Origin: a virus
IMG/VR virus record: IMGVR_UViG_3300021952_000016
Coordinates: 1 to 36,842 of that record
Strand: one strand, 5' to 3'
Length of the DNA stretch: 36,842 bases
Part shown: positions 1 to 36,842 of the stretch, piece by piece
How the letters are laid out: every line of letters begins with the position of its first letter
Position numbering within the stretch: position 1 is the stretch's first letter
Translations under genes and position numbers: made by a program
The notes under the pieces: generated by a model
What the model was told of the DNA's origin: nothing
Seen by the model: only the letters and a program-made list of their open reading frames with translations
Database searches by the model: none

Positions 1-507
1 TTTAAGGACGAGGCTGCCAAGGACTACACGGCGGTAACGGACGCGCTTCGCAACGTTCAAGATGTTGATCGTGTTGTTGAAACACTTAAGAAAACTAATC
101 TTGGCGGCGTTACCGGCTATTTATCTAAAGCACCTTCAATTAGCGCCGAGTCATTAAAAGCTGAGTCGGATTTTGAGTCGCTCAAAGGCAAGATGACGGC
201 GCTCGCTAAAACATTGTCTGCTCAAACCGGCAAGCTCGGCAACTTGGCTGTGCAAGAATACCCCATGTTGCAAGCTCAGATTAGCAGCTTTGATCCTTAC
301 AAAGGTGAAGCGGCTACACGGTATCAATTAGATCAAATTTCCGATACCATTAAACGCATTGAAAATAGCATGCGTGATGCGTATGGAAAACAATATGGCG
401 GCGAAGATAACCCATTCCCGCAGTTCCGTGAGCTTCCTGGCGCGGTGGGCGTAAGTAAAAACGAGCATCCGGCGGAAATTCAAGATCTGCTAAGCAAATA
501 TAAGTGA
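1..507 (+). CDS. Ejection (DNA transfer) protein, 3' part; gene wraps from the window end
   Basis: This is the C-terminal 168 codons of a virion protein whose 5' part lies at 35694-36842. The frame is open from base 1, and the first 18 bases repeat the last 18 of the window in the same frame, so the joined protein is about 545 residues. No membrane segment or catalytic motif is visible. The sequence is helical and charged and ends LLSKYK. It lies between a gp7-like and a long ejection-like protein, which is where P22-like phages keep their three ejected internal proteins. An ATG at 193 is internal and should not be taken as the start. Role inferred from position and composition; moderately sure. 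Confidence 0.8.
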   Translation, partial: FKDEAAKDYTAVTDALRNVQDVDRVVETLKKTNLGGVTGYLSKAPSISAESLKAESDFESLKGKMTALAKTLSAQTGKLGNLAVQEYPMLQAQISSFDPYKGEAATRYQLDQISDTIKRIENSMRDAYGKQYGGEDNPFPQFRELPGAVGVSKNEHPAEIQDLLSKYK

Positions 508-514
508 GGCGGGT

Positions 515-2605
515 ATGGCCGATTTAACCGAAGTCTACGCCGCGCTTAAAAAAGCAGATGAGGCTGGCGATACTGAAGCGGCTAAGAAATTAGCCGATTA
601 TATTCGCTCGCAACCCGCTGAAGCGCCGGCCGCTGCAAGCGAAGGCATGCCCGCGCCGCGCGTCACCAATTACGGGTTGAGTGAAAAGACACTTGCAGTG
701 CCTCAAGAAAAAGGCCAACCGCTATTCACGTACAGCCCTGAAGAAGCGTTAAAAGCCGCTGGACGCGGCGCGGCGTATTCGGCGCTTACGCTTGGTGGCC
801 TTGGAGACATTACCGGCGGCGCGATCGGCGCGACGACACCTCAAGTTAAAGAGGCAACAGGTTTCAAAGAAACGCCTGCGGAATACATGCCATTTGAAAT
901 TGCAGGCGGTCTGGTAGCCCCTAGTCTTATCTCAAAAGGCGTTAATGCAGCGCAGCGCGGCGCTGCCGCAGCACGCGATCTTATCGAACAATACGCCGGT
1001 ATGCCTTACAACCAGCTATTGAAAACCCTTGGCCCTGACGCACCAGAAGTGTTGAATGCGTTGCGCGCAAGCAAAACCGGCGTTGAGACAGGCCCGCAAG
1101 CTGCGGCAGGCGTAGGCAATGTCGAGTTCTCGCGCTTTGCCAAGGGCTACGAAGACAAGTCACCACAGCTCTATACTGACATCGCGGATCGACAGAAGGC
1201 GCTCGTTGAAGCGCAAGCTAAACGCGTAGAAGCTGGTGCGATTAAAGCTGAAGAAAATATCGCAAAAGAAGTTGCCGCTCCCGTACAATCGGACGTCGGC
1301 GATAAGCTCACCACAATGGCACGCGAAGCCCGCGAAGGCGTCAGACGCGACGTTATTCGTCCAGCTTACAAAGCCGCGTTTGATGAAGCCGGCTCAACCA
1401 AGATCGACGCAAGCGGCGTAGTCGCCGACGCGGAAAAAATTCTTGGTCAGCGCCTTGCGGACATCCCGGCAAAAGATATGCCCCGCACCGCTGAAGCCTT
1501 GGCGTCTTTGGAAAGCACGGGCCCACGTTTGGTTGTCGGGCCTAACAACGCACCAATCGCGCCAAAAGTACAGGCCACGCTTGAGCAATTAGATAAAGTC
1601 CGCAAAGCTATCAATGACGATATTGCCGCCGCAAGCCGCATGGCGGGGGGCGCTGGCGACGCGCGGCTGTATAATCTTCGTAATTTGCACGACTCGATCG
1701 ACGCGGCAGTGCAAAACAGCACAACGTTAAGCGACAAGGCAAAAACGCTCTATAATAACGCGCTTGACCTTTATCGCACTGAATACGCGCCGCGCTTCAA
1801 AACCGGCGAAGCGGCTAAAATATTTGAAAAGCGCGTGCGTAACGAGCCGGGCATCAAGCCGGAAGACGTTGCGTCGTCATTCCTTAAAGGCGAAAGCGAA
1901 GCAAAATCTTTTGTTAAGTTGTTTGGCGATAATAAAGAAGCGTTGGACGAAGCCGCCAAAGGTATTGAAGGCATCTACCGCAAAGAAGTCATCAAAACCG
2001 GCAACACGATTGATCCCACCGCGCATGACAATTTCATGCTAAAATACGGCCCGCAGATCGACGTTCTTGACGCGGCGGGCATGGGCTTGCGCGATCGGTT
2101 CTCGTCGCTTGCAGGTAAAACTGCATCTACGGCGGCAACCAAAGAAGCCGCAGCCGCGTTAAAGACCGGCGAAGCATTGCCTGAAGGGGTAAAAGCCGCG
2201 CAGATCACCGGCGAAGTCAACGACATCATAAAAACGTTGAAGCCCGATGATGTCGATACAATCACGCAAATTGTTGAGCGCGCGAAACGGTATAAAGAAA
2301 TAGGTACTCCAGGCATCAAGCCTGAAGCAGGCGGGTTTAAATATAATCCGCTCCAATTAACCAGACGCGTCGCGGCGGAGTTGTACGATGCGCTTAGTGT
2401 GCGGTTGGGTAATAAAACGGCCCAACGCATTTCGGAGTTGTTTGCCACACCAGAAGGCACGCAAGCATTTATTGAAACGGCTCAAAAAACGGCTGCCACC
2501 CGTGAAGCTCGCAAGGCTATGGCCGAGCGTGCTTATCAGTCAAGAAACGCGCTCGCTACCAAGATGGGCGTAACTGGTGCAATTTCTAACGCGTTGGCTC
2601 AATAA
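515..2605 (+). CDS. Large internal virion / ejection protein (P22 gp16-like position)
   Basis: A 696-residue protein, the largest of three consecutive ejection-type genes. The N-terminus (YAALKKADEAGDTEAAKKLA, about residues 8-27) is a short helical motif I recognise from the start of many phage internal proteins. A small Gly/Ala-rich hydrophobic stretch lies near residues 90-145, and the rest is Ala/Lys/Glu-rich and probably helical. I see no lysozyme or transglycosylase motif, so a wall-degrading role is not supported. GAGGCGGGT just before the ATG can act as ribosome binding site. The stop overlaps the next start as TAATG, so it is coupled to the lysis cassette. It is probably ejected with the DNA to help cross the envelope; this is inference from context. 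Confidence 0.7.
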   Translation: MADLTEVYAALKKADEAGDTEAAKKLADYIRSQPAEAPAAASEGMPAPRVTNYGLSEKTLAVPQEKGQPLFTYSPEEALKAAGRGAAYSALTLGGLGDITGGAIGATTPQVKEATGFKETPAEYMPFEIAGGLVAPSLISKGVNAAQRGAAAARDLIEQYAGMPYNQLLKTLGPDAPEVLNALRASKTGVETGPQAAAGVGNVEFSRFAKGYEDKSPQLYTDIADRQKALVEAQAKRVEAGAIKAEENIAKEVAAPVQSDVGDKLTTMAREAREGVRRDVIRPAYKAAFDEAGSTKIDASGVVADAEKILGQRLADIPAKDMPRTAEALASLESTGPRLVVGPNNAPIAPKVQATLEQLDKVRKAINDDIAAASRMAGGAGDARLYNLRNLHDSIDAAVQNSTTLSDKAKTLYNNALDLYRTEYAPRFKTGEAAKIFEKRVRNEPGIKPEDVASSFLKGESEAKSFVKLFGDNKEALDEAAKGIEGIYRKEVIKTGNTIDPTAHDNFMLKYGPQIDVLDAAGMGLRDRFSSLAGKTASTAATKEAAAALKTGEALPEGVKAAQITGEVNDIIKTLKPDDVDTITQIVERAKRYKEIGTPGIKPEAGGFKYNPLQLTRRVAAELYDALSVRLGNKTAQRISELFATPEGTQAFIETAQKTAATREARKAMAERAYQSRNALATKMGVTGAISNALAQ

Positions 2606-2838
2606 TGGATACGCAGTCTTTAATTAACCTTTTCGGTGGCTCGGCGCTTCTTGTGGCGGGTTGGTTCTTGCGCGAGATGTGGGACGCGGTCAAAGATCTG
2701 CGGGGCGATCTGCACAATCTAAAAGCTGATTTGCCGAAAGAGTATGTGCTCAAGGTAGATCTCGACAAAAGAATGCAACATATCGAGGATATGTTTCAAC
2801 GCATCTACGACAAACTGGACGCCAAGGCGGATAAATAG
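2605..2838 (+). CDS. Small one-TM protein of the lysis cassette
   Basis: A 77-residue protein with one N-terminal membrane segment (about residues 5-22) followed by a soluble coiled-coil tail rich in Asp, Lys and Leu, ending DKLDAKADK. The layout fits a signal-anchor protein with its tail on one face of the inner membrane. The start overlaps the previous stop (TAATG) and the stop overlaps the next start (TAGTG), so it is translated in a chain with the holin and endolysin. It could be a holin partner, an antiholin or an inner-membrane spanin; the sequence does not decide, and there is no lipobox protein nearby to act as outer-membrane spanin partner. Confidence 0.65.
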   Translation: MDTQSLINLFGGSALLVAGWFLREMWDAVKDLRGDLHNLKADLPKEYVLKVDLDKRMQHIEDMFQRIYDKLDAKADK

Positions 2839-3302
2839 TGGACCCGTTTACGATCCTCGCAGGCGCGACCGCAATCTATAATGGCCTGAAGTCAGCGGTA
2901 AGCGCGGGCGAGGACGTTGTGGACACAGCGCGACGCGTCAGCGGTTTGATGTCTGAAGTGTCCAAGGTGGTGCAGCTCGTCTCGCTACCGCGCAAGAAAA
3001 AACTGTTTCAATCGACCGCTGACTTTGAAGCGGAGGCGATGAAGCTCTACAGCGCCAAGGCCAAGGCAAATCAATTAGCTCTTGACGCTAAGAACCTGTT
3101 CATTTCCATGCACGGTAAGCATGCGTGGGATACTATCCAAAAACAAGTAACAGAAATGCGTAAGGAAGCAGCGCGTCAGGCAAGACTAGAAGCTGAAGCT
3201 GCTGAAGAGGCGAAGAAAGATGCAATCTTTGTGGGTGCCATTGTCGGTGGGCTTATTCTGGCTATGGGTGTTGTTGGGCTAATCTTAATTGTGAGGCACT
3301 GA
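2838..3302 (+). CDS. Hypothetical C-terminally membrane-anchored protein, lysis region
   Basis: A 154-residue protein with a GTG start that overlaps the previous TAG. The N-terminal half is amphipathic (DPFTILAGATAIYNGLKSAV) and the middle is a Lys/Ala/Glu helix (about 65-128). One strong membrane segment sits at the C-terminus (about 129-151), followed by RH. This tail-anchored topology is the opposite of a classical inner-membrane spanin. Similar proteins occur upstream of the endolysin in other podovirus-like genomes. The stop lies next to the holin start (TGATGG). Function unknown; a role in lysis timing or envelope disruption is a guess from position. Confidence 0.6.
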   Translation: MDPFTILAGATAIYNGLKSAVSAGEDVVDTARRVSGLMSEVSKVVQLVSLPRKKKLFQSTADFEAEAMKLYSAKAKANQLALDAKNLFISMHGKHAWDTIQKQVTEMRKEAARQARLEAEAAEEAKKDAIFVGAIVGGLILAMGVVGLILIVRH

Positions 3303-3799
3303 TGGATATTCTCAAGACCTTTGGCCCGCTGATCGGGTCTGTCGCGCCTACGATCGCAACCGCGCTCGGCGGCCCTGTGGCGGGCATGGCTGTAAAAGCT
3401 ATCTCCAATGCTTTATTCGGCCATGAGAACGGTTCAGAAGAAGACATTCAGGCGGCTCTTGCAAATCCAACGGCTGACCAACTTTCAGCCCTTAAGAAGA
3501 TAGATGCTGATTTCAAAGTCCAAATGAAATCTTTGGACATTGATCTGGAGCGAATTGCCGCGTCAGACCGTGATTCGGCCCGTAACATGGCGATTATGAC
3601 CCATGACTGGACACCTCGCGTCTTGGCTCTCGTTGTGGCCATTGCGTGGGGTATTGTGCAATGGTTTTTGCTCCACAACGTAATTGACCAATCAATGCGT
3701 GAACTCGTTGCCAGAGTATTGGGAACGCTTGATGGCGCGTTAATGCTCGTTCTTTCTTATTACTTTGGCTCTGCCCACAAGCATACGGACCCGAAATGA
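3302..3799 (+). CDS. Holin, GTA 3TM type
   Basis: A 165-residue protein matching the layout of the 3TM holin superfamily first described in gene transfer agents. It has a Gly/Ala-rich hydrophobic N-terminus (about 5-40) and a charged central helix (DADFKVQMKSLDIDLERIAA, about 68-87). Then come the typical ASDRDSARNMA segment and TRDW-like HDWTPRVLA, followed by two membrane segments (about 104-125 and 133-155). It would form the inner-membrane lesion that releases the endolysin. The stop overlaps the endolysin start (ATGA), as expected for a lysis pair. This family is common in alphaproteobacterial phages and is one reason for the host guess. Confidence 0.8.
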   Translation: MDILKTFGPLIGSVAPTIATALGGPVAGMAVKAISNALFGHENGSEEDIQAALANPTADQLSALKKIDADFKVQMKSLDIDLERIAASDRDSARNMAIMTHDWTPRVLALVVAIAWGIVQWFLLHNVIDQSMRELVARVLGTLDGALMLVLSYYFGSAHKHTDPK

Positions 3800-4335
3800 A
3801 AGATAACTTTGAGCAATGCCTCGCTCTTCTGCTCAAGCACGAGGGCGGTTACGTTAACCATCCAGCGGACCCCGGCGGGCGCACGAACCTCGGCGTCACG
3901 CAGAAGGTCTGGGAAGATTGGGTCGGTCATCCGGTGACTGAAGCAGACATGCGAGCCTTGGGGCCTAAAGATGTCGCGCCGCTATACAAACAACGGTACT
4001 GGGACAATATCCGTGGCGATGATCTACCGGCAGGTGTTGATTATGCTTGCTTTGACATTGCTGTTAACAGTGGTGTTGGCCGTGCCGCCAAAATACTTCA
4101 AAAAGCTATTGGAGTTGCTCCTGATGGTGCAATTGGCCCCGCAACCTTGGGAGCTGTATCAGAGAGCGATCCCGCCGAGTTGATCATTAGCGTATGCCGC
4201 GCGCGGCAGGCGTTCCTTGAGGGTCTTCCGACCTTCTCGACATTCGGCAAAGGATGGACGCGCCGCGTCAACGAAGTGCAGGCTAAAGCACTGGCGATGC
4301 ATCAGGAGCCAGAATTGCCGCTCGCTCACGGATAG
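3796..4335 (+). CDS. Endolysin, glycoside hydrolase 108 (N-acetylmuramidase) with peptidoglycan-binding C-terminus
   Basis: A 179-residue lysozyme that cuts the glycan strands of peptidoglycan. The N-terminal KHEGGYVNHPADPGGRTNLG carries the catalytic Glu16 in the HEGG motif, followed by GVT; this is the GH108 signature. The C-terminal half (about 95-165) has the PG_binding_3 pattern with NSGVGRAAKILQKAIGV and DGAIGPATL. No signal peptide is visible, so export depends on the holin. It is the last late gene; its final 53 bases overlap a convergent gene on the other strand, and I see no clear terminator after it. Confidence 0.93.
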   Translation: MKDNFEQCLALLLKHEGGYVNHPADPGGRTNLGVTQKVWEDWVGHPVTEADMRALGPKDVAPLYKQRYWDNIRGDDLPAGVDYACFDIAVNSGVGRAAKILQKAIGVAPDGAIGPATLGAVSESDPAELIISVCRARQAFLEGLPTFSTFGKGWTRRVNEVQAKALAMHQEPELPLAHG

Positions 4336-4492
4336 CGCGCACCATGCAGTAACGCTGATGCAACCGCTTCAGCACTGACGGGCGTCGTAATCCTTCAAGC
4401 TCGCTATCAATCATGGTCTTCAGCTCTGTCTCGCTGAAGGTGCACAGCAGATCGTTTAATCTGCGCCAATCTAATGTCTTGATGTCAGTCAT
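4283..4492 (-). CDS. Small conserved phage protein downstream of the SNF2 helicase
   Basis: A 69-residue basic protein, MTDIKTLDWRRLNDLL at its start, with a conserved-looking LKRLHQRYCMVRAIRER stretch (about 41-57) that I have seen in small phage proteins near replication genes. The ATG overlaps the helicase stop (ATGA), so it is translationally coupled to it. Its 3' end is antisense to the last 53 bases of the endolysin gene. No catalytic motif is seen; it may be an accessory factor of the helicase-nuclease pair, which is inference. Confidence 0.65.
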   Translation of the reverse strand: MTDIKTLDWRRLNDLLCTFSETELKTMIDSELEGLRRPSVLKRLHQRYCMVRAIRERAAILAPDASPVL

Positions 4493-5781
4493 GCTTTCAA
4501 CTCGTCTAGGGCCACATCCGATATGGCGCGCTTGTCAAACAGGCTTGCCCATATCCGTTCATCTACAGTCTTATTGGTCATAAGAACATAGCACCACACA
4601 TCGCGCGTCTGACCGCCGCGATGCAATCGACCGACCGTCTGCTCGTACAACTCGAGCGACCACGGCAGCGACAGGAAGATGATCTTGCTACCGCCATGCT
4701 GAAGGTTGAGGCCGTGGCCGGCGGACTTGGGGTGCAGTAAAAGCAAGGAGATTTCGCCCTTGTTCCACTTATCCACATTGTTATCCACAAGTTTTGCATT
4801 CGGGTAACGGCGCTGAAGCTCGGCCAGCTCTTCCTTGTAATTGTAGACGATGATCGTGTTGTCGTTCTGGTTTTCGGTCAGGATTTCGTCGAGCAGATCA
4901 AACTTGTGCGTGCTGACCCAATGGGCGCGCCCGCTCTCGTCATAGATGAACCCCGACGAGATCTGCTGTAACTTATTGACCGCCGCAGCTGCCGTCAGCG
5001 CCGCGACGTCCTTCTCGGCGAGCTGCGCGATTGCGTCCTTCTTCATCTGCTCGTAGACTGTCCGGTCGGCCATGTCGCACCGCATCTCGACCGTGTGCAG
5101 CGGTGGCAACTGGTCCTTGTACTCGCCAGGCTCCAGCACGAACGTCGCCGGCTTGATGCGTTTCATCACCGCCTCGAGCGCGCCTTCGCGCGGCTTCCAA
5201 TCGTTATAGTCGGCATTGGCAAGGTAGAAATACTGTTGGAGGAACGCGCCCTTCGCGCGGCCTAGCAGGGACTGATCGACGATCTTGCACTGCCCGAATA
5301 CATCCTCCAGCCCGTTCGATGTGAACGAGCCCGTCAGGCCCCACCGGATGTTGACGTCATCGAGGCGCTTCAGGAACGCCTTAAAACGCACGCCGGACGG
5401 GTTCTTGAGCCGCGTCAGCTCGTCGAACACGACCGCGTCAAACTCGAAGTCTTGCTCGGATAGCCATTGCAGGTTGTCGTAGTTGGTGACGAGCACATGC
5501 GTGTCGGCGTTGACCGCGAAGAGCCGCTGCGCCGGTGTGCCGATCGCGAGCGCCATCGTTAGGCGCGGTGCCCACTTAGGCTGCTCGACCGGCCAAACGT
5601 CACGGCACACGCGCTTGGGCGCAAGAACGAGGAACCGCTTGACGATGCCCTGCTCGATCATGTCTTGCATCGCCGCCAGTGTCATGGCGGTCTTGCCCGC
5701 GCCGACCGGCGCGAGGATCATGGCGCGGTCGTGCTCGAAGAGGAAATCGGCCCCTTGCTCTTGGTAAGGTCTAAGATCCAC
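4489..5781 (-). CDS. SNF2-type / SF2 DNA helicase
   Basis: A 430-residue SF2 helicase-like ATPase of the compact phage SNF2 group. LRPYQEQG at residues 3-10 is the Q-like motif, Walker A is PVGAGKT (25-31), motif II is DELT (120-123), motif III is TGS (150-152) and motif VI is QTVGRLHRGGQT (381-392). The start is GTG; in this frame a TAA lies directly upstream, so no earlier start is possible, and GAGGA about ten bases upstream may serve as ribosome binding site. It overlaps the VRR-NUC gene by 64 bases. VRR-NUC and SNF2 proteins are frequent partners in phages and probably act in replication or recombination. Three perfect DnaA boxes fall in or at the start of this gene. Confidence 0.92.
   Translation of the reverse strand: MDLRPYQEQGADFLFEHDRAMILAPVGAGKTAMTLAAMQDMIEQGIVKRFLVLAPKRVCRDVWPVEQPKWAPRLTMALAIGTPAQRLFAVNADTHVLVTNYDNLQWLSEQDFEFDAVVFDELTRLKNPSGVRFKAFLKRLDDVNIRWGLTGSFTSNGLEDVFGQCKIVDQSLLGRAKGAFLQQYFYLANADYNDWKPREGALEAVMKRIKPATFVLEPGEYKDQLPPLHTVEMRCDMADRTVYEQMKKDAIAQLAEKDVAALTAAAAVNKLQQISSGFIYDESGRAHWVSTHKFDLLDEILTENQNDNTIIVYNYKEELAELQRRYPNAKLVDNNVDKWNKGEISLLLLHPKSAGHGLNLQHGGSKIIFLSLPWSLELYEQTVGRLHRGGQTRDVWCYVLMTNKTVDERIWASLFDKRAISDVALDELKA
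4769..4789 (+). promoter_or_regulatory. Tandem perfect DnaA boxes
   Basis: TTATCCACA at 4769-4777 and again at 4781-4789, same orientation, 12-bp spacing, within the SNF2 helicase gene. Perfect matches to the bacterial R-type DnaA box. Part of a 15-base sequence (TCCACTTATCCACAT, 4764-4778) that is repeated at 5777-5791. Confidence 0.6.
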
Positions 5782-6029
5782 TTATCCACATCCTCTTTTG
5801 ACCACAGGCAAACATAATTCTGACCCAACCTCGCCATGTCGTCGGCGAACAGCTTTTGCAGGGCGGACAGTTTGCCACCCGTTTGTTTCAATTCAACAAA
5901 CCACGTTTGCCCTGGCAGGCAGACAACGCGGTCTGACACCCCTCGATGCGACGGCGACGTGAACTTGTAAGCCACGCCCCCGCGTTTCTTTATCTCTTGC
6001 ACCAAGTGCCGTTCGACGTGTTTTTCCAT
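5718..6029 (-). CDS. VRR-NUC domain nuclease
   Basis: A 103-residue single-domain nuclease of the PD-(D/E)XK superfamily. From the ATG at 6029, the motif residues are D33 in HRGVSDRVV, then E46 and K48 in WFVELKQTGGKLSALQ, the hallmark of the VRR-NUC family. An upstream TTG would add nine residues encoded in a poly-T stretch and is less likely. The C-terminal coding region overlaps the helicase by 64 bases in another frame. Such nucleases are thought to cut branched or flap DNA together with the SNF2 helicase. It is the first gene of the short leftward replication arm. Confidence 0.88.
   Translation of the reverse strand: MEKHVERHLVQEIKKRGGVAYKFTSPSHRGVSDRVVCLPGQTWFVELKQTGGKLSALQKLFADDMARLGQNYVCLWSKEDVDKWILDLTKSKGPISSSSTTAP
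5782..5790 (+). promoter_or_regulatory. Perfect DnaA box at the helicase start
   Basis: TTATCCACA directly beside the helicase GTG start codon, in the VRR-NUC overlap. It lies in the 15-base repeat shared with 4764-4778. A bound protein here could affect the divergent replication arm. Confidence 0.55.
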
Positions 6030-6101
6030 AGCTCGTAAAAAAATGTTTGACAACAATTTTTATTGCATTTAAGGGTGGGACTGTCAACAAAGGAGAGTAC
6101 A
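6030..6101. promoter_or_regulatory. AT-rich divergent intergenic region between the two replication arms
   Basis: A 72-bp AT-rich gap separates the leftward VRR-NUC gene from the rightward replication genes, so promoters for both arms should lie here. A perfect TTGACA is present at 6047-6052 on the + strand, but the hexamer 17 bases downstream (TAAGGG) is a poor -10 match. Initiation therefore may need a phage factor or a relaxed -10. A good ribosome binding site (AAAGGAG) precedes the GTG at 6102. Confidence 0.4.
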
Positions 6102-6290
6102 GTGAACGACGATCAAGCATTCGAAGAAATCAGACAAATCCTTCAGGTCACTGACGGCGCGGAAACAATCAACATCCTTGCGACGTTTCTAAAGGCCGCT
6201 ATCGACGGCATCTCGCCGGTCGAGGCGCGCATCGAAGTCCTCAACGATGTCATTCTGTTTTTGAAAGAGCCGGAATATGCAACACAGTAA
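6102..6290 (+). CDS. Small hypothetical protein, first gene of rightward replication operon
   Basis: A 62-residue acidic protein starting at GTG 6102, chosen because AAAGGAG lies seven bases upstream; the longer frame from 6063 would begin inside the promoter region. It is predicted helical (FEEIRQILQVTDGAETINIL) with no catalytic motif. It overlaps the next gene by 14 bases. I do not recognise a family. Position suggests a regulator or accessory factor for the replication genes. Confidence 0.6.
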   Translation: MNDDQAFEEIRQILQVTDGAETINILATFLKAAIDGISPVEARIEVLNDVILFLKEPEYATQ

Positions 6291-7410
6291 TATCGTTGGC
6301 GGCTCGACCGCCAAGCGTGTGATTGCGTGCCCAGGCTCTGTTGCGCTCGTCGCAAAGATGCCGCCAAAACCGTCGAGCAAATACGCTGACGAAGGCACGC
6401 TCTTGCATGAAGTCATCGCGGAAATTGTGGACAAAGCAGAAAGTCCGCGTCAGTTTCTCGGTCGCACATATGAAGGCATCACGCTGACTGAGGAGTTGAT
6501 GGATGCTAAGTTACTTCCGGCGCTTAAAGCATTGGATGACATCGACCCTGAAGGACAGATGGACATCGCCGTCGAAACCCGCGTCGGTTTCGGTGAAGAT
6601 CTTCTGCCGGGAGTGTTCGGTTCAACTGATCTACTCGGGCGAATTGCTAATCGTGCCTATGTCATCGACTGGAAGTTCGGCGACGGGGTTAGGGTTCAGG
6701 CCGAGGAAAATCCTCAACTCCTCTTCTACGCTGCCGCAGCAATGCGAACGCCCTCAGTCTCATGGGTGTTTGATGGCGCGGACGAAATCGAATGCATCAT
6801 CGTTCAACCCACACACGGCGTAAGCCGGTGGGTTACGACGCCCGATCGCGTCAAGGAGTTCGAACGCGAGTTGGTGCGTGCGGTTAAGGCAGCCCAAGCA
6901 CCAGATGCGCCGCTCTCGCATGGCAGTCACTGCCGGTGGTGCGCGGCCAAACCGATCTGTCCTGTGATGACAGGCGCTGTGGATAGAGCCCTGCAAACAC
7001 AGGTCAAGGGTCTGGACGCTGAGATGATCGGCAAGTACCTTGCAAATGCAGATTTGCTTGAAGATTGGATCAAGGACTTGCGCGCTTTGGCGACGCAAAT
7101 GCTTGAGCAAAGCGTAGCGGTGCCTGGCTATAAACTGGTCCCCAAGCGCGCAACAAGACAATGGGTTGATGAAGCGACTGCCTATGAATGGCTGACGCAA
7201 AACTTCCCTGAAGCTGAAGTGGTCGAGACATCCGTGATCTCGCCGGCAAAGACAGACAAGCTCTTGAAGAAGGCGAAGCTGACAATGCCGGACGGTCTGG
7301 TCGTCTCGGTCTCGTCGGGCAACACTCTGGCAACCGAGGATGATCCTCGCCCAGCAGCGTTGCAAATCGGTCGGCAAATGGTTGCCGCCCTTAGTAAACT
7401 AGGAGCATAA
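6277..7410 (+). CDS. DUF2800 RecB-like nuclease (Cas4/AddB-type exonuclease)
   Basis: A 377-residue protein of the DUF2800 family, PD-(D/E)XK nucleases related to RecB C-terminal domains. Motifs: ADEGTLLHEV with H44, the active-site D118 in GSTD, D131 and K133 in VIDWKFG, and QLLFYA near 147. Cys19 (IACPGS) and Cys219, Cys222 and Cys228 (HCRWCAAKPICP) have the one-plus-three spacing of the 4Fe-4S cluster in Cas4 and AddB, so an iron-sulfur cluster is likely. In other phages DUF2800 lies beside an ssDNA-binding protein and family A polymerase, as here. Probably processes DNA ends in recombination-dependent replication. Confidence 0.88.
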   Translation: MQHSNIVGGSTAKRVIACPGSVALVAKMPPKPSSKYADEGTLLHEVIAEIVDKAESPRQFLGRTYEGITLTEELMDAKLLPALKALDDIDPEGQMDIAVETRVGFGEDLLPGVFGSTDLLGRIANRAYVIDWKFGDGVRVQAEENPQLLFYAAAAMRTPSVSWVFDGADEIECIIVQPTHGVSRWVTTPDRVKEFERELVRAVKAAQAPDAPLSHGSHCRWCAAKPICPVMTGAVDRALQTQVKGLDAEMIGKYLANADLLEDWIKDLRALATQMLEQSVAVPGYKLVPKRATRQWVDEATAYEWLTQNFPEAEVVETSVISPAKTDKLLKKAKLTMPDGLVVSVSSGNTLATEDDPRPAALQIGRQMVAALSKLGA

Positions 7411-7414
7411 AATA

Positions 7415-8047
7415 ATGTCCAATATCGTCAACTTTGGTAATGCGTCACTTCCTGTGGCTAATCTCTCCTCCGCTCTGCGCTCGATCAGCGCCGACGTCCC
7501 TGCGGGCAACTCTGTTATCCTGAAAATGGACAAGACAGGCCACTGGGTATTCGGTGCTGACCAGACAGAAGTCGAAGACGGTTCGTCGTGGGCCATCAAT
7601 CCTTTCTCCTTCATTCATGGGTTCATTGCGTGGGGTGACGGAGAAGTGCTTGGTGAGAAGATGGTGCCTGTCTCGTCTCCTTTGCCGGAGATGGACGTAG
7701 CGCCACCCAACGCGAAACGCGGCTGGGAGACACAGGTCGGCATGAGCCTCAAGTGCATGGATGGTGAGGACAAGGACATGGAAGCGCGCTTCTCGACGAC
7801 GTCAGTCGGCGGCAAGCGTGCCGTGCAAGCCCTTGCTCTTGCGATCGCACAACAGGTCGACACCGACCCATCAAAGCCGGTTCCGGTGGTCGCGCTCAAG
7901 CGCGAACATTATCAGCATAAGTCCTACGGTCGCATTTACACGCCCGTCTTTGAGATCCTGAAGTGGATCGGCATGGACGGCGCAGAGGCTGCCGTTGAAG
8001 AAGAAGCGCCTGCACCGACGACACGTCGTCGTCGTTCCGCAGTCTAA
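7415..8047 (+). CDS. Probable ssDNA-binding protein (position of DUF2815)
   Basis: A 210-residue soluble protein with several aromatic and beta-prone stretches (KTGHWVFG, SWAINPFSFIHGFIAWGDGE) and a charged tail (EEEAPAPTTRRRRSAV). It lies between the DUF2800 nuclease and the polymerase, where related modules carry a DUF2815 single-strand-binding protein. I cannot confirm an OB fold by eye and the sequence is not a clear DUF2815 match, so the role is inferred from gene order. AGGAG nine bases before the ATG is a good ribosome binding site. Confidence 0.6.
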   Translation: MSNIVNFGNASLPVANLSSALRSISADVPAGNSVILKMDKTGHWVFGADQTEVEDGSSWAINPFSFIHGFIAWGDGEVLGEKMVPVSSPLPEMDVAPPNAKRGWETQVGMSLKCMDGEDKDMEARFSTTSVGGKRAVQALALAIAQQVDTDPSKPVPVVALKREHYQHKSYGRIYTPVFEILKWIGMDGAEAAVEEEAPAPTTRRRRSAV

Positions 8048-8154
8048 GGAGCAGGGGGCGGTTAAGCCAGCACTCGAGGATGTCGCACACACGGTCTTTT
8101 CTGGCTTTCTGCCGTGTCTAGTTGAGCGACCAAATCGACGCCCCCGTTTTTCCC
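8048..8154 (+). other. Potential structured RNA in the polymerase leader
   Basis: This is the only gap of any size inside an otherwise tightly packed replication operon. AAGCCAG (8064-8070) is complementary to CTGGCTT (8101-8107). ACACGG (8089-8094) is complementary to CCGTGT (8112-8117). The two pairings interleave, giving an H-type pseudoknot topology. GGGGGCG (8054-8060) can pair with CGCCCCC (8139-8145) and would enclose both. A 13-codon reading frame (8080-8121) ends in TAG immediately before the TTG at 8122. The pairings are seen directly; an actual fold or regulatory role is inference. Confidence 0.4.
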
Positions 8155-10086
8155 ATGCTTTGGTTAGATTTTGAAACCCGCAGCCGGTGTGATCTCCGCG
8201 AGCGGGGCGTGTACAACTACGCCCTCGACGGCTCGACCGACGTGCTGTGTATGTCCTATGCGTTCGACGATGACGACGTCCGCACATGGACGCCTGACAT
8301 GCCATTCCCCGAGGACGTGCGTCAATTCAAAGGCCAAATCCGCGCGCATAACGCCGCGTTCGAGCGTTTGATCTTTTGGCACGTCCTCGAGATCCCGTTC
8401 AAGCTCGAGCAGTTCTATTGCACCGCAGCACAAGCGCGTGCCAACTGCTTGCCCGGATCGCTCGAAGACATCGGGCGCGCGATTAGCGCGTCGATGAAGA
8501 AGGACCATCGCGGCAGTCAGCTCATTCGTTTGCTGTCGGTGCCGCGTGCCGACGGTACGTTCAACGAAGATCCCGCGCTGATGGCCGCGATGATCGCCTA
8601 TTGCGAACAGGACGTGCGCGCCATGCGGGCGATCAGCAAGGCCATGCGCGACCTCGCCGACGATGAGCTGCTCGACTACCACGTCAATGAGCAGATCAAC
8701 GACCGAGGCGTCCTTGTCGATCGGGCGCTCTGCGATGCTGCGGTGCGGTACGCAAGCGCAGAGTTGGAGGACATCCAGAAGATCGTCGCCGAGGTGACCG
8801 AGGGTGCGATCATGTCAGTCCGCAGTCCCAAGATGCGCGAGTGGGTGCTCGAGCGTGTCGGTGAGAAGGCCAAGGAGCTGATGGTCGTCTACAAGGACGG
8901 CGAGAAAAAATACAGCATCGACAAGTCCGTACGCGCTAATCTTCTAGCGATGGATGACCCCGACGAGGTGCCACCGGATGTCGAGGAAGTCATCCAGTGC
9001 GCCGACGATCTGTGGGCATCCTCAGTCGCCAAGTTCAGCCGCTTGGCCGGATTGGCCGACGAGGAGGACGACCGCGTCCGTGGCGCGTTTGTGTTCGCCG
9101 GCGGCTCGGCCACAGGCCGCGCGTCATCCTACGGCGCGCAAGTCCACAACTTCACCCGCAAGTGCGCCAAGGAGCCCGACAACGTCCGACAGGCGATGGT
9201 GCGCGGCCATGAGATCGTGCCGAAGTATGGCAAGCGCGTCACCGACGTTTTGAAGGGCATGCTACGCCCCGCGATCATCCCCGCTGACGGTCACGCGCTC
9301 GTCGTGGCCGATTGGTCGTCGATCGAAGCGCGCGTCACGCCTTGGCTCTCCAACTGCCCTGCGGGCGAGGCCAAGCTTGATCTCTTCGCGACCGGCAAGG
9401 ACGTCTACAAAGTCAACGCCTCGGCCACCTTCCGCGTGCCTGTCGAGGAGGTGTCCGACGACCAACGTCAGATCGGCAAGGTGCAAGAGCTTGCGTGCGG
9501 GTTTGCCGGCGGTGTCGGCGCGTTTGCCGCGATGGGCCGCGCCTATGGCATCGTGCTGCCCGAGAGCGAAGCGAAGCGCATGGTGGATGGATGGCGCAGA
9601 GCGAACGCATGGGCGATGCCGTACTGGCAGGGGCTCGAGAGCGCGTATCTGCGCGCCATGCGAAACAAGAACTACCCGATCTCGGTCGGACGTGTGACCT
9701 ATCTCTATGACGGCACGCACCTGTGGTACGCGCTGCCGTCAGGCCGCGTGTTGTGCTATCCTTACGCGCGCTTTGAGAATGACGAATTGACCTATCTCAA
9801 GGCCGCATGGAAGCCCGCACAAGATGCAAAAGAATGGCCGCGTGCCCGCTTGTGGCGCGGCCTTGCTTGTGAGAACATCACTCAAGCAACGGCCAATGAC
9901 CTGTTGCGTTACGCTCTTCGACAGGTCAACGCGGTGTTACATGTTCACGACGAAATTGTTCTGGAAACGTCACAGCCCGAAGAGGCTGCCGCCGAGTTGA
10001 AGCGCGTCATGACGACGCCGCCCAACTGGGCCGGAGGCTTGCCGCTTGCAGCGGAAGTCAAGATTATGCGGAGGTATGGAAAGTGA
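8122..10086 (+). CDS. Family A DNA polymerase with 3'-5' exonuclease
   Basis: The phage replicative polymerase, 654 residues from TTG 8122 or 643 from ATG 8155; neither start has a Shine-Dalgarno, and a TAG directly precedes the TTG in frame. Numbered from the TTG: Exo I is LDFET with D16/E18, Exo II is HNAAFE (76-81) and Exo III is YCEQD with Y160/D164. Polymerase motif A is VVADWSSIEARV with D397, motif B runs from R449 through K453 to GFAGG, and motif C is HVHDE with D610/E611. The position equivalent to E. coli Pol I Phe762 is Leu457. There is no 5'-3' exonuclease domain. The stop overlaps the next start (GTGA). Confidence 0.95.
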   Translation: MSDQIDAPVFPMLWLDFETRSRCDLRERGVYNYALDGSTDVLCMSYAFDDDDVRTWTPDMPFPEDVRQFKGQIRAHNAAFERLIFWHVLEIPFKLEQFYCTAAQARANCLPGSLEDIGRAISASMKKDHRGSQLIRLLSVPRADGTFNEDPALMAAMIAYCEQDVRAMRAISKAMRDLADDELLDYHVNEQINDRGVLVDRALCDAAVRYASAELEDIQKIVAEVTEGAIMSVRSPKMREWVLERVGEKAKELMVVYKDGEKKYSIDKSVRANLLAMDDPDEVPPDVEEVIQCADDLWASSVAKFSRLAGLADEEDDRVRGAFVFAGGSATGRASSYGAQVHNFTRKCAKEPDNVRQAMVRGHEIVPKYGKRVTDVLKGMLRPAIIPADGHALVVADWSSIEARVTPWLSNCPAGEAKLDLFATGKDVYKVNASATFRVPVEEVSDDQRQIGKVQELACGFAGGVGAFAAMGRAYGIVLPESEAKRMVDGWRRANAWAMPYWQGLESAYLRAMRNKNYPISVGRVTYLYDGTHLWYALPSGRVLCYPYARFENDELTYLKAAWKPAQDAKEWPRARLWRGLACENITQATANDLLRYALRQVNAVLHVHDEIVLETSQPEEAAAELKRVMTTPPNWAGGLPLAAEVKIMRRYGK

Positions 10087-10985
10087 AATTATTGGTTAGT
10101 TTTTCTGGCGGCGAAACGTCAGCTTACATGACTAAATGGATTTTAGAAAACTGGCGTGGGCGTTATTCTGAAATTTTGGTAGTTTTTGCAAATACAGGGC
10201 AAGAAAATGAGCAAACTCTTGAGTTTGTTCGTCAATGTGATGAGCATTTTGGATTTGGCACAGTATGGATTGAAGGAGTGCAATTTCAAAATGAACGTCG
10301 TTCGGCGGGTTTTAAGATAGTTGATTTTTATTCCGCGTCTCGTAATGGAGCGCCGTTCGAAGACGCAATTCGCAAGTATGGTATACCTAATCAAAAATTT
10401 AAGGATTGTACGCGTAATTTAAAACAAAAACCTATTGAGGCATATGCACAGTCTATGGGTTGGGAAAATAAATCATATGATTTGGCTATCGGCATTCGCA
10501 ATGACGAAATAGACCGCATTTCAATAGCGGCGCAACAGCGCCGTATTGTATACCCTTTAATTCACGATAACCCCATGACAAAGCCAAAAATTAATACTTG
10601 GTGGGCGGCGCAACCGTTTCGGCTTAAATTGAAAGGTTACCAAGGTAATTGCAAATGGTGTTGGAAAAAATCACTTCGCAAACATTTTACTATTATCAGT
10701 GAAAATCCTGAGTACTATGATTTTCCGCGCCGTATGGAACAACAATATGGTAAAATAGGGCCGGAATTTTTAAAAAATCCGCCACCTTCTTTTGAATACT
10801 CACGAACTTTTTTTCGCGGAAACAAAAGTGTAAAAGATCTTTTTACTGAATATGAACAAAAGAAAAATGTGTTTATTCCCGCTTACGACGAAGCAGCCAT
10901 ATTTGACCCCGATTTTGACGTGGGGGCCGGATGCGAAGAAAGTTGTGAAGTGTTTGCAGATGAGGATAAGGGAGAGGAACAATGA
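10083..10985 (+). CDS. PAPS reductase-like PP-loop protein
   Basis: A 300-residue adenine nucleotide alpha hydrolase-like protein. The PP-loop is SFSGGETSA (6-14), followed by FANTGQEN (35-42), Cys109 in DCTRNLKQKP, GIRNDE (137-142) and a Cys190-x2-Cys193 pair in GNCKWCWKK. Family members activate a substrate by adenylation, as in sulfate reduction, tRNA thiolation or DNA phosphorothioation (DndC). No partner of those pathways is present, so the substrate is unknown. The gene is visibly richer in A/T than both neighbours, suggesting separate acquisition, yet overlaps both of them by four bases (GTGA, ATGA), so it is fully built into the operon. Confidence 0.82.
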   Translation: MKLLVSFSGGETSAYMTKWILENWRGRYSEILVVFANTGQENEQTLEFVRQCDEHFGFGTVWIEGVQFQNERRSAGFKIVDFYSASRNGAPFEDAIRKYGIPNQKFKDCTRNLKQKPIEAYAQSMGWENKSYDLAIGIRNDEIDRISIAAQQRRIVYPLIHDNPMTKPKINTWWAAQPFRLKLKGYQGNCKWCWKKSLRKHFTIISENPEYYDFPRRMEQQYGKIGPEFLKNPPPSFEYSRTFFRGNKSVKDLFTEYEQKKNVFIPAYDEAAIFDPDFDVGAGCEESCEVFADEDKGEEQ

Positions 10986-13273
10986 ATTTCATTGAATACA
11001 TTGCGCGGATCGCGCCAGAAGGCGAGACGATCCTCTTCACCAAGCAGAAGCCCACAGGTGAGTTCCACGGCGACGGCGCGCTCAAATGCGTGTGGCCGGC
11101 TTATCTGCCGTCAAAGTACAAAGGCGACGCGGCATGGTACGCCAACACCGCGTGCTTTATCCTCGACCGTTTCAAGGACGGCAAGGTGTCAGCGGCTGCG
11201 TCTTATTGCGAGCGCGTCGCCTTCATGGTGCTCGATGACATCGGCACGAAGTCAAAGACACCGCCGATCGAACCGACATGGAAGATGGAGACATCGCCGG
11301 GCAACTATCAGTGGGGCTACACGTTCGGGCTCGACGATCAGCCACGCAAGGGTGAGTTCTCAGCCGCGATCAAGGCCATCGCCGAGGCGGGCTACACCGA
11401 CGGCGGCGCGATCAATCCGGTGCGTAATTTCAGACTGCCTGGGTCAATCAATCTGAAGCCTGGGCGCGATAATTTCCGCTCGGTCTTGGCCGAGTTCCAC
11501 CCCGAGCGCGAGTTCACGCTCGCCCAAATCTGCGAGGCTCTTGATGTCAAACCACACGAAGCAGACACCGCTAATATGTACCGCGTGCGGCTCGACGATG
11601 ACGGGCGCGATGACGTCCTCGCATGGATTTACGCGAGAGGTGAGATCGTCGAGCCTGCAAATGCCGAGGGGTGGTTCGGGATCGTCTGCCCTAATGCGTC
11701 AGAACATTCGGACGGTAACCCTACCGGTCGCTACCATCCACTTAATCGGTCCTACTGCTGCTTCCACGAGCATTGCGGTGACTGGAATAGTCGACGCTTC
11801 CTCAACTGGGTTTCTGAACAGGGCGGCCCTAAGCATGAGTACGGGCTACGCGATGAGCTAGTCGCGCAGACGATGCGCCAGACCTATGAAAAGATCAACC
11901 CGACCGAGGCGTTCCCTGACGCCGCCAAGGCGCTGATCGCCGAGGTCGAGCGCAAGGAGCTGGCCCGCATCGAGAAGTCCGAGTGGTACAAGCGCTTTGC
12001 CTACATCCAAGAGGACGAGAGCTTCTTCGACATGGTCGACCGCCGCGAGATCAGCCGCTCGACCTTCAACGCCCTCTTCCGCCACATCTCTTGTCAGTCG
12101 ATCCACAATGGTCGCCGCATCGAAGCGTCGGTGTGCTTCGACGAGAACCGTCAGGCGATGGGCGCGCGTACTCTTGTGAGCGTGACCTACTCCGCCGGCC
12201 AAGGCGTGCTCGTCACCAAGGACGGGCTTGTCTATGGCAACCGGTGGCGCGACGCCCGCCCGCATGAGTACGGCACGGGCGACGTGTCGCGGTGGCTCGA
12301 GCATGCCGCGCGCATGATCCCTAACGACGCCGAGCGCGAGCACATCTTCGACATGATGGCGTTCAAGCTCCAGAACCCCGACATCAAGATCAACCACGCC
12401 GTGTTGCATGGCGGCGATGAAGGTTCGGGCAAGGACACCTTCTGGGCCCCGTTCATCTGGTCGGTCTGCGGGCCTGACCTTCGCAATCGCGGGCTTGTCG
12501 ACAATGACAGCATATCGTCGTCGTGGGGCTACCATCTTGAAAGCGAGATCCTGATCATCAACGAATTGAAAGAGCCTGACGCGCGCGAGCGCCGCGCTCT
12601 GGCGAACAAACTGAAGCCGATCATCGCCGCACCGCCTGACACGCTGCCGATCAACCGCAAGGGTCTGCATCCGTATGACATGGTCAACCGCATGTTCGTG
12701 CTCGCGTTCTCTAACGATCCGGTTCCTATCTCGCTCGCGTCTCAGGACCGCCGGTGGTTCTGCATCTGGTCGCATGCCGATCGCATGAACGCGCGCGATG
12801 CCGCCGACATGTGGAAATGGTACAAGTCGGGCGGCTATCAGGACATCGCCGGATGGTTGAAACGCCGCGACGTGTCCAAGTTCAATCCGTCAGCGCCGCC
12901 CATGACGACCGAGTTCAAGATGAACCTGATCGAGCAGGGCATGACCATCGCCGAGAGCTATCTCTGCGAGATGATCCGGTCTCGCCAGGGCGAGTTCGCC
13001 AAGGGTGCCATCTCGTCGCCATTGCATGCGCTCTGTGACCGCCTGTCGGGCAGCGTCCCGCAAGGCACCAAGGTGCATCAGTCGGCGCTTCTGCATGCGC
13101 TCAAAGAGGCGGGCTGGGTCGATGTCGGCTACATCGCCTCGGGCGAGTACACGACCAAGAAGCACGTCTGGGTCGCGCCCGAGTTCAAGCGCCGGTCGAA
13201 GTCCGATCTGCGCCGCATGGTCGAGCCGGTGGCCGGCGGTAATGTCGTGGAATTGAAAAAGACCGCCCCGTAA
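10982..13273 (+). CDS. Bifunctional primase-helicase (AEP-like N-terminus, SF3/D5-like helicase)
   Basis: A 763-residue replication protein. The N-terminal part has VLDDIGTK (D85/D86) and VRNFRLPGSINLK, the pattern of archaeo-eukaryotic-type (RepB-like) primases. A likely zinc ribbon follows (C236, H242, C259/C260, H264, C265). The helicase part has Walker A GGDEGSGKDTF with K484, the acidic ILIINE (523-528) and the FSNDPVP sensor (576-582) seen in VapE/D5-like superfamily 3 helicases. It would prime synthesis and unwind DNA for the family A polymerase. It is the last gene of the rightward arm; its stop codon lies in the loop of a terminator hairpin. Confidence 0.88.
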   Translation: MNFIEYIARIAPEGETILFTKQKPTGEFHGDGALKCVWPAYLPSKYKGDAAWYANTACFILDRFKDGKVSAAASYCERVAFMVLDDIGTKSKTPPIEPTWKMETSPGNYQWGYTFGLDDQPRKGEFSAAIKAIAEAGYTDGGAINPVRNFRLPGSINLKPGRDNFRSVLAEFHPEREFTLAQICEALDVKPHEADTANMYRVRLDDDGRDDVLAWIYARGEIVEPANAEGWFGIVCPNASEHSDGNPTGRYHPLNRSYCCFHEHCGDWNSRRFLNWVSEQGGPKHEYGLRDELVAQTMRQTYEKINPTEAFPDAAKALIAEVERKELARIEKSEWYKRFAYIQEDESFFDMVDRREISRSTFNALFRHISCQSIHNGRRIEASVCFDENRQAMGARTLVSVTYSAGQGVLVTKDGLVYGNRWRDARPHEYGTGDVSRWLEHAARMIPNDAEREHIFDMMAFKLQNPDIKINHAVLHGGDEGSGKDTFWAPFIWSVCGPDLRNRGLVDNDSISSSWGYHLESEILIINELKEPDARERRALANKLKPIIAAPPDTLPINRKGLHPYDMVNRMFVLAFSNDPVPISLASQDRRWFCIWSHADRMNARDAADMWKWYKSGGYQDIAGWLKRRDVSKFNPSAPPMTTEFKMNLIEQGMTIAESYLCEMIRSRQGEFAKGAISSPLHALCDRLSGSVPQGTKVHQSALLHALKEAGWVDVGYIASGEYTTKKHVWVAPEFKRRSKSDLRRMVEPVAGGNVVELKKTAP

Positions 13274-13280
13274 GGGGCGG
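13251..13280 (-). terminator. Rho-independent terminator for the accessory operon
   Basis: CCGCCCC (13263-13269) and GGGGCGG (13274-13280) form a 7-bp GC stem with a four-base loop. Read on the - strand, the hairpin is followed by TCTTTTT, the classic U-tract, so it terminates leftward transcripts from the accessory operon. On the + strand no T-tract follows, but the hairpin may still slow the converging replication transcript. The primase stop codon TAA partly occupies the loop. Confidence 0.8.
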
Positions 13281-13297
13281 CCTAATAGTCGGGAGGA

Positions 13298-13360
13298 CTA
13301 GAGGTCGAGCATAGCTGAAAGAGCCGCGACCATCAAGAGCGTGATGAAACCGGCGATCAT
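13298..13360 (-). CDS. Membrane microprotein, 20 residues
   Basis: A 20-codon frame starting MIAGFITLL, hydrophobic along nearly its whole length, ending MLDL. Its ATG overlaps the stop of the DUF551-like gene (ATGA), the junction type used along the whole operon. It is the last frame before the terminator. One membrane helix is the only structure it could form. Too short for coding statistics, so the call rests on the junction and composition. Confidence 0.4.
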   Translation of the reverse strand: MIAGFITLLMVAALSAMLDL

Positions 13361-13569
13361 GCTAATTCTTTCCAGTGAGTAAATCGTTCTTTAAACATAT
13401 CATCTTCAATAACCCGCGTTTTTAATCCGTCATATAGACCCGCTAAAAAAGCGACCTCCCACCATTGGGTAACGTGGTTAAAAAACGCCATCATTATGGT
13501 GTTTTCTTGCTTAACTAAAATCGCTTTGTCGTTTTTCGGCGCGGTTTCTATCGGCTGCCACTCAGTCAT
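13357..13569 (-). CDS. DUF551-like protein
   Basis: A 70-residue protein beginning MTEWQPIETAPKNDKAILV, the characteristic start of DUF551 proteins (WQPIETAPKDG), common in phages and prophages with unknown function. The start at 13569 is chosen because its ATG overlaps the upstream stop (ATGA); the longer frame to 13635 runs into the neighbouring gene. The remainder is aromatic-rich (FFNHVTQWWEVAF). Confidence 0.75.
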   Translation of the reverse strand: MTEWQPIETAPKNDKAILVKQENTIMMAFFNHVTQWWEVAFLAGLYDGLKTRVIEDDMFKERFTHWKELA

Positions 13570-13790
13570 GGCCGCAGTATCCCGCAATAGCCGTGGGTTG
13601 TGCTGTATGCCGGTTTTTTTCTCTCTGTTTCCCAATCGTCTGTGATTTCAGCCCATTGGTAAACCCACCGCCAAGCCATGCAGTTGGGGCCATTGCAACG
13701 CGGATCATGAAAGGCCGTGTTTGGTTTAGCCATCGGGCATGACTTTCTTTTAGCATCTTCTGGCGTCACATAATGCGGATTGTCTACCAT
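13566..13790 (-). CDS. Small Cys-containing conserved phage protein
   Basis: A 74-residue protein, MVDNPHYVTPEDAKRKSCPM at its start, then CNGPNCMAWRWV and a C-terminal HGYCGILRP. The four cysteines (about 18, 33, 38, 69) could bind zinc. The layout, with CP, C-x4-C-MAWRW and GYCG, recurs in small phage proteins of unknown function. The start at 13790 overlaps the preceding stop by seven bases (ATGGTAG) and is favoured over the upstream 13850 extension, which overlaps that gene. Confidence 0.72.
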   Translation of the reverse strand: MVDNPHYVTPEDAKRKSCPMAKPNTAFHDPRCNGPNCMAWRWVYQWAEITDDWETERKKPAYSTTHGYCGILRP

Positions 13791-13900
13791 TGCACTACTC
13801 CATCGATCACGATCTGCTGATACCAACGCTCGCCGTCCTCGCCTTCCCACAGAGCCCAGACATTGTCGTTCTCGTATTCGTACCTGATTAGTTTACGCAT
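13784..13900 (-). CDS. Small hypothetical protein, 38 residues
   Basis: A 38-codon frame, MRKLIRYEYENDNVWALWEG at its start, ending VIDGVVQW. GGAGG six bases before the ATG is one of the best ribosome binding sites in the operon, and the stop overlaps the next start by seven bases. The Tyr/Trp-rich sequence looks like a small folded beta protein. No family recognised. Confidence 0.6.
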   Translation of the reverse strand: MRKLIRYEYENDNVWALWEGEDGERWYQQIVIDGVVQW

Positions 13901-14072
13901 CGCTTTCCTCCGTTATCACTTCACGTTCCGACAATACTTCTTTCCACGGACGCGGGTCATAAGCTTCTTTATCGGTAGCGTTCCAATACTTCTTGCGCCA
14001 AAACACACGGGTGGTTTCCAATGAGCTATCTGGCATTTGATTTAGATATAACATAAATGCAAAACCCAACAT
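13893..14072 (-). CDS. Small hypothetical protein
   Basis: A 59-residue protein whose ATG at 14072 overlaps the preceding stop (TAATG). An internal ATG at 14036 gives MPDSSLETTRVFW and may be the true start, since the extra twelve residues are hydrophobic and unlike the rest. The core (KYWNATDKEAYDPRPWKEVL) resembles small proteins of other phages. The stop overlaps the next start by eight bases. Function unknown. Confidence 0.6.
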   Translation of the reverse strand: MLGFAFMLYLNQMPDSSLETTRVFWRKKYWNATDKEAYDPRPWKEVLSEREVITEESDA

Positions 14073-14311
14073 TACTCACCCAATGCGGCGCGTGCTGTGC
14101 GCCCGTTGTCTAGCTGCGGTTGCAAGTCGACCGTGATGATCGGCACAAAGACCGTCGACTGATCGACTTGAATGTAGTTTTCCATGTCGGCGTAGAAGCG
14201 CAGGGCTTTGCGTAGCTTCTCATTGTTTTCCGTCAGATATTCAGACAAATCTTGCGCGGCTTTTAGATCGCTCATCAATCTGTTGATGACGGTTTCTATT
14301 TCTCTGTCCAT
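14072..14311 (-). CDS. Coiled-coil small protein, array member
   Basis: A 79-residue protein with a helical N-terminal half (INRLMSDLKAAQDL, then NEKLRKALRFYADM) and tail TARAALGE. The start ATG at 14311 forms a TGATG junction with the upstream gene, with GGAGGA just before it. It belongs to an array of similar small genes with near-identical tails and junctions. Function unknown. Confidence 0.65.
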   Translation of the reverse strand: MDREIETVINRLMSDLKAAQDLSEYLTENNEKLRKALRFYADMENYIQVDQSTVFVPIITVDLQPQLDNGRTARAALGE

Positions 14312-14568
14312 CACTCGTCCTCCCTCAGCGCGTCATGGGCAATTTCAATCGCTTCCCAATCTTGCGAATGATATTCAATCTTCTTCAACGCTTCCCGCAA
14401 CCGCTCAATCTTATTGGCAAACTTATCCGCAACAGCTTCAAGTTGATCAATATAATCCTGCACGACATACACATCGTCCATGCTGAATGAAGCTTCTTTA
14501 CCAAATGCGCCGTAAGATGACTCATAGTTGGCAAGAGCCATTTTTGCTTCGGTTCTTAATTCATTCAT
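14311..14568 (-). CDS. Coiled-coil small protein, array member
   Basis: An 85-residue protein starting MNELRTEAKMAL at 14568 (TGATG junction); the frame extends to 14706 but that part overlaps the membrane protein gene upstream. It is helical throughout, with FANKIERLREALKKIEYH near 55-72 and tail HDALREDE. The last codons (GAGGGAGGACGAG) supply the ribosome binding site of the next gene. Function unknown. Confidence 0.68.
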   Translation of the reverse strand: MNELRTEAKMALANYESSYGAFGKEASFSMDDVYVVQDYIDQLEAVADKFANKIERLREALKKIEYHSQDWEAIEIAHDALREDE

Positions 14569-14720
14569 CACTCGCTCTCTTTCCGTGCGGCGCGACGCTC
14601 TTTTATAACTTCCATCATTGCCCAAATTAAAAAACCGACGAAAATGACGCCAAGTGTTATTGCCGCCATTATCAATTCGGCAATCGTTTTGCTGAGCCAG
14701 AACCATATATAATCAATCAT
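14568..14720 (-). CDS. Small membrane protein, 50 residues
   Basis: A 50-residue protein, MIDYIWFWLSKTIAELIM at its start, with one strong membrane segment (about residues 18-36, ending GVIFVGFLIW) and a basic tail ERRAARKESE. The positive C-terminal tail predicts an N-out, C-in orientation. It is flanked on both sides by TGATG junctions within the coiled-coil array, which supports its reality. Function unknown. Confidence 0.65.
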   Translation of the reverse strand: MIDYIWFWLSKTIAELIMAAITLGVIFVGFLIWAMMEVIKERRAARKESE

Positions 14721-14953
14721 CACTCACCATCCTTCAGCGCGGCGCTTTCAACACTCAATAACTGGAAAACCTTATCTTTGAACAGTTTATGATTTTTATG
14801 CGCTTCATCTAACCATCTTGATTGCATGACATTGACTTTCCGCAACCGATCACGCTCCTTACGGAGCAACTTAATTTCGTTTATTGCATCAACAACGACA
14901 TCATATTCTTTATTACCCAAACGTAATTCCCCTAACCGTTCAACTATATCCAT
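14720..14953 (-). CDS. Coiled-coil small protein, array member
   Basis: A 77-residue protein, MDIVERLGELRLGNKEYDVV at its start, with a strongly charged coiled coil (LLRKERDRLRKV, about 29-40) and tail ESAALKDGE. The ATG at 14953 follows GGAGGGCGAG and overlaps the upstream stop (TGATG). It shares tail and junction with its neighbours. Function unknown. Confidence 0.68.
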   Translation of the reverse strand: MDIVERLGELRLGNKEYDVVVDAINEIKLLRKERDRLRKVNVMQSRWLDEAHKNHKLFKDKVFQLLSVESAALKDGE

Positions 14954-15219
14954 CACTCGCCCTCCTTCAGCGCGGCACGGGCTAAATCAACAAACTGATT
15001 AAGCAACTCAAGCGGTTCACCTTCATGTGGTGGACCATAACCAATCACACGCAACGCTTCCTGATACCGTATTGCTCTTCCAGTATCTTTTGCGTTGTCT
15101 ATGGCAAGTGATGCCATACGGTCGCAATGTTCCCGCAACCGCTCAATCTCGGCGTTCTTTTCCGCGAGCAAATGCCTCACCTGATTTAGCGTCTCGTCTA
15201 CTGACCAGAATTTTCCCAT
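14953..15219 (-). CDS. Coiled-coil small protein, array member
   Basis: An 88-residue protein, MGKFWSVDETLNQVRHLLAE at its start, with AEIERLREHCDRM (about 23-35), a YQEALRVIGYGPPHEGEPL middle and tail LARAALKEGE. Such proteins with an IERLRE helix and an ARAAL tail are frequent in alphaproteobacterial phages. The codons for ALKEGE make a GGAGGGCGAG ribosome binding site for the next gene. Function unknown. Confidence 0.7.
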   Translation of the reverse strand: MGKFWSVDETLNQVRHLLAEKNAEIERLREHCDRMASLAIDNAKDTGRAIRYQEALRVIGYGPPHEGEPLELLNQFVDLARAALKEGE

Positions 15220-15422
15220 CACTCAATCTCCGTCATATTTAAAGCCCGCGCGGTGATTTTATTCGTTTGGACTTGGACGTCATCACTGCTGCAATATATT
15301 TCAAGCAGAGCTTTTCTGATTGCCACCGCGACCTCAAGCGCGTTGTCTCTCTGGCGCTCGGCCTCTGCCAACTGTCGCCGCAGTGTGATGATGTCATCGA
15401 CTAGGTCACGATCTGTTAGCAT
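15219..15422 (-). CDS. Coiled-coil small protein
   Basis: A 67-residue protein starting MLTDRDLVDDIITLRRQ at 15422, chosen because GGAG lies seven bases upstream; the frame extends to 15464 inside the neighbouring gene. A coiled coil (LRRQLAEAERQRDNALEVAV) fills the N-terminal half. The stop forms a TGATG junction with the next gene. It lacks the ALKEGE tail of the later array members. Function unknown. Confidence 0.65.
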   Translation of the reverse strand: MLTDRDLVDDIITLRRQLAEAERQRDNALEVAVAIRKALLEIYCSSDDVQVQTNKITARALNMTEIE

Positions 15423-15603
15423 CTTCTTGCTTCTCCATCCGGTCACGATATACCCACCCTTCATCCCACGCTTGGTGATTGATTGATCCAGCCTCGTGCG
15501 GGTTGTCCTCCCGCGCGAAGCCTAATTGACGACACTGCGCGCCCTCGGCCTTCTTCGTGGCAGGGCTCGCGACGACACGGCAAAAGTCAACGGTTGAGAG
15601 CAT
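15406..15603 (-). CDS. Small hypothetical protein
   Basis: A 65-residue protein with CRQLGFAREDNPHEAGSINH (about 24-43) followed by AWDEGW. This is the Cys-x-x-Gly-Phe/Tyr...Trp-x-x-Gly-Trp layout seen in small phage and ribosome modulation factor-like proteins. Similarity to the latter is only in pattern. It overlaps the upstream gene by 17 bases and the downstream gene by 17 bases. Confidence 0.6.
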   Translation of the reverse strand: MLSTVDFCRVVASPATKKAEGAQCRQLGFAREDNPHEAGSINHQAWDEGWVYRDRMEKQEDANRS

Positions 15604-15877
15604 TGATCAGGTCCAGTGCTTCTTGCGTGTCATTTTCCTCGACCTTCTCGGTCAGCTTCGCGTAGCCAATGACGTCTTGCCAGTGATCTTGGAAGTCGGG
15701 GTCGCCGCACAATATCCTGGCGAGCTTGACGGCGATCATCTCCAAGCTCTCCGCCTGTACGTCCGTTAGCCTGATCCAATTCGGGCTGCCCCTCATCGCG
15801 TCCTTGATCGACTGCGAGATTTTTGCTGTTGAAGGGTAAGAGCCGTGTGTTTTTTCGCGTGTTGATAATACTAACAA
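15587..15877 (-). CDS. DUF6378-like phage protein
   Basis: A 96-residue protein starting at TTG 15877, preceded by a perfect AGGAGG five bases upstream, which settles the start. REKTHGSYPSTAKISQSIKD, ESLEMIAVKLARILCGDPD and DHWQDVIGYAKL match the pattern I associate with DUF6378, a family of unknown function often near replication or nucleotide-related phage genes. The pattern (KTHG, helix, KxARI..GD, HW.D..GY) resembles MazG-like folds, but catalytic residues are not clear. Confidence 0.75.
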   Translation of the reverse strand: MLVLSTREKTHGSYPSTAKISQSIKDAMRGSPNWIRLTDVQAESLEMIAVKLARILCGDPDFQDHWQDVIGYAKLTEKVEENDTQEALDLINALNR

Positions 15878-15926
15878 GGTAGCCTCCTATTGTGATCCAA
15901 ATGATTAGTGTGATGGTGAGCAGCAT
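15630..15926 (-). CDS. Possible overlapping membrane protein frame (uncertain)
   Basis: A 98-codon frame from ATG 15926 begins with a strong membrane segment (MLLTITLIIWITIGGYLV, then SIINTRK). It then runs out of frame through most of the DUF6378-like gene as a low-complexity basic tail. The first 25 residues look like a genuine membrane microprotein, while the tail looks like a shadow of the other gene. The TTG and AGGAGG of the downstream gene lie inside its codons. Real only if the overlap is tolerated. Confidence 0.25.
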   Translation of the reverse strand: MLLTITLIIWITIGGYLVSIINTRKNTRLLPFNSKNLAVDQGRDEGQPELDQANGRTGGELGDDRRQARQDIVRRPRLPRSLARRHWLREADREGRGK

Positions 15927-16084
15927 ATCGCGTCTATCGCTCCCGCTCGCGATTGATGATGTGAGAGCCGGCCCTTGGCGGTGCACGCCCGCCATCGGTC
16001 CTTGCCTTTTATGACCCACCCCATCACGTTTCCGTTAACGTCAAGAATGACATAAGCCCCGATCCCGTCCGGTATGATCTTCAT
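15905..16084 (-). CDS. Small hypothetical protein, 59 residues
   Basis: A 59-residue protein, MKIIPDGIGAYVILDVNGNV at its start, then GWVIKGKDRWRA. AAGGGTGG lies just before the ATG, four bases after the stop of the DnaA-domain gene. The N-terminal half reads like a small beta hairpin; the C-terminal end is Cys/Ser/His-rich. No family recognised. It is too short for a 60-residue cutoff. Confidence 0.6.
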   Translation of the reverse strand: MKIIPDGIGAYVILDVNGNVMGWVIKGKDRWRACTAKGRLSHHQSRAGAIDAICCSPSH

Positions 16085-16087
16085 AGG

Positions 16088-16606
16088 TTACCACCCTTCT
16101 TTAGCGGGTCGTAAGCGGGCGCAATTAACGCCCGCAGGGCAGTGATCAACTGATCCAGACTGATCAGCCCGTCCCGACATTGTTGCACTAGATACTCGAT
16201 TTCGTTCAGCATAGACCTTCGCCCCATGTAGCACGGTTGTGTGGTCGCGCCCGCCCATCAGGTTCGCGATGCGTTTTAAACTATAGCCTGCTTCGCGCAG
16301 CCGATAGTAGGCCTCTTGCCGTGGCGGCAATAGGTTCGCCGTCTTGCGCCGTGAGTTGAGATCGTCACGCGTGACGTTGTGCTTCTCGCACACGTCCCGC
16401 AAGATCGTGAGCCACACGGGCGCGCCTTGATCCAGCCTATTGGCGATGATCATATGCGCCTCGGCCATCTGCGGGCCTAGGGGCTTAGGCTTTGGCGGTG
16501 GTGGTGGCGGTGGGTCTGGCGGTTTTGGTGGTGGCTCTGGCGACTTTGGCGGCGCGCCCGCATTAAGGCGCGCCCGCACCGCTTTATAGTGATCCGATAG
16601 GTTCAA
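16088..16606 (-). CDS. Stand-alone DnaA domain IV (DnaA-box-binding) protein
   Basis: A 172-residue protein with no AAA+ domain. After a short N-terminal helix comes a proline-rich linker (about 19-42). Residues 66-135 then match the DNA-binding domain IV of the initiator DnaA: LNSRRKTANLLPPRQEAYYR, a basic helix (YSLKRIANLMGG) and the signature GGRDHTTVLHG (118-128), which in DnaA reads the TTATCCACA box. The tail is Ser/Gly-rich. It starts at TTG 16606 after AGGGGG, overlapping the previous gene by 23 bases. It could occupy DnaA boxes on the host origin, or act at the phage's own boxes; both are inference. The domain call itself is strong. Confidence 0.88.
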   Translation of the reverse strand: MNLSDHYKAVRARLNAGAPPKSPEPPPKPPDPPPPPPPKPKPLGPQMAEAHMIIANRLDQGAPVWLTILRDVCEKHNVTRDDLNSRRKTANLLPPRQEAYYRLREAGYSLKRIANLMGGRDHTTVLHGAKVYAERNRVSSATMSGRADQSGSVDHCPAGVNCARLRPAKEGW

Positions 16607-16793
16607 GCCTGCCCCCTATAAATCGATGCGTCGGTTGATCCGGTGAGGGCGTCGCGCGCGTCGCCTTCACGAGCACCCATCGCCTGTAAAGATCATCGGC
16701 CCAGGCGCGCGCCTCGGTCTCGGTCTCAAAGCGCAACGCGTTATCCGACCATCGGCCCTCGCCCGTGTCGACTTCAGGTTTAAAACTCTTCAT
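16584..16793 (-). CDS. Small hypothetical protein
   Basis: A 69-residue protein with NALRFETETEARAWADDLYR (about 18-37), RRWVLVKATRATPSPDQPTH and tail GGRLEPIGSL. This resembles a common class of small phage proteins in which a strand-helix unit is followed by a strand. The start overlaps the upstream stop (ATGA). The last codons supply the G-rich ribosome binding site of the DnaA-domain gene. Confidence 0.65.
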   Translation of the reverse strand: MKSFKPEVDTGEGRWSDNALRFETETEARAWADDLYRRWVLVKATRATPSPDQPTHRFIGGRLEPIGSL

Positions 16794-16981
16794 AGCATCA
16801 CCTCCACATACAGCGCGCGCGCCTTGGCGTGTTGTTCGATCAAGAGCCGATAGAGATCGTGGCGCATGGTGCGGGCGTCCCGCCCGCGTTTGGTCTTATG
16901 CACCATGCGCCGCACGCGCCGCACAAGCTCTAAATTGCTATCCGATATGTGCAGATTTAATCGGTTGTATGTTCCGAACAT
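16790..16981 (-). CDS. Small basic protein, possible DNA- or RNA-binding
   Basis: A 63-residue protein with a very basic middle (LVRRVRRMVHKTKRGRDART, about 19-38) and a helical C-terminus. GGAGGAAAT directly precedes the ATG, so it is probably well translated. Predicted pI is high. It overlaps the upstream gene by 25 bases and the next by four (ATGA). The composition suggests nucleic-acid binding; no family recognised. Confidence 0.62.
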   Translation of the reverse strand: MFGTYNRLNLHISDSNLELVRRVRRMVHKTKRGRDARTMRHDLYRLLIEQHAKARALYVEVML

Positions 16982-17127
16982 ATTTCCTCCGCTATTGTTT
17001 CATCATCTTGATCATCTTGCCAGTGTTCGCCCGCCGTCATATGCGCGCGGTTGATTGCGTCTTCTTCGTCGCGCGCGTCAATTTCGATCGTCGACGCGCG
17101 GATCCATGTAACCTTAAACCGTTTCAT
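16957..17127 (-). CDS. Small acidic hypothetical protein, 56 residues
   Basis: A 56-residue protein, MKRFKVTWIRASTIEIDARD at its start, which reads like a beta strand pair followed by an acidic helix (EEDAINRAHM) and the tail HWQDDQDDETIAEEICSEHT. The ATG overlaps the upstream stop (ATGA). The pattern, FKVTW...ID...EEDAI.RA, recalls small phage proteins of unknown function. Confidence 0.6.
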   Translation of the reverse strand: MKRFKVTWIRASTIEIDARDEEDAINRAHMTAGEHWQDDQDDETIAEEICSEHTTD

Positions 17128-17297
17128 AGCACCGCCTCACAATCTGCTAGGGGTTCATTAAATTCGGCGCCTGCTTCAAAAACCATAACCATAAGCGCGC
17201 CGTTGTCTTTCAATTTAATGCGGACCGAGTAGGGCCCTACCGTGAACCACGACGCGCCGTCGGCTAGCGTATGGTCATCATCGCCTTGCAAAATCAT
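17124..17297 (-). CDS. Small hypothetical protein, 57 residues
   Basis: A 57-residue protein, MILQGDDDHTLADGASWFTV at its start, with alternating beta-type strands (YSVRIKLKDNGALMVMVF) and an acidic tail. It is linked to the genes on both sides by four-base overlaps. I do not recognise it; the composition suggests a small beta barrel or sandwich. Confidence 0.6.
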   Translation of the reverse strand: MILQGDDDHTLADGASWFTVGPYSVRIKLKDNGALMVMVFEAGAEFNEPLADCEAVL

Positions 17298-17551
17298 ATG
17301 ATTGCCCTCTCCCGTAAAGCATTATGAAACGCGCGCCGCGCGTCATATGTGAGCCGCGCGCCGTCTTTAAGCGCGCCGTTGAATATGAGCGCGAAATGAC
17401 GCCCGCGCTCATATTGCCATTGGTCGCCCGTATAGGGGAAAGCCTCGTAGTTTAGAGGCTTGCCCGCGCGGGCGTCTTTAAACCCGCGCACGAACGGCGC
17501 GCTACGCATGGCACCTTCGGGCTTGCCCGATACAGTAGGGACTTGTTTCAT
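17294..17551 (-). CDS. Conserved small phage protein
   Basis: An 85-residue protein with FVRGFKDARAGKPLNYEAFP (about 20-39) and GDQWQYERGRHFALIF. I know this RGF.DAR.GKP...QW.YERGR.FA layout from small proteins in many phages, function unknown. It may relate to ribosome modulation factor-like folds by its GF...G...W.YERG pattern. The start overlaps the previous stop (ATGA). Confidence 0.7.
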   Translation of the reverse strand: MKQVPTVSGKPEGAMRSAPFVRGFKDARAGKPLNYEAFPYTGDQWQYERGRHFALIFNGALKDGARLTYDARRAFHNALRERAII

Positions 17552-17724
17552 GGCGCGCTCACTAAATGATAGACTAACCCATGCGATACGCCGACTAGCG
17601 TCCCGTCCCGCAATTTCCAGTGGGTGAGGTATCCGCGCCCTTTAATCCATGGGTCGCGCGGTGACGGGTGCACGTCAAGCTTATTGATGACGGCGAAAAA
17701 AGCCTCTCTTGATACCCGTTTCAT
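17548..17724 (-). CDS. Small hypothetical protein, 58 residues
   Basis: A 58-residue basic protein, MKRVSREAFFAVINKLDVHP at its start, then DPWIKGRGYLTHWKLRDGTL. The order helix, then Trp-containing strands, would fit a small alpha-beta fold. Both ends overlap neighbours by ATGA. No family recognised. Confidence 0.6.
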   Translation of the reverse strand: MKRVSREAFFAVINKLDVHPSPRDPWIKGRGYLTHWKLRDGTLVGVSHGLVYHLVSAP

Positions 17725-17945
17725 AACATGCCTTTCAATTCAGTCTTGATCCGTTTCGCGTGCTCGCCGCGCCATGATTTCGCATTGGCAAGGAAATAGA
17801 GCACAAGCCCCCGCGCGCTTTCGGAGTGATAACGGTCATCAACGGATACGACAGAACGCATGGCGTCGATATACGGGACCGCGCCAAAGTAAGGCTTAGG
17901 CCAATGCGCGCGGATATCGATTGCGATTTGATATAATGGACGCAT
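17721..17945 (-). CDS. Conserved phage protein
   Basis: A 74-residue protein: MRPLYQIAIDIRAHWPKPYF, GAVPYIDAMRSVVSVDDRYH and YFLANAKSWRGEHAKRIKTE. This AVPYLDAM...YFLANA..WRGE.A.RIK.EL pattern is well known to me from phage genomes, particularly actinobacterial ones, with no assigned function. AAAGGG precedes the ATG. There is a 16-base gap after the Gp88 gene, one of the few non-overlapping junctions of the operon. Confidence 0.75.
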   Translation of the reverse strand: MRPLYQIAIDIRAHWPKPYFGAVPYIDAMRSVVSVDDRYHSESARGLVLYFLANAKSWRGEHAKRIKTELKGML

Positions 17946-17961
17946 AATTTTACCCTTTCAA

Positions 17962-18669
17962 TTAGATGACAAAACCGGATTTATCTTTCTTAGCTTTCGG
18001 ACCCTTAGGCGATAGCGCGACGACGACCCCGCGCGGGTCCAAGTGTCGGAGATCGTGCGCGTCCCCGTCTATGACGGGGAAGCCGTGCCAGTGCGTCGGC
18101 TTGTGCCGGAATACCACGGCGACATTGCCGCCCGCTTCTAAAACGCGGATGCAATCGGCTTCATTCGTTTCAGAACGGGAAAACGTGAGCGAGTAGTTTT
18201 TCGGCATTTTGCCCGCGGCATGCGCCAAGGCGCGCTTCACTGATTTGGTGTAGTCTGTAAATTGAACGTCGGGGAAGCGCTCGAGTAGCGTCATGCCGTC
18301 GCCGTCGCGTATGCCCTCAAAGGCAATGTCGGTCGACCCGTTCGGGCGTACGCAAAGCTTGACGTCGTGACGGCGCGCCTTGCGGATCTCCGCTTGGATT
18401 GCGCGCGTCATGTCTTTAAGATAGGCGTGGCGTTCCTTCATAAAACGGCGCGCCTTGTCGATGCGGCTTTGAATGACAGACGGATAGTAAATCGCCGCAC
18501 CCGAGTGTTGGCCTAGGCATAAGTCAATGCAACCCTTGCTAGCGTTTCCGCATAGATTGCCTACGCCTGCCAAGCGCGCGGGCGCCATATAATGGATTGC
18601 GTTCATCCATCCATAATCGCGCGCTTTGATCGCTTTGGGGTTGTCGCTCGAGAAAATGCGGTTTTTCAT
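17962..18669 (-). CDS. Gp88 family protein
   Basis: A 235-residue protein of the mycobacteriophage Gp88 family, widespread in phages. Typical features are GWMNAIHYMAPARLAGVGN, the Cys-rich NLCGNASKGCIDLCLG (C40, C47, C51) and RPNGSTDIAFEGI. The C-terminal half holds DVQFTDYTKS and SLTFSRSETNE. The three clustered cysteines suggest a metal or Fe-S site; radical-SAM-like function has not been shown to my knowledge. It is the largest protein of the operon and is coupled to the preceding gene (ATGA). Confidence 0.82.
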   Translation of the reverse strand: MKNRIFSSDNPKAIKARDYGWMNAIHYMAPARLAGVGNLCGNASKGCIDLCLGQHSGAAIYYPSVIQSRIDKARRFMKERHAYLKDMTRAIQAEIRKARRHDVKLCVRPNGSTDIAFEGIRDGDGMTLLERFPDVQFTDYTKSVKRALAHAAGKMPKNYSLTFSRSETNEADCIRVLEAGGNVAVVFRHKPTHWHGFPVIDGDAHDLRHLDPRGVVVALSPKGPKAKKDKSGFVI

Positions 18670-18875
18670 AATAAAGCCTTTTTGATTTGGACGGGGGTTG
18701 CATACATGATCCCGAACGCGTCACTTACGGCGTGGCGCATGAGCATGTATTCTGTATGAGTTATGCCAAAATGCGCTAAATTATAGGCGTCATTCGCAAC
18801 CGTTCCGCCCCCAATAGACGAATGACGGTTGCGCGCTTTCAAAAATCCGGCGATTTGCTTTTTCGTGAATTTCAT
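18666..18875 (-). CDS. Small hypothetical protein
   Basis: A 69-residue protein: MKFTKKQIAGFLKARNRHSS, a Gly-rich turn (IGGGTVAND), then a helical stretch with ITHTEYMLMRHAVSDAFG. The basic N-terminal helix could touch nucleic acid. Both ends overlap neighbours. Unrecognised. Confidence 0.6.
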   Translation of the reverse strand: MKFTKKQIAGFLKARNRHSSIGGGTVANDAYNLAHFGITHTEYMLMRHAVSDAFGIMYATPVQIKKALL

Positions 18876-18961
18876 TGGAAAGCCTCATAAATTGCGGTGA
18901 TGATTAGCGCCCCCGCCAATATGGCGAAGGGCAGTGAAAAGGCGTCAAGTACGGCGATCAT
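18872..18961 (-). CDS. Membrane microprotein, 29 residues
   Basis: A 29-codon frame, MIAVLDAFSLPFAILAGALI at its start, forming one membrane helix and ending TAIYEAFQ. The ATG overlaps the preceding stop (ATGA), and the stop overlaps the following start, so it fits the operon exactly. Its first residues (MIAV) echo the MIAG of the microprotein at 13298-13360. Function unknown. Confidence 0.5.
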   Translation of the reverse strand: MIAVLDAFSLPFAILAGALIITAIYEAFQ

Positions 18962-19200
18962 GCTTCAATCCCCGCAATGTGTTGAATGAAATCGCGATCA
19001 AGATAAGCGCCGTGCTTCACATTATAACGGCCCATCCATAAATCGCGTTTGATTAGCTTTTTGCGGCGCATGAAATCAAAAACCGCGTTTGCGGTCACAT
19101 AGTCAATTTCGCCGAATTGGCATAAGGTTTCGATAAAATCATCAACCGCTTTCAATTCGCGGCGCGCAATATCTTGTGCGTGTTCAGAAAATTCGGTCAT
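18958..19200 (-). CDS. First gene of accessory operon; small possible winged-helix protein
   Basis: An 80-residue protein with a helical N-terminus (AQDIARRELKAVDDFIETLC) and a VTANAVFDFMRRKKLIKRDL stretch (about 35-54), followed by MGRYNVKHGAYLDRDFIQHI. The helix-basic helix-strand order could be a small winged helix, and its first place next to a repeat-rich control region would suit a regulator; this is a guess. AAGGA nine bases before the ATG is the ribosome binding site. Confidence 0.62.
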   Translation of the reverse strand: MTEFSEHAQDIARRELKAVDDFIETLCQFGEIDYVTANAVFDFMRRKKLIKRDLWMGRYNVKHGAYLDRDFIQHIAGIEA

Positions 19201-19271
19201 TTTGCGTTTCCTTTTTGGGCAATTCAGCTAACGAAAATCACAATAGATTTTGTTGCAGATTGAGCTAGTCA

Positions 19272-19305
19272 AAAAAACGCATGTCTGGCATGCAAAAAAC
19301 GCATG
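19272..19305. repeat. 12-bp direct repeat, 22-bp period
   Basis: AAAAAACGCATG occurs at 19272-19283 and again at 19294-19305, about two helical turns apart, with GCATG elements in the spacer. It lies just upstream of the accessory operon and could be a regulator site. Confidence 0.6.
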
Positions 19306-19379
19306 GATTTTGGCGCTTTGATTAGGCAAGTTTGCGAGGGGCTTTTACGGCTTTGAAATATAGGCTTTTTTCTTAATTC

Positions 19380-19397
19380 TTAGGCAATTTAGGCAAT
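19380..19397. repeat. Iteron-like pair, inverted orientation
   Basis: Two perfect contiguous copies of TTAGGCAAT, the complement of ATTGCCTAA. Diverged copies lie further left at 19215-19223 (TTGGGCAAT) and 19322-19330 (TTAGGCAAG). The pair sits immediately downstream of a candidate leftward promoter. Confidence 0.8.
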
Positions 19398-19409
19398 CTT
19401 ATTTATATA

Positions 19410-19438
19410 CGTATAATTTTTTGATGTGTATAGAACAA
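19410..19438 (-). promoter_or_regulatory. Candidate leftward promoter for the accessory operon
   Basis: On the - strand TTGTTC (19433-19438) is separated by 17 bases from TATACG (19410-19415), a moderate sigma-70-type match. On the + strand the same place carries a perfect TATAAT at 19412-19417, so a face-to-face promoter is also possible. The iteron pair at 19380-19397 would fall just past the leftward start, an operator position. Confidence 0.35.
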
Positions 19439-19472
19439 ATGTAGAACGTCGAACCGTAGCGATTTAAAACCG

Positions 19473-19499
19473 ATTGCCTAAATTGCCTAAACTGCCCAA
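19473..19499. repeat. Iteron-like triplet
   Basis: Two perfect copies of ATTGCCTAA (19473-19481, 19482-19490) followed in the same 9-bp phase by ACTGCCCAA (19491-19499). The start is 93 bases from the inverted pair at 19380 and 92 bases from the next pair at 19565. Confidence 0.8.
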
Positions 19500-19564
19500 A
19501 ACCCCGCGCCGTCATGCCGCGCGGTTCGAACCGACACGCAAGCGCAAAATCGATTTGTTTTTCG

Positions 19565-19582
19565 ATTGCCTAAATTGCCTAA
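19565..19582. repeat. Iteron-like pair
   Basis: Two perfect contiguous copies of ATTGCCTAA in the same orientation as the triplet at 19473. Confidence 0.8.
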
Positions 19583-19631
19583 ATAAGGCGCGCCAGGCGT
19601 CATGCAATTTTGCGTGAGCTTTGCCGGCCGT

Positions 19632-19674
19632 TATGCGTTTGCATAGTTCGCCAAACTGCTATGCGTTCGCATAG
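19632..19674. repeat. Paired palindromes, 28-bp centre spacing
   Basis: TATGCGTTTGCATAG (19632-19646) and TATGCGTTCGCATAG (19660-19674) differ at one base. The second, with its preceding C, is a 7-bp inverted repeat with a two-base centre. Two near-identical dyads at 28-bp spacing look like an operator pair for a dimeric regulator. Confidence 0.65.
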
Positions 19675-19687
19675 CTTTTCACGCTGC

Positions 19688-19705
19688 ATTGCCTAAATTG
19701 CATAG
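19688..19705. repeat. Iteron-like pair, second copy degenerate
   Basis: One perfect ATTGCCTAA (19688-19696) followed in phase by ATTGCATAG (19697-19705), two mismatches. Confidence 0.7.
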
Positions 19706-19762
19706 GTTTATTTTCCTAGGCTTTTATTCCTATTGCATTAGGGATTGCTAATATAATTGAGA

Positions 19763-19776
19763 GGGGGGTGGGGGGG
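19763..19776. other. G-rich tract
   Basis: Six G, one T and seven G in a row, followed by CCC, upstream of terS. It could form G-quadruplex-type structure or mark a packaging signal; long homopolymer runs are also prone to read error. Confidence 0.5.
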
Positions 19777-19809
19777 CCCGAGGCCGACCGGTCAAATTTC
19801 GGGTAGCCC

Positions 19810-19838
19810 TTGCAAAAATTTTTTTATTTTTTTATAAT
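19810..19838 (+). promoter_or_regulatory. Sigma-70-type promoter for the late genes
   Basis: TTGCAA (19810-19815), a 17-base AT-rich spacer and a perfect TATAAT (19833-19838). The expected transcription start, about seven bases after the -10, falls at the terS ATG (19846), so the mRNA would be leaderless or nearly so. Another perfect TATAAT is at 19752-19757 without a clear -35. Confidence 0.6.
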
Positions 19839-19845
19839 TTCGGGC

Positions 19846-20325
19846 ATGTTCGAAAATTTGCTCTACGAACCCCGCCAACTCAAAGCCACCGAGAAACGTC
19901 TGCAAGCAATTTACGACGCAGCGTATCTGGGCTTGAAGGGCGACAGCTTGGCGATCGCGGCAGGCATGCTCCCCGCCGAATACAGACAGCTTTGCCAATT
20001 TGATCCGCTCGCCGAAATGGCGGAACTCAAAGGGCGCGCCGACAGCGAGGTCAGCAACTCACGCGCTCTGCACGACGCGGCGCAGAACGGCGACGCCAAG
20101 GCGGCGCTGGCGGTCCTTCAGCACGCGCATGGATGGACGGCTCGCCAAGAGATTGCCGTGGATGTATACCAGAAGATCAGCATCACGCAGGCGCTGGCTG
20201 ACGCACACGCCCGCGTCGTAGAAGGGATGGCTATAGATTATGGCCCAGCAACCGATTTACAGCTCTCAAGACGAACAAACGCTTATGACGAGGCTGTGGT
20301 CAAAGACTATAGCGAACAACCCTGA
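19846..20325 (+). CDS. terS: Terminase small subunit
   Basis: A 159-residue protein from ATG 19846; the frame stays open to a TTG at 19810, but that TTG is the -35 element of a likely promoter. The N-terminal region (QAIYDAAYLGLKGDSLAIAA then GMLPAEYRQL) reads as the helix-turn-helix DNA-recognition domain of small terminases, followed by a helical middle (ALHDAAQNGDAKAALAVLQH). It recognises the packaging site and loads the large subunit. It overlaps terL by 86 bases, unusually long. No Shine-Dalgarno is visible. Identity rests on position directly before terL and on the HTH-like start. Confidence 0.8.
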   Translation: MFENLLYEPRQLKATEKRLQAIYDAAYLGLKGDSLAIAAGMLPAEYRQLCQFDPLAEMAELKGRADSEVSNSRALHDAAQNGDAKAALAVLQHAHGWTARQEIAVDVYQKISITQALADAHARVVEGMAIDYGPATDLQLSRRTNAYDEAVVKDYSEQP

Positions 20326-21766
20326 AGCATTTGTCCTGATGGCCTTTCCGTGGGGCCAACCCAACACGCCGCTTGCCAAGTTTCGCGGGCCGCGCAAATG
20401 GCAGCGCGAGGTGCTCCGCACCATCAAGCAGCACATCGACGACAACGACGGCAAGCTCGACATGGAGACGTTCCGGCTGGCGGTCAGCTCGGGGCGCGGT
20501 ATCGGCAAGTCGGCGCTCGTCAGTTGGCTGATCCTGTGGATGCTATCGACGCGGCTCGGGTCGACCGTCATCGTCAGCGCCAACTCGGAAGCGCAGCTCC
20601 GGTCGGTGACGTGGGGCGAACTGACCAAGTGGGCGGCGATGATCATCAACGCGCATTGGTGGGAAATCAGCGCGACCAAGCTCATGCCGGCGAAGTGGGT
20701 GTGCGAGCTGGTCGAGCGCGACCTCAAGAAGGGCACGCGCTACTGGGCGGCGGAGGGCAAGCTGTGGTCGGAAGAGAACCCCGACAGTTACGCGGGCGTG
20801 CACAACCACGACGGCATGATGCTGATATTTGACGAGGCAAGCGGTATTCCTGACCCGATCTGGTCGGTCGGCGCGGGCTTCTTCACGGAAAACATACTCG
20901 ACCGGTACTGGTGCGCGTTCTCGAACCCTCGGCGCAACTCGGGGTATTTCTTCGAAACGTTTCACGGGAAACGTGACTTCTGGAAAACCAAGCAAGTCGA
21001 TGCCCGCACGGTCGAGGACACCGACAAGAACGTCTACGAGCAGATCATCGCGGAGTATGGCGAGGACTCGAGCCAAGCGCGGATCGAGGTCTATGGGGAG
21101 TTTCCGTCGGAGGGGGATGATCAGTTCATCGCGCCCAACATCGTCAACGACGCGATCGCACGCGAGAAGTACAAAGATGAGACCGCGCCCGTGGTCATGG
21201 GCATCGACCCTGCACGCGGGGGTATGGACTCGACGGTCATCGTCGTGCGGCAAGGGCGCGACATCGTGGCGATCAAGCGGTTCAAGGGCGAGGACACCAT
21301 GTCGATCGTGGGGCGGGTCATCGACGCGATCGAAGAGTACAAGCCGACGCTGTCGGTCATCGACGAGGGTGGGCTAGGATACGGCATCCTTGACCGATTG
21401 AACGAACAGAGGTACAAGGTAAGGGGCGTGAATTTTGGTTGGAAAGCCAAAAACTCAGTCATGTGGGGTAACAAGCGCGCCGAGATGTGGGGCGCTATGC
21501 GAGAGTGGCTCAGGACAGCGTCTCTGCCAGACGACCGTCAGTTAAAGGCGGATCTGATAGGGCCAATGAAAAAGCCAAACTCGTCGGGTACGATTTTCCT
21601 TGAGGGAAAGAAAGAAATGCGCGCAAGAGGGTTAGCCTCACCGGATGCAGCCGATGCTCTGGCCGTGACATTTGCGTTTCCTGTCGCTCATCGTGAGTAT
21701 GTAGAGAAATCAGTCCGTCGCTTCTCATCCGGCGGCGCGAACTTTGTGTCATGGATGGGATCGTAG
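20240..21766 (+). CDS. terL: Terminase large subunit (ATPase-nuclease)
   Basis: A 508-residue packaging motor protein. Walker A is SGRGIGKS (84-91), Walker B is MLIFDEA (194-200). The RNase H-like nuclease has D323 in GIDPARGG, D375 in VIDEGG, and D469/D472 in SPDAADAL. It drives DNA into the prohead through the portal and cuts the concatemer. The start at 20240 overlaps terS by 86 bases; an internal ATG at 20285 (MTRLWSK) would shorten the overlap to 41. Neither has a strong ribosome binding site, so translation may depend on coupling to terS. Confidence 0.95.
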   Translation: MAQQPIYSSQDEQTLMTRLWSKTIANNPEAFVLMAFPWGQPNTPLAKFRGPRKWQREVLRTIKQHIDDNDGKLDMETFRLAVSSGRGIGKSALVSWLILWMLSTRLGSTVIVSANSEAQLRSVTWGELTKWAAMIINAHWWEISATKLMPAKWVCELVERDLKKGTRYWAAEGKLWSEENPDSYAGVHNHDGMMLIFDEASGIPDPIWSVGAGFFTENILDRYWCAFSNPRRNSGYFFETFHGKRDFWKTKQVDARTVEDTDKNVYEQIIAEYGEDSSQARIEVYGEFPSEGDDQFIAPNIVNDAIAREKYKDETAPVVMGIDPARGGMDSTVIVVRQGRDIVAIKRFKGEDTMSIVGRVIDAIEEYKPTLSVIDEGGLGYGILDRLNEQRYKVRGVNFGWKAKNSVMWGNKRAEMWGAMREWLRTASLPDDRQLKADLIGPMKKPNSSGTIFLEGKKEMRARGLASPDAADALAVTFAFPVAHREYVEKSVRRFSSGGANFVSWMGS

Positions 21767-21776
21767 GAGAAACTAA

Positions 21777-22187
21777 ATGGCTAATACCAAACCAATCGGG
21801 GTCGCGTACTCCGACCAAGACATCAGCGGTGCTGATACACTTCTGTCGAGCGGTCAGCTCGGCTATACGGCTGCGGCGCAGGGCACGGTGACACAGGCAA
21901 CCAGCAAGTCGACGGCGGTCACGCTCAACAAGTCGGCTGGTCAGATCACGATGAACGGCGCAGCACTTGGCGCAACGACCAACGTGACCTTTACGCTTAA
22001 CAACAACCTCATCAGCTCGAACGACATCTTGATCCTCAACGTGTCGGGCGGCGCAACGGCTGGCGCGTACAACTGCTGGGTCAGCGGTCTGGGCGCAGGC
22101 ACGGCTTCGATCACTGTCCGCAACATCACCGCCGGCTCGCTGTCGGAAGCGGTTGTGGTCAACTTTGCTCTGATCCACTGCGTCTAA
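21777..22187 (+). CDS. Beta-rich structural protein, possible decoration protein
   Basis: A 136-residue Thr/Ala/Gly-rich protein predicted to be mostly beta strands (SKSTAVTLNKSAGQITMNGA, then VTFTLNNNLISSNDILILNV and SLSEAVVVNFALI). I recognise this as a frequent phage virion protein family next to terL, without fixed function. GGAGAAACTAA precedes the ATG. A head decoration or fibre role is plausible. Confidence 0.65.
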   Translation: MANTKPIGVAYSDQDISGADTLLSSGQLGYTAAAQGTVTQATSKSTAVTLNKSAGQITMNGAALGATTNVTFTLNNNLISSNDILILNVSGGATAGAYNCWVSGLGAGTASITVRNITAGSLSEAVVVNFALIHCV

Positions 22188-22188
22188 T

Positions 22189-22446
22189 ATGGCAAAGTCT
22201 GTCTCTTTATCGGTCGGACGCGGCGAAAAGCTACCCGCTAGCAAAGGCGCTGGTCTGACCGCTAAAGGACGGGCTAAGTACAACCGCGAGACAGGGTCTA
22301 ATCTTAAGGCTCCCGCACCGCACCCGAAAACCAAAGCGGACGAAGGGCGTAAAGCCAGTTTTTGCGCGCGGATGGGTGGGGTTGTCGCCAAGTCTAAGAA
22401 CGCAGAGCGGGCCAAGGCCAGCATGAAACGGTGGAACTGCAAATGA
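22189..22446 (+). CDS. DUF6321-like small basic protein
   Basis: An 85-residue very basic protein with GAGLTAKGRAKYNRETGSNL (about 20-39), the hallmark as I recall it of DUF6321, then KASFCARMGGV and an ALRRW-like ASMKRWNC end. Such proteins lie between terminase and portal in many phages. Probably DNA-binding or virion-associated; unproven. Confidence 0.75.
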   Translation: MAKSVSLSVGRGEKLPASKGAGLTAKGRAKYNRETGSNLKAPAPHPKTKADEGRKASFCARMGGVVAKSKNAERAKASMKRWNCK

Positions 22447-22586
22447 AAAACGGCCTATACGCGAACATCCACGCCAAACGCGAACGCATCGCGGCAGGCT
22501 CTGGGGAGAAAATGCGGAAGCCCGGCACCAAAGGCGCGCCCACCGCAAAGGCGTTCAAAGAGTCTGCTAAAACGAGGAAAAAGTGA
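22443..22586 (+). CDS. Small conserved basic phage protein, 47 residues
   Basis: A 47-residue protein, MKNGLYANIHAKRERIAAGS at its start, then GEKMRKPGTKGAPTAKAF. This GLYANIHAKRERI.AGSGEKMRKPG pattern is a recurring tiny phage protein. The ATG overlaps the previous stop (ATGA) and the stop overlaps the next start (TGATG). Its role is not known; its place between terminase and portal suggests head assembly. Confidence 0.8.
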   Translation: MKNGLYANIHAKRERIAAGSGEKMRKPGTKGAPTAKAFKESAKTRKK

Positions 22587-22717
22587 TGCCTCTCAAGAAA
22601 TCAGCAAGCCCCAAAGCATTCAAACAAAACATCAAGACCGAGATGGCGCACGGCAAGCCGCAGAAGCAGGCAGTTGCCATTGCGTATGCAATGAAGCGTA
22701 AAGCAGGCAAAAAATGA
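22586..22717 (+). CDS. DUF6496-like small basic protein, 43 residues
   Basis: A 43-residue protein ending GKPQKQAVAIAYAMKRKAGK; the G.PQKQAVAIA motif is what I associate with DUF6496. Its stop overlaps the portal start (ATGA). Together with the two preceding genes it forms a trio of basic mini-proteins of unknown function feeding into portal translation. Confidence 0.78.
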   Translation: MPLKKSASPKAFKQNIKTEMAHGKPQKQAVAIAYAMKRKAGKK

Positions 22718-24900
22718 GCGATTATTCAGGCGTAGGCACAGCGGGTAAAGTAGCCGACGGCGGATCTAAACAGTCCGACGTCATGGCAACCATGCGTTTC
22801 CGCCTGAATATGGCGATCAGCGCCTATTCGGAAAGCCGCGAAGACGAGCTGGACGACCTCCGCTTCTTCGCAGGCTCGCCGGACAACCAGTGGCAGTGGC
22901 CGGCTGACGTGCTCCAGACACGCGGCTCGGTGCAAGGCCAGACGATCAACGCTCGTCCGTGCCTAACGGTCAACAAACTGCCACAGCATGTGCGCCAGGT
23001 AACGAACGATCAGCGTCAGAACCGGCCATCAGGCAAGGTCATCCCTGCGGACGATCGGGCCGACCCCAAGGTGGCTGAGATCTACGATGGCATGGTGCGT
23101 CATATCGAGTACGCATCAGACGCCGACGTGGCATACGACACGGCATGCGAAAATCAGGTCACATATGGCGAAGGCTACATCCGCCTGCTGACCGAATACT
23201 GCACGGATGACAGCTTCGAACAGGACATCCGCATTGGCCGCATCCGTAACTCGTTCAGCGTGTACATGGACCCGACCATCCAAGACCCTTGCGGTGCGGA
23301 TGCCGAGTATTGCTTCATCACGGAAGACCTGACACGCGACGAATATGAGCGTCAGTTCCCGAATGCGATGCCTGCGTCGTCTATTCAGGTGCAAGGCGTC
23401 GGCGACGACTCCCTGACCAACTGGATCAACGAGCAAGTCGTCCGCATCGCTGAGTATTTCTACGCGGTTTATGAGCCGCAGAAGCTTAATTTGTACCCAG
23501 GCAACCAATCATATTTTGATGGAAGCCCTGAAGACAAGCAAATGAAGTCAATGGGCGTGAAGCCCATCCGCAGCCGCACGGTTCAGGTCCGCAAAATCAA
23601 GTGGATGAAAACAAACGGCTACGAAGTGCTTGAAGAAAGCGATTGGGCAGGCAAGTGGATACCCGTCATCCGCGTCGTAGGCAACGAATATGAGGTCGAT
23701 GGGCGCATTTTCGTGTCCGGCATCATCAGAAACGCCAAAGACGCGCAGCGTATGTACAATTATTGGGTGTCTCAGGAGACTGAGATGCTTGCATTGGCTC
23801 CAAAAGCGCCGTTTATCGGCTATGGCGGCCAATTTGAAGGCTATGAAATGCAATGGAAGACGGCCAATACGAACAATTGGCCGTATTTGGAGGTAAATCC
23901 TGACGTTACAGACGGTCAGGGCGGCGTTTTGCCGTTGCCACAGCGTGCTATGCCTCCAATGGCCCAAACTGGCCTAATTCAGGCCAAAATGGGCGCTTCT
24001 GACGACATTAAAGCGACCACCGGTCAGTACGACCCAAGCCTCGGAGCGCAATCAAATGAACGGTCTGGACGTGCAATCCTTGCTCGCGAACGCCAAGCAG
24101 ACACTGGCACGTATCATTACGTGGACAACCTCGCTCGTGCGATCCGTTATACAACGCGTCAAATCGTTGATCTGATCCCAAAGATCTACGACACACAGCG
24201 TATTGCCCGCATCATCAACCTCGATGGTGAGACAAGCATGGTCAAGATCGACCCGACACAGGCGGAAGCTGTCAAGTCGATCCGTGACCAAAACAACATT
24301 GAGATCGACAAGATCTACAACCCGTCCGTTGGCCGGTACGATGTCGTCGTCACGACCGGCCCGAGCTACATGACCAAGCGCCAAGAAGCACTTGACGGCA
24401 TGTCGCAACTGTTGCAGGCCAACCCGCAACTTTGGGGCGTGGCAGGCGATCTGTTCGTCAAGCACATGGATTGGCCGGGCGCTGAAGAAATGGCAAAGCG
24501 TCTTGCCAAGACGATTGATCCCAAACTGCTTCAGTCTGACGACAAGCCGCCGGCGCTTCAGGCTGCCGAGCAGCAGATCCAAGCGATGGGTCAGGAGATG
24601 GAGCAGATGCACCAGATGCTCCAGAACGTCAGCAAGTCGATGGAAGCCCAGACCCTTGAGGTCAAGGAGTTCGAAGCGGCCATCAAGGCATACGACGCAG
24701 AGACTAAACGCATCAGCGCGGTGCAGGCGTCAATGTCACCAGAACAGATCCAAGACATCGTGCTTGGAACGGTCCACGGTATGATCACAAGCGGTGATTT
24801 GGTTGCCGAAATGCCCGGCCATGAGTTGCCAGGTGAAGTAGATTTGCCTAATCAACCGACGCAGGGTATGATGCCGCCGCAACAAGGATTACCTCAATGA
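22714..24900 (+). CDS. Portal protein, P22 type
   Basis: A 728-residue portal, close to the 725 residues of P22 gp1. DDLRFFAGSPDNQWQW near the N-terminus, YMDPT (about 184-188) with nearby EYCFITEDLTRDEYERQFPN, and the NERSGRAILARERQADTGTY region are typical of the P22 portal family. The C-terminus (about 610-680) is a long Gln/Met/Glu-rich helix, probably the barrel, followed by a Pro/Gln tail. It forms the dodecameric DNA channel at one vertex and nucleates assembly. The stop overlaps the next start (ATGA). Confidence 0.93.
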   Translation: MSDYSGVGTAGKVADGGSKQSDVMATMRFRLNMAISAYSESREDELDDLRFFAGSPDNQWQWPADVLQTRGSVQGQTINARPCLTVNKLPQHVRQVTNDQRQNRPSGKVIPADDRADPKVAEIYDGMVRHIEYASDADVAYDTACENQVTYGEGYIRLLTEYCTDDSFEQDIRIGRIRNSFSVYMDPTIQDPCGADAEYCFITEDLTRDEYERQFPNAMPASSIQVQGVGDDSLTNWINEQVVRIAEYFYAVYEPQKLNLYPGNQSYFDGSPEDKQMKSMGVKPIRSRTVQVRKIKWMKTNGYEVLEESDWAGKWIPVIRVVGNEYEVDGRIFVSGIIRNAKDAQRMYNYWVSQETEMLALAPKAPFIGYGGQFEGYEMQWKTANTNNWPYLEVNPDVTDGQGGVLPLPQRAMPPMAQTGLIQAKMGASDDIKATTGQYDPSLGAQSNERSGRAILARERQADTGTYHYVDNLARAIRYTTRQIVDLIPKIYDTQRIARIINLDGETSMVKIDPTQAEAVKSIRDQNNIEIDKIYNPSVGRYDVVVTTGPSYMTKRQEALDGMSQLLQANPQLWGVAGDLFVKHMDWPGAEEMAKRLAKTIDPKLLQSDDKPPALQAAEQQIQAMGQEMEQMHQMLQNVSKSMEAQTLEVKEFEAAIKAYDAETKRISAVQASMSPEQIQDIVLGTVHGMITSGDLVAEMPGHELPGEVDLPNQPTQGMMPPQQGLPQ

Positions 24901-25259
24901 AATGCGCTGAATTTGTAGGAATGCTGTTTTTGGCCCGTGATGTGACCCATTCGGTTCACCTCAACACGCGCAGTTATGCCAAGCACAAGGCGCTTCAGAA
25001 ATTTTACGAAAGCATTGTCGATTTGGCCGACGCTTTTGCAGAAGCCTATCAAGGCCGCTACGGCCTAATCGGCGGTATTTCGCTCCAATCGCACAACAAA
25101 ACGGCCAATGTGGTCGATTTTCTTGAAAATCAGCTCAAAGAGATCGAAGACATGCGCTACGACGTTGTCGAGAAGAAAGACACCGCGCTTCAGCAATTGA
25201 TCGACAACATTGTCGAGCTTTATCTGACGACCCTTTACAAACTCAAATTCCTGTCGTGA
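24897..25259 (+). CDS. DUF5856-like helical protein
   Basis: A 120-residue protein, probably a four-helix bundle: FVGMLFLARDVTHSVHLNTR, KALQKFYESIVDLADAFAEA, YQGRYGLIGG and a C-terminal helix ending KLKFLS. The pattern (H..HL.T.S.A.H.AL..FY..I.DL.D...E.YQG) is one I associate with DUF5856 and with Dps-like folds. His and Glu residues could bind metal. It lies between portal and scaffold, where its role is unknown. Confidence 0.65.
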   Translation: MKCAEFVGMLFLARDVTHSVHLNTRSYAKHKALQKFYESIVDLADAFAEAYQGRYGLIGGISLQSHNKTANVVDFLENQLKEIEDMRYDVVEKKDTALQQLIDNIVELYLTTLYKLKFLS

Positions 25260-25266
25260 GGCTTTT

Positions 25267-25536
25267 ATGGCTCAGTATTCCTACATCACAGCTACTTCTC
25301 AGGTAAAAACGGCTCCCGCAAAGCTGAAAGCGATCTTCGTGAGCGCCGCTAGCAGCACGCCGACCATTACCGTTTACGACACAGATGCTAAAGGCACAAC
25401 AACGACCGTAATCGGTACGTTCACGCCTGTGTCGGCTACAAACTATTTGTTCAATGCCGCTGAAGGCATTTATTTGAACAAAGGACTTTACGTCGTACTC
25501 GGCGGCACGGTAAGCGCCACCATAAGTTACGAATAA
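25267..25536 (+). CDS. Small beta-rich hypothetical virion protein
   Basis: An 89-residue protein, MAQYSYITATSQVKTAPAKL at its start, then IFVSAASSTPTITVYDTD and a strand-rich end (GLYVVLGGTVSATISYE). This is like small phage proteins thought to fold as a jelly-roll or beta sandwich. It may decorate the head; not proven. A GTGAGG ribosome binding site precedes it. Confidence 0.6.
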   Translation: MAQYSYITATSQVKTAPAKLKAIFVSAASSTPTITVYDTDAKGTTTTVIGTFTPVSATNYLFNAAEGIYLNKGLYVVLGGTVSATISYE

Positions 25537-25543
25537 AACCGTA

Positions 25544-25560
25544 CTGGTGAGGTTCACCAG
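25544..25560 (+). promoter_or_regulatory. RNA hairpin before the scaffold gene
   Basis: CTGGTGA (25544-25550) and TCACCAG (25554-25560) form a perfect 7-bp stem with loop GGT. No T-tract follows, so it is not a simple terminator. It is 19 bases before the scaffold start and could be a processing or stability element for the scaffold-coat message. Confidence 0.55.
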
Positions 25561-25579
25561 GGATCTATAAGGGTCAACT

Positions 25580-26335
25580 ATGACAGATGAAACCTTAGCG
25601 GAGGTAACCGCGCCGGAACCAGAAGCCACGGCGGCTCCTGAGGCTCCAATCGAACAACAGCCGGAGGCGACGAAGACTTTCACGCAAGAGGAAGTCGATG
25701 CCATTGTAACTAAAAGGCTTGCTAAATTTGAACGTAAGCTGGAACGCGAGAGAGCCTTGCGAGAGCAAGCTCCGCCGCCTCCACCTGTCGAAGCGGTCAC
25801 GCCAGACAAGTTCAACAGCCCAGATGCGTATGCCGAAGCATTGGCAGCGCAAAAAGCTGAAGAGCTTCTCAGACAGCGTGAGATGCAGAAACAGCAACGT
25901 GAGATCCTTGACGCTTATAGCGAGCGTGAAGAAGAGGCACGGAACAAATACGAGGACTTTGAACAAGTCGCGTATAACCCGTCTCTCCCAATCACAACCG
26001 TTATGGCGCAAACAATTCAGGCGTCTGATATTGGGCCAGAAGTGGCTTATTATCTGGGGGCGAACCCCAAAGAAGCTGACCGGATCTCAAAGCTCGCGCC
26101 ATTTTTGCAGGCAAAAGAGATTGGGAAGGTCGAAGCCAAATTGGCCGCTGATCCGCCCGTCAAAAAATCATCGAGCGCACCAGCTCCTATATCTCCGGTC
26201 ACTGCTAAAACCAGTGGAGCGCCTGCATACGATACGACTGACCCACGCTCAATGAAAGCCATGAGCACGTCAGAGTGGATTGCTGCGGAACGGTTACGGC
26301 AGATAAAGAAGATGGAAGCGGCAAGATCCCGCTAA
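25580..26335 (+). CDS. Scaffolding protein
   Basis: A 251-residue protein with an acidic, Pro/Glu/Ala-rich N-terminus and a KTFTQEEVDAIVTKRLAKFE segment (about 31-50), a common start of the phage scaffold coiled coil. A long charged helix (about 45-125) and a basic C-terminal end (RLRQIKKMEAARSR) follow, the part that in P22 binds coat. It directs prohead assembly and leaves before packaging. AAGGG precedes the ATG; the coat gene follows after 20 bases, the classical order. Confidence 0.85.
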   Translation: MTDETLAEVTAPEPEATAAPEAPIEQQPEATKTFTQEEVDAIVTKRLAKFERKLERERALREQAPPPPPVEAVTPDKFNSPDAYAEALAAQKAEELLRQREMQKQQREILDAYSEREEEARNKYEDFEQVAYNPSLPITTVMAQTIQASDIGPEVAYYLGANPKEADRISKLAPFLQAKEIGKVEAKLAADPPVKKSSSAPAPISPVTAKTSGAPAYDTTDPRSMKAMSTSEWIAAERLRQIKKMEAARSR

Positions 26336-26355
26336 CTTCATAAGGACATTGTGTC

Positions 26356-27570
26356 ATGGGTAATAGCTTACTTACTATCGACATGATCACCCGCAAAGCT
26401 CTCGAAATTCTCGAGAACAACCTGGTGATCACCCGCAACGTGAACCGTCAGTACGACGACAGCTTTGCTGTCGAAGGTGCAAAGATCGGTTCAACCCTCC
26501 GCATCCGCTTGCCCGATCGTGCGCTCGTCACGGACGGCGCTGCATTGCAGGTTCAGGACGACAACGAACAGTACACCACGCTTACGGTTTCGAGCCAAAA
26601 GCACATTGGTGTCAACTTCACATCGGCTGAATTGACCATGCAGTTGGACGACTTCGCAGAACGTGTTCTCAAGCCGCGTATTTCGCAGCTTGCGTCCTCG
26701 GTCGATAACGACGTCGCCAATGCCTACAAGGGCATCTATCAGTCAGTCGGCACGCCCGGCACGACACCTTCGACATCGCTTGTTTTGCTTCAGGCTAACC
26801 AGAAGCTCAACGAAATGGCGTCGCCGATGCAGAACCGTTATGCCACCGTCAACCCAGCCGCAAACGCTGGTCTTGTCGAAGGCATGAAGGGTCTCTTCAA
26901 CCCAGTGTCGACAATCAGCAAGCAGTTCAAGAACGGCTTGATGGGCGAAGGCATTCTCGGCTTCGACGAAATGAGCATGTCTCAGTCGATCGTTCAGCAC
27001 ACCACTGGTACGCGTTCAGCTACAGCTTCGCTCACCATTGGCGCGACGATCTCGACACAGGGCGCGTCCGCAGTTGCCATCAACGGCGACACAGGCTCGG
27101 CCACGTTCAAGGTCGGCGACGTGTTCACGATCGCAGGCGTCTACGCAGTCAACCCACAGACCCGTCAGTCCACGGGCAGCCTCCAGCAGTTCGTCGTTAC
27201 GGCGGATGCTACGGCTTCCTCGGGCAACTGGTCTTCGGTCAGCATTTCGCCGGCAATCTATACGTCGTCGAACGCTCTTGCGACTGTCGACTCCTTCCCG
27301 CAGTCCGGCGCTGCCGTGACCGTGGTTGGTTCGGCTTCGACGACCTACCCGCAGAACCTCGCCTATCACCGCGATGCGATCACGTTCGCCACCGCCGACC
27401 TTTTGCTCCCGCAAGGCGTCGACATGGCTTCGCGTCAAGTCCACAACGGCATCTCGCTCCGTATCGTTCGTCAGTACGACATCAACAACGATCGTATGCC
27501 TTGCCGTATCGACGTGCTGTATGGCTACTCCACGATCCGCGCGCCTATGGCTGCTCGTATCTGGGGTTAA
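26356..27570 (+). CDS. Major capsid protein, P22 coat family
   Basis: A 404-residue coat protein with the HK97 fold as in P22 gp5. MITRKALEILENNLVITRNV near the start, FAVEGAKIGSTLRIRLPDR, the helix QLDDFAERVLKPRISQLASS, and GDVFTIAGVYAVNPQTRQST (about 255-274), which in P22 is the inserted domain region, support the family. P22 coat is 430 residues, so length fits. It forms the icosahedral head. A strong hairpin terminator follows, probably keeping coat expression high relative to the next genes. Confidence 0.92.
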   Translation: MGNSLLTIDMITRKALEILENNLVITRNVNRQYDDSFAVEGAKIGSTLRIRLPDRALVTDGAALQVQDDNEQYTTLTVSSQKHIGVNFTSAELTMQLDDFAERVLKPRISQLASSVDNDVANAYKGIYQSVGTPGTTPSTSLVLLQANQKLNEMASPMQNRYATVNPAANAGLVEGMKGLFNPVSTISKQFKNGLMGEGILGFDEMSMSQSIVQHTTGTRSATASLTIGATISTQGASAVAINGDTGSATFKVGDVFTIAGVYAVNPQTRQSTGSLQQFVVTADATASSGNWSSVSISPAIYTSSNALATVDSFPQSGAAVTVVGSASTTYPQNLAYHRDAITFATADLLLPQGVDMASRQVHNGISLRIVRQYDINNDRMPCRIDVLYGYSTIRAPMAARIWG

Positions 27571-27577
27571 ATCATTA

Positions 27578-27613
27578 ACCTCCGCAGAAATGCGGAGGTC
27601 ATTTTTCTCTTTC
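27578..27613 (+). terminator. Rho-independent terminator after the coat gene
   Basis: ACCTCCGCA (27578-27586) and TGCGGAGGT (27591-27599) make a perfect 9-bp stem with a GAAA loop, followed by CATTTTTCTCTTTCT. It is probably partial, since genes downstream need the same transcript. Confidence 0.88.
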
Positions 27614-27629
27614 TTAGGAGTATAACATC

Positions 27630-28046
27630 ATGCCACTTCCTTCAGTAGGCGGAGGCTATCAATTCAATGATGGCAACCTTAACGAAGTAAAATTGACTGT
27701 TGCAGCCGCTCCGGCCACTGCAACGGACAGCGCGACATTGTCTGTTAGCCAGTTGACTAACGGCATTATCATCGGCACACCGACGACAACGGCAGCATAC
27801 ACGCTTCCGCTCGCAACTGACGTTGATAACACCCTCAGCAACGCTAAAGTCGGCTCAACATTCGATTTCCGCATCATCAACACAACCACGGCTGGCGTCA
27901 TCACTGTGACGACCAACACGGGTTGGACGATTGGCTCAAGCGGTTCGCAAGGTCTTATGACCATTGCGGCAACTGCTGGTACAGTTCGTTCGTTCCGCGC
28001 TCGCAAAACTGGCGATGCCGCGTGGGCTCTCTACGCGATCTCGTAA
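27630..28046 (+). CDS. Beta-rich structural protein downstream of coat
   Basis: A 138-residue Thr/Ala/Gly-rich protein with strand patterns (AAYTLPLATDVDNTL, FDFRIINTTTAGVITVTTN, GTVRSFRARKTGDAAWALYA). The end resembles head fibre or decoration domains of other phages. AGGAG precedes the ATG. It sits between two terminators, so it may be expressed at its own level. Function inferred from position. Confidence 0.65.
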   Translation: MPLPSVGGGYQFNDGNLNEVKLTVAAAPATATDSATLSVSQLTNGIIIGTPTTTAAYTLPLATDVDNTLSNAKVGSTFDFRIINTTTAGVITVTTNTGWTIGSSGSQGLMTIAATAGTVRSFRARKTGDAAWALYAIS

Positions 28047-28053
28047 TGCAAAC

Positions 28054-28081
28054 GGGCGGGGTTTCGGCCCCGCCCAATTTT
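28054..28081 (+). terminator. Second rho-independent terminator
   Basis: GGGCGGGG (28054-28061) and CCCCGCCC (28068-28075) form an 8-bp GC stem with loop TTTCGG, followed by AATTTT. Weaker T-tract than the first, so attenuation rather than full stop is likely. Confidence 0.8.
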
Positions 28082-28094
28082 CAAAGGTGGGCCA

Positions 28095-28271
28095 ATGATC
28101 ATCTATCTTAAGCACCCAATTCATGGTACAAAAGTCGCCACGTTGGAAGCTGAAGCAGATGCTGACAAACAGAATGGCTGGGTAGAGTTTGACCCGACCA
28201 ACCGCGAAGAAGAAAAGAAAGAAGCTCCTGACAATGAGCTTCGTCGCAGGCGGCGTCAGGACGCCGCGTAA
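28095..28271 (+). CDS. Small charged protein, 58 residues
   Basis: A 58-residue protein, MIIYLKHPIHGTKVATLEAE at its start, with ADADKQNGWVEFDP and a Glu/Lys then Arg-rich tail. Short proteins of this shape (strand, ...A..D...GW..FDP, basic tail) occur before the gp4-like gene in related phages. AAAGGTGGG precedes the ATG. Probably virion-related; function unknown. Confidence 0.65.
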   Translation: MIIYLKHPIHGTKVATLEAEADADKQNGWVEFDPTNREEEKKEAPDNELRRRRRQDAA

Positions 28272-28280
28272 GGAGCTGAC

Positions 28281-28994
28281 ATGACGACGACCGCCGGTGA
28301 CCAGATCAACGCAGCCCTTCGCTTGATCGGCCAATTGGCCGAGTCTGAAGTTCCTACAGCCGCCGCGTCGCAAGATGCTCTTGCGGCGCTCAATCAGATG
28401 ATCGACTCTTGGAACACAGAGCGTCTGTCAGTCTTTACGACGATGGATCAAGTGTTTCTATGGCCCCCAGGGCAAATTAGCCAAACTCTTGGGCCGTCAG
28501 GCAACTTTGTTGGCGAACGTCCTATCATTATGGACGACGCGACCTATTTTATTGACCCGTCAAACAACATCTCGTTTGGCATCAAGATCATCAACCAACA
28601 ACAGTATGATGGCATCGCGGTTAAAACGGTGACCAGTACTTATCCACAGGTTATGTGGATAAATACCAACTACCCCGATGTTGACATCCACTTATACCCC
28701 GTGCCGACAAAAGTGCTTGAATGGCATTTTATCTCGGTTGACCCGCTTACTTCACCGGCAAATCTGTCGACCACGCTGGCATTTCCGCCGGGCTATCTGC
28801 GGGCGTTCAAATACAATTTGGCCTGTGAAATTGCGGCTGAATTTGGCGTTGAGCCGCCTCCGACCGTTCAGCGCATCGCCATGACATCAAAGCGTAACCT
28901 CAAGCGCATCAACAATCCTGATGACGTCATGTCGATCCCGTACTCGATCGTCGGCACACGTCAGCGGTTCAACGTGTACAGCGGCAACTTTTAG
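28281..28994 (+). CDS. Tail accessory / head completion protein, P22 gp4-like
   Basis: A 237-residue protein: DQINAALRLIGQLAESEVPT and ALAALNQMIDSWNTERLSV at the N-terminus, typical of P22 gp4-family adaptors that bind the portal ring. The middle has TYPQVMWINTNYPDVDIHLY and the C-terminus AMTSKRNLKRINNPDDVMS. It would close the head and join it to the tail. AAGGAG precedes the ATG. A perfect inverted pair of DnaA boxes lies inside the gene. Confidence 0.85.
   Translation: MTTTAGDQINAALRLIGQLAESEVPTAAASQDALAALNQMIDSWNTERLSVFTTMDQVFLWPPGQISQTLGPSGNFVGERPIIMDDATYFIDPSNNISFGIKIINQQQYDGIAVKTVTSTYPQVMWINTNYPDVDIHLYPVPTKVLEWHFISVDPLTSPANLSTTLAFPPGYLRAFKYNLACEIAAEFGVEPPPTVQRIAMTSKRNLKRINNPDDVMSIPYSIVGTRQRFNVYSGNF
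28640..28662. promoter_or_regulatory. Inverted pair of perfect DnaA boxes
   Basis: TTATCCACA at 28640-28648 faces TGTGGATAA at 28654-28662, five bases apart, within the gp4-like gene. The codons encode TYPQVMWIN, a plausibly conserved stretch, so a coding coincidence is possible. Confidence 0.5.
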
Positions 28995-29004
28995 CACAAA
29001 ATTA

Positions 29005-29496
29005 CTAAATGGTACAGGCTTTATGATAATGACGTTTTGCAACAAGATAGGCTTCATGCGCCTCTTCGGGCGTATTATAATCGCCTATGCGACGCGTTTT
29101 TTTATTTACGGTTATGCTTGCACGCCATTTATTTTGAAATCTTATAACGCCGATAAACCCCGATTTATTTCGTTTGTTAGGTTTTCTAACGTTTTGCGAA
29201 TTTCCATCTTCAAATACCTCGCGCAAATTTTCAAATCTGTTATCATGTTTAATGCCGTTAATGTGGTCGATATATTTTACCGGCCATTTTCCTGTCATGT
29301 GAAGCCACGCCAACCGATGCGCTTTGTAAACTTTGCCATCAACACCTATTGTAACGTATTCAATGCGTTTTTCTTTGCATCCGGCCACGTCACCAATTTG
29401 CACGCAACGAGCAACTCGTTCACGCCATTTAAACAGCCCCGTTTGAGGTTCATAATCAAGCACTTGACGAAGCCGTTCTGCGGTAAGTTTTGCCAT
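29005..29496 (-). CDS. HNH endonuclease with AP2 domain (free-standing homing type)
   Basis: A 163-residue protein from ATG 29496, chosen because GGGAG lies seven bases upstream; the frame extends to 29550. HNH_3 motif: H60 in AHRLAWLHMTGKWP, D77/H78 and N80 in IDHINGIKHDNRFENL. The C-terminal AP2-like part (about 110-158) includes KSGFIGVIRFQNKWRASI and the DNA-binding YNTPEEAHEAY. It is antisense to the late genes and much richer in A/T than they are, as expected of a mobile homing gene inserted between gp4 and gp10. It would nick or cut the corresponding site in phages lacking it. Confidence 0.9.
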   Translation of the reverse strand: MAKLTAERLRQVLDYEPQTGLFKWRERVARCVQIGDVAGCKEKRIEYVTIGVDGKVYKAHRLAWLHMTGKWPVKYIDHINGIKHDNRFENLREVFEDGNSQNVRKPNKRNKSGFIGVIRFQNKWRASITVNKKTRRIGDYNTPEEAHEAYLVAKRHYHKACTI

Positions 29497-29555
29497 TTTA
29501 ATCTCCCAACATTTAACATATACGATAAAATTATTTTGATTGGGAGTCAAACATA
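29497..29555. promoter_or_regulatory. Divergent gap with promoter for the HNH gene
   Basis: On the - strand TTGACT (29545-29550), a 17-base spacer and TATCGT (29522-29527) form a good sigma-70-type promoter for the endonuclease. CTCCCAA and TTGGGAG, the ribosome binding sites of the two divergent genes, form an inverted repeat across the gap. Confidence 0.55.
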
Positions 29556-30995
29556 ATGCAGACGCCTATTCTCGGCCAAAGCTACGTTGCCCGCAGCGTC
29601 AATGCTGCCGACAGCCGCATGGTCAATCTGTACCCAGAGGCTACGCCGCAAGCAGGCAAGACCGCCGGCTTTCTCAACCGCGCGCCAGGTTTGCGGTTGT
29701 TGGCGACGCTTGGCACAGGGCCGATCCGTGGGCTTTGGTCGCCGGACCCTAACGGGTCTTACGCTTATGTCGTGTCGGGCAATACGTTCTACCGCATTGA
29801 CACAAGCTATAATGCGTTTGCTTTTGGTTATGTCAGCGGCACCGGCCCTGTGTCGATGTCGGACAACGGCACGCAGATCTTTATTGCGGCCAATCCCGAC
29901 GGCTACATCTTCAATATGAATACGCAGATTTTCGGCCAGATCACCGACCCTGATTTCCCCGGCGCGGTGACGGTTGGCTATCTGGACGGCTATTTTGTAT
30001 TTAACGAACCCGACTCTCAAAAGGTGTGGGTAACTCAACTTTTAGACGGCACGTCTATTGACCCGCTTGATTTTGCAAGTGCGGAAGGTTCGCCTGACGG
30101 TCTTGTGTCACTTATTGTTGACCATCGCGAAGCATGGCTGTTCGGCACCAACTCGGTTGAAGTCTGGTACGATGCAGGCGGTGCGGGCTTTCCGTTGCAA
30201 CGCATCCAAGGTGCCTACAACGAAATTGGTTGCGTTGCGGCCTATTCGGTCGCCAAACTCGACAACGGCGTGTTTTGGCTCGGCGGCGACGCGCGCGGTG
30301 AAGGCATTGTCTATCGCACGAATGGCTACACAGGCGCGCGCATTTCAACCCATGCGATTGAGTGGCAAATTCAGCAATATGGCGACATCTCGGATGCCAT
30401 TGGCTACACCTACCAGCAAGACGGCCATGCGTTCTATGTTTTGATTTTCCCGTCCGCCGGTAAGACATGGGTTTATGATGTTGCGACCGACAATTGGCAT
30501 GAGCGGGCGGCATGGGTGAACGGCGCGTTTACCCGCCACCGTTCCAACTGCCAGATGGCGTTCAACCATGAAGTCATTGTCGGCGATTACAATGACGGTC
30601 GCATCTATGCGTTCGATTTGAACGTGTACGCGGACGACAATCAGCCTCAGCGGTGGCTCCGCGCTTGGCGGGCGCTTCCGCCCAACCAAAACAATCTCAC
30701 CCGTACGGCCCAGCACAGCCTTCAGCTCGACGCCGAGACAGGCGTGGGGCTTAACACCGGCCAAGGCAATGACCCACAAGTCATGCTCCGGTGGTCGGAC
30801 GATGGCGGCCACACATGGTCAAATGAGCACTGGGCCTCGATGGGCGCAATCGGTGCCTATGGCACCCGCACGTTCTGGCGTCGGCTTGGCATGACCGTCA
30901 AGCTCCGCGACCGTGTGTATGAGCTGTCAGGCACTGACCCCGTCAAAATCTCGATTATGGGGGCAGAGCTGCTGCTAAGTGGCACCAATGCCTAG
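29556..30995 (+). CDS. Tail hub / packaged DNA stabilisation protein, P22 gp10-like
   Basis: A 479-residue protein, close to P22 gp10 (472). MQTPILGQSYVARSVNAADS and RMVNLYPEATPQAGK at the start, GPIRGLWSP, and repeated strand units (SYAYVVSGNTFYRID, WLFGTNSVEVWYDAGG) suggest a beta-propeller-like hub. It would sit below the gp4 ring and hold the fibre attachment. GGGAG lies nine bases before the ATG. Confidence 0.85.
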   Translation: MQTPILGQSYVARSVNAADSRMVNLYPEATPQAGKTAGFLNRAPGLRLLATLGTGPIRGLWSPDPNGSYAYVVSGNTFYRIDTSYNAFAFGYVSGTGPVSMSDNGTQIFIAANPDGYIFNMNTQIFGQITDPDFPGAVTVGYLDGYFVFNEPDSQKVWVTQLLDGTSIDPLDFASAEGSPDGLVSLIVDHREAWLFGTNSVEVWYDAGGAGFPLQRIQGAYNEIGCVAAYSVAKLDNGVFWLGGDARGEGIVYRTNGYTGARISTHAIEWQIQQYGDISDAIGYTYQQDGHAFYVLIFPSAGKTWVYDVATDNWHERAAWVNGAFTRHRSNCQMAFNHEVIVGDYNDGRIYAFDLNVYADDNQPQRWLRAWRALPPNQNNLTRTAQHSLQLDAETGVGLNTGQGNDPQVMLRWSDDGGHTWSNEHWASMGAIGAYGTRTFWRRLGMTVKLRDRVYELSGTDPVKISIMGAELLLSGTNA

Positions 30996-31449
30996 CGCAA
31001 ACCGTGTCCCGACCATCAACGTGCCGATCACAGACCCACCGGCTACGGGCCTGCCGTCGCGTGCGTGGTTTCGGTTTTTTCAAAACCTCAATACGATCGA
31101 CAGCGGGGTCTACACGCCCACGCTGACTAACACGACCAATATCGCGGCGAGCACAGCGGCTGAATGCCAATATACGCAAATCTATAGCACTGTAACGGTC
31201 AGCGGAACGGTCACTATTCGAGCGACAGCGACAGGCGCGTGCAATCTTAAGATGTCACTTCCCGTGGCGAGTAACTTTACCTCAACCGGCCAAGCCGCCG
31301 GTACGCTTGCGACCACAACAGCAGGGGGAACCGCATCAGGAGCAATCTTGGCGGATATTGTGGGCGAACAATTTGAGTTCCGATTTACGGCTACCAACAC
31401 AACTTTAACCGTCTATGCGTTCACAGTCACTTACCAGATTGTGCAATGA
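30988..31449 (+). CDS. Hypothetical tail protein
   Basis: A 153-residue protein from ATG 30988, overlapping the gp10-like gene by eight bases. MPSANRVPTINVPITDPPAT and SRAWFRFFQNLNTI resemble the short N-terminal motif (R.W..FF..L) of many phage tail proteins found beside fibre genes. The rest is Thr/Ala-rich and beta-prone. Possibly a fibre-attachment or tail tip component; inference. Confidence 0.65.
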   Translation: MPSANRVPTINVPITDPPATGLPSRAWFRFFQNLNTIDSGVYTPTLTNTTNIAASTAAECQYTQIYSTVTVSGTVTIRATATGACNLKMSLPVASNFTSTGQAAGTLATTTAGGTASGAILADIVGEQFEFRFTATNTTLTVYAFTVTYQIVQ

Positions 31450-31473
31450 TTAAAATCACTGTAAGGTGCGGCT

Positions 31474-32520
31474 ATGGCAGTCATTCTCTCCCCTCTCGCC
31501 GGTGCAGGCTGGCAGTTCTTTGATAACAGCGGCGTGCCGCTGAATGGCGGCTTGCTGTATACTTATGCTGCGGGCACCACGACGCCTCAGACGACCTATA
31601 GCGACAGCACCGGCGCAACGCCGAATGCCAACCCGATCGTGCTTGACTCAGCGGGCCGCGTGTCGGGCGAAGTGTGGCTGACCACGGGTGTCAACTATAA
31701 ATTTGTCCTTAAAACGTCCGCTGGCGTGACGATCTGGACCAATGACAACATCGCAGGCGTACCAGCGTCGTCCATCACATCGCTCCGCATTAACGGTTCG
31801 ACCTCGGGCTATGTGGATCTGACGACCGTTCCTATTGCCGGCGCAAACACAATCACGTTCCCAGCCCAAACCGGCACGGTTCTGCTCGACCCAAACACCG
31901 CGTTCACCGGCACATCGACCTTTGAGTATATCGTAGCCACTTACGACATCTCGGGCCGCACGTTGAACGCGTCTGGTTCGATGACCGTCGGTAGCATGCT
32001 CTACGGCAGCGGCACCGGTCAGTTTAAGATTCCTGTTGGCACCACCGCCCAACGCGCAGGCGCGTTCAATGGCAACGGCTCGATCACCGGCACAACGCTG
32101 TCGATCTCGACCGTCAGCACCGGCTCGCTTTATGTCGGCGCAACGATTACCGGCACCGGCGTCACGTCAGGCACGCGCATCACGGCCTTTCTGACGGGCA
32201 CAGGCGGCGCGGGCACTTACACTGTCACGCCATCACAGACAGTGTCTCCGACAGTTATCACCGATACGCCTGTGCAAGGTATGATGCGGTTTAACTCTAC
32301 GCTTGCTACCTTCGAAGGCTATAGCGGCACGGCATGGGGTTCGATCGGCGGCGGCGCTACCGGCGGGGGTTCAGATGCTGTGTTCAATTTGAACGACAAA
32401 GTCGTTACAACGTCTTACACAATTGCGTCAACCAAAAACGCCAACTCCGTTGGCCCTCTTACTATTAACTCGGGCGTTGTCATTACGATTTCGACCGGCT
32501 CACGTTGGGTAGTCCTATGA
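31474..32520 (+). CDS. Tail fibre / tailspike with conserved head-binding N-terminus
   Basis: A 348-residue protein. [20 protein letters not shown] (about 17-36) and [16 protein letters not shown] (about 54-69) are the widespread N-terminal virion-binding module of phage fibres and spikes. The rest is Gly/Thr/Ser-rich beta sequence. No lyase or glycosidase motif is visible. The stop overlaps the next start (ATGA), and three more fibre-type genes follow, so the adsorption apparatus is probably made of several proteins. Confidence 0.78.
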
Positions 32521-33098
32521 GCAGTATTTCTATTGCAGGCGATACGTCAGGCACGGTTGCCATCGTAGCCCCAGCGGTTGCTGGCACCAATACATTAACG
32601 CTTCTTGCGGCTACGGGTAATCTTGGGCCTAAAGTTCAAGGCACCTCCGTGTCAGCTACCACCGGCACATCAATTGATTATACCGGGCTTCCTTCTTGGA
32701 TAACCCGCATTACAGTGGTATTTTCTGGTCTTTCTACAAACGGAACTTCTAATTTAATTGTTCAGCTTGGAACTGGGGCCACACCAACATATACAACAAG
32801 CGGGTATCTTGGTTCTGCCGCCGACACTACTGGCGCAACTCAAACAAATTTTACAAGCGGGTTTATATTTAATAATTCCGTTAACGCCACACAAACTTAT
32901 GGCGGCCTAATGACAATTGTTAACCTCACAGGAAATACTTGGGCTGAGTCAAGTATGCTGGGTGATTCAGCAGGCACAGCATTACGATACGGTGCGGGGT
33001 CTGTCCCTCTTGCCGCTACGCTTACTGCGCTTCGTATAACAACCGCCGGTGGCGTAAATACTTTTGACGCCGGTACAGTCAACATTCTTTACGAGTAA
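32517..33098 (+). CDS. Fibre-tip / receptor-binding type protein, copy 1
   Basis: A 193-residue beta-rich protein from ATG 32517. The core [29 protein letters not shown] and the C-terminal [20 protein letters not shown] are clearly homologous to the protein at 33748-34272. The 5' and 3' ends match the genome composition while the middle is A/T-richer, suggesting module exchange. Probably recognises the host surface; inferred. Confidence 0.72.
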
Positions 33099-33103
33099 GC
33101 ACC

Positions 33104-33751
33104 ATGTCACAACTTGTCCTTACCTCCGATACGCTCGTTGCGACGCCGACCGCCGGTGCGTTTGAGTATTTATCGCCGACCATTTACGCAACGCCTGTTG
33201 GCGTGCAACGCGGTCTTATACCTAACGCGCAGTTCTACCGGCTGAATGCTGATTATGTAGGCGCATCCTCAACGAGCGCGCAGGGCATCTTTGGTGTAGG
33301 CACAAGCGGCGTAGGTTTGGGCGTGACACTATCGTCAAGTACGGTCTATGCTTTTGAAATGTACGCTATCTTTTCAAAGACAGCTACGGCTACAGCGCAT
33401 AACTTTCAGCTTGGCTTTGCGGGCGGCACAGCAACAGTTAACAATATCCTTTATGGCGGCCCTTTTATTTACAACGCTACGTCTTTTACAACCGGTTTTA
33501 TTTCTGGCGCGGCTGCTTTTGATGCGAATACGACGGCGGCTACAACAATTCAAGCAGTAGCTGCCACGGCTACTATTCAAATCAGAACATATTTTCGTGG
33601 CACGGTCAGCGTCAACGCAGGCGGCACGTTCATCCCGCAGTACACTATTTCGGCAGCGGTAGGCCCATATAGCACACTAGCCGGATCGTATTTCTTGATT
33701 TACCCGATCGGCGCGTCCGGTGCGGCTATCAACGTAGGAACTTGGTCATGA
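33104..33751 (+). CDS. Fibre-associated beta-rich protein
   Basis: A 215-residue protein, MSQLVLTSDTLVATPTAGAF at its start, then EYLSPTIYATPVGVQRGLIP, an NFQLGFAGGTATVNNILYGG middle and a GGTFIPQYTISAAVG end. This layout recurs among phage tail fibre components. It lies between the two duplicated fibre-tip genes and overlaps the second (ATGA). Function inferred. Confidence 0.68.
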   Translation: MSQLVLTSDTLVATPTAGAFEYLSPTIYATPVGVQRGLIPNAQFYRLNADYVGASSTSAQGIFGVGTSGVGLGVTLSSSTVYAFEMYAIFSKTATATAHNFQLGFAGGTATVNNILYGGPFIYNATSFTTGFISGAAAFDANTTAATTIQAVAATATIQIRTYFRGTVSVNAGGTFIPQYTISAAVGPYSTLAGSYFLIYPIGASGAAINVGTWS

Positions 33752-34272
33752 GCGTAACAATTGACGGCAGCGCAGGCGTCACGACCAACACCGGCGCGGT
33801 CTATAACGGCCTTCAAAGCACCACCGCGCAGGCATCCACGGCGGGTACATCTATTTTGTTCACAAGCATTCCGTTGTGGGTTAAGCGCATCACGGTGATG
33901 TTTGATGGTGTTTCAACAAACGGAACAAGTTTACTTTTAATTCAACTTGGATCTGGTTCTCTTACAACATCGGGGTATCTTGGAAGTGCTGCTATAATAA
34001 ATGCAACTCCTAACGTAGTTAATATGAGCACAGGATTTAACCTTGATAGTACTTCAAATGCCGCCGCAATTAGATATGTAATAGCAACCTTTACAAACAT
34101 TTCTGGAAACATATGGGTCTGCGCGGGAAACGGTGGAAGAAGTGACACAGCGGCTACATCAAATTTTGGTGGCCGTATTTCTCTTTCAGGAACTCTTGAC
34201 CGCGTTAATATTACCACCGCCGGCGGTACCGACACATTCGACGCCGGCACAATCAATCTTATCTACGAGTAA
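33748..34272 (+). CDS. Fibre-tip / receptor-binding type protein, copy 2
   Basis: A 174-residue paralogue of the protein at 32517-33098. Shared blocks include [24 protein letters not shown] and ITTAGGTDTFDAGTINLIYE. The central part diverges and is locally A/T-rich (about 33960-34190). The start overlaps the preceding stop (ATGA). Tandem copies may give broader or switchable host range. Confidence 0.72.
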   Translation: MSVTIDGSAGVTTNTGAVYNGLQSTTAQASTAGTSILFTSIPLWVKRITVMFDGVSTNGTSLLLIQLGSGSLTTSGYLGSAAIINATPNVVNMSTGFNLDSTSNAAAIRYVIATFTNISGNIWVCAGNGGRSDTAATSNFGGRISLSGTLDRVNITTAGGTDTFDAGTINLIYE

Positions 34273-34275
34273 GCC

Positions 34276-34452
34276 ATGCACCGGATTGAAGTAAACGTCC
34301 AGACGGGCGAGCAGACCATTATCGAGTTTACACCGGAAGAGGAAGCCGCTGCGTTGGCGTACGCGGCCTCACTCCCGCCTTCAGGCCCGACCCGTGAAGA
34401 ACTGCAAGCGCAGATCGCAGCCCTCCAAGCCCAGATCGACGCCATGCCATGA
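34276..34452 (+). CDS. Small tail-module protein, 58 residues
   Basis: A 58-residue protein: MHRIEVNVQTGEQTIIEFTP, then EEEAAALAYAA, and a C-terminal coiled coil (REELQAQIAALQAQIDAM). The IEVNVQTGE...TPEE layout followed by a helix is common in small phage tail proteins related to fibre assembly chaperones. The stop overlaps the next start. Confidence 0.68.
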   Translation: MHRIEVNVQTGEQTIIEFTPEEEAAALAYAASLPPSGPTREELQAQIAALQAQIDAMP

Positions 34453-34883
34453 GAGAAAAGGTTGAACAACTTGAGCAAATGATGCAAGCATATGATCCGG
34501 CGGTTTTGCCGATCAAGCATCACTTTGCTGACGGGATCTACGCCCGCGAGATGTTCATCCCCGCCGGTGCGGTATTGACCGGCGCAGTGCATAAAACCAA
34601 CCACATGTGCATCCTTTCAGCGGGGCATGTGCGGGTGGCAACGGATGAGGGGCCGGTTGATTTGCAGGCCCCTGCAACGCTAATTGCAAAGCCCGGCGCA
34701 AAACGGGCTATTTTTGCATTAGAAGACTCCGTGTGGACAAATATCCACGCGACAAACGAAACGGATCTTGATAAGATCGTCGAGGAATTGACCGAGTCCA
34801 CCGCCGCAGAGTTGCAGGGTGGGTCTGACAACAAGCAACAGCTTGCTTACGCCGAGAGGGAAACATTATGGCTTTCATCTTAG
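34449..34883 (+). CDS. Cupin-fold phage protein
   Basis: A 144-residue protein. HHFADGIYAREMFIPAGAVL (24-43), TGAVHKTNHMCILSAGHVRV (44-63), KPGAKRAIFALEDSVWTNIH and NETDLDKIVEEL follow the double-stranded beta-helix pattern of small cupins, with His48 and His52 possible metal ligands. I recognise it as a recurrent phage protein near tail or ejection genes. No catalytic role is known. It overlaps the next gene by 16 bases. Confidence 0.72.
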   Translation: MREKVEQLEQMMQAYDPAVLPIKHHFADGIYAREMFIPAGAVLTGAVHKTNHMCILSAGHVRVATDEGPVDLQAPATLIAKPGAKRAIFALEDSVWTNIHATNETDLDKIVEELTESTAAELQGGSDNKQQLAYAERETLWLSS

Positions 34884-35692
34884 GAGCCGTCATAGGGGCC
34901 GGAGCGTCGCTGATCGGCGGCGCTATGGCGTCAAGCGCCGCAAGCAAGGCTGCGGACGCGCAAGCCTCTGCGTCTGACCGCGCGGCTTTGCTTCAAAAAG
35001 AAACGGCTGACAAGGCAATTGCTCTTCAGAAAGAGATGTATCTGAAGAACCTTGAGCTTAATGCGCCGTTCCGCGAAGCGGGCCTGACAGCTCAAAATCG
35101 TCTTTTGGATTATCTTGGTCTGAGCAAAAACACAGGCGCAGCGGGCTACGGTTCGGCTACGGGCAACTTTACGCTTGACAAGTTTAAAGCTGACCCAGGC
35201 TATGCGTTTCGTTTGAGCGAAGGATTGAAAGGTCTTAACGCCAACGCCGCTGTGCGTGGAGGTCTGATCTCTGGCAACGCGCTTAAAGCCGCAACGGCAT
35301 ACGGCCAAGAGATGGGTTCGCAAGAGTATCAGAACGCGTTCAACCGTTATTACAAAGAACGCGAAAACATGCTCAATCCATTGCAGTCCTTGACCGGCAC
35401 CGCGCAGACCATATCCGGTACATTGGGCACCGCAGGGCAGAACTACGCGGGCGATACGTCAAACACGTTGAGCAATTACGCTACGCGCGCGGGCGCAAAT
35501 TATGAGAATGCCGGTGCCGCGCGGGCGTCGGGCTATCTTGGCGGTGCGAACGCTTGGAACCAAGCTCTTGGCGGCGCGACGAACGCGCTGACACGCGGTA
35601 TGACAAACGCGTATATGTACGGCGGCGGCGCGTCGCCTTATTCGTATGGCGCAGGCGGATACACGGGCTACGGCCCATTCATGGGTGGCTAA
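34868..35692 (+). CDS. Ejection (DNA transfer) protein, P22 gp7-like
   Basis: A 274-residue protein. It has a hydrophobic Gly/Ala-rich N-terminus (AFILGAVIGAGASLIGGAMA), an Ala/Lys-rich helix (about 20-75), and the FREAGLTAQNRLLDYLGL and DPGYAFRLSEGLKGLNANAA segments (about 104-130). These are typical of gp7-like internal proteins. The C-terminus is Gly/Tyr/Ala-rich. P22 gp7 is similar in size. It is ejected with the genome, probably to form the outer part of a trans-envelope conduit. First of three ejection genes. Confidence 0.82.
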   Translation: MAFILGAVIGAGASLIGGAMASSAASKAADAQASASDRAALLQKETADKAIALQKEMYLKNLELNAPFREAGLTAQNRLLDYLGLSKNTGAAGYGSATGNFTLDKFKADPGYAFRLSEGLKGLNANAAVRGGLISGNALKAATAYGQEMGSQEYQNAFNRYYKERENMLNPLQSLTGTAQTISGTLGTAGQNYAGDTSNTLSNYATRAGANYENAGAARASGYLGGANAWNQALGGATNALTRGMTNAYMYGGGASPYSYGAGGYTGYGPFMGG

Positions 35693-35693
35693 A

Positions 35694-36842
35694 ATGGTTG
35701 ATTATAACATCGCAGTCCCGCAACCCTATGATGCCTCTGGCGACATCGCCAACGCGTTGCGTTTTCGCGCGGCCAAGCAAGCCGAGGCCGAGAACCAGCT
35801 CAAGCTACAGGCTTGGCAAGAAGACCGCGCATACGAGCTGGAGCGGCGCAGAGCGGCTGCGGCAAACGCGGCAGCGACTAAATTGCGCGAAAAAGAACTG
35901 CTTGGCATTTACGGCAATTACGGGGTAACGCCGGCGGTTGTCGGCGCGCGCGGCGCGTCGTATAGCGGCACCGGCGTTGCGGATAATCCTGATGAAACGC
36001 TTTTTAACAATCTCGTTAGAGGCGGGTATATCTCGCAAGCTAAGGGCGCGTCCGAAGCCCGTAGCGAGTTCTCAAAGAGCGAAGTAGACAAACTTACTCT
36101 TGACGCCAAAAAATATGACGCGGCGCTTGAACGTACAAAGCAATACATTCCCATGATCAAAACCGCCGACGACGTCGCGCGGTTCATGCGTTTGAAATAC
36201 GCTGATCCTGTGCTCGGCCCTATAGCGTCTAAACTGCGGCCTGAAGAAGAAGCAGTCAGGCTTACTGTTGATCAGTTCAATAAAGACCCGCAAGGCACGC
36301 TTTCCGCATTGGCGGGGTTAAGCGGCGCGGACATTGCCAAGCAAGATTACGAAAAGAAAAAACAAGACGCCGAGTTGGCAAAGCTTAAAGCTGAAGCGGA
36401 CAAATTTAACGCTGAAGCTAAAAGCAAAGGCGCGCCAAATGCATTTGGTGACACTAACGAAGGCCGCCAACTTCAGATTATCAACGAAGTAGCACGGGGC
36501 ATTCGTTCGCCAAACGATCCTGAGTACGCGCTTGCGTATCACGCGCAATATGGCGGTAAGAACATCACCGCGTATAACCCTGATACAAAGCAGATGGAAT
36601 TGGTCCAAGCGCCAGCTACACCTCCGGCCAATCTTCCGCCTCCGGCGTTTGGTGCAGCTCCTGCACCCACTAACGCATTGCCTATGGTGAACGGCGTTCG
36701 TCCTACGGTTGGAGCGGCTAACGCGCTTGCGGCTCCCGCGCCTGCACCGTCGCTTACGGGCGCGGGTCGTCCGGTCATTACTAAAGCGCCGACAGGCGGC
36801 CTTACTGAGGCTCAAAAGCTCAAATTTAAGGACGAGGCTGCC
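35694..36842 (+). CDS. Ejection (DNA transfer) protein, 5' part; continues at window start
   Basis: The first 383 codons of a protein that runs off the window end and continues, after the 18-base overlap, at 19-507. It opens MVDYNIAVPQPYDASGDIAN, then a long Ala/Arg/Glu coiled coil (about 25-70), a mixed middle, and a Pro/Ala-rich segment (about 300-370). No stop is present, so it is not a closed frame inside the window. Place and composition match the second ejection protein of P22-like phages (gp20 position). Confidence 0.8.
   Translation, partial: MVDYNIAVPQPYDASGDIANALRFRAAKQAEAENQLKLQAWQEDRAYELERRRAAAANAAATKLREKELLGIYGNYGVTPAVVGARGASYSGTGVADNPDETLFNNLVRGGYISQAKGASEARSEFSKSEVDKLTLDAKKYDAALERTKQYIPMIKTADDVARFMRLKYADPVLGPIASKLRPEEEAVRLTVDQFNKDPQGTLSALAGLSGADIAKQDYEKKKQDAELAKLKAEADKFNAEAKSKGAPNAFGDTNEGRQLQIINEVARGIRSPNDPEYALAYHAQYGGKNITAYNPDTKQMELVQAPATPPANLPPPAFGAAPAPTNALPMVNGVRPTVGAANALAAPAPAPSLTGAGRPVITKAPTGGLTEAQKLKFKDEAA

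Follow-up and report, generated by a model that had tools for sequence, protein, structure and literature searches.

Why would a phage encode the DNA-reading domain of the replication initiator DnaA on its own? The question is raised by a gene on the minus strand (16088..16606) of the IMG/VR virus record IMGVR_UViG_3300021952_000016, the 36,842 bases of which, taken whole, we call the window. A first-pass annotation, made from the sequence alone, recognized a stand-alone DnaA domain IV protein at this locus and suggested that it might block or redirect initiation at host origin boxes or recruit the host replisome to phage DNA.

The window encodes a P22-like portal, a terminase, DNA polymerase A, an SNF2 helicase, a PD-(D/E)XK exonuclease and a primase-helicase, and the domain IV gene sits within a cluster of small leftward genes that are probably early genes. 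A scan of the window for RNA families and tRNAs found none. A host search in genome collections returned two contigs only, both from an Opitutae MAG, and at least one of the two (L239) is phage-like. The PAPS-reductase-like gene at 10083-10985 has a GC content of about 0.41 compared with about 0.60 in its surroundings and is likely a recent acquisition. Upstream of the small terminase (TerS) gene, at 19761-19795, a G-run is followed by a partly conserved G-rich block with GGTCA; the same arrangement, a possible packaging site, is found 5' of TerS in L061, L080, L092, L108 and L127.

A stand-alone DnaA domain IV protein in a phage genome

The 172 aa protein starts with a TTG codon, a start supported by the ATG found in the same position in the relatives L002 and L003, and by an AGGGGG (16612..16617, minus strand) read directly 5 nt upstream of the TTG, where it could plausibly bind the ribosome. 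Domain IV spans residues 63-137 (16196..16420, minus strand). Pfam Bac_DnaA_C (PF08299) matches residues 67-130 with an E-value of 4.8e-16 and 59 bits, compared to the curated cut-off of 31.5, and the structure of E. coli DnaA domain IV on its box (1j1v) matches the protein with an E-value of 1.3e-7. AlphaFold2 predicts, in order, a helix (residues 3-15), a linker, a second helix (45-57) and domain IV (64-135), the last of these with pLDDT mostly above 90. When the predicted fold was searched with Foldseek, the best eight PDB neighbours were all DnaA, including the box-bound structures 1j1v and 3pvp; the structural comparison that the first-pass annotation had proposed thus agrees with its assignment. 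Domain IV is under purifying selection (dN 0.02 and dS 0.26 in the comparison with L002; dN 0.10 and dS 0.67 with L003).

The remainder of DnaA is missing. The NCBIfam DnaA model reaches 47 bits where its cut-off is 344, with the match limited to model positions 350-415 of 437, and the protein contains neither DnaA domain I nor the AAA+ ATPase domain III. By sequence alignment, the box-reading signature GGRDHTTVLHG is present at residues 118-128 (16223..16255, minus strand). The claim that this signature had been kept in the absence of the ATPase and oligomerization domains is therefore borne out. The positions aligned to E. coli R407, Q408, D433, H434, T435 and T436 are unchanged, and lysines replace R399 and P423; we take all eight to be base-contacting positions of the 1j1v structure. 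We infer that domain IV docks on DnaA-box-like 9-mers; given the two lysines, the site of the window protein may differ from TTATCCACA.

The C-terminal tail, residues 138-172 (16091..16195, minus strand), is probably non-functional in the domain IV frame: over the last ~35 residues, dN exceeds dS in the comparison with L003 (0.69 and 0.18, respectively). The tail appears unselected because the same DNA is occupied by a conserved 43-aa ORF (MLNEIEYLVQQCRDGLISLDQLITALRALIAPAYDPLKKGGNL; 16081..16212, minus strand) that is read in another frame and overlaps the domain IV gene at its 3' end. This ORF is kept in L002, L003 and L050, with dN/dS of about 0.1-0.2 (dN 0.23 and dS 2.3 for L003). Its C-terminal (F/Y)(D/N)P..GDL motif forms an in-frame fusion with domain IV in L268 and L306.

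The N-terminal helix and a widespread phage family

The first-pass annotation described a proline-rich linker that replaces the rest of DnaA. Such a linker is indeed present (residues 18-43; 16478..16555, minus strand), varying in length and sequence among relatives, but the conserved helix that precedes it was overlooked. This N-terminal helix (residues 3-15, LSDHYKAVRARLN; 16562..16600, minus strand; AlphaFold2 pLDDT ~86) is a family signature and a probable docking peptide. Its consensus, LxxHYKAVRARL, is the most conserved part of the protein, above domain IV: the 9 residues HYKAVRARL are identical in L050, L131, L104 and others, the domain IV sequences of which are 34-48% identical. Close relatives have the same layout as the window protein.

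To follow the helix beyond close relatives, viral contigs were scanned with degenerate DNA encoding HYKAVRARL, with domain IV left out of the query. The scan detected 106 viral contigs; among the 79 HYKAVRARL ORFs examined, which comprise 54 distinct proteins at 90% identity, domain IV was present in 77, and the remaining two were short fragments. Because domain IV was not part of the query, this result shows the helix and domain IV to be one fixed pair. With its LxxHYKAVRxRL N-terminal helix, variable linker and domain IV, the window protein belongs, by sequence, to a widespread phage family built of a docking helix, a variable linker and domain IV. Many of these phages probably infect Alphaproteobacteria, as suggested by the GcrA genes in many HYKAVRARL contigs; GcrA is conserved in Alphaproteobacteria (PMC7403470).

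The first-pass annotation considered the protein a candidate for an undescribed mechanism. The protein does have known counterparts: stand-alone domain IV proteins are already known, and both the PHROGs and a Rhizobium phage include proteins annotated as DnaA-like. The phage family defined by helix, linker and domain IV, for which no description as such was found in the literature searched, is the real finding here.

DnaA boxes and the probable origin in the window

The window contains five exact TTATCCACA boxes compared with 0.12 expected, all of them inside coding sequence. The 4769/4781 pair is unconserved in relatives, and the carriers G019 and G021 lose the 28640/28654 boxes via synonymous codons. 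Phages without the domain IV gene are box-rich, too (13 boxes compared with 2.4 expected). We therefore rejected the window boxes as cognate phage sites, given that they are coding, unconserved among carriers, and in excess in non-carriers as well. The distant phages with domain IV that were collected first, L004-L019, contain zero TTATCCACA boxes, and a search of the window for a DnaA box at a promoter gave no convincing case. The palindromic box pair 28640/28654 (window 28640-28662), in a tail gene, encodes the conserved peptide STYPQVMWIN; the pair, present again in G052, is accounted for by coding.

A different repeat marks what is probably the phage origin. Copies of the 9-mer TTGCCTAAA, often in head-to-tail pairs, adjoin an AT-rich run and form an array at 19322-19697, inside 19200-19845, the sole long intergenic region of the window. 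In relatives from the genus of the window phage, the equivalent site harbors arrays of other 9-mers, including TTGTCCACA, TTGCCTACA and TTGTAGTCA. The domain IV gene was found in 3 of the 50 relatives searched, some of which are partial records, and most phages with an array lack it. Across relatives, the array 9-mer varies with the wing of the C-terminal winged helix of the primase-helicase (10982-13273): wings of the form KSRE-Y/F/H-D pair with CCACA-type boxes in differing backgrounds, and YSREYTT pairs with TTGCCTACA. In a Mantel test that used automatically called motifs, the partial correlation between array and winged helix, controlling for TerS, was 0.58, with 0 of 2000 permutations as high, compared to -0.20 between array and TerS. 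Wing and 9-mer thus read as a natural specificity code, and because the array sequence follows the wing, the likely initiator of the phage is its own primase-helicase. When the primase C-terminus was compared with known folds by Foldseek, weak winged-helix matches only were returned, and no P4-alpha-type origin-binding domain was identified.

The TTGCCTAAA array was also considered as the cognate site of domain IV and rejected, since phages that lack the gene have arrays, too, and the array sequence goes with the winged helix of the primase-helicase. The small terminase was dismissed as the array binder: phages whose TerS proteins are 98-100% identical have different arrays. In L003, a second repeat family of the GTGTCAAAAATTTGACG type, with about 15 copies at 1556-1705, adjoins the 9-mer array.

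GcrA-like neighbours and promoter boxes in related phages

Outside the window, the neighbourhoods of the domain IV genes are informative. In 34 of the 91 family loci, a partly redundant set, a GcrA-like gene lies no more than about 1.5 kb away, always on the strand of the domain IV gene (34 of 34); these neighbours cover 21 of the 54 distinct proteins. In control phage DNA (235 loci, 2.83 Mb), GcrA-like genes yielded 2 hits. Five of the seven neighbour genes scanned match Pfam GcrA (PF07750) at the C-terminal positions 98-149 of 155 only, and three of these five exceed the curated cut-off. The C-terminal domain of GcrA (residues 108-173) binds sigma2, and DNA is bound by residues 1-45 (PMC7403470). 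A GcrA-like gene was sought in the window and is absent there. It is likewise missing from many family members with the same HYKAVRARL helix, which argues that the partner of the helix is a host protein. L138 and L224 (G051), which belong to the genus of the window phage and in which no domain IV gene was detected, encode a GcrA-like protein that has an HTH at its N-terminus.

The related contigs G072, G091 and G074 carry both the domain IV gene and a GcrA-like gene. In these three contigs, one class of sigma70-like promoters has 10 members, 7 of which carry a box (TTATCCACA with at most one mismatch) located 23, 34 or 44 bp 5' of the -35 hexamer; of 200 random stretches, 1 has a box placed in this way. 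The spacing changes in steps of 10-11 bp, a helical turn of DNA, as one would expect for an activator. With a stricter promoter scan, the pattern was recovered in part only. Host DnaA could be the binder at these boxes. In G072 (13846-16450, L345) and G091 (26594-27486, L360), a repeated promoter class combines a DnaA box with TTGACAGGCGAA..TTCG; some copies include a hairpin, and many precede genes starting with MEIDM.

Possible functions of the domain IV protein

We are inclined, with somewhat better than even confidence, to view the domain IV protein as a small, two-ended phage transcription factor that steers host RNA polymerase to box-carrying promoters. At one end, domain IV would dock on the 9-mers; at the other end, the N-terminal helix would contact a conserved partner in the host, in the simplest case sigma70/RNA polymerase, with the flexible linker joining the two. 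The protein would thus bring host RNA polymerase to promoters, of the phage or of the host, that bear a DnaA-box-like 9-mer. In many relatives, a nearby gene would add a second sigma70 contact in the form of the GcrA sigma-interacting domain; given that the window phage has no such gene, the helix alone, or host GcrA, would make the sigma contact. Since both the GcrA gene and the promoter boxes are absent in the window, we infer the transcription role of the window protein from its relatives. A bolder version, which we offer tentatively and consider rather doubtful, is a phage-made two-protein switch derived from alphaproteobacterial cell-cycle control: domain IV would read the boxes and a free GcrA domain would hold sigma70, placing RNA polymerase on phage promoters, with the window phage providing the DNA-reading half and the sigma contact being made by the host.

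Interference with host replication or the cell cycle, along the lines of the first-pass annotation, appears unlikely. Under this scenario, the protein would occupy boxes in the oriC of the host or in promoters under DnaA control and block or reset initiation, or else exert an HdaB-like effect on DnaA control. The retention of the presumed contact residues (R407, D433, H434, T435, T436) and the position of the gene among leftward, probably early genes are compatible with such a role. So is the report, as cited in PMC9632790, that overexpressed HdaB raised the copy number of some loci; these effects, however, have been reinterpreted as activation of gene transfer agents (PMC9632790). Furthermore, a passive competitor would need no helix that is more conserved than the DNA-binding domain, and the GcrA neighbours and promoter boxes favour transcription. 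As for the blocking of origin boxes, the DnaA boxes in the window are coding and unconserved, and the evidence from the family points instead to transcription at DnaA boxes.

The protein could alternatively act inside the phage program, as a repressor or timing regulator that occupies sites at phage promoters and dimerizes through the helix. This role, which we hold to be quite improbable, would suit a small DNA-binding protein whose gene sits among other small leftward genes, and in relatives boxes lie upstream of phage genes. Against it, the boxes are helically phased 5' of the -35 hexamer, in an activator-like position rather than over the promoter, and genes for sigma-contacting domains lie near the domain IV gene in many relatives. 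An accessory role in phage replication, with the protein binding the phage origin and helping to load the replisome, seems quite improbable as well. The phage does possess an origin-like TTGCCTAAA array next to an AT-rich stretch (19322-19697), but the array tracks the winged helix of the primase-helicase (partial Mantel r 0.58) and most phages with arrays lack the domain IV gene; the same observations speak against the recruitment of the replisome to phage DNA that the first-pass annotation had envisaged.

If the transcription factor interpretation is correct, a broad phage family has turned the DNA-reading domain of a replication initiator into a transcription factor, and the near-invariant peptide points to one conserved host target. 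The disputed role of HdaB/GafY-like domain IV proteins, in replication or in transcription, would then become testable, and phages with DnaA boxes phased 5' of promoters would be a clean test system.

Comparison with known systems

Among phage proteins, PHROG 27829 ('DnaA-like replication initiation protein') and EVB88_078 of Rhizobium phage RHph_N28_2, annotated as 'DnaA-like domain-containing', possess a DnaA C-terminal domain like that of the window protein. The window protein had no match to PHROG 27829 at E <= 0.01; of the 16 aligned members, 3 match it at this level. With DnaA itself, the window protein shares the domain IV fold, the GGRDHTT signature and most base-contact residues, and differs from it in the absence of domains I-III and, accordingly, of the AAA+ ATPase. 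The sigma70 cofactor GcrA provides another point of comparison: a gene for its sigma-interacting domain adjoins the domain IV gene in the 34 related loci, not in the window, and most of the GcrA-like neighbours examined consist of this domain only and lack the part of GcrA that binds DNA. The phiCbK-like phages encode GcrA, too (PMC3556154).

A further parallel in published descriptions is with the GafY/HdaB-type regulators, which, like the window protein, contain domain IV without the ATPase. GafY (= HdaB, CCNA_01111), the DnaA-domain-IV homologue of Caulobacter, binds domains 3-4 of RpoD and activates a phage-like gene transfer agent cluster, and was argued by Gozzi et al. not to act on oriC (PMC9632790, PMC11150451). 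For a similar sigma70 contact of the window protein, the GcrA sigma-domain genes close to the domain IV gene in relatives provide indirect evidence. GafY/HdaB, along with GafA of Rhodobacter capsulatus, resembles the window protein in being a stand-alone domain IV homologue linked to a phage-like element. Unlike the window protein, GafY is host-encoded, together with gafZ, and its site is an ACTATG element that is not described as a DnaA box.
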